Assembly (NCBI GenBank): GCA_017858055.1
Contig: JAFMCA010000016.1
Span: forward strand, 1-51,450
Length of the DNA: 51,450 nucleotides
Source: Flavobacteriaceae bacterium
GTDB taxonomy: Bacteria > Bacteroidota > Bacteroidia > Flavobacteriales > Flavobacteriaceae
Reading direction: 5' to 3'
Positions within the stretch are counted from its first letter, which is position 1, and each line of letters begins with the position of its first letter. This document shows, piece by piece, positions 1 through 51,450 of the stretch. Made by a program: the position numbers and the translations under genes. Under the pieces are notes generated by a model. That model had not been told where the DNA came from. It saw only the letters and a list, made by a program, of their open reading frames with translations, and did no database searches.

Positions 1-80
1 GACCAAAATTAATGATAATTTTAAGGATGCATCAAGAATTTTTACCTATTTATCCGAATGTGAAGACGAGTCAAAGGCAT

Positions 81-1178
81 ATGTTTCTGATTTCATTGGT
101 AGGGGGGATTCTTCTATTTCTTTTTCCCTTTAGTTTTCATAGTTTATCTGCACAGAATAAACCCTTTGTGGTGGTTCTCGATGCCGGTCATGGAGGCCAT
201 GATTCGGGAAACCGAGGGAACGGGTATTCAGAGAAAAATATTGCACTGAATATCGTTTTGAAAATTGGAGCCCAGCTGGAGAAAATCCCTGATGTAAAAG
301 TTATTTACACTCGAAAAAAAGATGTTTTTGTTGAATTAATTCAGCGTGCTAACATTGCAAATCAAGCAGATGCAGATCTTTTTGTTTCCATTCATTGCGA
401 TGCGTTTACATCTTCTAAAGCTTTTGGAGCAGGCACTTTTGTGCTGGGGCTTCATGCCAATGAGCGTAATTTTCAAATTGCTCAAAAAGAAAACTCGGTA
501 ATCTTTTTGGAAGAAAATTACGAACAAAATTACGAGGGTTTTGATCCTAACGATCCAGAGTCCGTGATCAGTTTAATTTTAATGCAAGAAACCTACTTGG
601 ATCAGAGTATTGTAGCTGCCAATACCATTCAAAATAGTTTTGTAAACAATTTAAATCGCAAAGACAGAACCGTAAAACAAGCAGGATTTGTCGTTTTGAA
701 ATATACCTACATGCCCAGTGTACTTGTCGAAACCGGTTTTTTAACCAACAGTTCGGAAGGAGCATTTTTAAATTCAACTAAAGGACAAAATCAAATGGCA
801 GAAGCCATTTCTAAAGCAATTCTTAATTATAAGAAGGAACTTGCCGCCAGTGTTCAAAAGGTTCAAATCCTTCCTCAAGATCAACAACCGGTCAGTCAAT
901 CAACTCAAGCAAGTTCTGAACTCATTTTTAAAGTTCAAATTGCAGCCAGTAAAAATGAAATTGAAACTAAACCCTACAATTTTAAGGGGTTATCTCCAAT
1001 AACTCGTGAAAAAAGTGGCTCCCTTTATCGTTATTATTTCAATCAGTCTTCCAGTTATGAGGAATCCAAAGCGCATTTAGATAAAGCAAAATCAAAAGGG
1101 TATTCCAACGCCTTTATTGTAGCCTATATTGGGGATAAAAAAATAACAATTAGCGAGGCACTACGTCTCCTAAAATGA
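81..1178 (+). CDS. N-acetylmuramoyl-L-alanine amidase with C-terminal SPOR-like domain
   Basis: This is a zinc-dependent amidase (Amidase_3/AmiC family) that cleaves the lactyl-amide bond between MurNAc and the stem peptide, probably in the periplasm during cell separation. The family's first zinc motif appears as LDAGHGGHDSG, followed by SEKNIAL (Glu ligand), VSIHCDA (His ligand) and LVETGFL (catalytic Glu). The last ~85 residues, from FKVQIAAS onward, look like a SPOR domain that binds denuded glycan. I chose ATG 81 because it begins a clean signal peptide (MFLISLVGG...HSLSAQ). The frame is open back to ATG 12, which would add 23 polar residues. The mlaD-like gene follows 53 nt later. Confidence 0.93.
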   Translation: MFLISLVGGILLFLFPFSFHSLSAQNKPFVVVLDAGHGGHDSGNRGNGYSEKNIALNIVLKIGAQLEKIPDVKVIYTRKKDVFVELIQRANIANQADADLFVSIHCDAFTSSKAFGAGTFVLGLHANERNFQIAQKENSVIFLEENYEQNYEGFDPNDPESVISLILMQETYLDQSIVAANTIQNSFVNNLNRKDRTVKQAGFVVLKYTYMPSVLVETGFLTNSSEGAFLNSTKGQNQMAEAISKAILNYKKELAASVQKVQILPQDQQPVSQSTQASSELIFKVQIAASKNEIETKPYNFKGLSPITREKSGSLYRYYFNQSSSYEESKAHLDKAKSKGYSNAFIVAYIGDKKITISEALRLLK

Positions 1179-1199
1179 TGCTCTTCTGAAAATAATTCC

Positions 1200-1207
1200 T
1201 AAATTTG
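1200..1207 (+). promoter_or_regulatory. Bacteroidota -7 element for the mlaD-like gene
   Basis: TAAATTTG matches the TAnnTTTG consensus and lies 24 nt before the TTG start at 1232. No TTG -33 element is visible at the usual distance. It suggests the MCE gene has its own promoter besides read-through from the amidase gene. Confidence 0.5.
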
Positions 1208-1231
1208 TGATGCATCATAAAACACACAATT

Positions 1232-2170
1232 TTGATACTATCTCGTGAAGTAAAAACAGCCATTTTCATTCTAGGTTGTGTTGCAATTTTCATCTTTGGA
1301 TACGGTTTTCTTAAAGGAACCTCGCTACTGGATAATAGCACCCAGGCTTATGCCTTGTACGAAGACGTTGAAGGTCTGGTCTTGGGAGCAAATGTAACCA
1401 TCAATGGAATGAAAGTGGGAAAAATAAATTCGATTGATTTTGATGAGAATTATGACAAAATTAAAGTCGGATTTACCCTGAGAAACGACCTCTCTTTTTC
1501 AAAGAATAGTACTGCAGAACTCTATGAAGCAGGACTTATTGGAGGAAAAGCAATTGCGATTATAACTGTATATGACGATTCCAATCAAGTCCAGGACGGC
1601 GATATTTTACCCTCACAAATCAAACCCGGTCTTACCGAATTGGTGAACAGACAAATTGCCCCTTTACAAAGTAAAATTGAAGGACTGTTGACCTCTGCCG
1701 ATTCTCTATTTGCAGGAGTGTCCAATGTGCTTAATTACGAAACTCAAAACAACCTAAAAATTACCCTTGAGAACTTGACTAAAAGCATTCAAAACGTCTC
1801 TGAATTGACAAACAGCATGAATCGCATTGTGGATAGAAATGAAAAAAATTTCAACGGAACTATGAATTATCTGCAAGCCACCACAAAAAATTTAAGTCAA
1901 TTGACCGATTCTTTAAATCAAATGCCTTTAAATGCGACCATAAATAGCCTGGCTGAAACAGCAGAGGACTTCAGCTTATTAATCTCAAGGCTTGAATCTG
2001 GAGAAGGTACAGCTGGAAAATTGTTAAATGACGATCAGTTGTACACGAAACTTTTGGGTTCTTCAGAAGCTCTAGAGGCCCTGCTGAATGATTTGAAAGC
2101 AAATCCCAAAAAATACGTTCACTTTTCAATTTTCGGAAGAAAAGAAACGGTTGCTCCTGAGAAAAATTAA
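1232..2170 (+). CDS. MlaD/MCE family protein
   Basis: This is a substrate-binding subunit of an MCE-type phospholipid transport system, anchored in the inner membrane and projecting into the periplasm. One N-terminal membrane segment (about residues 8-28) follows the family-typical SREVKTAI start. The MCE domain (about residues 37-115) includes VEGLVLGANVTINGMKVG and the AELYEAGLIGGKAI block. A long helical tail rich in Asn, Leu and Thr follows, as in other MlaD-like proteins. The start is TTG because the only nearby ATG, at 1210, runs into a stop. No MlaE or MlaF gene is adjacent, so the permease and ATPase must lie elsewhere. Confidence 0.9.
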   Translation: MILSREVKTAIFILGCVAIFIFGYGFLKGTSLLDNSTQAYALYEDVEGLVLGANVTINGMKVGKINSIDFDENYDKIKVGFTLRNDLSFSKNSTAELYEAGLIGGKAIAIITVYDDSNQVQDGDILPSQIKPGLTELVNRQIAPLQSKIEGLLTSADSLFAGVSNVLNYETQNNLKITLENLTKSIQNVSELTNSMNRIVDRNEKNFNGTMNYLQATTKNLSQLTDSLNQMPLNATINSLAETAEDFSLLISRLESGEGTAGKLLNDDQLYTKLLGSSEALEALLNDLKANPKKYVHFSIFGRKETVAPEKN

Positions 2171-2175
2171 ACCTG

Positions 2176-3498
2176 ATGAGCTATTTACCAAATTTTATTT
2201 TTCTGATTTTAATAATCGTAGGAGGAGGGATTTTTCTTCGTAACATACTGCGAATAAAGCGAAATATAAATTTAGGAAAAGCTGTAGATCGTTCTGATAA
2301 AACCGCCCTAAGGTGGAAACAAATGTTACGAATCGCATTGGGTCAATCCAAGATGGGTTCAAAACCTATTGCAGCTATACTTCACCTTATTGTGTATGTG
2401 GGCTTTATCATTATCAATATTGAACTGCTTGAAATTATACTCGACGGACTTTTGGGAACCCATCGCTTATTTGCACCGTATTTAGGGAATCTATATCATA
2501 TTCTTATTGGGACTTTTGAAATTCTTGCCCTTTTGGTTATTGTCGCTGTGGTTGTTTTTTGGATCCGAAGAAATGGTATCCGAATCAAGCGCTTTTGGAA
2601 AGCGGAAATGAAAGGCTGGCCCAAACTAGATGCAGACCTTATTTTGTATTTCGAAGTGGTTCTGATGATGTTATTTTTATCGATGAATGCTACAGATTAT
2701 TTGTTACAGCAACAAGAATCACATTATATCCAAGCAGGTAGTTTTCCAGTCTCTAAGTTTCTACGTCCTTTATTTGAAGGATTCTCTTTTAACAGTTTAC
2801 TGCTCCTAGAACGTAGTTTTTGGTGGGCTCATATCACTGGAATTTTAGTTTTTTTAAACTATTTGTATTATTCTAAACACCTACACATCCTCTTAGCTTT
2901 TCCCAATACTTTTTTTGCAAAATTGGTTCCTAATGGGAAATTTGAAGTTGATGAACACATCAAAAAAGAGGTATTAATGATGCTGTATCCTGATCGAGTG
3001 GTCTCTGAGACTTCTTCAGCCGTACCCTCCAAGTTTGGAGCAAGTGATGTTTTTGATTTGAATTGGACACAATTGATGAATGCCTACAGTTGTACCGAAT
3101 GCGGAAGGTGTACCGAGGCATGTCCAGCCAATAGAACAGGAAAAAAGCTGTCCCCAAGGAAAATCATGATGGATACTCGAGATCGTTTGACAGAAGTGGG
3201 GGAGAATTTGAATAAAAACAAAGGGGTCTTTCAAAACGACGAAAAACAATTATTACATGACTATATTAGCGCCGAAGAACTATGGGCCTGTACCTCTTGT
3301 AATGCTTGTGTTGAAGTTTGTCCAATAGCGATTGATCCGTTGTCAATCATCATGGATATGCGTCAATATCTTGTTATGGAACAATCGGCAGCACCCCAGT
3401 TACTCAACTCGATGATGAGCAATATAGAAAACAATGGTGCCCCATGGCCTTTTAGTAATCAAGATCGTTTGCAATGGGCAAACGAGCAATTAAATTAA
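2176..3498 (+). CDS. Membrane-bound (Fe-S)-binding protein, HdrC/NarI-like fusion
   Basis: This electron-transfer protein joins a membrane region of about five helices (residues 1-265) to a cytoplasmic ferredoxin-like domain. Two 4Fe-4S motifs are intact: CTECGRCTEACP starting at residue 306 and CTSCNACVEVCP starting at residue 372. Histidines inside the membrane segments (AILHLIVYVGF, LYHILIG, WWAHITG, SKHLHILLAF) resemble the heme b ligands of NarI/HdrE-type subunits. The gene for its likely partner, the CCG-domain protein at 3960, lies one gene downstream. The natural electron donor and acceptor cannot be told from sequence. A quinone-linked disulfide or lactate/glycerol-phosphate-type oxidoreductase are the obvious models. 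Confidence 0.88.
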   Translation: MSYLPNFIFLILIIVGGGIFLRNILRIKRNINLGKAVDRSDKTALRWKQMLRIALGQSKMGSKPIAAILHLIVYVGFIIINIELLEIILDGLLGTHRLFAPYLGNLYHILIGTFEILALLVIVAVVVFWIRRNGIRIKRFWKAEMKGWPKLDADLILYFEVVLMMLFLSMNATDYLLQQQESHYIQAGSFPVSKFLRPLFEGFSFNSLLLLERSFWWAHITGILVFLNYLYYSKHLHILLAFPNTFFAKLVPNGKFEVDEHIKKEVLMMLYPDRVVSETSSAVPSKFGASDVFDLNWTQLMNAYSCTECGRCTEACPANRTGKKLSPRKIMMDTRDRLTEVGENLNKNKGVFQNDEKQLLHDYISAEELWACTSCNACVEVCPIAIDPLSIIMDMRQYLVMEQSAAPQLLNSMMSNIENNGAPWPFSNQDRLQWANEQLN

Positions 3499-3506
3499 TA
3501 TAAATT

Positions 3507-3956
3507 ATGCAACGAGACGAAGCAGAAAGTTATCTACACAGAAAAGTTGAATCAGGAGAATTGGTTAGCCCAGTGCTTCCCGAAGGAATTAAAAATTACC
3601 TCATCGATATTGATGGAACGATCTGCGATGACATTCCCAACGAAGAACCAGAACGAATGGCTACCGCCAAATTATATCCTGATGCTTTGGAGACCCTAAA
3701 CAAGTGGTATGATGAAGGACATTTGATATGCTTCTTTACTTCCCGTTTAGAATCACATCGTAAAGTAACCGAAACCTGGTTGAAAGATAATGGGTTTAAA
3801 TACCACAGTTTACTTATGGGAAAACCTCGAGGAGGGAATTATCATTGGATAGACAATCATTTGGTGAAAGCAACTCGATACAATGGTAAATTCACTGACT
3901 TGATTGAAAAAGAAATTACCATCGAAGTCTTTGATGATGGGAAATCACAATCCTAA
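3507..3956 (+). CDS. Small HAD-superfamily phosphatase-like protein
   Basis: This is a 149-residue protein with HAD motifs: DIDGT at residues 34-38 (nucleophile Asp34, acid/base Asp36), FFTSR ending at residue 80 (motif II Thr78) and Lys106 as a possible motif III. The acidic motif IV is only weakly recognisable around WIDNH (114-118). Close relatives in Flavobacteriia often carry the name phosphoheptose isomerase, which the HAD motifs do not support. It sits between the two Fe-S subunit genes, 8 nt after the first and 3 nt before the second, so co-expression is nearly certain. Its substrate is unknown. Confidence 0.82.
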   Translation: MQRDEAESYLHRKVESGELVSPVLPEGIKNYLIDIDGTICDDIPNEEPERMATAKLYPDALETLNKWYDEGHLICFFTSRLESHRKVTETWLKDNGFKYHSLLMGKPRGGNYHWIDNHLVKATRYNGKFTDLIEKEITIEVFDDGKSQS

Positions 3957-3959
3957 ACA

Positions 3960-4745
3960 ATGAAATTAAACGTCCCTACTTTAGCCTCTCTTAAAGAACA
4001 AGGTCAAAAACCCGATGTGGTTTTTTGGGTGGGTTGTGCTGGGAGTTTTGATGACCGTGCTAAAAAGATTACAAAAGCGTTTGTAAAAATTTTAAATCAC
4101 ACCAATACCTCTTTTGCTGTTTTAGGGACAGAGGAAAGTTGTACTGGAGATCCTGCTAAAAGAGCTGGGAATGAGTTTTTATTTCAAATGCAAGCACTTC
4201 AAAATATCGAGACCTTGAATCGATATGACGTTACTAAAATTGTGACTACATGTCCACATTGTTTTAACACGCTCAAGAATGAATACCCTGAATTGGGAGG
4301 GAAGTATGAAGTCTTGCATCATACCCAGTTTTTGAAAACACTCATAAAAGAAGGAAAACTAAAAGTAGAGGGCGGAACCTATAAAGGAAAGCGAATAACT
4401 TTTCACGATCCTTGTTATTTGGGAAGAGCAAATTCAGTTTTTGAAGCACCTAGAGACTTAATTCAAAAGCTTGATGCAGAACTTGTTGAAATGAAATCAT
4501 GTAGAGCAAAAGGACTTTGTTGTGGTGCAGGTGGAGCTCAAATGTTTAAAGATGCAGAAACTGGTGAAAAAGAAATTAATGTTGAAAGAACTGCAGAGGC
4601 TATAGAAACAAAGGCTGAAATTATAGCAGCAGCGTGTCCCTTTTGCACTACCATGATGACAGATGGGATTAAACATCACAAGCAAGAAGAGCGAGTAAAA
4701 GTGATGGATGTAGCCGAATTAATTGCAAATGCCAAGGATTTATGA
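3960..4745 (+). CDS. CCG-domain (Fe-S)-binding protein, HdrB/GlpC-C-terminal-like
   Basis: This soluble subunit has two cysteine-rich CCG domains. The N-terminal repeat shows WVGCAGSFDDR, ESCTGDPAKR and TTCPHCFNTL. The C-terminal one shows DPCYLGR, GLCCGAGGAQMFKD and AACPFCTTMM. In heterodisulfide reductases and related enzymes this domain holds a noncubane 4Fe-4S centre that reduces a disulfide or passes electrons to a partner. It probably forms a complex with the membrane Fe-S protein at 2176. Its stop overlaps the next start as ATGA. With bshA in the same neighbourhood a link to thiol redox is conceivable, but that is inference only. Confidence 0.9.
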   Translation: MKLNVPTLASLKEQGQKPDVVFWVGCAGSFDDRAKKITKAFVKILNHTNTSFAVLGTEESCTGDPAKRAGNEFLFQMQALQNIETLNRYDVTKIVTTCPHCFNTLKNEYPELGGKYEVLHHTQFLKTLIKEGKLKVEGGTYKGKRITFHDPCYLGRANSVFEAPRDLIQKLDAELVEMKSCRAKGLCCGAGGAQMFKDAETGEKEINVERTAEAIETKAEIIAAACPFCTTMMTDGIKHHKQEERVKVMDVAELIANAKDL

Positions 4746-5227
4746 TCGTTCCTTTTGAAACTTTACCTCCAGAATCTAGAATTTGGGTTTACCAATCCAA
4801 CCGTTCCTTCAGAGAGGAAGAACTTCTCCTGATTCAAGAAGGGTTAACTCAATTCCTCAACCAATGGACAGCTCATAATCAAGCTTTAGAAGCGGCTTTC
4901 GATCTGCCCTATAATCGTTTTATTATCTTAGGCTTGAATCAAGAAAAAACCCATGCTAGCGGTTGTTCCATTGATGCATCGGTTCGATTTATTCAGCAGT
5001 TGGAAACTCAATTTGGCATCCTTCTTTTGGATAAAATGAATGTCACTTTTAAACAAGGTGATTTTTTTGCCTATAAGAGTCTTGAGGAATTTAAAAAAAT
5101 GGCCAAGGAAAAAGCGATAACAAAATCAACGGTAGTTTTTAATAATCTAGTAGATACCGTAGAAGCCTACCAAAATTTTTGGGAAGTTCCCGCTGAAGAA
5201 AGCTGGCATAATCGATTTTTTAAATAA
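4742..5227 (+). CDS. Conserved Bacteroidota protein of unknown function
   Basis: This soluble protein of 161 residues has no signal peptide or membrane segment. The SRIWVYQSNR start and the GCSIDASVRFIQQLE segment look like family signatures. Orthologues in Flavobacteriia are often labelled ABC transporter ATPase, but there is no Walker A, Walker B or LSGGQ signature here, so I do not accept that name. It is translationally coupled to the CCG protein by a 4-nt overlap. That places it in the Fe-S operon and suggests a role in assembling or using that complex. Confidence 0.8.
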   Translation: MIVPFETLPPESRIWVYQSNRSFREEELLLIQEGLTQFLNQWTAHNQALEAAFDLPYNRFIILGLNQEKTHASGCSIDASVRFIQQLETQFGILLLDKMNVTFKQGDFFAYKSLEEFKKMAKEKAITKSTVVFNNLVDTVEAYQNFWEVPAEESWHNRFFK

Positions 5228-5247
5228 TTCAATTTAACCCCAAAACA

Positions 5248-8151
5248 ATGAAATTTATTCAAGCATTACTGGTCTTTTGTTGCTTTTTGACTTTCGGTCA
5301 AACACCCGATCCACTTTTAGTTCCTCCATCAGAACAAGCGGCTCAAATGAAATGGGTTGATAGTGTATATGCTTCTTTGGATCTAAAAGAAAAGGTAGCG
5401 CAGTTGTTTATGCCCATGGTATTTACCGAAAGGGACAGTGCCCATTTCTATCAATCCTTAGATCTAATAACAAAACATAAAATTGGAGGAATTGTTTTTT
5501 CACTTGGTGGTCCTGTAGGAGAAAGCCATTGGTTGAATCGATTTCAAGCAGCCTCAAAAACTCCATTACTTGTAGCGATGGATGCAGAATGGGGAGTTGC
5601 CATGCGTTTAGATTCTGTACAAGCTTTTCCATGGCCCATGACATTAGGAGCGGTGAAGGATACTGTGCTGTTGCGTAAAATTGGAAAACGCATGGGGGAA
5701 CAGGAAAAGCGCTTAGGAATTCACTACAGCTTTAGTCCGGTATTGGACATTAATACCAATCCAAAAAATCCGATTATCGGAAATCGCTCTTACGGGGCTT
5801 CAAAAAACCGTGTTATCCGTCAAGCTATGGCGATGATGAAAGGGCATCACGACAGTGGTATACTTACCTCGGGGAAACATTTTCCAGGACACGGGGATAC
5901 CGCACAAGATTCTCATAAGACGCTTCCAACGGTTTCCTTTGCAACAGAACGTATCGATACCGTGGAATTAGCACCTTATCGAGAATTGATTAAACATGGT
6001 TTATCCTCGGTAATGGTGGCACATTTGAACGTACCAGCCCTTACCCAAGAAGGTTTGCCCACTTCACTTTCCAAAGAAGTGATCCAAGGAATTTTAAAAA
6101 AAGAACTCCAATTTCAAGGATTGATAGCGACAGATGCTTTGAATATGAAAGGGGTTTCGGAGTATTCCAAAGTAAAAAACATTGATTTATCTGCCTTTCT
6201 AGCTGGAAATGATTTATTGTTGATTTCAAACGATATCCCAGGGGGTATTGACGCCATAGCAGCAGCCTATGTCAAGGGAGATGTAAGTGAGGAACGACTG
6301 TCGCATTCTGTTAAAAAAGTTCTCAAAGCAAAGTACAAAGTGGGTTTAGCAGCCTACCGACCCGTAGATACCGCTCATCTTATTGAAGACCTCAATACTC
6401 CACAGGATACGGCTCTTTATACGGAGGCTATGGGAAAAGCCCTTACTTTACTTAAAAACGAGAACGGTTTGCTCCCTATTAAAGGAACAGGAAAAATTGG
6501 TCATATTGCTTTGGGGGATGCTCCAAGCAGTCCATTCGAAGACCAGCTAAAACATTACCAAAAACTGAGAACGTTCACCCAAATCAATGCAAAGAATGTC
6601 ATTGAAAAGACTGCAGGTATTGATACGCTGATTGTAAGTTTTCATCGGTCGAACGACAATCCCTGGAAAGCAGCTGATTTTAGTAATGAGGAAATACAAA
6701 TCATCCGCAAGCTCGCACAAACCAAAACTATTCTTCTGGATGTTTTTGTCAAACCCTATGCCTTGAAGGCTTTAGAGGGAATCGAAGGGATCGATGCCGT
6801 ATTATTAAGTTATCAGAATAGCGAAAGTGCACAACAACTAAGTGCAGATGCCTTATTTGGAGCACAAGACCTTAGCGGAAGACTGCCTGTCAATGTTTCT
6901 GAAAGCATACAGGAAGGGGCAGGGATGGATCTTTTGGGCAACTTTCGTCTTGGATTTTCAGCCCCAGCAGGAGTAGGGATTAATAGTGTAAAACTAAATG
7001 AAATCGATAAGCTTGCAGTTCAAGCTATAGATTCAATGATGACCCCAGGGATGCAAATCGTTGGGGTAAGGAAAGGAAAAATATTTTACCAAAAGAATTT
7101 TGGATTTCATACCTACGACAAACAACAGCCAGTGAAATCAAGCGATTTGTATGATTTGGCTTCCCTAACCAAAATATTAGCCACCTTACCTTTGGTGATG
7201 CAGGCCGTGGAGGAAGGTTCATTGACACTAGAAACTACTGTAGCGGAACTCTTACCGGAATGGAAAGATTCAAATAAAGCAGATCTTACCTTAAGAGCCA
7301 TGATGTCTCATTTTTCTAGATTGTGGCCATGGATTCCTTTTTACAAAGAAACCTTAAATAGTAAGGGATATCCAAAAAATGGGATGTATCAAAACACTCC
7401 CTCTTCAAAATATAATTTGGTTGTGGCAAAAGACTTGTATTTAAAATCAGATTTTGAAAAAGAGATGTACGCTCAGATTAAAGAAAGTGAATTGATTGAC
7501 ACCCTACAATATGCTTATTCCGATTTACCTTATTACATTTTAAAAAAGTATTTTGAAAGAACTTCTGCCAAAAAATTCGATGCTTTGGTTCAGGAAAAGG
7601 TTTTGGATCCTCTGGGTCTTCAAAGAATAGGATATAAACCACTTCAAAGCTTTAGTGCGGAAGAAATTGTACCCTCGGAAGTAGACACCTATTTTCGTCA
7701 TCAAGAATTGGACGGTTACGTGCACGATATGGGTGCTGCCATGCAAGATGGAGTTGGGGGACATGCGGGTTTGTTTGGTAATGCGGAGGCCGTTGCTGCG
7801 ATAATGCAACTGTATTTAAACAATGGGAAGTATCATGGAAAACAACTCCTAGACCCTGAGGTGATTCAGAGGTTTAATGTTTGCACGTATTGTGAACAAG
7901 GCAACCGAAGAGGAATAGGATTTGACAAACCCCAAATTGAAGGCCATCATCAATCCACTTGCGGGTGTGTTTCCATGAAAAGTTTTGGTCATTCAGGCTA
8001 TACAGGAACCTATGCTTGGGCAGATCCTGAGGAAGAAATGATAATTGTTATCTTAGCCAACAGAACCTATCCTAACGATGACTTTACATACAGTAGAAGT
8101 AATATAAGAACACGTCTCCAAGAGCTTTTTTATAAAGCCATCATTAATTAA
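5248..8151 (+). CDS. NagZ-like GH3 glycosidase fused to a serine beta-lactamase-family domain
   Basis: This exported 967-residue protein has two enzyme modules. After a short signal peptide (MKFIQALLVFCCFLTFGQ) the GH3 domain (about 35-380) carries the NagZ-type motif KHFPGHGDTAQDSH (from K210) and the nucleophile Asp296 in ATDALNMKG. A GH3 C-terminal-like sandwich (about 390-570) follows. The C-terminal ~370 residues form a class C beta-lactamase/transpeptidase-like module with SLTK (S639, K642), YSD (Y757-D759) and GHSGYTG near the end. GH3 NagZ enzymes release GlcNAc from muropeptides, and the second module may act on D-Ala peptides or esters. The Asp in YSD replaces the more usual Asn. 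Confidence 0.92.
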   Translation: MKFIQALLVFCCFLTFGQTPDPLLVPPSEQAAQMKWVDSVYASLDLKEKVAQLFMPMVFTERDSAHFYQSLDLITKHKIGGIVFSLGGPVGESHWLNRFQAASKTPLLVAMDAEWGVAMRLDSVQAFPWPMTLGAVKDTVLLRKIGKRMGEQEKRLGIHYSFSPVLDINTNPKNPIIGNRSYGASKNRVIRQAMAMMKGHHDSGILTSGKHFPGHGDTAQDSHKTLPTVSFATERIDTVELAPYRELIKHGLSSVMVAHLNVPALTQEGLPTSLSKEVIQGILKKELQFQGLIATDALNMKGVSEYSKVKNIDLSAFLAGNDLLLISNDIPGGIDAIAAAYVKGDVSEERLSHSVKKVLKAKYKVGLAAYRPVDTAHLIEDLNTPQDTALYTEAMGKALTLLKNENGLLPIKGTGKIGHIALGDAPSSPFEDQLKHYQKLRTFTQINAKNVIEKTAGIDTLIVSFHRSNDNPWKAADFSNEEIQIIRKLAQTKTILLDVFVKPYALKALEGIEGIDAVLLSYQNSESAQQLSADALFGAQDLSGRLPVNVSESIQEGAGMDLLGNFRLGFSAPAGVGINSVKLNEIDKLAVQAIDSMMTPGMQIVGVRKGKIFYQKNFGFHTYDKQQPVKSSDLYDLASLTKILATLPLVMQAVEEGSLTLETTVAELLPEWKDSNKADLTLRAMMSHFSRLWPWIPFYKETLNSKGYPKNGMYQNTPSSKYNLVVAKDLYLKSDFEKEMYAQIKESELIDTLQYAYSDLPYYILKKYFERTSAKKFDALVQEKVLDPLGLQRIGYKPLQSFSAEEIVPSEVDTYFRHQELDGYVHDMGAAMQDGVGGHAGLFGNAEAVAAIMQLYLNNGKYHGKQLLDPEVIQRFNVCTYCEQGNRRGIGFDKPQIEGHHQSTCGCVSMKSFGHSGYTGTYAWADPEEEMIIVILANRTYPNDDFTYSRSNIRTRLQELFYKAIIN

Positions 8152-8161
8152 AAAGAAGAAT

Positions 8162-9298
8162 TTGAATATAGCAATCGTTTGTTATCCAACATTTGGCGGT
8201 AGTGGTGTCGTCGCAACAGAGTTAGGAATTGCTTTGTCTACTAAAGGACATGAAATCCATTTCATTACCTATCACCAACCCGTACGATTAGAGGCCTTAC
8301 GCCATCCCAATATTCATTTTCACGAGGTGAATGTGCCGGACTATCCCTTATTTAAATACCAGCCCTACGAGCTGGCTTTATCGAGCCGTCTTCTTGAAGT
8401 TGTTAAACTTCATCATGTGGATGTTTTGCATGTTCATTATGCCATCCCGCATGCTTATGCTGCCTATATGGCAAAAAAAATGTTGGAAGATGAAGGAATA
8501 CACATTCCTATAGTAACCACTCTGCATGGTACAGACATCACTTTGGTTGGGAGTCACCCTTTTTATAGGGCAGCTGTTACGTTTAGTATCAATCATTCCG
8601 ATCGAGTTACAGCTGTGTCCGAGAGTCTAAAACAAGATACATTGCGTCTTTTCGAAATCAAAACCCAAATCGATGTGATTCCAAATTTTATTGATGTAGA
8701 TAAAATTGAAATGGCTGGAATGCCCTGTGAACGCAGTTTACTTGCCACTAAAGAGGAAAAAATACTCACCCACATCAGTAATTTTAGACCCCTTAAACGG
8801 ATTATGGATGTCCTCCATATTTTTGAAAAAGTAGCCGCTCAGGTGCCTTGTAAATTGATGATGGTAGGAGAAGGTCCTGAAAAGATGAAAGCGGTTCAAT
8901 ACGTTGAAGCAAAGGGATTGGAGGACCGTGTTTTGTTTCTAGGGAACAGTAATGAAATAGATAAAATTCTTTGTTTCTCAGATTTGTTTTTACTCCCCTC
9001 AGAACAAGAGAGTTTTGGACTTTCTGCACTAGAGGCTATGGCTCACGGAGTTCCTGTTATTTCCTCAGATGCCGGTGGAATCTCAGAAGTTAATAAAAAC
9101 GGTTTTTCAGGGTATTTATCCCCAATTGGTGATATCGCTACGATGTCGGAAAACGCTATAAAATTGCTTCTCGATAAAGAACTCCACAGCAAGTTTAAAA
9201 AGCAAGCTAAAGCTCAGGCAAGTTTGTTTTCTCTTCAAAAGATAATCGGCAAGTATGAAGCGATCTATTCTGACGCCATTGCTTCTATTCAATACTAA
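8162..9298 (+). CDS. bshA: BshA, N-acetyl-alpha-D-glucosaminyl L-malate synthase
   Basis: This GT4-family glycosyltransferase makes GlcNAc-malate from UDP-GlcNAc and L-malate, the first step of bacillithiol synthesis in the cytoplasm. The N-terminus CYPTFGGSGVVATELG is characteristic of BshA, and the UDP-sugar binding region contains SEQESFGLSALEAMAHGVPV. Length (378 residues) matches the family. Start TTG 8162 gives the expected MNIAIVCYPT; no in-frame ATG exists nearby. It lies 10 nt after the NagZ-fusion gene and is probably in the same transcript. The deacetylase BshB and ligase BshC are not in this window. Confidence 0.95.
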   Translation: MNIAIVCYPTFGGSGVVATELGIALSTKGHEIHFITYHQPVRLEALRHPNIHFHEVNVPDYPLFKYQPYELALSSRLLEVVKLHHVDVLHVHYAIPHAYAAYMAKKMLEDEGIHIPIVTTLHGTDITLVGSHPFYRAAVTFSINHSDRVTAVSESLKQDTLRLFEIKTQIDVIPNFIDVDKIEMAGMPCERSLLATKEEKILTHISNFRPLKRIMDVLHIFEKVAAQVPCKLMMVGEGPEKMKAVQYVEAKGLEDRVLFLGNSNEIDKILCFSDLFLLPSEQESFGLSALEAMAHGVPVISSDAGGISEVNKNGFSGYLSPIGDIATMSENAIKLLLDKELHSKFKKQAKAQASLFSLQKIIGKYEAIYSDAIASIQY

Positions 9299-9308
9299 TA
9301 GGATCTAT

Positions 9309-11387
9309 TTATTGCGGATTGTAAATTTCCTTTGCAGTAGCGTAAACTTCTTCTTTGTTTAAAGTCATTTTCTTTGTTTTAAAAGCTGCATAGAGCTCCA
9401 TTTGATCTCCATAATGGGGTGAATCAGGATGGTCCGAACTGCCGTATGATATTACTGTTTCTATTTCAGGACCCTTGGGGGTAAATTTGACCAATTCAAT
9501 ATAGGATTCCCCACTCACAACTTTTACTTTGCCCTCTTTATAGGGTCTGGCGGCCATTGCGGTAATTACGTCTGGCAAACCAAAGATTGGAATTTCCTTA
9601 GAACCTCGAACAAGTTTTTGATACTCCCCTAGAGGTACTTCAATTCGATTAAAATGTTCTAACAAATACGATTTAGTAGTAGTTAAAGCCTTGACAAGTG
9701 TAACGGCTGGAAATATTTTAGGCTCAGGTAGGGTTCTGTAGAGGGGTCTGAGTTGATCGTAAAAAACAGCAAAAATACCCGCCCCGACAGACTTTGCATC
9801 TGCTTTACGATCCCATTTTTGAAGTAGATAAATTAGCTCACTGATTTCAGGATAAGCACTCGCATCCAGCTTATCTAAATAGTTGATATTCATCCAATTA
9901 AAAGCATAGGGTTTGGGATATTGCCGGTCGTATTTGATGGTTTTGAAATCCTCATAACTGAGCTTTGGATATTGATCAATTTGTTGTTTTAATCGAGTAG
10001 AGCGGTTGTTGTCATAGGTTTCAAAGCCCATATCTTTAGAAAATCGCTTTTCTTCAGGGTTGTCTAAGGTATCGCTGGATCGAAAAGGCGTATGGTTTGC
10101 ATTGTAAATATACCCTGAATTGGGCTGTAGCACTTGGGGCAGCTCTTCAATATCGTAGGTGGTTGTCCACAATGTTTTTTTCGTATTTCCAGGAACGACC
10201 CCCTCCCAAGAATACCCTTGGTTTCGTTTAGGTATTAAACCATTGGAGATATAAAAAATGGTATCGTTTTTATCGGCATAGCCAATATTATATCCTGGAA
10301 GAGCCTTCATTTTTAAGGCACGATAAAACTCCGTAAAGTTGGTTGCTTTATTCATTCTCCACCATTGTTCCAAAGCTCTAATTTCAAATAGGGCAGGAGT
10401 ACGAACTGCATACATTCCAGTCTTGCTTTTTAGTGTAGGCCCATAGATACTTTGATAAAAAGTTTTTTTAATTGGAATCTTAACACCCAAAACACGAAAT
10501 TCTAGGTTTGCTTTTTGTGGGATTAAATCAAGGTATTCTCCATCTACTTTGTATTTGAGTTTCTCTTTTGGATGCATTTCAAGTGCGAAAACATCGGTTT
10601 TGTCCGGTTGATTTACCGTATGCGCCCACGCAAGATTTTCGTTTGCTCCTATCAAGATGTTTGGACTTCCTGCAAAAAGCGCTCCTAAAATATTGGTTCC
10701 CTCTTCACTGCACAAATGCGCTTCATACCACGAAACAGGACCGTCTAGAGGTTGGTGGGTATTGATAGCAAGAAAGGTATTCCCATCTGTGGTTTTTTTG
10801 CTGTTAAAAGCAAAAGTATTGGATCCTCTGGGTGTTTCTTCCATACTGAAGTCGTAATCCAATTGATTTTGGTTAATCCTTTGAACCCATTGATCTCCTT
10901 TGGAAGAAATAAAGAGCTGAAGCTGGGCATAACGAATCATTTGTTTGGGACTGATGGGGAATAATTCATCGTATAAAACTTCCTTTGCATGTGTAGCTGC
11001 ATATTGGTTTAAACCAGCGGCATAGCCTTCGATGATTTTTTTATAGTCAGGATGAATGTCAGCGGAATAACGAGAATTAAAAAGGGCTTCTGAACCGATG
11101 AACTGGGCGAGAAAATCAGCTCCCAAACCTTTATTGCCAAGATGTTTTGTCAACAGATTATTTCCAGCGAGATAGCCGAGTTGTATCGTCTCAAAATCAT
11201 CTTCTGCATGCGCCCATGCCAGACCATAGGCTACGGCAGCATCTGTTGGAGCATAAATATGGGGTACACCGTAGGAATCACGAACAATGTCTATCGTCTT
11301 TGGATTTACTTGAGCATACACTATCCCAACGAAGAATACAATGAAAAGCAAACTGAATTTTTTCTTCACAATTTTTTTTATTCGCAA
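9309..11387 (-). CDS. Penicillin acylase-family Ntn hydrolase
   Basis: This is an exported N-terminal nucleophile amidohydrolase of the penicillin/aculeacin A acylase family. The autocleavage site is visible at RGSNTFAF, where Ser189 would become the new N-terminal nucleophile. NILIGANENLAWAHTVNQPD downstream fits the conserved beta-chain region with the oxyanion Asn. The precursor would split into a ~160-residue alpha and a ~500-residue beta chain. Substrates may be N-acyl amino acids, acyl-homoserine lactones or cyclic lipopeptides; sequence alone does not say. The TTG start at 11387 gives a basic leader. GTG at 11369 (MKKKFSLLF) is an equally good signal peptide. It converges on bshA with a 10-nt gap. 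Confidence 0.9.
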   Translation of the reverse strand: MRIKKIVKKKFSLLFIVFFVGIVYAQVNPKTIDIVRDSYGVPHIYAPTDAAVAYGLAWAHAEDDFETIQLGYLAGNNLLTKHLGNKGLGADFLAQFIGSEALFNSRYSADIHPDYKKIIEGYAAGLNQYAATHAKEVLYDELFPISPKQMIRYAQLQLFISSKGDQWVQRINQNQLDYDFSMEETPRGSNTFAFNSKKTTDGNTFLAINTHQPLDGPVSWYEAHLCSEEGTNILGALFAGSPNILIGANENLAWAHTVNQPDKTDVFALEMHPKEKLKYKVDGEYLDLIPQKANLEFRVLGVKIPIKKTFYQSIYGPTLKSKTGMYAVRTPALFEIRALEQWWRMNKATNFTEFYRALKMKALPGYNIGYADKNDTIFYISNGLIPKRNQGYSWEGVVPGNTKKTLWTTTYDIEELPQVLQPNSGYIYNANHTPFRSSDTLDNPEEKRFSKDMGFETYDNNRSTRLKQQIDQYPKLSYEDFKTIKYDRQYPKPYAFNWMNINYLDKLDASAYPEISELIYLLQKWDRKADAKSVGAGIFAVFYDQLRPLYRTLPEPKIFPAVTLVKALTTTKSYLLEHFNRIEVPLGEYQKLVRGSKEIPIFGLPDVITAMAARPYKEGKVKVVSGESYIELVKFTPKGPEIETVISYGSSDHPDSPHYGDQMELYAAFKTKKMTLNKEEVYATAKEIYNPQ

Positions 11388-11527
11388 TATAATTAAACTT
11401 TAGTTGAGGCAATAGGTTTGATTTTTTTTGAAAAAGTAGGATACAGGACGTTAGGGGGGATTTTTTTATATTCAAACTTGAGATCGAACAAAAAATAAGT
11501 AAATTGAACCCTCAAAAAAAATCCAAT

Positions 11528-12118
11528 ATGAAAACCAATATTTTAATCGCTTTAGCATTCCTTAATGTTATTCGTCTTAGTGCTCAAGAGTCTCTATTTA
11601 ACGGGAAAGACTTGACGGGTTGGACGATTCATGGAACTGAATTGTGGTATGTGGAAGACGGATTGCTGGTTTGCGAAAGCGGACCCGACAAAGCATATGG
11701 CTATCTTTCTACCAACAAATATTACGACGATTTTGAATTGACACTTGAATTTAAGCAAGAAGCCAATGGAAATAGTGGTGTCTTTATTCGTTCTACTGTA
11801 GAGGGAACCAAAGTAAGCGGATGGCAAGTTGAAGTTGCCCCTCCTGGAAGTGACACTGGGGGAGTGTATGAATCTTATGGTAGGGGATGGCTAATTAAAC
11901 CTGCAAAAGAAAAAGATGCTGCTTTAAAAATGGGAGATTGGAATCAAATGAAAATCCGTGTAGTGGGGGATAAAATTACCACTTGGTTAAATGGGACTGA
12001 AATGATCGAACTCGAAGATGAAAAAATTGGCCAAGGAAAAGGTTCTGTTGCACTTCAAATTCACGATGGTGGGGGAATAAAAGTTCGTTGGAGAAACCTT
12101 CAATTGACCGCTTTATAA
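11528..12118 (+). CDS. Exported DUF1080 (3-keto-disaccharide hydrolase-like) protein
   Basis: This secreted protein consists almost entirely of one DUF1080 domain, a concanavalin-like beta sandwich found in hydrolases and lectin-like proteins of sugar metabolism. Recognisable blocks are LFNGKDLTGWTIHG near the N-terminus, SGVFIRS in the middle and GSVALQIHDGGGIKVRWRNL at the end. I start at ATG 11528, giving the signal peptide MKTNILIALAFLNVIRLSAQ. The frame extends to a TTG at 11504, which would only add eight polar residues. Its 3' end overlaps the convergent pterin dehydratase gene by 6 nt. Confidence 0.9.
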   Translation: MKTNILIALAFLNVIRLSAQESLFNGKDLTGWTIHGTELWYVEDGLLVCESGPDKAYGYLSTNKYYDDFELTLEFKQEANGNSGVFIRSTVEGTKVSGWQVEVAPPGSDTGGVYESYGRGWLIKPAKEKDAALKMGDWNQMKIRVVGDKITTWLNGTEMIELEDEKIGQGKGSVALQIHDGGGIKVRWRNLQLTAL

Positions 12119-12388
12119 ATCAATTTCCTCAATTGCTTTGGCAAGTTTAAAGTCTTTTTGACTTAAACTTGCTGTATCGTGAGTAGTTAATACTAGATCA
12201 AGTTTGCAGTAATCAATTTGCATCAGGGGATGGTGTTGGTGTTCTGTGGCAATTTTTGCGACTGCATTAACAAATTCCATCGTCTTTTCATAACTCCTAA
12301 ATTCAAAGTGAATTCGAATTTCTTGGTCATGGATTTCCCAAGCATACGTTAGCTGACTCCGTTGTTCTTGAATTTCTTTTGCAGTCAA
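12113..12388 (-). CDS. Pterin-4a-carbinolamine dehydratase
   Basis: This small (91 residues) cytoplasmic enzyme dehydrates 4a-hydroxytetrahydrobiopterin, recycling the cofactor used by aromatic amino acid hydroxylases. The family motif EHQHHPLMQIDYCKLDLVLTTHD contributes the active-site His pair and the terminal strand. The start is TTG 12388, only 10 nt after a possible micro-ORF stop, so it is the last gene of a four-gene minus-strand unit. No phenylalanine hydroxylase is in the window. In many bacteria this protein has roles beyond hydroxylase recycling. Confidence 0.92.
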   Translation of the reverse strand: MTAKEIQEQRSQLTYAWEIHDQEIRIHFEFRSYEKTMEFVNAVAKIATEHQHHPLMQIDYCKLDLVLTTHDTASLSQKDFKLAKAIEEIDL

Positions 12389-12398
12389 AGAAGTTGAT

Positions 12399-12491
12399 TT
12401 AACTATAGAAAATTCCAGTTAGAATACGATATCCGAGATAGATTCCTGTTATTGACCAAATCCACCATCTATTTTTAACATACCATTCCAT
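12399..12491 (-). CDS. Possible 30-residue single-span membrane peptide
   Basis: An ATG at 12491 opens a 30-codon frame encoding a short peptide with one hydrophobic, aromatic segment (WWIWSITGIYLGYRIL) that could span the membrane. It starts 10 nt after the Kazal gene ends and stops 10 nt before the pterin dehydratase gene starts, the same tight spacing as the other genes of this unit. The frame stays open upstream to 12605, but that part lies inside the Kazal gene and is compositionally odd, so I reject the longer version. I do not recognise a family. Reality as a gene is moderately likely. Confidence 0.45.
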   Translation of the reverse strand: MEWYVKNRWWIWSITGIYLGYRILTGIFYS

Positions 12492-12501
12492 AGTTTCTAT
12501 A

Positions 12502-12759
12502 TTAATTGTCTTCACAGGCTCCTTCTTCAAAACGAAGAACACCGTTTGTAGTAGCAACACAGTCGTTGGAGTAGGTGTTTCCATCGCATCCGCAGACAGG
12601 GGCATAAATTAAATAACACGGAGCTTCCAGATCAATTTTAGTCTCGTCAATACACATTTCTTCTTTTTCCTCCTCTTTATCTTTGGAACAAGAAAATGAA
12701 ATTAATGCTATTGCAAATAAGCTTAGCGTATAAATTTTTGATTTTTGAGCGATTAGCAT
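12502..12759 (-). CDS. Kazal-type protease inhibitor lipoprotein
   Basis: This 85-residue lipoprotein has a signal peptide and lipobox (ISFSC, Cys24), an acidic linker rich in Lys and Glu, then one Kazal-like domain. The core reads CYLIYAPVCGCDGNTYSNDC and ends in GAC. Aligned with ovomucoid inhibitors, the P1 position is Leu in CYL, which would favour chymotrypsin-, elastase- or subtilisin-like proteases. It is probably surface- or periplasm-exposed and may protect against predators' or the cell's own proteases. It sits 4 nt after the PLP enzyme gene on the same strand. Confidence 0.88.
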   Translation of the reverse strand: MLIAQKSKIYTLSLFAIALISFSCSKDKEEEKEEMCIDETKIDLEAPCYLIYAPVCGCDGNTYSNDCVATTNGVLRFEEGACEDN

Positions 12760-12763
12760 AGGT

Positions 12764-14026
12764 TTAAATTGACAATTTTGATAACGATTTTACAGCATCG
12801 ATAAAGACATCTAATTCAGAAGTTGTAGTGAACACATTTGGAGTAATTCTACAACCATGAACGTTAGCATAATCAATTGCTACGGTAAAGATACCGTATT
12901 TCTCATAAAGGAGTTGAGCCATTTTAGAGGGACTTATATTTTTGAGCCCCACATTTCCTATACCACAACTTCGATGACGTTCAAAAGGGGTGTTGATTAG
13001 GATATTTTCCTGATTTTTTAAAGCATTTTGCCAGTATTCTTTGAGGAAACGAAGTCTCTTTTCTTTACGCTCAATTCCCATCCAAGATAAATATTCTAGG
13101 GCATCAACTATAGTGATATCTGTTGCAACTGGATGCGTTCCAGTGTGACTTAAACGTTTGATTTTTGAGGGATCTTGTTCCTCATCAGCAAGTAGAGGCC
13201 AAATTTTAGGGATGTGTTCAGGTTTTACATAAAGAAGACCTGCTCCAAGAGGAGTAGCGAGCCATTTGTGTAAACTCGACCCATAATAATCACAATTGAG
13301 CTCCTCTATTGAAAAATCAAAATGTCCGATACAGTGAGCTCCATCAACCAATACTTCTACTCCATATCGATGCGCCATTGCACAGATTTTTCTGATTGGC
13401 AAAATTTGCCCAGTGATGTTGATCATATGGCAAACCATAATCATTCTGGTTTTAGAAGTAATTTGTGATTCGTAGAGGGATACAATTTCCTCATCGTCTA
13501 TAGGGTGATTGGGAACAGAAACTTTTGTAACAGCCACCTTATAACGCTTCGCAATTTGCTCAAACATATCTTGCATTGCCCCGTAATCCTGTAGGGCATG
13601 AATTGCATGATCTCCTTTTTTCCAGGGATAGCCACTAATAATGAGATCTAAAGATTCGGTGGTGTTTCTAGTTATTACTAAGCTTTTACTGTCACAACCT
13701 GTAAAGGAGGCAAGTTGGGCAGTAATGATATTTTTATCCTCAAAACGATTGTAACGCATATAAAAGGAGCCCTCTAAGTTCACCCGCTCAAGGTGTTTAA
13801 AGTATTTGGAAAGAGTGGGTTTTGGAGTTATGTTGTAATACCCGCTTTCTAAATTGATAAAATCAGGATGAAGATTGTAGTGACTTCTGACTACTTGCCA
13901 AAATTCGTCTTCATGAAGAGTTTCTTTAGGAAGTTCTATATTTTCCTGTACAGAAGTCGAATCAAAATTCAATATTGGACTTAGGCCCATTAATCCCAAG
14001 TTTTTTATAAAACTCCTCTTTTTCAT
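12764..14026 (-). CDS. Class V aminotransferase-fold PLP enzyme, isopenicillin N epimerase-like
   Basis: This is a fold-type I PLP enzyme of 420 residues. The cofactor Lys is K254 in SSLHKWLATP, preceded by the PLP-binding VLVDGAHCIGHFD. The N-terminus (KKRSFIKNLGLMGLSP) resembles a Tat-like leader with KR rather than RR, so it may act in the periplasm. Members include epimerases, cysteine desulfurases and kynureninase-like enzymes. The catalytic Cys loop of SufS is not apparent, so desulfurase activity is unlikely. It is the first gene of a unit with the Kazal lipoprotein, a micro-ORF and pterin dehydratase. Confidence 0.86.
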   Translation of the reverse strand: MKKRSFIKNLGLMGLSPILNFDSTSVQENIELPKETLHEDEFWQVVRSHYNLHPDFINLESGYYNITPKPTLSKYFKHLERVNLEGSFYMRYNRFEDKNIITAQLASFTGCDSKSLVITRNTTESLDLIISGYPWKKGDHAIHALQDYGAMQDMFEQIAKRYKVAVTKVSVPNHPIDDEEIVSLYESQITSKTRMIMVCHMINITGQILPIRKICAMAHRYGVEVLVDGAHCIGHFDFSIEELNCDYYGSSLHKWLATPLGAGLLYVKPEHIPKIWPLLADEEQDPSKIKRLSHTGTHPVATDITIVDALEYLSWMGIERKEKRLRFLKEYWQNALKNQENILINTPFERHRSCGIGNVGLKNISPSKMAQLLYEKYGIFTVAIDYANVHGCRITPNVFTTTSELDVFIDAVKSLSKLSI

Positions 14027-14146
14027 CTTGATTATTTAAATAATTTTTTTTCCAAACAAAACGCCGTGGAAATTGGATTAAGTCATTCTAATTTAATGAT
14101 TTAAATTGAATTTAATAGGAGAGGTAATTTAGAAAAGAATAGCAGT

Positions 14147-14180
14147 AAAAAACCGCTTGGTTAGAAGCGGTTTAAAAAAA
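14147..14180 (-). terminator. Rho-independent terminator after the YgjV-like gene
   Basis: The two arms AAACCGCTT (14150-14158) and AAGCGGTTT (14165-14173) form a 9-bp stem with a 6-nt loop. Read on the minus strand, the stem runs into a T-rich tract, so it suits the minus-strand gene ending at 14277. On the plus strand it is followed only by A residues. Confidence 0.75.
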
Positions 14181-14276
14181 AACAAATTGGTTTATGAAAG
14201 TTTCATTTCTAAAACATTTCTAAAAATAAATAAAAATATAGTAAGTTGCAAAACGCAAAGTCTTTTTTTTGAAAAA

Positions 14277-14501
14277 TTAACTGCTTTTAGACTTCAGCAG
14301 TTTCCATATTTTGTAGGATTGTATGCATACGATTACAATATTGAGAAAGATAATGGAAGGTGCAGCCGCCAGAACACCGTAAAGAAACCAACAAAAAGCT
14401 CCTATTAGGTTTACAGTCCGAAGCCGGATCATGTCGTTGATAAGGAACGATGAGATCACGATGGTCGTCGCTATCCATCCAATAATTTCGAGTGTATTCA
14501 T
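14277..14501 (-). CDS. Small YgjV-like inner-membrane protein
   Basis: This 74-residue protein has about three membrane segments: IIGWIATTIVISSFL, LIGAFCWFLYGVLAAAP and IIFLNIVIVCIQSYKIW. The layout resembles the bacterial YgjV/inner-membrane repeat family. I begin at ATG 14501 (MNTLEII); the frame continues to 14519 but adds only six residues. Function is unknown. A terminator at 14147-14180 ends its transcript, and a near-consensus -7 site (TACTTTTA) lies just upstream of the start. Confidence 0.78.
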   Translation of the reverse strand: MNTLEIIGWIATTIVISSFLINDMIRLRTVNLIGAFCWFLYGVLAAAPSIIFLNIVIVCIQSYKIWKLLKSKSS

Positions 14502-14628
14502 CCGCGTAAAAGTAAACAATAAATGGATTGAACTACAGAACTAATTTTTAGTCTTTATTTTTATTTTGGAATATTCTTGAAAACGGAGAATTGTTTGTAT
14601 GATGAGTTTAATTCTGAATAAAGGGGTG

Positions 14629-16032
14629 TTATTTTCCAATACAAAACTTCCCGAAAATAGTTCCCAAAATATCTTTATCGACTTCAATTGCTCCTGTAAT
14701 TTCTGAAAGGGCTAGAAGAGCATCTTTTAAATCTAATGCAAGTAAATCCCCCGATAAATTGGTATTTAATCCTTGCTGAACAGATTGAATTGCGCTTAAT
14801 GCTCTTATCATGGCATCGTAATGTCTGCTATTGGAGACGACAACTGAACTTGAATTTTTCATTTCGTTGACCTCCCATTCCAACTGTCCCTTAAGGGATC
14901 TGATAGAATTCTCCTCAAAACAACTGATCGCTGTCAAGGCATGAGTATAGGTTCCCCTGAGTTCGTTCATGACTTGAGTGTTAAAATCATTTTCAAAAAA
15001 TCCACCGTATTGATCAATTTTAGTTTCCACTAATAGGATAGTCAACTGGTCGTGATGCAAGGATTTCACTGCCTCAATGACTTCTTCGGGGGTTGAATCC
15101 TTTCGGTCAAACAAGTACAATAGAATTTTGGCATTGGCAATCTTTTCTTTGGCGCGATTAATTCCTATAGACTCAATTTTATCGGAAGTTTCACGCAAAC
15201 CCGCGGTGTCTATGAATCGGTATTTGATGCCATTAATCACCAGGGTATCCTCTATGGCATCTCGTGTGGTTCCGGCAATGTCAGAAACGATGGCCTTTTC
15301 CTCATTAAATAAAGCATTGAGCAAAGAGGATTTCCCGGCATTTGGTTTTCCAGCGATTGCTACAGGTACCCCTTCTTTAAGCACATTTCCATAGGCAAAA
15401 GAATCTGCTAATATTTTTAATTTTGATTGTAAATCTATGAGGAGTTTTTCTAATTCTGTTCGGTTAGCAAATTCAACATCCTCCTCAGAAAAATCAAGTT
15501 CCAACTCAATTAAGGCTGTGAAATCGATTAATTTTTGACGTAATTTCTCAATTTCTGATGAAAATCCACCTCTCATTTGTTTCATAGCGACTTCATGAGC
15601 TGCCTGAGATTCGGAGGCAATTAAGTCGGCCACAGCTTCCGCTTGACTTAAGTCGATTTTTGCATTCAGAAATGCTCTGAGTGTAAATTCTCCTGGTTGT
15701 GCAGATCTACATCCTTGTCGTATAAAAAGTTGAATAATTTCTTGTTGTATATAAAGGCTTCCATGGCATGAAATTTCGACCACATCTTCTCCAGTATAAG
15801 ATTGAGGATTTCTAAAAAGGGATACAAGAACCTCGTCAATGACTCTTGAGCCTTCCAGAAGATGACCTAAGTGAATGGTATGTGTATTTTGACTTTCTAA
15901 GGTTTTGGCATGAATGGATTTAAAACACGCATCGACCATAGGTATGGACTTAGGCCCAGAAAGTCTAATAACAGCAATAGCTCCCGCTCCAGAAGGCGTT
16001 GCTAAGGCAATAATCGTATCGTTTTGATGCAA
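14629..16032 (-). CDS. mnmE: MnmE, tRNA uridine-5-carboxymethylaminomethyl modification GTPase
   Basis: With MnmG this enzyme modifies the wobble uridine (U34) of certain tRNAs. The 467 residues match the family. The N-terminal folate-binding domain begins DTIIALATPSGAGAIAVIRLSG. The GTPase domain shows GKPNAGKSSLLN (P-loop) and DTAGLRETSD (G3). The C-terminus is the invariant CIGK with the cysteine needed for catalysis. The start is TTG 16032, giving the usual MxQNDTI opening; no ATG competes. MnmG is not in the window. Confidence 0.97.
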   Translation of the reverse strand: MHQNDTIIALATPSGAGAIAVIRLSGPKSIPMVDACFKSIHAKTLESQNTHTIHLGHLLEGSRVIDEVLVSLFRNPQSYTGEDVVEISCHGSLYIQQEIIQLFIRQGCRSAQPGEFTLRAFLNAKIDLSQAEAVADLIASESQAAHEVAMKQMRGGFSSEIEKLRQKLIDFTALIELELDFSEEDVEFANRTELEKLLIDLQSKLKILADSFAYGNVLKEGVPVAIAGKPNAGKSSLLNALFNEEKAIVSDIAGTTRDAIEDTLVINGIKYRFIDTAGLRETSDKIESIGINRAKEKIANAKILLYLFDRKDSTPEEVIEAVKSLHHDQLTILLVETKIDQYGGFFENDFNTQVMNELRGTYTHALTAISCFEENSIRSLKGQLEWEVNEMKNSSSVVVSNSRHYDAMIRALSAIQSVQQGLNTNLSGDLLALDLKDALLALSEITGAIEVDKDILGTIFGKFCIGK

Positions 16033-16081
16033 GGTCTATTTTTTACGAAATTATTAATATTACTTCAAATGGGAGAGGGGA

Positions 16082-17218
16082 TTATTCAACCGTTTTAATA
16101 AAAGTTGCTCTCTTTTTGTGTTGCCTGTTGTCATAATTTTTCCATAATTTTTGTATGGCAGTGTTTTCCTCCAATTCGGGATTGGTTTCTACGATTTGTA
16201 TGTTCCGTTTATTAAACAAACGCTGCATTTCGTAAAAAATAATGGCGGTAATTCCTTTATTCTGGTATTCCGGATGAACTCCTATTAAATAGAAAGAAGC
16301 GCGATTGTTTTTTCGAAGTGCCTTTAGTAAATGATAAAAATTGTACCAAGTTATTTTCCCTTTGATTTTTTGAAGTGCAGTGGCAAAGGAGGGCATGGTT
16401 ATGGAAAAAGCGATCAGATTATTCTTAGAATCTACGATACATTTGATGAAATCGGGATGTATAAATTTAAAGTAACGCGTTTTATAGTGTTCAATTTGAT
16501 AGTCCTGAATGGGGACATAGGTTTGAAGTTTATTATAGGTTTTATCCAGTAATTCAAACATTTGATCCACATAGGGGAGAATGTCGTTTTTACTCTTGAA
16601 CTGAAGCAACTGAAGCTGATAACGATCCATGACCACCTTTGAAAAACGTTTGACTTTTTCTGGAGAGGAATCAAAATCGGAGATTTTAATTTCATACTCA
16701 ACCCATTTGGCATTAATTGTAAAGCCTAAAGCCTCTAAATGTTTTCTGTAATACGGCGCATTGTACAAAGTTATCATCGTATTTCGCTCTTCAAAACCAT
16801 CGATTAGCAAACCCGCTTTATCGAGATTCGAAAAGCCTACAGGTCCTTCGATTATTTCTAATTGATGTGTTTTTCCAAAAGCATTCACTTTTTCAAGTAA
16901 AATTTTAGAGACTTCTACATCATCAATTACGTCATACCAGCCAAAACGAACCTTACTTTTTCCTACTTTTTTTACTTCAATCCAGTTGACCATTGCAGCG
17001 ATTCGCCCTACAATTTTAGTTCCTCGGTAGGCGAGAAAAAATTGGGCATCAGCATTCTGATAAACAGGATTTACTTTAGGATTCATGGTGTCAATTTCCT
17101 CATTGATCAGTGGAGGAACCCAATACAAATTGTCTTTGTACAAATCAAACGGAAATCGGGCGAAAGCTTGAAAGTCTTCAGGGCTGTTGACGACCTTTAT
17201 GTGAAGTTTTTCGTTCAT
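16082..17218 (-). CDS. GNAT-family N-acetyltransferase-like protein
   Basis: This is a large (378 residues) GNAT-fold protein. The C-terminal half contains the acetyl-CoA loop region FYLIGVHPEYQNKGITAIIF and a later strand IQIVETNPELEEN. The N-terminal part (FPFDLYKDNLYWVPPL) is shared with a family of uncharacterised bacterial GNATs. Substrate is unknown. I use ATG 17218; a TTG two codons earlier overlaps the upstream stop. It lies 2 nt after the outer-membrane protein gene, so they form one transcript. Confidence 0.85.
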   Translation of the reverse strand: MNEKLHIKVVNSPEDFQAFARFPFDLYKDNLYWVPPLINEEIDTMNPKVNPVYQNADAQFFLAYRGTKIVGRIAAMVNWIEVKKVGKSKVRFGWYDVIDDVEVSKILLEKVNAFGKTHQLEIIEGPVGFSNLDKAGLLIDGFEERNTMITLYNAPYYRKHLEALGFTINAKWVEYEIKISDFDSSPEKVKRFSKVVMDRYQLQLLQFKSKNDILPYVDQMFELLDKTYNKLQTYVPIQDYQIEHYKTRYFKFIHPDFIKCIVDSKNNLIAFSITMPSFATALQKIKGKITWYNFYHLLKALRKNNRASFYLIGVHPEYQNKGITAIIFYEMQRLFNKRNIQIVETNPELEENTAIQKLWKNYDNRQHKKRATFIKTVE

Positions 17219-17220
17219 GA

Positions 17221-18267
17221 TCAATTCCTTTTGGCTTTGCGACTTCTTTTCATTTCTCCTTTGGAGTTTCCTTTCAGCGCTTTTTTGAGTTGTCGTTCCT
17301 GAGATTTGCTTTCTTTTTGTTGAATTTCCTCCGCAGAGATGAAATCCTTGTGGAAGTCGAGTCGGTAAGACGCCCCAGCATTGACAAAAATCAAATTTGG
17401 TGTGTTTTTTAGAGAAGAACCCAAGGTTGCTTCAATTTGTAAATTGTCATTCCAAAGGTAGGCAGCTCCTAATCGAAAATATTTGTCTCGATATAAATCA
17501 CTCCTTTCAGCTTGGTGTTCCAAATAAACTGACCACAAGGGGTCCAAGGTGTGTGTTAACGTTAGTATGTAGTTTATTTGTGGATAGTCAGAAAGATAGC
17601 GATCATAAGTGAAATTCGTTACAAATACCCAGGTCCCTAAAAAATGGGATTGGGTAGCTAGGGTCCCTTTCATGGAAACGGGGCCTTCTTCATCAGGTTG
17701 AATCCCCAAGTTTTGAAAAAATATTGGGCGATATAACTTACCAAAAACATTGCTGTAAGGGAAGGGATTGTTTTTTTCAAAATTAATATTTGTCCCTAAA
17801 GTAATTGAAACGGCAGGGATAAGTTCACGAAGTTTAAAACCGTTATTTGCTTTCCAACTATACACATTAGTTGTCCTTTCTTTTTTAAAAGGATCGTAAA
17901 TGAGGTATTTCAAACCGATAAAATTTTGGAGAAATCCTTTGGTGGTGTAGGATTTTGGCTGACTGTACAATTTCGAATTTAGGTTTCCATAAAGGTATTG
18001 ACCTTCATAGGTCAATTCTAAAGTTTCACTAAGAAATCCCCAACGAAGTCCTAAAAAACCACTTCCTCCGCGAAACGTTGAATTGTTATATCCAGCGTGA
18101 TTGTAATTTCTAAATTCAGCACCTGCTTCAGCTTGGACAACGTTTTTACCCACTGCAAAAGCACCTATGGAAGCACCAGGTCGGTTGGAATTGATTTGAT
18201 CCGTGTATTGCGCGCTGCTGTAAAAAGCAGAAAAAAAGAATAGAAAAACGGACCACCGATTAATCAT
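17221..18267 (-). CDS. Outer-membrane transporter-like protein (phenol MetA degradation family)
   Basis: This protein has a signal peptide (MINRWSVFLFFFSAFYSSAQ) and a body of alternating short beta strands, which fits an outer-membrane barrel of the MetA-pathway/transporter family. Typical blocks are DQINSNRPGASIGAFAVGKNVVQ, LRWGFLSETLELTYEG and YLWNDNLQIEATLGSS. The last 30 residues are unusually basic (Lys/Arg-rich) and may be a periplasmic tail. I chose ATG 18267. A promoter element ends only 4 nt upstream, and the longer frame from 18369 would run through it. Confidence 0.82.
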   Translation of the reverse strand: MINRWSVFLFFFSAFYSSAQYTDQINSNRPGASIGAFAVGKNVVQAEAGAEFRNYNHAGYNNSTFRGGSGFLGLRWGFLSETLELTYEGQYLYGNLNSKLYSQPKSYTTKGFLQNFIGLKYLIYDPFKKERTTNVYSWKANNGFKLRELIPAVSITLGTNINFEKNNPFPYSNVFGKLYRPIFFQNLGIQPDEEGPVSMKGTLATQSHFLGTWVFVTNFTYDRYLSDYPQINYILTLTHTLDPLWSVYLEHQAERSDLYRDKYFRLGAAYLWNDNLQIEATLGSSLKNTPNLIFVNAGASYRLDFHKDFISAEEIQQKESKSQERQLKKALKGNSKGEMKRSRKAKRN

Positions 18268-18271
18268 GCTG

Positions 18272-18279
18272 CAAATATA
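18272..18279 (-). promoter_or_regulatory. -7 element placed 4 nt before the outer-membrane gene start
   Basis: TATATTTG (minus strand) matches TAnnTTTG and is separated from the ATG at 18267 by only four bases. If transcription begins about 5-7 nt after the element, the mRNA would be leaderless or nearly so. Confidence 0.55.
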
Positions 18280-18354
18280 AGTGAGATTTATGTCAAATTT
18301 GGAGCATCGATACATTATTGAATGATTATTTTTCGACGGTACGAATGAAATGGT

Positions 18355-18362
18355 TAATTTTG
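18355..18362 (+). promoter_or_regulatory. -7 element for the DUF4834-YfhO-flippase unit
   Basis: TAATTTTG (plus strand) lies 16 nt before the TTG start at 18379. It is divergent from the element at 18272-18279. No TTG -33 box stands at the usual spacing. Confidence 0.5.
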
Positions 18363-18378
18363 AAATCAAACCACAGTT

Positions 18379-18591
18379 TTGGGCGCACTTTTCAAATTTA
18401 TATTACTTTTTTTAGGGGGAATTTACCTCCTTCGGTTGATTTCACCTTTCTTGTTTAAGCTGATGATTTCCAGTTTCATCAAAAAAACACATGCTGAAGC
18501 GCAAAAAAACGCTCCGCCACAAACTCCCGAAAAGAAAAAATCACCCGCAGACTCTATGGGTGAATATATCGATTATGAAGAATTGGATTGA
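18379..18591 (+). CDS. DUF4834-family small membrane protein
   Basis: This 70-residue protein has one N-terminal membrane segment (FKFILLFLGGIYLLRLI) and a charged tail containing PPQTPEKKK and ending DYEELD, typical of DUF4834 proteins. The start is TTG 18379, directly downstream of a -7 element. The gene overlaps the YfhO-like gene by 17 nt in another frame, implying coupled translation. Function is unknown. Confidence 0.8.
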   Translation: MGALFKFILLFLGGIYLLRLISPFLFKLMISSFIKKTHAEAQKNAPPQTPEKKKSPADSMGEYIDYEELD

Positions 18592-21016
18592 TTCTTTTTT
18601 AAAGAGTAAAGGACCCTTTCACCTTCTGATTATCCTTGGATTTACGATGGTGTCTCTACTTTTTTATTACCCATTGCTCTCTGGAAAAATTCAGCTCCAA
18701 TCCGATATCAGACAATATGAAGGAATGTCTAGGCAGCTCAAAGACTATCGTGCTGAAACAGGAAAAGAGACCTATTGGATCGACAATGCCTTCGGAGGAA
18801 TGCCAACCTATCAACTTGGCGCGAATTATCCTGGAGATTTTCTGAACCCTGTGTACAGTTTTTTTAGGATACTCCCTCGACCTGCTCACATCCTCTTTTT
18901 GTATTTATTGGGAGCCTATTTATTATTACTCATCCTCAAACTTCCATGGCATTCCGCCTTATTCGGAGCATTAGCATTTGGTTTTTCAACTTATTTGTTG
19001 ATTATTCTACAAGTGGGGCACAATACAAAGGCGCTTGCAATTAGTTTTTTTCCTTTTGTTTTAGCTGGTGTGGTGTTGCTATTTCGAAAACACTATTTTT
19101 GGGGATTTCTCCTGTCCAGTCTGGCCTTGGGGATGCAAATTCGCGCCAATCATTATCAAATGACCTATTACCTCTTGCTATTCTTAGGTGTATTTGTGGT
19201 GGTATGGGGATTTAAAGCTTATAAAGAGAAATTAGGAAAATCCTATTGTATTGCGTTGGGCTTACTTTTTCTATCTGGAATAGTGGCTTTGGGATTTAAT
19301 GCCACCCCTTTACTTGCCACAGCAGAGTACGCAAAATTTAGTACACGAGGAAAAAGCGAACTTCGTTTAGAAGCCGACGGAAGTCCTAAAGCTCAAACAG
19401 ACGGTTTGGATTATGCGTATATAACAGAATACAGTTATGGAATATTTGAAAGTTTAAACCTCATTGCGCCTAGAATTCAGGGTGGAGGATCAAGCGAAAA
19501 TCTAGGGGAGAAGCACGGAGTATATGAATTTCTCCTGAGTAAAGGTGTTCGTCCTGCTCAAGCAAGATCCTTTTCGGAAAATGTACCCACTTATTGGGGC
19601 TCACAGCCCATTTTGGAGGCACCGGCATACATTGGCATTAGCGTATTCTTTTTTGCCCTTTTGGGGTTCTTTTATATTCGTTCACCAATACGAAATGCAT
19701 TGGCAATAGGAAGCATCGTTTCCCTTGTGCTTTCTTGGGGTAAAAACTTTGCTTTTGTAACACAACTTTTTATCGACTACGTTCCCTTTTATAATAAGTT
19801 TAGAGCGGTTTCCTCAATACAGGTTATCTTAGAGCTCTGTTTCCCAATTTTGGCTGCCTTGGGGGTACATTGGGCAATTACCAAACAGCACAAATTTGAT
19901 TTAAAAAAATTCGCTAAAATTACTCTTGCACCTGTGCTCGTTATGGTGCTACTTTTCCTATTTGGAGGCACTTTTTCTTTTGTTGGTGTTAACGATGCCT
20001 ATTTCACAGAGCTGTATGGAGCTGAATTGGTGGAGGTAATTCGGTCAGCACGAAAATCTATTTTTCAGGAAGATGTTCTTAGGGCGATCGCTTTTCTACT
20101 CATATTGACCGGTATTGTAATCTGGTATCAAATCAAAAATGCAAATAAAAATCTTGTTTTAGGTCTTCTTTTCACTTTGTTACTTGTGGATCTAGTGGGC
20201 ATTTCAACCCGTTATATCCATCGGGAGGCGTTTGTTTTTCCCTCTCAAGCTTCCATCCCTTTTCAAGCTACCGGGGGAGACTTAGCCATTCAGCAGGACA
20301 GCACACGGTATCGTGTTTATGAACCACAATTGGGACTTACTGGAGCAAGAACGGCTTATTTCCACAACACTTTGGGTGGCTACCACGGTGCTAAACCCAG
20401 ACGTTTTGAAGAGCTATTCGAATATTACAACACACACCAAATAACTGAAGTGTTGGATTTTTTGAATGTTAAATACGTTTTGGTAGCAGATGAAGACAAT
20501 AATGGACTGCAACCCTTATCCAATCCCAATGCACTTGGAAATGCATGGGCAATCGAAGAACTCAAGCGGGTTCCAACAGCAGATGCCCTTTTAGAAGAAC
20601 TTAAAACCACAAATTTCAAAAAGCAGGCCGTAGTGCTTGATGAAAGTTTACCCAAGGAGTATCCCTTGCAATATACACGAGATTCGTTACTGACGATTAG
20701 CCTCAATGCGAAGGCACCGGATCACTTGGAATACCAAATTGAGAGTGAGAAAGAGCAATTTGTGGTTTTTTCTGAAATGTACTATCCCAAAGGCTGGACT
20801 GCAACTGTTAATGGACAGATCGAGCCGATTATCAATGTAAACTACGTACTCCGAGGACTTCGTGTGCCCGAAGGGAAGGTGAAGGTCGTGTTTAAGTTTG
20901 ACCCACCTGTAGTAGCTTTAGGAACAAAACTCCGTTGGGCAAGTTTATTTGTATTTCTTCTGAGTTTATTTAGTTTGTATTTCGTTTCTTCACCGAAGCA
21001 AATTAAGACCGCTTAA
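18575..21016 (+). CDS. YfhO-like polytopic membrane protein
   Basis: This 813-residue integral membrane protein has many hydrophobic helices and a soluble C-terminal region (about 570-790). It resembles YfhO/GT-C-fold proteins thought to glycosylate surface polymers or lipoteichoic-acid-like substrates. Early features include the luminal loop after the first helix (LQSDIRQYEGMSRQ) with an acidic residue, and WIDNAFGGMPTYQ, both common in this family. I start at ATG 18575, inside the end of the DUF4834 gene; the frame is open to 18491. The flippase gene follows 4 nt later, suggesting a shared role in cell-surface glycan synthesis. Confidence 0.85.
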   Translation: MKNWIDSFLKSKGPFHLLIILGFTMVSLLFYYPLLSGKIQLQSDIRQYEGMSRQLKDYRAETGKETYWIDNAFGGMPTYQLGANYPGDFLNPVYSFFRILPRPAHILFLYLLGAYLLLLILKLPWHSALFGALAFGFSTYLLIILQVGHNTKALAISFFPFVLAGVVLLFRKHYFWGFLLSSLALGMQIRANHYQMTYYLLLFLGVFVVVWGFKAYKEKLGKSYCIALGLLFLSGIVALGFNATPLLATAEYAKFSTRGKSELRLEADGSPKAQTDGLDYAYITEYSYGIFESLNLIAPRIQGGGSSENLGEKHGVYEFLLSKGVRPAQARSFSENVPTYWGSQPILEAPAYIGISVFFFALLGFFYIRSPIRNALAIGSIVSLVLSWGKNFAFVTQLFIDYVPFYNKFRAVSSIQVILELCFPILAALGVHWAITKQHKFDLKKFAKITLAPVLVMVLLFLFGGTFSFVGVNDAYFTELYGAELVEVIRSARKSIFQEDVLRAIAFLLILTGIVIWYQIKNANKNLVLGLLFTLLLVDLVGISTRYIHREAFVFPSQASIPFQATGGDLAIQQDSTRYRVYEPQLGLTGARTAYFHNTLGGYHGAKPRRFEELFEYYNTHQITEVLDFLNVKYVLVADEDNNGLQPLSNPNALGNAWAIEELKRVPTADALLEELKTTNFKKQAVVLDESLPKEYPLQYTRDSLLTISLNAKAPDHLEYQIESEKEQFVVFSEMYYPKGWTATVNGQIEPIINVNYVLRGLRVPEGKVKVVFKFDPPVVALGTKLRWASLFVFLLSLFSLYFVSSPKQIKTA

Positions 21017-21020
21017 ACCT

Positions 21021-22481
21021 ATGGGAATCATTGCCAAACAGTCGGTTTATAATGTAGTGAGTATCGGCTTTGCTTTTATCATAGGAGCAGCCAACATGGT
21101 TTATCTCTACCCAAACTATCCTGGTAAAGAATTTCAAGGATTAATCATAGCGGTTTTAGCCAATTCAAATTTGATTCAACCCTTTTTATCCTTTGGGGTG
21201 CAACACACCCTCATAAAATATTTTAGTGATGCCAAATCGCAAGTTGAACGTGACCGTTTGTTATGGTTTGTGTTGCTTTTCCCCTTACTCATAATAGTGC
21301 TGATCGTCCCGTTGTATGGTTTGTATAATGTCAAAATACTTGAATTTCTCTCTGGCAATAGTGAAACGGTTGGGCGTTTTCCGTTTTTAATTCTAGCTAT
21401 AGCTATTTCTACTGCATATTTCGAAATATTTTTTAGTTGGCTACGTGTCAATTTGCAATCGGTATTTGGAAATTTTTTAAAAGAAGTTTACCCCAGACTG
21501 TTGACGTTTATATTGTTAATCAGTTATGCGTTTTTATGGATTGATATGGATGCCTTTATCAATTATATGATTTTGGGGTACTATTTACGTTTGCTAATCA
21601 TAGCAGTTTATAGTTTTTATATCTACCTACCTAGTTTTCAGCTCAAGTTACCCTCAAATATCATGGACTTGCTTCGGTATAGTGCCTTGATCTTTCTATC
21701 GGGTGCAGCCGCGAGTTTTATTCTGGACATTGACAAGTCTATGATTTACGCGATTACCAATAAAGAAAACGTAGCGTTTTATGCAGTTGCACTCTATATT
21801 GCCTCTGTGGTAGAAGCTCCAGGTAGAGCGATGTTTCAAATTACTAGCCCGCTTGTAGCAGAGGCCTTAAATAGGGACGACCACCCCCGTTTGGAAAGTC
21901 TTTTGAAAAAGAGTAGTTCCAATCTGATGGTGGTATGTGGATTGGCTTTTTTGATAATTAATTTAAATCTAGTCGATTTTTATCAACTGATCAATCAAGA
22001 CGGGTATGCTTCTGCGATAAGTGTTGTCGTTATTGTATCCTTAGGAAAATTTTTCAGTATGTCCGTTGGATGTTTAAATAACATTATCAGTAATTCTAAA
22101 TACTATTCTTATGTATTTTGGTTTTCTGTAAGCTCTGCTTTACTAGCCGTCGTGTTAAATTATTATTTCATCAAAGCCTATGGAATTGTTGGAGCTGCAG
22201 TTGCTACACTTATTGTGATTGTCTTTATAAACGGATGTAAAATCATCTTGATTTATGCGGTATATAAAATCCAACCGTACAATAAAAAATCCCTTAGTAT
22301 TGTTCTCAGTCTCTTTGTAATTTATGGAATCATATATTTTATCCCCTCGATATTGAATCCAGTACTTTCCATTGGAATTCGAAGTTTTTTAATTCTCCTG
22401 TTGTTTGGGATTCCGTTTTATTTTTTTCGTTGGTCTGCGGATATCGAAAGTTTACTTAATCGATTCAAAGGACGTTTCTGA
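21021..22481 (+). CDS. Polysaccharide flippase (Wzx/MATE-like, MOP superfamily)
   Basis: This 486-residue protein has about 14 hydrophobic segments with the overall pattern of oligosaccharide or lipid-linked flippases. It opens MGIIAKQSVYNVVSIGFAFIIGA, a family-typical start, and contains the central FQITSPLVAEALN segment after the seventh helix. It would flip undecaprenyl-linked sugars across the inner membrane. It is 4 nt downstream of the YfhO-like gene. It converges on uvrA with a 15-nt gap that contains no clear hairpin. Confidence 0.88.
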   Translation: MGIIAKQSVYNVVSIGFAFIIGAANMVYLYPNYPGKEFQGLIIAVLANSNLIQPFLSFGVQHTLIKYFSDAKSQVERDRLLWFVLLFPLLIIVLIVPLYGLYNVKILEFLSGNSETVGRFPFLILAIAISTAYFEIFFSWLRVNLQSVFGNFLKEVYPRLLTFILLISYAFLWIDMDAFINYMILGYYLRLLIIAVYSFYIYLPSFQLKLPSNIMDLLRYSALIFLSGAAASFILDIDKSMIYAITNKENVAFYAVALYIASVVEAPGRAMFQITSPLVAEALNRDDHPRLESLLKKSSSNLMVVCGLAFLIINLNLVDFYQLINQDGYASAISVVVIVSLGKFFSMSVGCLNNIISNSKYYSYVFWFSVSSALLAVVLNYYFIKAYGIVGAAVATLIVIVFINGCKIILIYAVYKIQPYNKKSLSIVLSLFVIYGIIYFIPSILNPVLSIGIRSFLILLLFGIPFYFFRWSADIESLLNRFKGRF

Positions 22482-22496
22482 TTGCCAGAAACCCAA

Positions 22497-25280
22497 TTAC
22501 AGCTTCAGTTTTTTAGCTAAATATCTTCCTGTATGCGAATGGCTTAAAGAAGCGATGTACTCAGGAGTTCCCTGTCCTACGAGATGTCCTCCGGATTCAC
22601 CGGCCTCAGGACCAAGATCGATAAGATGATCGGCACACTTTATCAAATCGAGGTTGTGTTCTACCACAACGATACTGTGTCCTCTTTCTATAAGGGCATT
22701 AAAGGAAGCAATCAGCTTTCGAATATCATGAAAGTGGAGACCTGTGGTGGGTTCATCAAAGATAAAGAGCACTTTTTCTTTGGTAGTGCCTTGACTGATA
22801 AAAGAAGCCAATTTGATCCGTTGTGCTTCCCCACCCGAAAGGGTAGCAGAGGACTGTCCCAAGGTAACATAGCCCAATCCAACATCTTGGAGTGGTTGAA
22901 GTTTTTGGTTGATTTTTTTTTCTTGATGTTTTTCGAAAAAAGCAATTGCACTATCTACCGTCATATCTAGCAGCTGATCTATGGAAACCTCATTAAATTT
23001 CACTTCTAGAACTTCTTTTTTAAAGCGTTTTCCTTTGCAGTGCTCGCATTCAAGAACCACATCAGCCATAAATTGCATTTCTATGGTTATTGTTCCTTCT
23101 CCTTTACAGTGGTCACATCTTCCACCATCCACATTAAAGGAAAAGTGCTTGGGAAGATAGCCTCTGTGCTTGGAAAGTTTGTTTGAAGCATATAACGCTC
23201 TAATTTCATCATAAGCTTTGATATAAGTAACGGGATTCGATCTTGAGGAACGTCCTATTGGATTTTGATCCACAAATTCGACGCTTTTTAGGGTGTGTAA
23301 ATCACCTTCTAAACTTGTAAATGCACCTGGTTTTTCACTGTAGATTTCAAAGGAACGCAGTAAGGCAGGATAAAGTATTTTTTTAACTAAGCTGGTTTTG
23401 CCACTGCCCGAAACTCCACTGACAACAGTGAGACACCCTAACGGAATTTCAATATCTATATTTTTTAGGTTATGTTCTCTAGCCCCTTTTAAAACAATTT
23501 TTTTCTTGCTTTTCCGTCTTTTTTCGGGAAGAGCGATTTCCATTTCTCCCCTAAGGTAATTTGCAGTTAGCCCTTTGCTTTTTAGTATTTGTTTGAAAGT
23601 ACCCTCTGCGACAATTTCACCCCCAAAGGTCCCTGCTTCTGGACCGATATCGACAATATGATCTGCAGCTTGCATAATGTCCTCATCGTGTTCGACTACG
23701 ATTACCGTATTTCCTAGATCTCGAAGTTCTTTAAGCACTTCGATTAATTTTTCGTTATCTCTTGAGTGTAGACCAATAGAAGGCTCATCCAAGATATACA
23801 TTGACCCAACTAAACTGCTTCCAAGTGAGGTTGCTAACTGAATTCTCTGGGACTCTCCCCCGGATAAGGTGTTGGAACGCCTATTTAAGGTCAAATACCC
23901 TAAACCGACCTCTTGGACAAAACTCAATCGACTGTTAATTTCTTTTAAAAGCCTACTCGCAACTTCCGTATCATAAGGATTGAGCTTAAGATTTTTAAAA
24001 AAGACTGCCAATTCATCTATAGAAATTTGAAGCAGATCGGGTAAGTTTTTGGATCCTACTTTAACAAATTGTGCAGCTTCCTTAAGTCGAGACCCTTTAC
24101 AAAGGACACAGGAGGTTTTTCCTCGATAACGAGAGAGTAATACTCGGTTTTGAATTTTATAATTTTTAGCTTCTATTTTCTTAAAAAAATCATGAATCCC
24201 TGTAAAATAAGAGTTTCCATTCCAGAGCAAGTCTTTTTGTTCACTGCTTAATTCAAAATAAGGTTTGTGAATAGGAAAATCAAAACGGAAGGCCTGATCG
24301 ACAAGTTTAGAATAAAATTTTCGCATCCCTGTACCTTTCCAAGGGACAATAGCGTGATCATAGATGGAAAGACTGGTATCCGGAATGACGAGTTCGGGAT
24401 CAATTCCAATAACATCTCCAAAGCCTTCACAACTAGGACAAGCCCCGAGTGGATTGTTAAAGCTAAATAAGTGAACAGTGGGTTGGGCAAATGCCATTCC
24501 GTCCAATTCAAATTTATTGGAAAACTCAACTCGCTTTTGATCACTAAGTCGCAGTAAGGAACAACATCCTTTTCCTTCATAAAACGCCATATCTATGGCA
24601 TCAGCTACCCGATTATAAAAATCTTCTTCATGACGAACAACAAGTCGGTCGATTACCAAATCAAAATCTCCTTTGGGAGAAACCGTTGTATTGTCTAGAG
24701 GAAGGGTATTTCCTTCATGAAAAATTCGTGCAAACCCTTGTTGAACAAATATATTTAGCTTTTCCTTAGTGGTTCTATCCTTATCTTTTTTAATTGGGGC
24801 GAGCAAAAGGAGCTTTTCTCCTTCTGTAAATGTTTTTATTGTGTTGACCACATCGCTAACGGTGTCTTTGCGAACCTCTTGATTAGAAATAGGAGAAAAG
24901 GTTCTTCCTATTCGGGCATACAGCAGCTTCATGTAATCGTAAATCTCGGTTCGAGTTCCTACGGTAGATCTTGGATTGGAGGTGTTGACTTTTTGTTCTA
25001 CTGCTATAGCAGGAGCCAAACCTTTTATGAAATCAACTTTAGGCTTGTTTAGACGCCCCATAAATTGACGGGCATAGGAGGAGAGGCTTTCTACATAGCG
25101 CCGCTGACCTTCTGCATAAAGGGTGTCAAAAGCAAGAGAAGACTTCCCAGAACCCGACAAGCCGGTCATTACCGTCAGCTTGTTTCGAGGGATGACAAGG
25201 TCCACATGCTTTAAGTTGTGCAAATGAGCTCCCTTGATGATGATGTTGTTTTTCGGATCGTAATCCAAAATATTTTTCAT
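22497..25280 (-). CDS. uvrA: UvrA, excinuclease ABC subunit A
   Basis: This is the damage-recognition ATPase of nucleotide excision repair. Two ABC modules are visible: Walker A GLSGSGKSSLAF and GVSGSGKTSLVKK, with signatures LSGGESQRIQLA and LSGGEAQRIKLA. The second zinc module is intact (CDHC...CEHC). The first has only its second Cys pair (ACPSCEG); the place of the first pair reads FELDGM. The 927 residues are close to E. coli UvrA (940). Bacteroidota often carry a second UvrA copy; whether this genome does cannot be seen here. Confidence 0.96.
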   Translation of the reverse strand: MKNILDYDPKNNIIIKGAHLHNLKHVDLVIPRNKLTVMTGLSGSGKSSLAFDTLYAEGQRRYVESLSSYARQFMGRLNKPKVDFIKGLAPAIAVEQKVNTSNPRSTVGTRTEIYDYMKLLYARIGRTFSPISNQEVRKDTVSDVVNTIKTFTEGEKLLLLAPIKKDKDRTTKEKLNIFVQQGFARIFHEGNTLPLDNTTVSPKGDFDLVIDRLVVRHEEDFYNRVADAIDMAFYEGKGCCSLLRLSDQKRVEFSNKFELDGMAFAQPTVHLFSFNNPLGACPSCEGFGDVIGIDPELVIPDTSLSIYDHAIVPWKGTGMRKFYSKLVDQAFRFDFPIHKPYFELSSEQKDLLWNGNSYFTGIHDFFKKIEAKNYKIQNRVLLSRYRGKTSCVLCKGSRLKEAAQFVKVGSKNLPDLLQISIDELAVFFKNLKLNPYDTEVASRLLKEINSRLSFVQEVGLGYLTLNRRSNTLSGGESQRIQLATSLGSSLVGSMYILDEPSIGLHSRDNEKLIEVLKELRDLGNTVIVVEHDEDIMQAADHIVDIGPEAGTFGGEIVAEGTFKQILKSKGLTANYLRGEMEIALPEKRRKSKKKIVLKGAREHNLKNIDIEIPLGCLTVVSGVSGSGKTSLVKKILYPALLRSFEIYSEKPGAFTSLEGDLHTLKSVEFVDQNPIGRSSRSNPVTYIKAYDEIRALYASNKLSKHRGYLPKHFSFNVDGGRCDHCKGEGTITIEMQFMADVVLECEHCKGKRFKKEVLEVKFNEVSIDQLLDMTVDSAIAFFEKHQEKKINQKLQPLQDVGLGYVTLGQSSATLSGGEAQRIKLASFISQGTTKEKVLFIFDEPTTGLHFHDIRKLIASFNALIERGHSIVVVEHNLDLIKCADHLIDLGPEAGESGGHLVGQGTPEYIASLSHSHTGRYLAKKLKL

Positions 25281-25404
25281 AGCGCTTAAAAAGGGTGCAA
25301 TTTACGATTTTAAACTGTGATAAAGGGTTCATTTATACTCTCAAAAAGGAGGGGGGATCTCATTTACTTTTTGATTAAACACCATTAAAAAAAACTGAGA
25401 TAAT

Positions 25405-25433
25405 TTGGAATAAATTAAAAATGTTTATATTTG
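25405..25433 (+). promoter_or_regulatory. Consensus promoter of the ECF sigma gene
   Basis: TTG at 25405-25407 and TATATTTG at 25426-25433 are 18 nt apart, close to the Bacteroidota -33/-7 consensus. The site would give an untranslated leader of about 75 nt before the sigma factor ATG at 25517, longer than for most genes here. It suggests the sigma gene is expressed by the housekeeping sigma factor. Confidence 0.65.
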
Positions 25434-25516
25434 GAAATCTAAAATGATGCCTATAGAATAAAATTACTTAAAGAATTTTCGATTTTTTAACGGTCATTGA
25501 CCAAGTAATTTTATTT

Positions 25517-26107
25517 ATGAAAACGACATCAGCTTTATCTTCCGACTCTCTTTTAGTTCAACACTATCTTTCTGGTTCAGAAATCGCATTAGAACAACTT
25601 ATTAATCGTCATCAGGCACGAATATTTAATTTTATTAATTCGAAAGTACAGGATCACGATAATGCAGAAGATATTTTTCAAGACACTTTTATTAAGGTCA
25701 TAAAGACGCTTAAAAACGGTAAATACAATGAGGAAGGGAAATTTCTTCCATGGGTAATGCGCATCGCTCACAATTTGGTTATTGATTTTTTCAGAAAAAG
25801 TAACCGAATGCCGATGAATTACAGCACAGAGGATTACGACATTTTTCAATTTATTTCAGACAGTACCCCCAATGCAGAAGTAGGCTTTATTCAAGATCAG
25901 GTGGTAACGGATCTACAGAAATTAATTGAAGAACTTCCTGAAGATCAAAAAGAAGTTTTGATTATGCGGTTGTATCGGGATATGAGTTTTAAGGAAATAG
26001 CAGAAAACACTAACGTGAGTATTAATACTGCCCTTGGAAGAATGCGCTATGCCATTATCAATCTTCGAAAACTAATCAGTGATAATCAGATTGTATTGAG
26101 TGTTTAA
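25517..26107 (+). CDS. ECF-type RNA polymerase sigma factor
   Basis: This 196-residue sigma-70-family protein has region 2 (NAEDIFQDTFIKVIKTL and FLPWVMRIAHNLVIDFFRK) and region 4 (LPEDQKEVLIMRLYRDMSFKEIAENTNVSINTALGRMRYA, a helix-turn-helix). Regions 1 and 3 are absent, as in ECF factors. No anti-sigma gene is adjacent; the next gene encodes a 48-residue basic protein. Regulon and signal are unknown. A strong promoter match lies at 25405-25433. Confidence 0.93.
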   Translation: MKTTSALSSDSLLVQHYLSGSEIALEQLINRHQARIFNFINSKVQDHDNAEDIFQDTFIKVIKTLKNGKYNEEGKFLPWVMRIAHNLVIDFFRKSNRMPMNYSTEDYDIFQFISDSTPNAEVGFIQDQVVTDLQKLIEELPEDQKEVLIMRLYRDMSFKEIAENTNVSINTALGRMRYAIINLRKLISDNQIVLSV

Positions 26108-26153
26108 CAATTTTTGAGTGTTTTTGTCGTTTAAAGAGTATTATTACTTTTCT

Positions 26154-26300
26154 ATGGCAAAAAACGACACTTCGAAAACCACGTTGAATACCGTTACTGA
26201 CTTACCTCGTCCCTTCGTTATTTCGCGAATTTTAGCTTTTTCTAGAGCTTATAAGAAGCAGAAAAACGAACTCCCCTCGTTGGAATTACTGCGAAACTAG
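26154..26300 (+). CDS. 48-residue protein downstream of the sigma factor
   Basis: This small basic protein starts at ATG 26154 (MAKNDTSKTTLN) and contains RPFVISRILAFSRAYKKQK, which looks like an amphipathic, positively charged helix. It has no membrane segment. It begins 46 nt after the sigma gene and ends one base before the convergent nth gene. I do not recognise a named family. The position after an ECF sigma gene without an anti-sigma gene makes a regulatory link worth considering, but that is inference. Confidence 0.6.
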   Translation: MAKNDTSKTTLNTVTDLPRPFVISRILAFSRAYKKQKNELPSLELLRN

Positions 26301-26301
26301 G

Positions 26302-26949
26302 CTATTTGAATTGAGCTTTTAACACCGACTTCCTCCCAATCGTTTGGGTGATAATATCCTTTTCGATATTCCAGCCCCTTGCTGGACTGTATTCTCTTCC
26401 GTACCAAATAATTTGTAAATGGAGATCATTCCATTTTTCTCGAGGAAAAAGTCTTTTGGCATCTCGTTCAGTTTGTACAACATTTTTACCATTGGTAAAC
26501 CCCCAACGGTACATCAAACGATGAATATGCGTATCGACAGGGAATGCCGGAACACCGAACGCTTGGGACATTACAACACTGGCAGTTTTATGCCCAACCG
26601 CTGGTAGCGCTTCTAAAGCCTCAAAGTCTTTTGGCACTTTCCCTTGATGTTTTTCAATTAAGATTTTTGACAAACCATAGATCCCCTTGGACTTCATCGG
26701 TGATAAACCAACAGGTCGAATAATATCACGGATTTCTTCGACTGTAAGCTTAACCATTTCAGTAGGGGTAGAGGCTCTAGCGAATAGGATGGGGGTAATT
26801 TTGTTGACCCGTACATCTGTGCTCTGAGCCGATAGTAGCACAGCGATAAGCAAGGTATAGGGATCTTTATGGTCCAAAGGGATTGGAATTTCGGGGTAGA
26901 GTTTCTCTAGGGTGTTTATAGTGAATGCTACTTTTTCCTTTTTTGTCAT
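26302..26949 (-). CDS. nth: Endonuclease III (DNA glycosylase/AP lyase)
   Basis: This base-excision repair enzyme removes oxidised pyrimidines and nicks abasic sites. The helix-hairpin-helix LEALPAVGHKTA holds the catalytic Lys, and FPVDTHIHR holds the catalytic Asp. The 215 residues are about the normal length. The C-terminal 4Fe-4S motif of E. coli Nth (four Cys) is missing: the region reads GREYSPARGWNIEKD with no cysteines. Such cluster-less versions are, as I recall, common in Bacteroidota. It is divergent from bcp with a 40-nt gap. Confidence 0.93.
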   Translation of the reverse strand: MTKKEKVAFTINTLEKLYPEIPIPLDHKDPYTLLIAVLLSAQSTDVRVNKITPILFARASTPTEMVKLTVEEIRDIIRPVGLSPMKSKGIYGLSKILIEKHQGKVPKDFEALEALPAVGHKTASVVMSQAFGVPAFPVDTHIHRLMYRWGFTNGKNVVQTERDAKRLFPREKWNDLHLQIIWYGREYSPARGWNIEKDIITQTIGRKSVLKAQFK

Positions 26950-26989
26950 GTAGATTATTTATCTTCGAAAATACAAAATGCTATGAATT

Positions 26990-27442
26990 ATGAATACTTT
27001 AAAAGTAGGGGATAAAGTCCCCCCATTTACCGTTAGCGATCATTTAGGAGTCGCTCAATCATTAGAAACGTATTTAGGGTCCAAAGTAGTCGTTTTCTTT
27101 TATCCAAAAGCGAATACACCAGGCTGTACCGCAGAGGCGTGTGATTTAAGAGATCATTATGCAGAATTAAAACAAGCTGGCTATGTCCTTTTAGGAGTAA
27201 GTGCGGATACGGAAAAAGCACAAAAGAGTTTTGCGGATAAATTCGATTTCCCCTTTCCATTACTAGCCGATACAGATCGAGTGGTCATTGATGCCTTTGG
27301 AGTTTGGGGTCCAAAAAAGTTTATGGGTAAGGAATACGAGGGTATCCACAGAATTACCTTTGTTATAGATGAGCAAGGAGTGGTAGAGCGCGTCATTGAT
27401 AAGGTAAAAACTAAAGAGCACGCGGCTCAGATTTTAGAATAG
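26990..27442 (+). CDS. bcp: Thioredoxin-dependent peroxiredoxin, Bcp/PrxQ type
   Basis: This is a cytoplasmic thiol peroxidase that reduces H2O2 and organic hydroperoxides. The peroxidatic Cys46 is in the motif NTPGCTAEACDLRD, and Cys51 is the resolving residue placed five positions later, as in atypical two-Cys Bcp proteins. The 150 residues fit the family. WGPKKFMGKEYEGIHR is the usual downstream block. With BshA in the window, a bacillithiol-linked reductant is possible in principle. Confidence 0.95.
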   Translation: MNTLKVGDKVPPFTVSDHLGVAQSLETYLGSKVVVFFYPKANTPGCTAEACDLRDHYAELKQAGYVLLGVSADTEKAQKSFADKFDFPFPLLADTDRVVIDAFGVWGPKKFMGKEYEGIHRITFVIDEQGVVERVIDKVKTKEHAAQILE

Positions 27443-27505
27443 CTACTTTTTTTCAATCAAAATCGACTTCATTTCATCATTTCAGTACCTTACCAAAAGC
27501 TTTAT

Positions 27506-27937
27506 TTAGTACATTTTGGCCATCGATATGATCAGAGCAACAATTCCGATCACCACATAGGCACCAACAAAGACAATGGTTAGAATTCCCGTGAATTTCC
27601 AATAGGACTTTTGGAATTTAAAACTTTGATTTAAAAGGTTATTATCCTTCATTTTTAAGACTTGTTTTAAGCGAGTTGAAAAGCGGTAGAGGTAGGAATA
27701 AAGCACAAAACAACCTATTGCAATCACCAAATAGATCACGGAAATCCATGTAGGGTTAATAAATTCGTTGGTTTGTTCAAAGGGGACAAATACGTTGAGA
27801 ATAGTGCCAATTAAAATACTAAACAGCAACAAGATTCCACTAATTACAAATCCAAAAATTGATAAGAAATGGGTCCATTTTTGGGTTTCTTATAAGTACC
27901 CGATTGCTTGGTCATTGATTTGAAATTCTGTGTTCAT
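27506..27937 (-). pseudogene. DUF5362-like membrane protein gene with an in-frame stop
   Basis: An ATG at 27937 opens MNTEFQINDQAIGYL, followed by TAA at 27890-27892. The same frame then continues ETQKWTHFLSIFGFV...through to a stop at 27506. Together the two parts give a ~143-residue protein with about three hydrophobic segments, like DUF5362 proteins, whose soluble start leads into an E-T-x-K-W before the first helix. The part after the stop (from TTG 27832, 108 residues) could be translated on its own, but it would lose most of the first helix. A true nonsense mutation, a sequencing error or re-initiation are the alternatives. Confidence 0.65.
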
Positions 27938-28057
27938 AAGATGGGGTTTTTGAGTGAATGTTAATTACACCCCAAGACCAACGCAACTAAAAAAACGCTA
28001 ACGGTTATTGAACAGATCGAGGGCTGTTGCATAAAATTATAAAAAAACACGAAATAA

Positions 28058-29509
28058 TCAAGGGTTCAAAGTTTTTGTTCCTTCATAACCAAACATTTCA
28101 TTTTTCTTTATCATTTCAGCGATTCCTTGAGGGAGGTCATCTTCCCAGCCGTCTTCATTTACCTTAATTTTTCTTAGGATTTCTCTCGAAAAAATATTTA
28201 AAAGGTTTTCTTCAAAGTCAAAGATATCTACGATTTTACCATTGTATTTAAAGAATTTATAAAAATCTTTCATACGAGGGTGAAGTTTAAGGTTATTGCT
28301 GTCAATAATCTTTCCTGATTTCTCATCCCTCATGGGGTAGAGATATACTTTGAGGTTGTTATAAAACATCTTTCCAAAGGCTTCCAATATCCCTCCACTT
28401 AGATCTTGATAATACTGTTCATCAAAAATCTCAACGAAATTATTGACCCCCATCGCAAGACCGACTTGTTTTTTGGTATAGTGAGAGAAATAATCCACTA
28501 AACGATAATATTCTTTAAAATTTGAAATCATAACGGTATGACCCAAAGAGCAGAGTAGCTTAGCTCGATCCATAAAGTCTTCTTCGTCGATTTCACCCTG
28601 AGCTCTAAGGTTAGAAAGCGTGATTTCAAAAATAACTTCGGTTTTACTTACATCGACATTTTGCTCTTTGGTAAAAATCTCATAGGATTTTTCAAGCATA
28701 TCAATGTTGACCTTAGTTACAGGCCGAAAACTTCCTCTAAGTGCAAGGATATTTTTTTTGTACAAAATCCTTGCTGGGAGTATATTATTTCCTTCTGGAT
28801 CAAACATAACGGCTTCTGTCATGCCATTACGAATGAGTTGAAGGCTCATTAAACGATTATCCACCGATTTGAATTGTGGACCAGAAAAGTTGATGGTATC
28901 AATTTCTATAGCATCGGTATCAATATTATCATAGAGGTAACGCAAAAGTTTCTTAGGATCATCGTGTTTGTAAAAAGCTCCGTAAACTAAATTGACACCC
29001 ATGAATCCCAGGGCTTCTTGCTGAAGTCGAGCCTCTGTTTGGTGAAATCGAACATGAAGTACAATCTGATTATAAGCACCTTCAGGCTCGGTCTGGAAGC
29101 GAATCCCCATCCATCCGTGCCCTTTGAATTTTTTAGCAAAATCAATGGTCGCTACCGTGTTTGCGAGAGTAAAGAACATTTTATTTGGCTGTTCTTTTTT
29201 AGGGATCCGTTTTTTTAAGAGTCGCATTTCATGCGACATCATTTTGTCCAGGCGGGTTTCTGTTACATACCTTCCATCGGCTTCTTCACCATAAATGGTA
29301 TCACTAAAATTCTTATCGTAAGCACTAATTGTTTTTGCAATGGTTCCTGAGGATCCACCCACTTTAAAAAAGTGACGAGCCACTTCTTGTCCTGCTCCAA
29401 TTTCGGCAAATGTTCCGTAGATGTACTTATTTAAATTTATTCGAAGCGCTTTGGCTTCTATGGAAGGTTTGTTGTCGAAACCTTGATCTCCTAAAATTGT
29501 AATACTCAT
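28058..29509 (-). CDS. Conserved 483-residue Bacteroidota protein of unknown function
   Basis: This is a soluble protein without a signal peptide or membrane segments. Conserved-looking blocks are LRINLNKYIYGTFAEIGAGQ, GGSSGTIAKTISAYDK, HGWMGIRFQTEP and LCSLGHTVMISNF. Orthologues in Flavobacteriia are labelled TonB-dependent receptor or nicotinate-nucleotide adenylyltransferase. Neither fits: there is no signal peptide or barrel for a receptor, and no HxGH motif for an adenylyltransferase. I start at ATG 29509; the frame extends to 29671 but overlaps the divergent MBL gene and its promoter. A -7 element sits 17 nt upstream. Confidence 0.85.
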   Translation of the reverse strand: MSITILGDQGFDNKPSIEAKALRINLNKYIYGTFAEIGAGQEVARHFFKVGGSSGTIAKTISAYDKNFSDTIYGEEADGRYVTETRLDKMMSHEMRLLKKRIPKKEQPNKMFFTLANTVATIDFAKKFKGHGWMGIRFQTEPEGAYNQIVLHVRFHQTEARLQQEALGFMGVNLVYGAFYKHDDPKKLLRYLYDNIDTDAIEIDTINFSGPQFKSVDNRLMSLQLIRNGMTEAVMFDPEGNNILPARILYKKNILALRGSFRPVTKVNIDMLEKSYEIFTKEQNVDVSKTEVIFEITLSNLRAQGEIDEEDFMDRAKLLCSLGHTVMISNFKEYYRLVDYFSHYTKKQVGLAMGVNNFVEIFDEQYYQDLSGGILEAFGKMFYNNLKVYLYPMRDEKSGKIIDSNNLKLHPRMKDFYKFFKYNGKIVDIFDFEENLLNIFSREILRKIKVNEDGWEDDLPQGIAEMIKKNEMFGYEGTKTLNP

Positions 29510-29526
29510 TCTTGAAAATGTTCCCT

Positions 29527-29534
29527 CAAAAATA
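29527..29534 (-). promoter_or_regulatory. -7 element for the 483-residue unknown
   Basis: TATTTTTG on the minus strand lies 17 nt before the ATG at 29509 and faces away from the element at 29567-29574, so the 71-nt gap holds back-to-back promoters. It supports 29509 as the true start. Confidence 0.55.
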
Positions 29535-29566
29535 CAAAGTTCCATGATACCTAAAAAGCAAATCAG

Positions 29567-29574
29567 TACCTTTG
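29567..29574 (+). promoter_or_regulatory. -7 element 6 nt before the MBL hydrolase start
   Basis: TACCTTTG on the plus strand ends 6 nt before the ATG at 29581. Transcription would begin at or next to the start codon, giving a leaderless mRNA. No clear -33 TTG is seen. Confidence 0.5.
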
Positions 29575-29580
29575 TTTTAA

Positions 29581-30351
29581 ATGTTAACAATCCATTTTTT
29601 AGGCACTGGCACATCTCAGGGAGTTCCTGTAATCGGAAGTTCCCATCCAGTTTGTTTGAGTACAAACCCAAAAGATAAGCGACTTCGAGTGTCTGTATTA
29701 ATACAGTGGGGAGACACCAATTTAGTCATCGATTGCGGTCCCGATTTCAGACAACAAATGCTTCGTGTTAATTGCGCACATTTGGACGGAATTTTATTTA
29801 CCCATGAACATGCAGACCATACAGCTGGGTTAGACGATATTCGCCCCTATTTTTTTCGTCAGGGGGATATACCCATATATGCCACTCAACATGTTTTAGA
29901 TAATTTATCGAATCGATTCGATTATATTTTTGTTAATGAAAATAAATACCCAGGCGCTCCTAACGTTCAACAGCATCAAATAGATGCCCATACCCCTTTT
30001 GTTTTGGATGGGATGACCGTTATTCCCGTCGAGGTCTACCACAATACCCTTCCCGTTCTGGGTTTCCGTATCCTAAACTTTTGTTATTTGACGGATGTAA
30101 AAACGATAAGTACTGGTGAACTAAAAAAGCTCCACGATTTGGATGTTTTGGTTTTGAGTGCATTACGTATTGAACCCCATTCAAATCATTTAAACTTGGA
30201 AGAAGCCTTAAGTTTGATCCGTTTGATTAATCCAAAAAGGGCTTATTTGACACATATCAGTCACCTCATGGGCTTTCATGACGAGGTGAGCAAGAACCTT
30301 CCTAAAAATGTTTTTTTAGCCTACGACACCCTAACCGTCACCTCCAATTAA
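29581..30351 (+). CDS. MBL-fold metallo-hydrolase, PhnP-like
   Basis: This metallo-beta-lactamase-fold phosphodiesterase has 256 residues. The metal motif FTHEHADHTAGLDD (HxHxDH) is intact, the first strand reads HFLGTGTSQGVPV, and a late LTHISH provides the further His. PhnP relatives hydrolyse cyclic phosphodiesters; the exact substrate here is unknown. It is divergent from the 483-residue unknown and followed 4 nt later by a small membrane-anchored protein. Confidence 0.9.
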   Translation: MLTIHFLGTGTSQGVPVIGSSHPVCLSTNPKDKRLRVSVLIQWGDTNLVIDCGPDFRQQMLRVNCAHLDGILFTHEHADHTAGLDDIRPYFFRQGDIPIYATQHVLDNLSNRFDYIFVNENKYPGAPNVQQHQIDAHTPFVLDGMTVIPVEVYHNTLPVLGFRILNFCYLTDVKTISTGELKKLHDLDVLVLSALRIEPHSNHLNLEEALSLIRLINPKRAYLTHISHLMGFHDEVSKNLPKNVFLAYDTLTVTSN

Positions 30352-30355
30352 AACT

Positions 30356-30814
30356 ATGAAATTCAAAATTGTACTCTATCTCTTTTTTTTTGTTTGTATT
30401 ATTCTGTTCTTTCAATTGATCAATACCAACAAAATATTAAATCATCAGGATCGATTAATTCAAAGCCAAAACAGTTTGCAAATCCGCTTAAAGGATTCTT
30501 TAGCTGAGCTAAACCAATCTCTTTCAGTTCAAAAATATTTCACCTGGGAAACAGATGAAGCGGCATTCCCATTTAAAGAGTCGATTGAGAATGAATTGAT
30601 GCAATATAACAGTCCAAAAGAGTTAAATACTTTGATTAAAGATCTTCCTAAAGGAGAACGTTTTCTAATTGACCGGGTACAGTTTGTGAATGCGGAATGG
30701 ATACTGATAGGTTTTAAGGGGATTGAACACTGGGGACAAGCCTTTCTGACTTATGAAAAAACTACAAAGGGGGTTCAATTTAACGCTATAAAAACTATTG
30801 TAATGCCCCTATAG
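30356..30814 (+). CDS. Hypothetical membrane-anchored protein
   Basis: This 152-residue protein has a single N-terminal hydrophobic segment (IVLYLFFFVCIILFFQLI) acting as anchor or uncleaved signal, followed by a helical stretch (about 28-60) rich in Gln, Asn and Leu that may form a coiled coil. A small globular region follows, ending in a beta-rich part (WILIGFKGIEHWGQAFLTYE). I do not recognise the family. It is probably co-transcribed with the MBL gene and overlaps the convergent esterase gene by 6 nt. Confidence 0.75.
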   Translation: MKFKIVLYLFFFVCIILFFQLINTNKILNHQDRLIQSQNSLQIRLKDSLAELNQSLSVQKYFTWETDEAAFPFKESIENELMQYNSPKELNTLIKDLPKGERFLIDRVQFVNAEWILIGFKGIEHWGQAFLTYEKTTKGVQFNAIKTIVMPL

Positions 30815-31441
30815 ATTGGTCTTCTCGATCCAAGCTACAAATTGTTTGAAATTATCTTGAGAGACTGTATGTCCATCCTCAAACTCATGATAGCTGATAG
30901 TTTCATACTTTTTGCTCAATGGCAGGATCGTATTTCTTGGCTGGCTGATTGGTATAACTTGGTCGTAAATTCCATGACTTGCATAGGCTAAAAAAGTTGG
31001 AGCTTCATTGGTATTTACACTTTCGTGGAGTAAGCCACTTAAGGCGATAATTCTTCTAATTTTATGAGGATATTGGAAAGCGATTGCCCAACTCAATATG
31101 GCTCCCTGACTAAATCCTAATAAACTGATGTCTTCTGTTTCTAGATGATGCAAGCGGGTCAATTCCTCAAGGGTTTCAACAATCAAATGAACTGCTGCCC
31201 AAGCGTCTTCCAGTTCAGAGGAAACCCCACCAGAAGGATCCATTTGCAACGGATACCAAGCATAGCTATTTGGTCCAAGGGCTAAAGGAGCTTGTAAGGC
31301 TATAATCGTATGATTTTTGGGTAGATAAGGTGCAAAACTGAATAAATCATCTGCATGACTGCCATAACCATGGATTAAAAATAGTGCTGGATTTTTTTCT
31401 TTGGTGGAATTTACGGCATGCTGGATGCGATATTCAAGCAT
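30809..31441 (-). CDS. Alpha/beta hydrolase, carboxylesterase/phospholipase-like
   Basis: This 210-residue cytoplasmic hydrolase belongs to the phospholipase/carboxylesterase family. The nucleophile elbow is GFSQG, the oxyanion region LIHGYGSHADD, and the catalytic His is in FEDGHTVS near the end, with the Asp in IYDQVIP. It is 7 nt downstream of the dihydroorotase-like gene, so it belongs to the same transcript. Substrates are probably short-chain or lyso-esters; specificity cannot be read from sequence. Confidence 0.9.
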   Translation of the reverse strand: MLEYRIQHAVNSTKEKNPALFLIHGYGSHADDLFSFAPYLPKNHTIIALQAPLALGPNSYAWYPLQMDPSGGVSSELEDAWAAVHLIVETLEELTRLHHLETEDISLLGFSQGAILSWAIAFQYPHKIRRIIALSGLLHESVNTNEAPTFLAYASHGIYDQVIPISQPRNTILPLSKKYETISYHEFEDGHTVSQDNFKQFVAWIEKTNL

Positions 31442-31448
31442 AGTTGAA

Positions 31449-32702
31449 TTAAGAATTAAGTTGTATCGAATTTCCTCTCAGGCAACCATAAACGTTCCCT
31501 TTTACCGTACTACCTAGAAACAGAGAGTTTTTTGAAGAGGAATAGATTTGTTCTTTTGTGAATTTTTTATTTCCCTTTGGACTGAAGCAGGTTAGGTCTG
31601 CTGGTGTTCCGATTTGGAAACCTGAATCTTGAATTTTAAAAATGGATTTTCCTCGGGTTAAAAAAGCAATGGTTTTATCCAAGGGGAAATAATTCAAGAG
31701 AATTCCAAAGGCAGCTTCCAATCCTATACTTCCCTCTTTAGAGTGAACAAATTCTAAATCTTTGATTTCTGGATTCAAGGGCTGATGTAAACTTGTTACC
31801 GCATCAATCGTACCATCTAAGAGTCCCTCTCGAAGGGCGCGTTGATCTTTTAAAGAGCGTAAGGGTGGAATAATCTTAAAGGCTGAGTCAAAATCCATTA
31901 AATTTTCTTCAGATGCGTGAAGATGAGCAATGGAGACGGCACAACTGACTTTCAAGCCTTTTTTCTTGGCGGCACGAATTAGGTCAACACTAGCTGCAGC
32001 GGAAATGTAGGGAATATGCATTCTTCCCTGGGTGTATTCTAAAAGCTGAAGGTCTCTGGCTAAAGTGACCGTTTCGGCAATATGAGGAATTCCTTTAAGC
32101 CCTAAATGGGTGCTTACTACACCTTCGTGCATTTGACCGTTAGTATTTAAAGTCCCGTCTAAGGGATAAGCTTGAATTAGACCATCAAAACTCTTAACGT
32201 AGTCTAATGCTATGCGTAAGAGATTCGGGTTTTTCATGACTTGATTAAAATCACCGAAAGCTACCGCGCCAGCTTGATGCATTTCATATAAAGGGGCCAT
32301 GTTTGAGCCTGCAGAAACTTCAGAAAGCGAAGCGCTAATATGAAGGGAGGTGGTGTTCTTTTCACTTTTTTGAAGAAGATGACTTACGTCCGTAAAGGAA
32401 TCCAGTACGGGTTGGGTATCGGGATTCAGTACGATATGAGTAAAGCCACTTTTAGCAGCGGTAAGTAATCCGTTGGCTAATGTTTCTCGTTCTTCGTAAC
32501 CAGGTTCTCCAAAGGAAACACAGGGATCAAACCAACCTGAAGAGAGGTGAAGGTCTTCCAATTCAACTACAGTTGCCTCCGATTCTTCAATGAAATTATC
32601 AATTTGGGTAAGGATACCATCGACAACCAATACGTCCTTTTGTTGATTGTGAAAAGGACTCTTTTCATGAATTAAGGTTGCGTTTTTAAAGAGTATCTTC
32701 AT
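31449..32702 (-). CDS. Dihydroorotase homologue lacking metal ligands (PyrC'-like)
   Basis: This protein (417 residues from ATG 32702) has the amidohydrolase fold of type I dihydroorotases, but the zinc site is gone. The HxH of active enzymes is CVS here (C61, S63, in DPCVSFGEPG), the later His strand reads YISAAAS, and the catalytic DHAP segment reads SLHQP. In other bacteria such inactive homologues (PyrC', PyrX) act as structural partners of aspartate transcarbamoylase. I start at 32702 because a -7 element ends just before 32717, where a longer frame could begin. Confidence 0.85.
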   Translation of the reverse strand: MKILFKNATLIHEKSPFHNQQKDVLVVDGILTQIDNFIEESEATVVELEDLHLSSGWFDPCVSFGEPGYEERETLANGLLTAAKSGFTHIVLNPDTQPVLDSFTDVSHLLQKSEKNTTSLHISASLSEVSAGSNMAPLYEMHQAGAVAFGDFNQVMKNPNLLRIALDYVKSFDGLIQAYPLDGTLNTNGQMHEGVVSTHLGLKGIPHIAETVTLARDLQLLEYTQGRMHIPYISAAASVDLIRAAKKKGLKVSCAVSIAHLHASEENLMDFDSAFKIIPPLRSLKDQRALREGLLDGTIDAVTSLHQPLNPEIKDLEFVHSKEGSIGLEAAFGILLNYFPLDKTIAFLTRGKSIFKIQDSGFQIGTPADLTCFSPKGNKKFTKEQIYSSSKNSLFLGSTVKGNVYGCLRGNSIQLNS

Positions 32703-32718
32703 GTAGTTCTGATCCATG

Positions 32719-32726
32719 CAAAAGTA
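32719..32726 (-). promoter_or_regulatory. -7 element for the dihydroorotase-like and esterase genes
   Basis: TACTTTTG on the minus strand leaves 16 nt to the ATG at 32702. The alternative ATG at 32717 would lie upstream of the likely transcription start, so the promoter decides the start codon. It also separates this pair from the pxp operon, which ends at 32764. Confidence 0.55.
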
Positions 32727-32763
32727 AAAACAATTTTGAAATTAAAGGTCAGCTGGGAGAGAC

Positions 32764-33618
32764 TTATTCATTAAGTGGAAGAATCGAAAAATGAAAGGTG
32801 TCATTTGTTGATTTTTGAGCCAAGACATTCAGACCGTCCTCACTGACTTGAAGAACTCTCGGATAACCTCCAGTGGTTTGAGCATCTCGCATAAGCACGA
32901 TCAAGTTCCCATTTGGAGTACATTGAACCGTACCGGGAAGAACTGGTGAAGTCCACATAGAAGGAAGGCTGCATTTAAGTTTTTCTTTAAGAATATAGGC
33001 CATTCTAGAATTATGAACCGATAGGGTAAAACCGCTTTCATGAAGATGTTTTTGGGTTTCAGCGTCAAGGAGATTAAACTCAGGACCTTTATAAACCTTA
33101 ATTTCTTTTGTATCAGAGTAAGAATTTTCGAGATGAACACGTGCTCCTTTTTTTTGAATAAATCTGGAGGAATTGTAGGGGATGAGCTTGTTTTTAGTGA
33201 TCACCGTCTCGGAAGTGATTCCCTTGCATTGACTTTGACTTCCAAGAACCACAGGGGCTTGGATTCCTCCTGCAACTGCCATATAGGTTCTGCAGCCCTT
33301 GTGAGCGTTACCCATTTGCAAAAGGTCTTTTTCTTGAACGTGAACAGGTACATTGTTTTCTATTGGAATGCCGTTGATTTTGGGTTCCATATAGGCGCCA
33401 CATAAAACTAGGGTAGTTTCTTGGTGAAATCGAAATTGGGGTCCTTTAAAGCTCATTTCAAGTACAGCACTGTTGGAAGGGTTGTTCAATAATTTATTTG
33501 CCCAATGCATAGCATTTTTATCCATAGCACCGCCAATGGGCACACCCCAGGATTGCAAACCGAATCTACCCTCGTCTTGGATAGAAGTGTATAGCCCGGG
33601 ATGGAGTACCTCAATCAT
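32764..33618 (-). CDS. pxpC: 5-oxoprolinase subunit C (biotin-dependent carboxyltransferase-like)
   Basis: This is one of three subunits of the prokaryotic ATP-dependent 5-oxoprolinase that opens pyroglutamate to glutamate. It belongs to the KipA/urea-amidolyase C-terminal family. Seen blocks are GLYTSIQDEGRFGLQSWGVP at the start, NNPSNSAVLEMSFKGP, and a late VLMRDAQTTGGYPR. The 284 residues fit the family. It overlaps pxpB as ATGA, so the two are translationally coupled. Confidence 0.95.
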   Translation of the reverse strand: MIEVLHPGLYTSIQDEGRFGLQSWGVPIGGAMDKNAMHWANKLLNNPSNSAVLEMSFKGPQFRFHQETTLVLCGAYMEPKINGIPIENNVPVHVQEKDLLQMGNAHKGCRTYMAVAGGIQAPVVLGSQSQCKGITSETVITKNKLIPYNSSRFIQKKGARVHLENSYSDTKEIKVYKGPEFNLLDAETQKHLHESGFTLSVHNSRMAYILKEKLKCSLPSMWTSPVLPGTVQCTPNGNLIVLMRDAQTTGGYPRVLQVSEDGLNVLAQKSTNDTFHFSILPLNE

Positions 33619-34337
33619 ACAGACTTTATTTTATAGGTTTTTGAGGCGATGCCCTTCTCAATGGATTTGTATTCCGATTTTGTAATGGGATAAAATTCAA
33701 TTTGATCTCCGGCTTGAGCAAAACAGGGACTCTTCTTAGAAGGTTGAAAAAGTGGATAAGGAGTTCTTCCAATGATGTGCCATCCTCCAGGACTTTCCTG
33801 TGGATATATTCCTGTTTGTTGTCCCCCAATTCCGATACTGCCCGGGGAAACTTTGGGTGAGGGTTTGGACTTTCTAGGAATGTTCAAAATTTTTGGAAGT
33901 CCATCGAGATAGAGGAATCCAGGAAGAAATCCAATAAAATAGACTAGATAGCAAACACTATGGTGAGTTTTAACGAGTTCTTTTACACTCATTTGTAGTT
34001 TTTGTGCGGAAACTTCTAGGTCAATGCCAAATTCTTTTCCATAATAAACTGGAATTTTCCAAAGTTTCCCTTTTTGAATTTCAAAGGGAGGGATATTCTC
34101 ATAAAGTGATTGTAGGATTTCTTTGAATTTGGAGGGGGAGTTTATTTTATTTTTATAAAAAACCATCAGTGAACAATACCCTTGGGTAATTTGAATGACA
34201 TCCTCTGAATGGAGTAAAATTTCTTTTTTAAAGGCGATAAGTAAACACAAAAGAGCTTCGCTGGGTTCTGAATCCCATTCCAAAAGCACCACTTGGGGTT
34301 GCATTAAATAAAAGCGAAAAGCCAATTTAGGCATCAT
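33615..34337 (-). CDS. pxpB: 5-oxoprolinase subunit B (KipI family)
   Basis: This is the KipI-like subunit of 5-oxoprolinase. The C-terminal half carries the family signature FIGFLPGFLYLDGLP, SKPSPKVSPGSIGIGGQQTGIYP and ESPGGWHIIGRTPY. The 240 residues from ATG 34337 match the family; a second ATG follows at once (34334). The frame is open further up to 34418, but that overlaps pxpA strongly and lacks family similarity, so I reject it. Overlap with pxpA is 11 nt. Confidence 0.94.
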   Translation of the reverse strand: MMPKLAFRFYLMQPQVVLLEWDSEPSEALLCLLIAFKKEILLHSEDVIQITQGYCSLMVFYKNKINSPSKFKEILQSLYENIPPFEIQKGKLWKIPVYYGKEFGIDLEVSAQKLQMSVKELVKTHHSVCYLVYFIGFLPGFLYLDGLPKILNIPRKSKPSPKVSPGSIGIGGQQTGIYPQESPGGWHIIGRTPYPLFQPSKKSPCFAQAGDQIEFYPITKSEYKSIEKGIASKTYKIKSV

Positions 34338-35064
34338 GGATTGAAGTGTTGCTTTCTTGAAATTTTTCCAAGACAAATTTGAGGTTTTGTGATGCATTTG
34401 GATGATCTCCATGCACACAAATGGTGTCTGATTTAACAGAAATCCATTGGTTGCTGATGGTTTTAATGCGTTGGTGCACCACCAAATTATAAAAACGTTC
34501 GTTTAATTGAGCTGTTGATTGAAGTATAGCCCCTTGCTGATTTCTGGGAACGAGGAGTCCATCGTCCTGATAGGCCCGATCTAAAAAAGTTTCTTCCCAG
34601 ATTTCAAAGCCTTTATTTTCTGCGATTTTACCGAATAGACTTCCAGGAGCTGTTATAAAAACAACTGAGGGACAAAGGGATTTAGCTGCGGCAATTAGTG
34701 TTTTAGCAACTTTACGATCCCTGGAGCTGTCGTGATAAAGTGCCCCATGGGGCTTGATATGATGCAGTTTATTTGAATTTAGTTCCCTTAAAAGTGCAAT
34801 TAATTGATTTTCAATGCTTTTCTGGAGTTCTTTAGGCGTTAATTTTAGTGAACGTCTCCCAAAATATTCACGGTCGGGATAGGAGGGATGAGCCCCTATT
34901 CGAACCTGATAAGTTTGTGCAAGTTGAATGGTTTTTTGCATCTCCTCAGGACTTCCTGCATGAGCTCCACAGGCAATATTACAGGCTTGGATAAGGGGCA
35001 TAAGACTTTGATCGTCACCTATTGCCTCTCCGACATCTGCATTTATAGTGTATTTTATGTTCAT
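34327..35064 (-). CDS. pxpA: 5-oxoprolinase subunit A (LamB/YcsF family)
   Basis: This is the LamB/YcsF-type catalytic subunit. Conserved elements are INADVGEAIG, CNIACGAHAGSPEEM, VRIGAHPSYPDREYFGRR, HIKPHGALYHD and ICVHGDHPNA. The ATG at 35064 overlaps the NRAMP-like gene stop as TGATG. A TTG codon just before is not needed. It completes a pxpA-pxpB-pxpC set that recovers glutamate from 5-oxoproline, a by-product of glutamine breakdown. Confidence 0.95.
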   Translation of the reverse strand: MNIKYTINADVGEAIGDDQSLMPLIQACNIACGAHAGSPEEMQKTIQLAQTYQVRIGAHPSYPDREYFGRRSLKLTPKELQKSIENQLIALLRELNSNKLHHIKPHGALYHDSSRDRKVAKTLIAAAKSLCPSVVFITAPGSLFGKIAENKGFEIWEETFLDRAYQDDGLLVPRNQQGAILQSTAQLNERFYNLVVHQRIKTISNQWISVKSDTICVHGDHPNASQNLKFVLEKFQESNTSIHDA

Positions 35065-36290
35065 CAAAAAAGTTGAAATACTGATCCTAGTGATCGCACA
35101 CTTAAAAATAAGGAAATAATCACAATTCCTAAGCCCAAAAGAGTTTGTAAAAGGGTGTATTTGAATTCCCCCAAAACACTTTCCTTATTCATAATCCACA
35201 GTAAAGTGGCAGCGATAATTGGCAATAAAATACCATTAGCAATTTGAGCAAATTGAATGATGAGAATGAATTTTAACTCTGTAGAGGCGAGGAGGGTTCC
35301 AATAAAAATGACGAACGCCCAGCTTCTTCGAAACCTTTTCGATTTTAAGTCGGCTTTCCATCCAAAACAGCCACAAACTACATAGGCTGCAGCTAAAGGG
35401 GCGGTAATGGAACTCGTTATTCCAGCGGCAAAGAGACCTATGGACAATAAAAATTTTGAAGCCTCCCCAAAAACAGGAGCCAATCCTAATGCCAAATCAG
35501 CAGCATTGTTGATTTCCATTACCTCCACACCCGCAGCAGTGACAATGACACTCATGGAAATTATCCCGCCTAAAATTAAGGCGATAACCATATCTTTTAA
35601 AGCAAAGGGCAATGCTGCTTTCGAGGACCATTTTTCTCTAACTAATTCTGTGTGTAAAAATAAATTGTAAGGAACAATAGTTGTTCCTACTAATCCAATA
35701 ATACTTAGCAAACTTCCTTTAGGAGTAGAAAAACGAAAAAGACCAGAAAAAAGTTGGGAAACCGAGGGACCGGTTGCAAAAGCTGTAATTAAAAAAGAGA
35801 GACTCATCAGAATAACTAGAAAAACGAGACTTCGTTCCAGTGCTTTATAGGTTCCGATCCAGAGTAAAAATGCAGCGCTAAATCCAATAAACAAGGGCAG
35901 AATCTTAAGCTTAAAAAAAGAAGTTTTCCATATCAAGGACCCCGTAAGAGTTTCTATACCCAAAGCCGCACCACTAATATTTCCAGCTTCATAGGCCGTA
36001 TTTCCGATCAGTATAGCACTAAAAATAAGGATAAGAATGAATTTCTGTATCCAAGGAGTTTTTATTTCACTTCGAAGGACATCAATAATGCTTTTTTGAC
36101 CGATCAGGCCAATTCGTACAGCCATCCCTTGAAGCACAATAGCAGCAGCGATAGACAATAAGATGGCCCACAATAAATCAAACTCATAGCGAACACCTAC
36201 CAAAGTACAAAGCGTAACTGTACCCGGACCTATAAAAGCCGCGGCGACTAAGGGACCAGGACCGATGTTTTTAAATAGGTTTTTAAACAT
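35064..36290 (-). CDS. NRAMP-family transporter-like protein of the pxp operon, metal ligands lost
   Basis: This 408-residue, ~11-helix membrane protein belongs to the NRAMP (LeuT-fold) family. It aligns well with NRAMP, but three ligands that bind the metal in true NRAMPs differ. The DPGN motif of helix 1 is GPGT (G21, T24), and the helix-6 Met is V206 in TTIVPYNL. It is the first gene of the operon and overlaps pxpA by 1 nt (TGATG). B. subtilis has a similar arrangement (ycsG beside ycsF/kipIA). I infer a substrate other than Mn/Fe, plausibly 5-oxoproline itself. An ordinary metal role cannot be fully excluded. Confidence 0.88.
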   Translation of the reverse strand: MFKNLFKNIGPGPLVAAAFIGPGTVTLCTLVGVRYEFDLLWAILLSIAAAIVLQGMAVRIGLIGQKSIIDVLRSEIKTPWIQKFILILIFSAILIGNTAYEAGNISGAALGIETLTGSLIWKTSFFKLKILPLFIGFSAAFLLWIGTYKALERSLVFLVILMSLSFLITAFATGPSVSQLFSGLFRFSTPKGSLLSIIGLVGTTIVPYNLFLHTELVREKWSSKAALPFALKDMVIALILGGIISMSVIVTAAGVEVMEINNAADLALGLAPVFGEASKFLLSIGLFAAGITSSITAPLAAAYVVCGCFGWKADLKSKRFRRSWAFVIFIGTLLASTELKFILIIQFAQIANGILLPIIAATLLWIMNKESVLGEFKYTLLQTLLGLGIVIISLFLSVRSLGSVFQLF

Positions 36291-36356
36291 TAGTTGGATT
36301 TCAGTTAAAGGTAGTTTTCTAATCGGAGCTTTACAAGTGTTGTGAAGCCTTCCAAA

Positions 36357-37124
36357 TTATTTCATTCCTTCAAAAACTCCAAGGCCAAAAAGCGCAAAAT
36401 CATATTTGACAGGATCCTTAGGATCCAATTTTCTTAAATTGGTATCTAATTCAAGAACGGCTTTTTGGTCGTTTTGTTTTCGTTTTAAGAGGCCTAAGCT
36501 CCGGGCAACATTTCCGCTGTGAACATCCAAAGGGCAGGAGAGTTGGGCACTGGAAAGCGTTTTCCAAATCCCAAAATCAACATGATTTTTTGAACTTCTA
36601 ACCATCCAGCGAAGAAACATATTAATGCGTTTCGCAGCAGAACCCCGTAAGGGATCTGCAACATGTTTTTGAGTTCGCTTTTCATGGTCCATTTCAAAAA
36701 AAAGGTTCCTAAAGTTATGGATGTTTTGCTCCAATCGCTCCTCAAGGGGTATTTTTGAAAAGGAAGCCTCCAGCCCTCCGTGAACGAGGTATAGTTGTTT
36801 TAATGCTTTGATGAAAAAACGCAAATCATTTCCGTTAAATGTTCGGTGAACAAAAGAATCCAATGCTTTTAAATCGGCTTCACGGTGATCGAGAACAAAG
36901 TGGTAGGGGTCATTTTCCATCAAGCTCATCATGCGTTGACCACTTTTAATAATGCTTTTCCGATTTCCCCAGGCGATGGAGGCCACAAGAAAAGCTGAAA
37001 TTTCAACATCTTCTTTTTTTTTAAAAGTATGCGGAATTTGAATGGGATCGTCCTCAAGAAAACGAATATTCTCGTAGGTCGATGCCTTGTAATTTAAAAA
37101 ATCTTCAAGTTCTATTGCGTTCAC
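36357..37124 (-). CDS. TIGR02757/DUF2400 family protein
   Basis: This is a 255-residue soluble protein of the TIGR02757 family. Recognisable parts are VASIAWGNRKSIIKSG, FVHRTFNGNDLRFF, FLRWMVRSS and CPLDVHSGNVARSLGL. The family has a helical fold related to DNA glycosylases, though function is not established. The start is GTG 37124, which overlaps the lolD stop (GTGA), so the two genes form a coupled unit. Confidence 0.88.
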   Translation of the reverse strand: MNAIELEDFLNYKASTYENIRFLEDDPIQIPHTFKKKEDVEISAFLVASIAWGNRKSIIKSGQRMMSLMENDPYHFVLDHREADLKALDSFVHRTFNGNDLRFFIKALKQLYLVHGGLEASFSKIPLEERLEQNIHNFRNLFFEMDHEKRTQKHVADPLRGSAAKRINMFLRWMVRSSKNHVDFGIWKTLSSAQLSCPLDVHSGNVARSLGLLKRKQNDQKAVLELDTNLRKLDPKDPVKYDFALFGLGVFEGMK

Positions 37125-37792
37125 GGCTTGATTTCTCCATCGATGATACGGATGCTTCGATCAGCTCTTTTGGCGAGATCCGTATTGTGCGTAACGATAA
37201 CAAAACTACAGTGTTGTTCTTCTCGTAATTCGAAAAATAAATCATGAAGCTGATCCGCATTTTCAGAATCCAAGTTCCCACTAGGTTCGTCCGCAAAAAT
37301 AATTTTTGGATTATTTATTAAAGCCCTGGCAACAGCCACACGTTGTTGCTCTCCTCCTGAGAGCTGGGTGGGTTTGTGTGTTGCTCTTTTTTCTATTCCT
37401 AAGCGTTTTAAAAGCCCCATTGCCTTTTCCTCCGCTTCTGCAGCCGCTGTTTGTCCTATCCATGTGGGTAAACAGATGTTTTCCAAAGCGGTAAACTCAG
37501 GTAAAAGTTCATGAAATTGGAAGATAAATCCCATATTTTGATTTCTGAATTGAGACAAGGCCTTATCGTTGAGTTGGGTAGTGTCTGTTCCGTTTAAATA
37601 AATATGACTGTTTGGACTGGGATTGGGACGATCTAAAGTCCCTAATATATGAAGTAGGGTTGTTTTACCCGCTCCAGAGGGACCTACTATGGTTACAATT
37701 TCGTTGGCTTCTATTTCAAGATCAATGGCATTTAAGACCTTTAAGTCCCCAAAGTTTTTAGAAATCTGAACAGCTTTTAATAATGGTTTCAT
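37121..37792 (-). CDS. lolD: ABC transporter ATPase, LolD type
   Basis: This is the ATPase of the lipoprotein-releasing Lol system or a close MacB-family relative. It has Walker [14 protein letters not shown]-loop [18 protein letters not shown], signature [14 protein letters not shown] and Walker [13 protein letters not shown]. The 223 residues fit LolD. It begins at ATG 37792; the frame extends to 37804 but adds four residues only. The LolC/LolE permeases are not in the window. A -7 element lies 10 nt upstream. Confidence 0.9.
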
Positions 37793-37801
37793 GTGCAGCT
37801 T

Positions 37802-37809
37802 CAAATTTA
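37802..37809 (-). promoter_or_regulatory. -7 element for lolD-TIGR02757
   Basis: TAAATTTG on the minus strand ends 9 nt before the lolD ATG at 37792, suggesting a very short leader. No clear -33 TTG. Confidence 0.45.
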
Positions 37810-37911
37810 ATTCTTTTTATTTTCATCCTTTTATACAAATTCAAGAGATTCAACAAATGTTTAGTATCCCTACAGAATATTGGATTATCTCCGTATTTAG
37901 CTTCAACAAAA

Positions 37912-37942
37912 TTGGATTAAACCAGTCGTATTGCTATATTTG
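37912..37942 (+). promoter_or_regulatory. Consensus promoter of msrA-folE
   Basis: TTG at 37912-37914 and TATATTTG at 37935-37942 are 20 nt apart, a perfect match to TTG-N19-21-TAnnTTTG. The -7 element overlaps the TTG at 37931 where the longer MsrA frame would begin. That start would not be transcribed, and the TTG at 37964 is favoured. Confidence 0.75.
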
Positions 37943-37963
37943 TTTAACTATATAAAATTAAAG

Positions 37964-38509
37964 TTGATCAAAACTATTTATTTAGCGGGTGGTTGTTTTT
38001 GGTGTACAGAGGCTGTATTTAAAGAAATTAAAGGAGTAGTTGAGGTTATTCCTGGATACATCGATGGAACGATCAAAAATCCAGCCTATCGAGAGGTTTG
38101 TACAGGAAGAACGGGACATACAGAGGCAATTTCTGTTCGCTATGACACTACACAAGTACAACTTACCGATTTACTCTTAATCTTTTTCAATACTCATGAT
38201 CCGACAACGCTCAACCGTCAAGGAAACGATATAGGTACTCAATATCGATCAGGGATTTATTATACAGAGGACGAACAAAAAGGAATTGCTCAATTCGTAA
38301 TCGACCAACTGGAAACGGAAGCTGTTTTTGACCAAAAGATTGTAACTGAAATAAAAGAAGCCACACCCTTTTACGAGGCTGAAGCCGAGCATCACGATTA
38401 TTATAATCAAAACAAAGAGCAGCCCTATTGCGTCTATAGTATCCATCCAAAGATGGAGAAGCTAAAACACTATTTTTCTAATTATTTAAACACAGCTTAT
38501 GAACGATAA
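37964..38509 (+). CDS. msrA: Peptide-methionine (S)-S-oxide reductase MsrA
   Basis: This enzyme repairs oxidised methionine in proteins. The active-site motif [11 protein letters not shown] with the catalytic Cys follows the start closely ([14 protein letters not shown]). Also seen are [14 protein letters not shown] and [19 protein letters not shown]. The 181 residues match the family. The start is TTG 37964; it begins about 15 nt after the expected transcription start of the promoter at 37912-37942. The end overlaps folE by 11 nt. Confidence 0.95.
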
Positions 38510-39092
38510 TTTCGACATAGAAACCTTTCCAATTTCAGATGAGATCAAAAAAAATTACGAAGACATCATTCATCTATTGGGTGAAGATAAACTTCGTGAA
38601 GGGTTGCTCAAAACTCCGGAACGAGCTGCCAAAGCGATGAAATTTCTGACCGAAGGGTATGAACAAGATCCCAAGCAAATTCTTCAGAGCGCTATGTTTG
38701 AGGAGACCTATAATGAAATGGTCATTGTTAAAGATATCGAATTGTATTCCTTATGTGAACATCATATGTTGCCGTTTTTTGGAAAGGCTCATATTGCTTA
38801 TATACCCAACGGGCATATCGTAGGACTGAGCAAAATTCCGCGAGTTGTTGATGTTTTCGCTCGACGACTACAAGTGCAAGAACGCCTAACAGAACAAATC
38901 TTGGATTGTATCAACGACACGCTTCAGCCCAATGGGGTTGCCGTGGTTATTGAGGCTTCTCACATGTGTATGATGATGCGTGGGGTTCAAAAACAAAACT
39001 CCAACACAACCACATCAGGATTTAGAGGAGCTTTTAAGGATACAGATACTCGAAATGAATTTTTAAAATTGATTAGCTCAAGATTATCTTAA
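38499..39092 (+). CDS. folE: GTP cyclohydrolase I
   Basis: This is the first enzyme of tetrahydrofolate and pterin synthesis, converting GTP to dihydroneopterin triphosphate. The zinc site is shown by [20 protein letters not shown] and [11 protein letters not shown]. The 197 residues match the bacterial enzyme. It overlaps msrA by 11 nt, so translation is probably coupled. Its product feeds the pterin pool that the dehydratase at 12113 would act on, though those genes are far apart. It converges on the DUF6787-like gene with a 4-nt overlap. Confidence 0.96.
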
Positions 39093-39421
39093 TCCTGCTC
39101 CTTAAAAAACCGTTTTAATCCCATACGGCTGAGGATCTTTTTTTCAAAATTCCAAAAAAATCGGAATTGTAAAAACAAGGTGCCAAAAAATAAAAGTAAA
39201 ACTTGGTAAACCGGGAATACAATTAAAATGCGGATAATCCAATATAGAAATTTACCTCCTATGATATTTTGGAAGGTATCGGGGTAAAGATGAAAAAAAT
39301 TGAGAATTGGTTTTGCAACACGTACACTCATGGACCCCGTAATTCCAAAAACAATGAAAATCACTACCAATTGAAAATTAGAAGTGATTTTCCATTTATT
39401 CTTTAAACGATCAAAATACAA
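39089..39421 (-). CDS. Small membrane protein, DUF6787-like
   Basis: This 110-residue protein has three hydrophobic segments ([39 protein letters not shown] and a weaker middle part) between basic ends. [15 protein letters not shown] at the start resembles a flavobacterial family usually assigned to DUF6787. The start is TTG 39421, 6 nt after the serA stop, suggesting it is the last gene of the serine operon. Function is unknown. Confidence 0.7.
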
Positions 39422-39427
39422 ATTTGC

Positions 39428-40378
39428 TTATTTAAGTAAGGTTGCGATTTGACTTGCAAGTTCTTCCCCAATGCGATCTTGTGCCTCTAATGTTGCTGCT
39501 CCGATATGAGGAGTTAACGATATTTTATCGTGCATAAGCAACTTAATTTCGGGCTTCGGTTCATTTTCAAAAGTATCTAGAGCAGCAAAGGAAAGCTGAC
39601 CAGAATCTAGGGCATTTATCAGCGCGACCTCGTCAACAACACCCCCACGAGCTGCATTGACCAGTACTGCACCTTTCTTCATTTTGGCTAGTGCCGCATG
39701 ATCGATGACGTATTCCTTTTGTGCAGGAACGTGCAGACTAATAAAGTCTGATTCTGAAAGGACGCTATCCATATCTTGAGTTACGATTTCTTCTGAAACG
39801 GAAGCACCAGAATACAAAGAAACGGTAACAGTAGCTTTGTCGATAAACTTATCTGTTGCGATCACCTTCATCCCCACTCCTAGACCGATTTTAGCAACTT
39901 CTTGTCCAATTCGACCGAAACCGATAATACCTAAGGTTTTTCCTCTTAATTCGACTCCATTAGCATAAGCCTTTTTCAAACCTTTGAAGTTTGTTTCTCC
40001 CTCTAAAGGCATGTTTCGATTCGAATCATACAGGAAACGAACTCCTCCGTATAAATGAGCAAAAACCAATTCTGCAACGGAAGCTGAGGAAGATGCAGGG
40101 GTGTTAATTACATGCAACCCTTTTGATTTAGCGTATTCTACATCTATATTGTCCATTCCAACACCACCTCGACCAATAAGTTTTAAATTAGGACAGCGAT
40201 CAATTAATTCTTTTCTAGCAGTAGTGGCACTCCGAACAAGTAAGCCAGAAATATTGTTTGAATTGATGTAATCTGCCAATTGTTCTTGAGCTACGTTAAC
40301 CGTAATAATTTCAAAACCACTTGCGGTTAGGGCATCAATTCCAGATTGAGAAATTCCATCGTTAGCTAATATTTTCAT
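39428..40378 (-). CDS. serA: D-3-phosphoglycerate dehydrogenase, short form
   Basis: This enzyme oxidises 3-phosphoglycerate to 3-phosphohydroxypyruvate with NAD, the first committed step of serine synthesis. The NAD fold shows LGIIGFGRIGQEVAK; catalytic elements are NAARGGVV (Arg), FENEPKPE (Glu) and LTPHIGAAT (His). The 316 residues lack the ACT regulatory domain of E. coli SerA, so serine feedback via ACT is not expected. It follows serC by 27 nt. Confidence 0.95.
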   Translation of the reverse strand: MKILANDGISQSGIDALTASGFEIITVNVAQEQLADYINSNNISGLLVRSATTARKELIDRCPNLKLIGRGGVGMDNIDVEYAKSKGLHVINTPASSSASVAELVFAHLYGGVRFLYDSNRNMPLEGETNFKGLKKAYANGVELRGKTLGIIGFGRIGQEVAKIGLGVGMKVIATDKFIDKATVTVSLYSGASVSEEIVTQDMDSVLSESDFISLHVPAQKEYVIDHAALAKMKKGAVLVNAARGGVVDEVALINALDSGQLSFAALDTFENEPKPEIKLLMHDKISLTPHIGAATLEAQDRIGEELASQIATLLK

Positions 40379-40405
40379 TTTCTATATATTTAATTTTTTG
40401 ATCAC

Positions 40406-41470
40406 TTATTGTTGTTCCTCTAGGATTTGCATACAATTCACTAAAGTCTCTACACTTTCAATCGATAGTGCATTATACATTGAGGCTCTGTAGCCACCAA
40501 CAGATCGGTGACCTTTCAAACCACTGATTCCAGCAGCTTCACAAAGAGCATCGAATGCTGCTGTAAGATTGGGATCTTTTAAATTGAACGTAGCGTTCAT
40601 ATCACTTCGGTCTTCTTTGTTGGCAAACCCTACGAATAGGGAGTTGCGATCAATTTCACCGTAAAGCAAGGTGGCTTTGATTGCATTTTTTTCTCCTAAA
40701 GCGGCTATACCTCCTTGAGCATCAATCCAACGCAAGGTGAGCATGGATGTATATACTGCAAACACAGGTGGGGTATTGAACATGCTTTCACCGTCAATAT
40801 GCACTTGATAGCTCAACATCGAAGGAATCACACGACTTACTTTCCCAAGTAAAGAATCTTTGATGATTACAAGGGTGGTACCTGCAGGGCCCATATTTTT
40901 TTGAGCTCCAGCATAAAAAAGATCAAATTTTGAATAGTCCAAAGCTCTTGAGAAAATATCTGAACTCATGTCTGCAACCAAAGGGACACTGGTTTGTGGA
41001 ATGTCTTTGTACTGTGTTCCAAAAATGGTATTGTTGGTTGTTAAATGAAGGTAATCTAAATCTGTGGGGATGTCATACCCTTTTGGGATATAGTTGTAAT
41101 TCTGATCTTTGGAACTGGCTATTTCGAGGACTTCACCAAAAAGCTTTGCTTCTTTCATGGCCTTGTTCGACCAAGTTCCTGTGTTGAGGTAACCTGCCTT
41201 TTTTTCTAATAAATTATATGCTGTCATCAAAAACTGAAGACTTGCTCCCCCTTGAAGGAATATTGCTTTATAGCCTTTATTTTCTAAACCGGTCAATTTT
41301 AATGCTAATGCACAAGCTTCATCCATAATTTGAATAAAGGCTTTACTGCGATGCGAGATTTCAATTAAAGAGAGTTTAGAAGAATCGAGTTCTTTTACTG
41401 CCTCTGCGGCTTGTAGCATTACTTCTTGTGGTAGAATAGAAGGTCCTGCACTAAAGTTGTGGAGTTTCAT
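40406..41470 (-). CDS. serC: Phosphoserine aminotransferase
   Basis: This PLP enzyme makes phosphoserine from 3-phosphohydroxypyruvate and glutamate. The PLP Lys is in YAGAQKNMGPAGTTLVI; HNFSAGPSILP opens the protein and HRSVGGYRASMYN closes it, as in all SerC. I use ATG 41470; a TTG two codons up also exists. The 354 residues match. A 169-nt gap upstream, with no exact -7 element, separates it from the LuxC-like gene. It is immediately followed by serA. Confidence 0.96.
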   Translation of the reverse strand: MKLHNFSAGPSILPQEVMLQAAEAVKELDSSKLSLIEISHRSKAFIQIMDEACALALKLTGLENKGYKAIFLQGGASLQFLMTAYNLLEKKAGYLNTGTWSNKAMKEAKLFGEVLEIASSKDQNYNYIPKGYDIPTDLDYLHLTTNNTIFGTQYKDIPQTSVPLVADMSSDIFSRALDYSKFDLFYAGAQKNMGPAGTTLVIIKDSLLGKVSRVIPSMLSYQVHIDGESMFNTPPVFAVYTSMLTLRWIDAQGGIAALGEKNAIKATLLYGEIDRNSLFVGFANKEDRSDMNATFNLKDPNLTAAFDALCEAAGISGLKGHRSVGGYRASMYNALSIESVETLVNCMQILEEQQ

Positions 41471-41645
41471 AGCCAATTTTGAAGAATTATTTCAATTTTT
41501 AAAATGCAAATATTGTGATTCCCCGATAAATTCTAGGGTATTTACAAGTGTTTTTTTTTGTGGAGTTGTTAACAGTAAGTAAAGCAAATACAAATAAGAG
41601 TAGAAGACAAGGATTTTCAATTTGTAAAAACTATCCAGGAACAGT

Positions 41646-42671
41646 TTACAAGGACTCTAAAAATGCGAGTGTATCGATGCCGTCGGCATAGTCGTTTAAC
41701 TCAGGTTGTTGTGCTTTTCCAAATGGGATTGCATTGGGAATACTCCTGTTGGAGACGATGCATTGAATTTGTTCGGATTTTTCCTGGAGTTCTTTTGTTA
41801 AGTCCTCTATATTTTGATAATATTCGTAGTGAAGACAAGCAATGGGTGCACTAAACGAGGGGTCTTTTTTGAGCATAAAAAATCCATTTTCTAGAAAATC
41901 AAATTCACTCATTAAAAACACCGCTTTATTGTAGTCATAGTTGTTGGCATATTTGGCGTGTTGAATGACTTCTGCATGAGGATAAAGCCCTCCAAAAAGA
42001 AGGTCCAAATCAAAGCTTTCGGGAAGGTAAACTTTTGAAACGTTACGACATCCCAATCCAAAATATTGCATAATATCATTTCCTAAGTTTAAGAAATCCT
42101 CTTTGCTTTCTGTTCCCTCCAGCACGGCGACACCATTTCTGTTTTTTCTAATGATATGTGGGTAAGTACCAAAATAATGTTCAAAATATCGACCTGAATT
42201 ATTTGATCCTGTGGCAATAACTGCGTCGAATTTTTTAAAGGGTTCTGTTGTGTATTGAAAACAGGTTTCTCCTGATTCCTGCTCTAAAAACTGAGTCATG
42301 AAGGGGAGGAGGTAAGTGTCTTTGGAGGCACATTTTACTATTGCGTGATGACCACTGAGCCAAACACAAATTAAATCATGAAAGCCTACCATTGGAATAT
42401 TCCCCGCCAAGATGATCGCAACTTGTTTTGGTCGGGTTTTGGAGGTTATAGTATAGGCGTTCAGCCATTGAACGATTCGGTTTTCAATTAAGGCATTCCC
42501 CCAGTCTTTTATCGCTTTATGGACAGTCTCTTGAGTAAACCAAGAATTGGCAATTTTAGCTTTCGCAATAGCCTCAATTAGGGGTTGGTATTTTTTTTCT
42601 TCACCGTTAAAATGACGCAAATAATCACCGAGTTTGATAAGGGCTTCAAGGTGTTTTAAGTTTGACGTCAT
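41646..42671 (-). CDS. LuxC-like acyl-CoA reductase
   Basis: This 341-residue protein belongs to the acyl-CoA reductase LuxC family, with the ALDH-like fold. VAIILAGNIPMVGFHD near residue 95, VIATGSNNSGRYF and FGLGCRNVSKVYLP fit the family; the Cys in GLGCRNV would be the acyl carrier. It is not a bioluminescence gene: there is no LuxA, LuxB, LuxD or LuxE around. The gene diverges from a ferredoxin gene, a possible electron source. Its physiological substrate is unknown. Confidence 0.87.
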   Translation of the reverse strand: MTSNLKHLEALIKLGDYLRHFNGEEKKYQPLIEAIAKAKIANSWFTQETVHKAIKDWGNALIENRIVQWLNAYTITSKTRPKQVAIILAGNIPMVGFHDLICVWLSGHHAIVKCASKDTYLLPFMTQFLEQESGETCFQYTTEPFKKFDAVIATGSNNSGRYFEHYFGTYPHIIRKNRNGVAVLEGTESKEDFLNLGNDIMQYFGLGCRNVSKVYLPESFDLDLLFGGLYPHAEVIQHAKYANNYDYNKAVFLMSEFDFLENGFFMLKKDPSFSAPIACLHYEYYQNIEDLTKELQEKSEQIQCIVSNRSIPNAIPFGKAQQPELNDYADGIDTLAFLESL

Positions 42672-42675
42672 TTCT

Positions 42676-42706
42676 TTGTTCAGTATAGTGGAAGGTCTTA
42701 TTTTTG
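42676..42706 (+). promoter_or_regulatory. Consensus promoter of the ferredoxin gene
   Basis: TTG at 42676-42678 and TATTTTTG at 42699-42706 have 20 nt between them. The element covers the TTG at 42704 where a longer frame could begin, which decides for the ATG at 42734. Confidence 0.7.
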
Positions 42707-42708
42707 CA

Positions 42709-42716
42709 CAAATGTA
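42709..42716 (-). promoter_or_regulatory. -7 element for the LuxC-like gene
   Basis: TACATTTG on the minus strand is 37 nt before the start at 42671. It lies only 2 nt from the -7 element of the ferredoxin promoter on the other strand, so the two transcripts probably overlap at their 5' ends. Confidence 0.5.
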
Positions 42717-42733
42717 AGGAAAGAAAAACTGCT

Positions 42734-43087
42734 ATGGCTATAATCATTACTGACGAATGTATCAATTGCGGAGCCTGTGAACCAGAATGCCCCAACACTG
42801 CGATTTACGAAGGCGCAGAGGATTGGCGATATCAAGATGGCACCTCACTCACTGGTGAAGTTGTTTTACCCAATGGCAAACAGGTCAATGCAGAGATTTT
42901 TCAAGAGCCTGTTTCTGATGAATACTACTTCATAGTTCCTGATAAATGTACCGAATGCAAAGGATTTCATGAGGAACCTCAATGTGCTGCAGTTTGTCCT
43001 GTTGATTGTTGTGTGCCGGATGAAAACCACGTAGAGTCCGAAGAAACCTTACTTAGCAAACAACGATTTATGCATTCAAAAGATTGA
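42734..43087 (+). CDS. 4Fe-4S dicluster ferredoxin
   Basis: This small electron carrier (117 residues) has two cluster motifs: [12 protein letters not shown] near the N-terminus and [18 protein letters not shown] with CC following, the longer-spaced second motif of YfhL/FdxN-like ferredoxins. I use ATG 42734 ([13 protein letters not shown]) because of the promoter position. Its 3' end overlaps the convergent YdjC-like gene by 20 nt. Confidence 0.94.
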
Positions 43088-43910
43088 GAATTTCTGGGCT
43101 TCTCCAATTGATCAATTGAATGTTATTTTCCTCTAGCTTCCTTTTGCAATGGGCACTACTAAAATACGTCGCGTCCTGAGCTCGCCATTCATCGCCAAAA
43201 TTTGGATGATCTATAGTTATTTGTTGCATTTCAGCGCTAGCTAAAGCCGGATGAATCAATAAAATCGAAATTCCATCCCCTAAAGAGTCCAACAGGCGAT
43301 CATAAAATTGAGGTAGTCCACCATTTTCAAATTCCTGGTAAGATGCCATAAAAACATTTTCGATACACCCTTTTTCAGGGACTCTAAAGTTACTGGGAGA
43401 TTCTCCAGTATAGGAAATGAGACTTTTGCTGAGTAATATAGGCAAATGGTATTCTTTTCCCAGTTCAATATATAAATCAATCAGATCTTGTCGAATACCC
43501 AAGGTGTACATGTGCGAATCCAGATGTGTTGGTTTTAGCCCTAAAGACAGGGCAAAGTCAATTTGATTTTTTAATTCCTTGCGAACCTCTTCAATTTTTG
43601 CGGAATCTCGAATAGGCTCTCGTTTTCCATAAAAATAGCCATTGGGATCAACAAGAGAAGGAATTTCTGTAGCTGGAGAACAAGGTCGGAACGGGTAGGT
43701 TTTCCACTCCCCAGTAAGTGTAAGATGAATACCGTAATCAACCTCTGGATGTTGGAGACAAAATTGAGCCATTTCATAAAACCACGGACAAGGAACCATT
43801 AGGCTTACTGAGGAGATGGAGCCTTCCAAAAGACCTATTTGAGTGGCTTTATTTTCAGACCATGCCATGCCAGCATCGTCTGCATGAATAATTAAATATT
43901 TATTTTTCAT
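43068..43910 (-). CDS. YdjC/ChbG-type carbohydrate deacetylase
   Basis: This 280-residue protein is of the YdjC family (ChbG/HpnK), which removes acetyl groups from N-acetylated sugars such as chito-oligosaccharides. The family start [17 protein letters not shown] supplies the metal-binding Asp pair; [10 protein letters not shown] and THLDSHMY supply His ligands. Whether the sugar is chitin-derived or from a cell-surface polymer is unknown. It diverges from ychF. Confidence 0.9.
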
Positions 43911-43947
43911 ACGACTAAATCTAGTAATCTTTTTTGTTTCGTAAATT

Positions 43948-43955
43948 CAAATGTA
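43948..43955 (-). promoter_or_regulatory. -7 element for the YdjC-like gene
   Basis: TACATTTG on the minus strand is 37 nt before the ATG at 43910, the same distance as for the LuxC-like gene. Confidence 0.5.
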
Positions 43956-43965
43956 AAAGAAAGAT

Positions 43966-43973
43966 TACTTTTG
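43966..43973 (+). promoter_or_regulatory. -7 element for ychF
   Basis: TACTTTTG on the plus strand is 16 nt before the ATG at 43990. No TTG lies 18-21 nt upstream. With the element at 43948-43955 it makes another back-to-back promoter pair. Confidence 0.5.
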
Positions 43974-43989
43974 CCGAAAATTATTCATT

Positions 43990-45084
43990 ATGAGAGCAGG
44001 AATTGTAGGTTTACCCAACGTTGGAAAATCAACCTTGTTTAATTGTCTTTCCAATGCCAAGGCTCAAAGCGCAAATTTTCCTTTTTGCACGATAGAACCC
44101 AATATCGGAGTGGTAAACGTTCCAGATTCCAGATTAGAAAAATTGGAAGAATTAGTCAAGCCAGAGCGAGTAGTTCCTGCTACTGTTGAAATCGTTGATA
44201 TTGCTGGTTTAGTGAAAGGCGCGAGTAAAGGAGAGGGTTTAGGAAATCAATTTTTAGCCAATATCCGTGAAACAGACGCAATTTTACATGTTTTGCGATG
44301 TTTTGATAACGACAATATTGTCCATGTGGACGGATCAGTAGATCCCATAAGAGATAAAGAAACAATTGATATAGAACTTCAATTGAAAGACCTAGAAACG
44401 GTCGAGAAGAAATTAGAAAAAGTAAGCCGTGCTGCACGTACAGGAAATAAAGAGGCCGCAAAAGAAAAAGAGATATTAGACAACTTGAAGTTGGCCCTTG
44501 AGCAAGCCAAAAACGTGAGAAGCCTGGAGTTCAAACAAGAAGATCGGAATCAATTTATTAAGCCATTGCAGTTGATAACTGACAAACCCGTACTTTATGT
44601 TTGCAATGTGGATGAAGGTGCAGCAAAAACAGGAAATGCCTATGTTGAAAAAGTCAAAACCTTTGTTGCTGACGAAGCAGCAGGATTGTTAATTCTTGCA
44701 GTAAGTATAGAGGCAGACATCAATGAATTAGATAGTTTTGAAGAACGCAAACTATTTTTAGAGGACTTAGGACTTGAAGAAGCAGGAGCAGCAAAATTGA
44801 TTCGCGCGGCCTATAAGCTTCTCAATCAGCAAACGTATTTCACTGCTGGAGAAAAAGAAGTTCGTGCTTGGACGGTCCCTGTAGGTGCAACAGCACCCCA
44901 AGCTGCTGGCGTGATTCATACGGATTTTGAAAAAGGTTTCATTCGGGCAGAAGTCATTAGTTACGATCATTATGTAGAATACGGTTCCGAAGCCAAAGTA
45001 AAAGAAGTTGGAAAAATGCGTGTAGAGGGCAAGGAATATATCGTACACGATGGGGATGTAATGCATTTTCGATTTAACGTATAG
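43990..45084 (+). CDS. ychF: Redox-regulated ATPase YchF (Obg family)
   Basis: This is a ribosome-associated P-loop ATPase conserved across bacteria. G1 is GLPNVGKSTLFN, G3 is DIAGLVKGASKGEGLGN, and NVDE is the altered G4 that gives ATP over GTP preference. The C-terminal TGS domain is present and ends HDGDVMHFRFNV. The 364 residues match. A yhhN-like gene follows 20 nt later. Confidence 0.97.
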   Translation: MRAGIVGLPNVGKSTLFNCLSNAKAQSANFPFCTIEPNIGVVNVPDSRLEKLEELVKPERVVPATVEIVDIAGLVKGASKGEGLGNQFLANIRETDAILHVLRCFDNDNIVHVDGSVDPIRDKETIDIELQLKDLETVEKKLEKVSRAARTGNKEAAKEKEILDNLKLALEQAKNVRSLEFKQEDRNQFIKPLQLITDKPVLYVCNVDEGAAKTGNAYVEKVKTFVADEAAGLLILAVSIEADINELDSFEERKLFLEDLGLEEAGAAKLIRAAYKLLNQQTYFTAGEKEVRAWTVPVGATAPQAAGVIHTDFEKGFIRAEVISYDHYVEYGSEAKVKEVGKMRVEGKEYIVHDGDVMHFRFNV

Positions 45085-45104
45085 TTCAGGCAAAGGGGAT
45101 CCCT

Positions 45105-45743
45105 ATGAATTTCATAAGATTTCAATCCCTCATTCTAGTTTCAGCAGGGATAGCTATCCTTCTGGACAGCATAAATTCCATTGGATTTTTACTTTTCAAA
45201 CCCCTTACTAGTTTTTTAATTCTTTTCCTCCCTATTCTATTCAAAGCTCCCTCTGAAAAAGCTTATGCAAAGCCTATTGTCATAGGTTTACTGTTTTGTC
45301 TTTTGGGGGATACCTTTTTGCTTTTTGAATCGTATTTCGTTTTTGGATTAAGTGCTTTTTTGATAGGGCATTTGTTTTTTCTGTTTGCTTTTGTAAAAAA
45401 GCAGGGATGGCATAAAAATCTTATTCTTGGACTTTTATTAGTAATCGTTGCAGCTTCCCTTTGTGTGTTGATTCAAAAGAAGTTGAACGAACTTTTGCTT
45501 CCTGTCGTGCTCTACATGACGGTTATTGTTTTGATGAGTTGGCAGGGTTGGGGACTTGCGTTAAATTCAAAAACGAAAAACCTCAAGAATATAGGCGTTG
45601 GAGTATCGCTGTTTATGGTATCAGACACGCTATTGGCAATTAATAAATTTTATGTTCCTATTCCTTTCTCAGGAATATTCATTTTGGGAGCTTATTGGGG
45701 TGCAATTTATTTGATTGCCAAGTCCACGACTTCTTTGCCCTAA
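45105..45743 (+). CDS. YhhN/TMEM86-family membrane protein (lysoplasmalogenase-like)
   Basis: This 212-residue integral membrane protein has about eight hydrophobic helices. GLLFCLLGDTFLLFE and GHLFFLFAFV in the middle and SLFMVSDTLLAINKF near the end carry the conserved Asp residues of the YhhN family. The mammalian homologue TMEM86B cleaves lysoplasmalogens; bacterial roles are not established. It is likely in one transcript with ychF. Confidence 0.88.
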   Translation: MNFIRFQSLILVSAGIAILLDSINSIGFLLFKPLTSFLILFLPILFKAPSEKAYAKPIVIGLLFCLLGDTFLLFESYFVFGLSAFLIGHLFFLFAFVKKQGWHKNLILGLLLVIVAASLCVLIQKKLNELLLPVVLYMTVIVLMSWQGWGLALNSKTKNLKNIGVGVSLFMVSDTLLAINKFYVPIPFSGIFILGAYWGAIYLIAKSTTSLP

Positions 45744-45787
45744 TGCAAAAACTTTGGATCAGCTCGGGTCAGTCCATTCAATCCCCT

Positions 45788-45795
45788 TACTTTTG
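45788..45795 (+). promoter_or_regulatory. -7 element for the SulP gene
   Basis: TACTTTTG on the plus strand lies 24 nt before the TTG at 45820 and 45 nt after the yhhN stop. It supports 45820 as the SulP start rather than 45715. Confidence 0.5.
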
Positions 45796-45819
45796 CAGCT
45801 TAATTTAAAAAAACTGCGT

Positions 45820-47409
45820 TTGAAACCTTTTCAACTCATTGACAAATCTACAGGTGGAAGCCTAAAAAACGACATTTTATCTGGAATTACTGTTGCCCTA
45901 GCACTAGTGCCTGAGGCAGTTGCTTTTGCTTTCGTAGCAGGAGTTTCTCCTATCGTTGGTCTATACGGTGCTTTTATGATGGGTTTGATTACTTCTATAT
46001 TTGGGGGAAGACCAGGAATGATTTCAGGGGCAACAGGGGCCATGGCCGTAGTCATGGTTCATTTGGTTCAGCAAGGAAACACCTTGGGGGGATCAGAAAG
46101 TATGGGTTTACAATATTTGTTCATTACCCTGATTCTTGCTGGAGTTTTTCAAATATTAGCAGGTATTTTTCGCTTGGGGAAATTTGTTCGTATGATCCCG
46201 CATCCTGTTATGATGGGATTTGTAAATGGTCTGGCAATCGTTATTTTCACTTCTCAGTTAGGTATGTTTAAGAGGCAAGGAGAATGGCTGGAGGGAAATC
46301 CTTTGTATGTGATGATAGGACTGGTTCTAACTACGATGTTTATCATTTACGTTTTACCACGATTCACTAATAAAATTCCTGCTGCTTTAACTGCCATCGT
46401 CGTTGTTTCCGTGATTGTGATTTTTGGTGGAGTGGAAACCGAGACCGTTCGATCTTTTATTCAATCCAACGGAGGAGATGGTATTCAAGCAGGTTTGCCC
46501 ATGTTTCACTTCCCTACAGTAGCGTTTACTCTAGAAACCTTTCAATTTATCTTACCCTATGCCTTTATCTTGGCGGCAATTGGATTAATTGAGTCGTTAA
46601 TGACCTTATATCTCATAGACGAACTTACCGACTCTCACGGCAATGGAAATCGGGAATGCATTGCCCAAGGAGCTGCAAATACAATCAACGGTTTCTTTGG
46701 AGGGATGGGAGGCTGTGCAATGATCGGCCAGAGCATTATTAACATCAAATCTGGGGGTAGAGGAAGACTATCTGGAATAACTGCAGCGCTTGCCTTACTC
46801 GGCTTTATTTTGTTTGGCTCCAATTTAATTGAACAGGTTCCCATTGCTGCACTGGTAGGGGTGATGTTCATGGTTGTAATCGGGACCTTTGCCTGGAGTA
46901 CCTTTAAAGTGGTTAATAAAGTACCGAAACCTGATGTTATTGTGATCTTAATCGTGACGGTTCTTACCGTGATTTTCGATCTTGCGGTTGCTGTTTTGTC
47001 TGGAGTAATCGTTTCGTCCTTGGTATTTGCATGGGAAAACGCAAAGCGTATTCGGGCTCGAAAATACGTGGACGAATTTGGGGTAAAACATTACGAAATC
47101 TTCGGTCCGCTCTTTTTTGGATGTATTGAATTATTCAACACAAAATTCGATGTGCAGAACGATCCAGAGGAAGTCATCATCGACTTTAAAGAATCGAGGA
47201 TTGTTGATCAGTCGGCGATAGAGTGTATCAATAAACTGACGGAACGCTACCTTAAAAACGGTAAAAACATACATTTGAGACATCTTTCTCCTGATTGTGT
47301 AAAATTAATCAAGAAAGCAGAGAAAATCTGTGTCGTTAATGTTTTGGAAGACCCCGATTACTTTGTTGCTATCGATAACTTTCGACAAGCTCAAAATGCG
47401 TTAAACTAA
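45820..47409 (+). CDS. SulP-family anion transporter with STAS domain
   Basis: This 529-residue membrane transporter is of the SLC26/SulP family. The membrane part (about 14-400) carries DILSGITVALALVPEAVAFAFVAGVSP, the family sulfate-transport signature. The cytoplasmic STAS domain (about 430-525) contains VIIDFKESRIVDQSAI. Substrates may be bicarbonate, sulfate or other anions; the sequence does not decide. The start is TTG 45820 (MKPFQLIDKSTGG), because the longer frame from 45715 overlaps yhhN and contains the promoter. No carbonic anhydrase gene is next to it. Confidence 0.92.
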   Translation: MKPFQLIDKSTGGSLKNDILSGITVALALVPEAVAFAFVAGVSPIVGLYGAFMMGLITSIFGGRPGMISGATGAMAVVMVHLVQQGNTLGGSESMGLQYLFITLILAGVFQILAGIFRLGKFVRMIPHPVMMGFVNGLAIVIFTSQLGMFKRQGEWLEGNPLYVMIGLVLTTMFIIYVLPRFTNKIPAALTAIVVVSVIVIFGGVETETVRSFIQSNGGDGIQAGLPMFHFPTVAFTLETFQFILPYAFILAAIGLIESLMTLYLIDELTDSHGNGNRECIAQGAANTINGFFGGMGGCAMIGQSIINIKSGGRGRLSGITAALALLGFILFGSNLIEQVPIAALVGVMFMVVIGTFAWSTFKVVNKVPKPDVIVILIVTVLTVIFDLAVAVLSGVIVSSLVFAWENAKRIRARKYVDEFGVKHYEIFGPLFFGCIELFNTKFDVQNDPEEVIIDFKESRIVDQSAIECINKLTERYLKNGKNIHLRHLSPDCVKLIKKAEKICVVNVLEDPDYFVAIDNFRQAQNALN

Positions 47410-47428
47410 TAAAGCAAATAACAAGTAG

Positions 47429-48553
47429 TTAAGGAAGTAGCTCCTGCTTTAAAAATTCAATTTCTTGCTCTGAAAATGGTGTTTTATCTGTTCGATACAC
47501 ATCGTGAAACCAAATTTTTGGTATGGAATCAAAGGGTGTATTCCAAGAAGACCAGGGAAATATGGTGTTCGTTTTTCCAGATACAAATCCCCAGTTGATC
47601 GCATGAATTTGATTTTCCTTTAAAATGGGAAGGATCTTTTCAAATGTACTGCCATTTGTTCGAGCCATATATTCGGTACACAACAGCGGACGGTTGTATT
47701 TTTTGAGTTCTACAATTTTCTCTTTGACGATTTCAGGTTCATCATAGGCATGAAAGGAAATCACATCGGAGTTTTCCACCATAAATCGTTCAAGCGGTCG
47801 TAAAGCCCCTGGAGTACCCCACAATTTGTGGTTTCCTTGCCATAAACCAACCGTTAGCGGTTGGGAAGGATTTACTTCTCGTGCCCATCGCATTACTTTT
47901 TTTAGTAGGGAAAAGGCAAAGGTGTATTTGTCTTTTATTTCAATTTCTGCCCGTCCTGGTTGATTTGCAACATTGTCGGGTTCGTTGTACAAATCCCAAG
48001 CAACAACACGTGTATCGTTCGCAAAACGACCCATCACGCCTTTTATGTAATTTTTCAGCTCATGATGACGTAAAGAATCCCCTAAAATTGCAGCTCCAGG
48101 AGCTTGCACCCAGCCCGAATTATGAACAAAAGGAATAGGGTCGGGTTGCGTTCCTAGTTTAGGAATTGGATGCCATACATCGTCTAAAAGAACAAGCATT
48201 GTTTTGATGTTGTGTTTGTTTGCCAACGTTAGAAATTCATCTACACGACTCAAAAAACCCAAAGAATCTTGATCCCACAATAAATTGTGTAGGTAAACTC
48301 GATGTATTTTCATTCCCAATTCTGCCGACCATGCCAATTCACGGTCAATAGTTTCCCTGTCAAAGGTTGATTCTTGAAAAAATTCCAATTGGTTAATTGC
48401 AGTACTTGGATTGAAATTCGCTCCTGCCATCCAGCCCTGTTCTTTTTGCCATTCCCAGGCTTTAGCTTCCGACCAACGGGTTCCAATAGGGTCTGGTTTT
48501 TGACATTGAGTGAAAATTAGGGCGAATAAGGAAATATATACTACGGTTCTCAT
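47429..48553 (-). CDS. GH5-like cellulase-family lipoprotein
   Basis: This is an exported glycoside hydrolase with a lipoprotein signal (lipobox FTQC). The fold is a TIM barrel of clan GH-A, with acid/base Glu191 in WDLYNEPDN and nucleophile Glu294 in LLCTEYMAR. Sequence resembles GH5-like proteins and those annotated as 1,4-beta-xylanase in Bacteroidota. Substrate is unknown. It probably follows the Dabb gene in one transcript (20-nt gap). Confidence 0.9.
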   Translation of the reverse strand: MRTVVYISLFALIFTQCQKPDPIGTRWSEAKAWEWQKEQGWMAGANFNPSTAINQLEFFQESTFDRETIDRELAWSAELGMKIHRVYLHNLLWDQDSLGFLSRVDEFLTLANKHNIKTMLVLLDDVWHPIPKLGTQPDPIPFVHNSGWVQAPGAAILGDSLRHHELKNYIKGVMGRFANDTRVVAWDLYNEPDNVANQPGRAEIEIKDKYTFAFSLLKKVMRWAREVNPSQPLTVGLWQGNHKLWGTPGALRPLERFMVENSDVISFHAYDEPEIVKEKIVELKKYNRPLLCTEYMARTNGSTFEKILPILKENQIHAINWGFVSGKTNTIFPWSSWNTPFDSIPKIWFHDVYRTDKTPFSEQEIEFLKQELLP

Positions 48554-48573
48554 GAGTATGAAATTTTATAAAG

Positions 48574-48915
48574 TTAAATCGCTATGGAATCATGAACAAT
48601 AACTCGTTCCCACAGGTGAGCTGCTTCCTCGATGAACAAATTGTGAGTTGGATCGGTTTGATACGTGTTTTGTGCCTCCAAATCAGGAAAACTCATTGTA
48701 TAACAATAGGTAAACGAATTATCAACCACCTCTCTCTTCTCCGAAGCGGCAGGACATCCGAGATGATTTGCAATAGCTTGAGGGTTGGTCTGGATGAGCT
48801 TTTTGATTGCAGTTTCAAACTGAGATCGGTGCTGTTTGTTGTCCGGTTCTTTAAGCCAAAAGAAAACCACGTGTAATAAAGGTCCTGTAGTGTTTTGAAT
48901 AGAAGGAGATTCCAT
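48574..48915 (-). CDS. Dabb (stress-responsive A/B barrel) domain protein
   Basis: This 113-residue protein has the dimeric ferredoxin-like barrel fold (Dabb). Typical parts are LLHVVFFWLKEPD at the N-terminus, NSFTYCYTMSFPDLEAQNTYQTDP and HNLFIEEAAHLWERVIVHD at the end. Members appear in small-molecule enzymes and stress proteins. It sits just upstream of the GH5-like gene. It diverges from parE across a 164-nt gap that shows no exact -7 element. Confidence 0.9.
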   Translation of the reverse strand: MESPSIQNTTGPLLHVVFFWLKEPDNKQHRSQFETAIKKLIQTNPQAIANHLGCPAASEKREVVDNSFTYCYTMSFPDLEAQNTYQTDPTHNLFIEEAAHLWERVIVHDSIAI

Positions 48916-49079
48916 TAGAATTGTTGTTGATTAATAAAAAAGGGTTTGTTTCAAAGGGATGTATTTGTAACTGCTCTAAAATATAACTTTTTAACAAAAA
49001 AAAATCCAGAATTGTTGATTTCTTGAACATGAAATCCATCTTGTTTCCAAATGCAATAAGTATTTTAGCTGAAGATACC

Positions 49080-50945
49080 ATGGAACAACCAACAACCTAT
49101 ACCGAAGACAATATTCGTTCTCTTGATTGGAAGGAGCACATCCGAATGCGTCCTGGGATGTATATTGGAAAATTGGGAGATGGATCCTCACCAGATGATG
49201 GTATTTATATACTTCTTAAGGAAGTACTCGACAACTGTATCGATGAATATGTAATGGGTGCAGGAAAAACCATTGAAATTACCATCAAAGAAAATGTGGT
49301 TCGCGTTCGAGATTTTGGACGTGGAATTCCCTTAGGGAAAGTGGTTGATGTTGTTTCTAAAATGAATACCGGTGGGAAATACGATTCCAGAGCCTTCAAG
49401 AAATCGGTAGGCTTGAATGGGGTCGGAACCAAAGCAGTAAACGCCCTTTCGTCTAGCTTTATTGTTGAATCTACTCGAGATAAACAAAGCAAAAAAGCAA
49501 CCTTCAACTTTGGCGACCTTGTAGAGGATTCTCCTGTTCAAGAATCTTCAAGACGTAGAGGTACAAAAGTGGAGTTTATTCCTGATGTCACCATCTTCAA
49601 AAACTATAAATACCGTTTGGAGTATGTGGAACGCATGATTAAGAATTACGTATATCTTAATCCAGGTTTGACCATAGAACTTAACGGGGAAAAATTCTTT
49701 TCTGAAAACGGGTTAAAAGACTTACTTACGGACTATACCAATCCCTCCGACCTGCTGTATCCAATCATCCATATTAAAGGAGAGGATATTGAAGTGGCAT
49801 TAACCCACAGTAAAACGCAATACAGTGAAGAATACCAGTCATTTGTTAACGGACAACACACAACCCAAGGAGGAACGCATCAATCTGCATTTAGAGAAGG
49901 ACTTGTAAAAACCATAAGAGATCATTTTGGTAAAAATTACGAAGCATCGGACATTCGGAAATCTGTTATTTCAGCGGTTAGTATTAAGGTTATGGAGCCT
50001 GTCTTTGAATCGCAGACCAAAACTAAATTGGGATCGACAGAGATGGGTGACGGATTGCCATCTGTCCGCACCTATATCATTGATTTTTTATGCACCCAGT
50101 TAGATAATTATTTACACAAAAATCCTCAGGTTGCAGAGAGTATTCAGAAAAAAATCATTCAGGCTGAGCGAGAGCGAAAGGAACTTTCGGGGATAAGAAA
50201 GTTAGCTCGGGAACGTGCAAAAAAAGCAAGCCTACACAATAAAAAATTGCGTGATTGTAGAGTACATCTTCACGATCTCAAAAAGGATCGAAGACTGGAC
50301 TCAACTTTATTCATTACCGAGGGAGATTCCGCAAGTGGTTCTATTACCAAATCTAGGGATGTAAATACCCAAGCCGTGTTTAGCCTCAGAGGGAAGCCCC
50401 TCAACAGTTATGGCATGTCCAAGAAGATTGTTTACGAAAATGAGGAGTTTAATTTGCTACAAGCCGCATTAAATATCGAGGATGGTTTGGAAGAATTAAG
50501 GTACAATAACATAGTTATTGCCACAGATGCTGATGTAGATGGTATGCACATACGGCTTTTGCTGATTACTTTCTTTTTGCAGTTTTTTCCTGAATTGATC
50601 AAGGAAGGACATTTGTATATTCTTCAAACCCCCCTTTTTAGGGTACGAGACAAAAAGCAAACTTTTTATTGCTACAGTGAGCAAGAACGTCGTGAAGCCA
50701 TACAAAAATTGAACGGAAAACCTGAAATAACCCGTTTTAAGGGGCTAGGGGAGATCTCTCCGGATGAATTTAAATATTTTATCGGGGAAGACATTCGATT
50801 GGATCCTGTAATGTTGGATAAAACCACAACCATCGATCAACTTTTGGAGTTTTACATGGGAAAAAACACCCCAGACCGACAGAACTTCATCATTGAAAAT
50901 TTAAAAGTTGAATTGGATTTGTTGGAGGAAGCTGCAGAGGTGTAA
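49080..50945 (+). CDS. parE: Topoisomerase IV subunit B (GyrB/ParE family)
   Basis: This is the ATPase subunit of a type IIA topoisomerase. The Bergerat ATP site shows [16 protein letters not shown] and DFGRGIPLG; the TOPRIM region has EGDSASGS from E414. At 621 residues it is closer to ParE than to full GyrB, lacking the ~170-residue insert of many GyrBs, and a GyrA/ParC gene follows, so topoisomerase IV fits best. I use ATG 49080; an ATG at 49023 would add 19 residues with no family similarity. Confidence 0.93.
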
Positions 50946-51088
50946 TAGATGAGGTAAAGGTGTTGTTCGTAACAAATTCTTTCCTTTTGCTTTGGTACTA
51001 AAAAAAAGACTTCTCAACGTCAATTTGTTAATTTCTTCATTGTTTTTTCCGATGCATTCTTAGGTCGATATAGTAAATTAGCTGCTTT

Positions 51089-51450
51089 ATGGAAGAATTC
51101 AAAGATTCAAGCATATCGGAAGATACTTCAGGGGACTCGTTAGTTCGTGTCACGGGCATGTACAAGGACTGGTTCTTGGATTATGCTTCTTATGTAATTT
51201 TAGAGCGAGCAGTACCCGCCATTGAAGACGGACTAAAACCCGTACAACGCAGGATCTTGCATTCCATGAAAGATTTAGATGATGGTCGTTACAATAAAGT
51301 AGCGAATATTGTAGGTCATACGATGCAATACCACCCGCATGGAGATGCTAGTATCGGGGACGCCATGGTTCAAATCGGCCAAAAAGAACTCCTCATCGAT
51401 ATGCAGGGGAACTGGGGGAATATCCTGACTGGGGATCGTGCGGCAGCCTC
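51089..51450 (+). CDS. parC: Topoisomerase IV subunit A (partial, cut by the window end)
   Basis: The first ~120 codons of a GyrA/ParC protein are present. After a polar leader (MEEFKDSSISEDTSGDS) come YKDWFLDYASYVILERAVPAIEDGLKPVQRRIL and VGHTMQYHPHGDASIGDAMVQIGQ, the DNA-cleavage-domain start with the quinolone-resistance region. The catalytic Tyr lies just past the window end. It follows parE by 143 nt, consistent with a parE-parC pair. Confidence 0.93.
   Translation, partial: MEEFKDSSISEDTSGDSLVRVTGMYKDWFLDYASYVILERAVPAIEDGLKPVQRRILHSMKDLDDGRYNKVANIVGHTMQYHPHGDASIGDAMVQIGQKELLIDMQGNWGNILTGDRAAA

Follow-up and report, generated by a model that had tools for sequence, protein, structure and literature searches.

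5-Oxoproline is cyclised glutamate. The idea that a protein of the NRAMP superfamily carries it is already in print for one type, here called GPGF, through the genetics of PxpT from Corynebacterium glutamicum (2026), which that organism needs in order to grow on 5-oxoproline (PMC13274462). YcsG/MntG of Bacillus subtilis, of the "G-motif 3" Nramp-related group, and MumT, of the YcsG kind by the text of PMC10448178, are assigned to the same type and have been reported as Mn importers, the former from the Mn rise upon overproduction and from cell Mn (PMC10448178), the latter from deletion (PMC5050338; also PMC11796373). The published lines disagree, then, on whether the cargo of the GPGF type is 5-oxoproline or Mn, and the locus described here bears on that dispute. 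Two further systems are useful for comparison. EleNRMT of Eggerthella lenta, a Mg2+ and also Mn2+ carrier, has an Asp in TM1 (DAGG) and a Glu in TM3, and mutation of the Asp strongly impairs transport (PMC8806188). In BasC, an APC carrier, the substrate carboxylate is held through main-chain amides of the unwound TM1 (PMC6472337).

The window, a stretch of 51,450 nucleotides from a Flavobacteriaceae bacterium, encodes an NRAMP-related protein of another type, GPGT, for which a first-pass annotation had suggested 5-oxoproline as substrate. New here are the GPGT clade, its swapping of partner enzymes and its mutual exclusion with the GPGF type.

The carrier gene and its surroundings

The protein matches the Pfam model Nramp (PF01566) with 259.5 bits, against a curated cut-off of 29.8. 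The NRAMP fold ascribed to it at first pass was recovered by structure prediction, one of the checks then suggested (pLDDT 86.5, pTM 0.86), and the TM-scores of the model with solved members are 0.85 for EleNRMT (7qia), its best PDB match in both sequence and structure, 0.82 for DraNramp (8e60) and 0.81 for BfraNramp (10ky). NRAMPs come at the top of the structural matches and are followed mostly by amino-acid carriers of the APC group, BasC, ApcT and AdiC (TM 0.54-0.70; identity to the window protein 12-15%), with KimA and NKCC1 also present. With PxpT and YcsG/MntG the protein shares the NRAMP fold (YcsG model 9a52, TM 0.80) and the pxp neighbours. Automatic annotation names such proteins divalent metal transporters, as it does all seven GPGT-type plasmid matches listed (H1-H7).

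The open reading frame lies at the position first given for it, on the minus strand, which had been omitted (Table 1). Its TGA stop and the pxpA ATG have one base in common (TGATG), pxpA and pxpB overlap by 11 nt with the pxpB start chosen, and pxpB and pxpC by 4 nt, in agreement with the overlapping series originally described. Pfam models are matched by all three products; NCBIfam cut-offs are reached by PxpA (two subfamily models) and PxpB, and the PxpC equivalog score is below its cut-off (172.8 of 500 bits). That the carrier gene leads the operon was not sustained: a DUF2400 gene on the same strand ends 66 nt upstream, and the promoter and terminator scan remained at background, with 9 promoter-like sites found and 12.9 expected in shuffles.

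Table 1. Positions in the window of the carrier gene, of codons for residues discussed and of the pxp genes
Feature	Position	Strand	Basis or remark
NRAMP-related carrier of the GPGT clade (408 aa), putative importer of 5-oxoproline	35064..36290	minus	
Codons of G21-P22-G23-T24, TM1 break, where canonical Nramps have the D and N metal ligands	36219..36230	minus	alignment, model
Codons of E101-A102-G103-N104, TM3; N104 at the Glu position of canonical and NRMT-like rows	35979..35990	minus	alignment
Codons of T203-T204-I205-V206-P207-Y208, TM6 break; in place of A..MPH	35667..35684	minus	alignment, model
Codons of Q349-I350-A351-N352; Q349 also in canonical rows, N352 not (Leu there)	35235..35246	minus	alignment
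pxpA (LamB/YcsF); ATG start overlaps NRAMP stop by 1 nt	34327..35064	minus	start chosen
pxpB (CT_C_D)	33615..34337	minus	start 34337 chosen, ORF open to GTG at 34418
pxpC (CT_A_B)	32764..33618	minus	

The gene is present in 28 of the 37 genomes of the genus, its own included (8 gave no match and 1 a distant NRAMP only; many genomes are incomplete), and the GPGT and GTT-V-YN motifs as well as the NRAMP-pxpA order are kept in all 28 loci. Among the best 80 of 563 named genome-contig loci, pxpA lies within 6 kb on the strand of the carrier in 76, and in 75 of these it is at 331 nt or less from the NRAMP match. By record title the 80 are flavobacteria or unclassified Bacteroidota, and at least 4 of them come from contigs already counted as genus loci. 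The frequency of this linkage is what the first-pass annotation had proposed to count.

Metal-site positions and the GPGT clade

All eight canonical rows of the alignment have DPGN on TM1, Met and His (MPH) on TM6 and Glu on TM3, where the window protein has GPGT, VPY and Asn104. The replacement of DPGN (Gly21, Thr24) and of the helix-6 Met (Val206), noted at first pass, was confirmed, and the same alignment adds Ala to Thr203, His to Tyr208 and TM3 Glu to Asn104. Asn59, Ala227 and Met230 are the DraNramp numbers of the replaced positions other than Asp56, Glu134 and His232. The latter three are named as DraNramp residues in PMC12873925.

A tree with the ligand positions mapped, likewise proposed at first pass, places the 50 GPGT rows in one clade (support 97/97), in which Asp, Asn, Met, TM6 His and TM3 Glu of the metal site are replaced in every row. 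Invariant in the clade are Asn104, Thr203, Thr204, Tyr208, Asn209, Gln349 and Asn352. Gln349 is common with canonical Nramps and His213 is retained in the part of the clade that contains the window protein. The protein resembles NRMT in Thr203 and, by the NRMT-like rows, in Asn352, but has neither the TM1 Asp nor the TM3 Glu of EleNRMT. Glu101 (Gln in 6 of the 50 rows) was considered as counterpart of the metal-site TM3 Glu and discarded, since Asn104 occupies that place in the alignment.

The six GPGF rows are separate from the GPGT clade, the position of their long stem being unsettled. MumT, five plasmid relatives and 11 Bacteroidota genomes stand for this type, the YcsG and PxpT sequences being absent from the tree. 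The type has GPGF on TM1 and GGTVGGY on TM6, at the places of GPGT and GTTIVPY in the window protein; the motif was read in 6/6 tree rows and 9/11 Bacteroidota loci (L228 and TM1 of L233 were not caught), and we infer that YcsG and PxpT share it. The TM1 Gly-Pro-Gly, Asn104, Tyr208 and Asn352 are common to both types, and the proteins of the two types may have the same role. Gly203, Gly206, Ile209 and Gly349 distinguish the GPGF rows. BLASTP of the window protein with MumT gives 29% identity over 105 aa, and a search of the PDB with the MumT sequence gave no match. Orthology to YcsG was ruled out by this comparison, by the separate clade and by the 22% identity to 9a52 in the Foldseek alignment. 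The parallel formerly drawn with ycsG thus stands for the pxp neighbours and fails for the protein, the YcsG type being a separate clade and YcsG no close counterpart. In a published rooted tree (PMC12873925) the Nramp-related proteins are a paraphyletic group outside canonical Nramps, which makes a later origin of the metal site possible; a "lost" metal site and a "switch" to 5-oxoproline, as first worded, were not borne out.

Co-occurrence with 5-oxoprolinase-type enzymes

The survey comprised 296 Bacteroidota genomes and one marker per enzyme, pxpA (PF03746) and hyuB (PF02538). GPGT carriers were cut first by score (at least 237 bits, 62 genomes), and G235 (182 bits) was added after reading of its motif; G306, with GPGS, is counted with the clade, and G219, with FGPGS and pxpA, was excluded as another type. 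Matches below 170 bits were covered through a TM1 motif search with a degenerate DNA pattern instead of one-by-one reading. This pattern, which also found G235, matches 64 of the 296 genomes, 63 inside NRAMP genes and one (G114) at a site with short ORFs only, dismissed as a carrier; read backwards, it had no match among the matches listed for these genomes. The GPGF type was set at scores above 400 bits, the next score being 89.

One or the other marker is present in 63/63 GPGT-clade genomes, in 11/11 of the GPGF type and in 27 of the 222 others (Fisher 2.5e-47); by genera, in 40/40 with a carrier versus 16/100 without (p 2.4e-22). GPGT and GPGF carriers occur together in no genome, with 6.9 expected (p 7.6e-6; among pxpA genomes p 1.9e-7). 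The partner of the carrier alternates between PxpABC and HyuA-HyuB, which have no Pfam family in common, and the tree, with 49 rows labelled and L035 unlabelled, shows at least 6 changes of partner. Of the 36 group-1 genomes, 35 have PxpABC as the partner, and in haloarchaeal plasmid relatives (40-44% identity) hyuA lies directly downstream in the six examined, followed in four by a racemase- or arylmalonate-decarboxylase-like gene. Neither carrier is found in 21/45 hyuB genomes, among which two of genus g95, and in 6/57 pxpA genomes. By the set distances, 4 of 36 group-1 and 14 of 26 group-2 carriers lack an enzyme gene in their vicinity, and in Qipengyuania L035 there is none within 6 kb of the carrier. 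Linkage alone as the cause of the co-occurrence was rejected, since the stretches fetched around group 2a carriers contain no enzyme gene and yet the 7/7 tree rows of this group come from enzyme-bearing genomes. Tracking markers of two unlike 5-oxoprolinase-type enzymes and excluding the other carrier type, the GPGT clade constitutes an independent test in the dispute on cargo.

Proposed cargo and its alternatives

Because the metal-binding residues are absent and 5-oxoproline breakdown genes adjoin, import of 5-oxoproline is the most likely function. We infer, with good confidence, this direction for the window protein and, as its substrate, 5-oxoproline or at the widest a small lactam acid much like it; the substrate named at first pass draws support from the full marker co-occurrence, the switching between two partner enzymes and the mutual exclusion with the PxpT/YcsG type. 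In the mechanism we propose, a secondary carrier of the NRAMP/LeuT fold would import 5-oxoproline for the PxpABC encoded just downstream, which would open the ring to give glutamate. The Gly-Pro-Gly break of TM1 would offer main-chain amides to the substrate carboxylate in the manner of the Gly-x-Gly break of APC amino-acid carriers, BasC being the likeness proposed, with the ring amide probably surrounded by Thr203, Thr204, Tyr208, Asn209, Asn104, Gln349 and Asn352. Glu101 may contribute to coupling.

Import of divalent metal (Mn2+) through a rearranged site, supplying the operon enzymes or glutamate metabolism, would agree with the annotation label, with the Mn reports on the distant GPGF type, with Gln349 and His213, and with the host genome, in which no DPGN Nramp was seen, leaving room for a metal role. 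If the GPGF effect on Mn were direct transport, absence of DPGN would be compatible with a metal. Mn movement by similarly substituted relatives, which the first-pass annotation held to speak against its proposal, is claimed in print for that type, and for the GPGT clade no such claim, nor any transport assay, was found in the papers listed. We consider a metal cargo unlikely: the site is replaced throughout the clade, whereas NRMT, even as a Mg2+ carrier, keeps Asp and TM3 Glu; a need for metal would predict neither that one of two dissimilar enzymes for opening lactams is always present nor that PxpT-type carriers are excluded; and the host genome encodes ZIP and FeoB.

An improbable variant has as substrate D-5-oxoproline or a related ring compound (a hydantoin or a different lactam acid), with 5-oxoproline restricted to some members. 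The Hyu family includes N-methylhydantoinase and caprolactamase, so the Hyu substrate is not certain, and the racemase-like neighbours and the low PxpC score point the same way. Against it, PxpABC, whose known substrate is 5-oxoproline, is the nearly constant group-1 partner, one carrier clade serves both enzyme types, and the two-gene Hyu-type enzymes of Sulfolobaceae are predicted 5-oxoprolinases, with ATP-stimulated activity in extracts (PMC6507225). 5-Oxoproline also arises spontaneously in cells (PMC13274462) and gene linkage alone does not give direction, but an exporter of the excess, or a mere sensor, is hardly credible, since export next to a degrading enzyme that spends ATP would squander substrate, and growth on external 5-oxoproline depends on the GPGF counterpart (PMC13274462).

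Extended to the superfamily, the import of 5-oxoproline has about even chances of holding as follows: at least two distantly related 5-oxoproline carriers, GPGT and GPGF, would have a Gly of the carboxylate-binding Gly-Pro-Gly loop at the metal Asp position, stand in for one another from genome to genome and stay with the pathway when it changes enzyme. MntG and MumT would thus serve 5-oxoproline uptake and affect Mn indirectly, and in Acinetobacter the "urea" operon mum would be one for 5-oxoproline. Should import by the GPGT clade be confirmed, metal-ion and organic-acid carriers within one LeuT-fold family would offer a clean pair for studying substrate change, and marine Flavobacteriaceae would gain a defined recycling route for a compound to which glutamate and glutamine commonly decay.

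The same substrate has been proposed for the TRAP receptors DctP6/DctP7 of Bordetella pertussis, near an oxoprolinase gene (PMC13274462); unlike the window carrier, they belong to an unrelated binding-protein-dependent system. Phyla other than Bacteroidota were sampled through plasmid-collection records only, and of five pxpA loci there an NRAMP-type gene lies alongside in L190 and in none of L191, L192, L193 and L197. At the Thermus locus L193 a TRAP system stands in its place.

The window gene, its operon and its fold

The NRAMP-related gene of the window is followed on the same strand by pxpA, pxpB and pxpC (see table). Its stop codon and the pxpA ATG have one base in common, as the first-pass annotation stated, and pxpB and pxpC overlap by 4 nt. 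That the gene heads the operon, also proposed there, is likely and no firmer than that, because a same-strand DUF2400 gene ends 66 nt upstream of its start. The protein falls far under the cut-offs of the NCBIfam Mn-transporter models (120.7 against 430 and 85 against 272.5 bits) and barely passes that of Nramp_1, the "Nramp family divalent metal transporter" model (53.8 against 50).

The proposal that the NRAMP fold is kept was borne out by the Pfam score and by Foldseek, with NRAMPs on top. The AlphaFold2 model of the window protein (pLDDT 86.5, pTM 0.86), built from 58 sequences comprising the protein and relatives from genome contigs, shows helix breaks at about residues 20-21 and at 205-206. 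Its top match was EleNRMT (TM 0.85), next came DraNramp and BfraNramp, and an integrative YcsG model gave TM 0.80 at 22% identity; below the NRAMPs, most matches were APC-superfamily carriers of amino acids, interspersed with KimA and NKCC1. A DPGN Nramp was not found in the window's own genome, whose second NRAMP-like protein (contig 67) carries IGVSH instead of DPGN and sits on a very long branch.

Coordinates and Pfam content of the features
Feature	Position	Strand	Content
NRAMP-related carrier gene, 408 residues	35064-36290	minus	Nramp, 259.5 bits
pxpA	downstream of NRAMP gene	minus	LamB_YcsF, 257 bits
pxpB	downstream of pxpA	minus	CT_C_D, 199 bits
pxpC	downstream of pxpB	minus	CT_A_B, 225 bits
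Dihydroorotase-like gene	31449-32717	minus	
Second NRAMP-like gene, own genome	L032:1396-2610		
mum operon, Acinetobacter baumannii	L190:3701-9905		NRAMP-related carrier, PxpA (LamB_YcsF), D-glutamate cyclase, PxpB-PxpC fusion (CT_C_D + CT_A_B), biotin carboxylase with biotinyl domain
Haloarchaeal CopG/ribbon-helix-helix genes	L033:5321-5875, L034:5293-5844, L036:5251-5796, L038:5300-5845, L039:5257-5796		
Group 2b carrier, Qipengyuania citrea plasmid	L035:5965-7275		
Fused HyuA-HyuB, about 1,270 aa	L166:5167-9006, L172:165-3971, L175:173-3970		
pxpA region, Pseudoalteromonas plasmid	L192:3182-5729		
NRAMP-related gene, further type	L198:3881-5185		
GPGF-type gene with in-frame TAG	L229 (G091:C1:3436654-3437823)		

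The metal site and the GPGT clade

In an IQ-TREE analysis of 74 rows, for which a root on the canonical rows was chosen, all 50 GPGT rows formed a single clade (support 97/97) that comprises Bacteroidota groups 1, 2a and 2b, haloarchaea and Qipengyuania. The MumT-like GPGF rows belong to another clade on a long stem of uncertain placement, and the program warned of long branches. A published study (PMC12873925) places MntG (YcsG) in a "G-motif 3" group and describes the Nramp-related groups other than that one and NRMT as uncharacterised.

The substitutions first noticed, GPGT for DPGN and Val for the helix-6 Met, hold throughout the clade. In a 74-row alignment G21, P22, G23, T203, T204, V206, Y208, N209, N104, Q349 and N352 are present in 50/50 clade rows and T24 in 49 (Ser in one), while E101 is kept by 44 rows and replaced by Gln in the other six. 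Among the 80 named loci (the best 80 of 563, at least four being contigs of the genus loci) the motif is GPGT in 79 and GPGS in one. The eight canonical rows have D, P, G and N on TM1, A, M and H on TM6, Glu at the position of N104 and Leu at that of N352. Asp, Asn, Met, TM6 His and TM3 Glu are thus all absent from the clade, and the TM10 Gln is retained; the six NRMT-like rows retain Asp (DAGG) and the TM3 Glu. In BfraNramp the TM3 Glu is described as contacting Mn2+ (PMC12873925), and mutation of the Asp is reported to impair EleNRMT strongly (PMC8806188).

Two enzyme partners

The gene is present in 28 of 37 genomes of the window's genus, with pxpA next in 28/28 loci. A same-strand pxpA lies no more than 6 kb away in 76 of the 80 named loci, at up to 331 nt from the NRAMP match in 75 of them and at 4.1 kb in L095; L100, L108, L110 and L116 have none in that 6-kb range. 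Past the window's pxpC, after 46 nt, starts the dihydroorotase-like gene, which is under the cut-offs of all 25 NCBIfam models listed; four of the 80 loci have relatives (L041, L042, L053, L067), all contigs of this genus.

The closest relatives outside Bacteroidota, among the matches listed, lie on haloarchaeal plasmids (40-44% identity; 237 records matched, 60 listed, six examined). Here hyuA directly follows the carrier in 6/6 loci and hyuB then in five, the sixth being cut by the record end; a racemase-like gene lies downstream in four. Directly upstream of the carrier, five of the six have a gene for a CopG-type regulator, which may sense the transported compound. HyuA/HyuB and PxpABC have no Pfam family in common. 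Neither enzyme gene was found within 6 kb of the Qipengyuania carrier. Among five pxpA loci examined on plasmid-collection records of other phyla, only that of Acinetobacter has an NRAMP-type gene alongside; in Thermus (L193) a TRAP system takes that place. The Pseudoalteromonas pxpA comes right after a gene for a family 3 glycoside hydrolase, and its surroundings have neither pxpB nor pxpC in the annotation, a hint that this LamB/YcsF protein may serve a different function.

In a tool-drawn sample of 296 Bacteroidota genomes, scored by the markers PF03746 (pxpA) or PF02538 (hyuB) alone, a marker accompanied the GPGT carrier in 63/63 genomes, G235 included, and the ten next-scoring NRAMP matches in 3/10, G235 being one of these. 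A score-blind motif search picked out the same 63 genes and, besides them, a single site where only short ORFs lie. Of the 36 genomes of group 1, 35 carry pxpA, which is no more than 1.5 kb from the carrier gene in 31, and the remaining one carries a fused HyuA-HyuB. Of the 26 genomes of group 2, 21 carry hyuB, no more than 3 kb away in 12, and five carry pxpA. The carrier tree requires six or more switches of enzyme type. Within genus g103 carrier and enzyme occur together in four genomes and neither in two; g44 and g42 each have one genome of either kind, and g95 has two with both, two with hyuB alone and two with neither. Fused HyuA-HyuB proteins adjoin group-2 carriers at three loci, that of L166 having as nearest solved relative a 1,288-aa N-methylhydantoinase (7hk5).

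A GPGF-type search of the same genomes gave 11 matches above 400 bits, the next score being 89. None of these 11 genomes is without a marker: in eight, pxpA is at most 100 nt from the carrier gene, in one it is 2.5 kb off and in one 119 kb off, and the sole marker of the last is a fused HyuA-HyuB on another contig. One GPGF-type gene beside pxpA, at L229, contains an in-frame TAG. A marker is thus found in 74/74 carrier genomes against 27/222 others (Fisher 2.5e-47; by genus 40/40 against 16/100, 2.4e-22), and the two carrier types never share a genome (expected overlap 6.9 across marker genomes, p 7.6e-6, 7.2 across pxpA genomes, p 1.9e-7, and 5.4 when counted by genus, p 1.5e-4), although these p-values exaggerate independence because the genomes are kin. 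The 57 pxpA genomes divide into 41 with GPGT, ten with GPGF and six with neither, and the 45 hyuB genomes into 22, two and 21.

Putative 5-oxoproline import or metal import

A metal importer would find precedent in reports on the GPGF type: overproduction of YcsG raised cell Mn, for which reason, and because the older deletion phenotype that linked it to 5-oxoproline might reflect polarity, it was renamed MntG (PMC10448178), and in Acinetobacter deletion of MumT lowered Mn (PMC5050338; cf. PMC11796373). MumT carries the GPGF motif, and the metal ligands of TM1, TM6 and TM3 are all absent from it. Its "manganese and urea" operon, described in the literature as encoding urea carboxylase and allophanate hydrolase, has the Pfam content of a 5-oxoprolinase operon, which makes an indirect Mn effect plausible. 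A metal role gives no evident reason for following two unlike enzymes, nor for one-for-one replacement by PxpT's type. Import of 5-oxoproline is therefore the best explanation for the window carrier. The common ground of PxpABC and the Hyu enzymes is the ATP-driven opening of small lactams; the Hyu family also includes N-methylhydantoinase and caprolactamase, and Hyu-type pairs of Sulfolobaceae are predicted 5-oxoprolinases, with ATP-stimulated activity reported in extracts (PMC6507225). In C. glutamicum PxpT, taken here to be of the GPGF type, is reported as genetically required for growth on 5-oxoproline (PMC13274462).

Transport of 5-oxoproline by an NRAMP-family protein has been published before, in the cases of PxpT and YcsG. 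The additions of this work are the GPGT clade, its PxpABC/HyuAB alternation and its mutual exclusion with GPGF, of which no earlier report was found among the open-licence papers listed. In BasC, a LeuT-fold carrier, the substrate carboxylate is described as bound by the backbone amides of Ala20 and Gly21, in the stretch of TM1 that is unwound (PMC6472337); by this likeness, Gly-Pro-Gly of TM1 could perform the same task in GPGT carriers, Asp being absent. Yet another NRAMP-related type, marked by VFGPGS and AGNSAG, occurs at L198, whose genome has pxpA and neither a GPGT nor a GPGF carrier, and is possibly a third carrier type.
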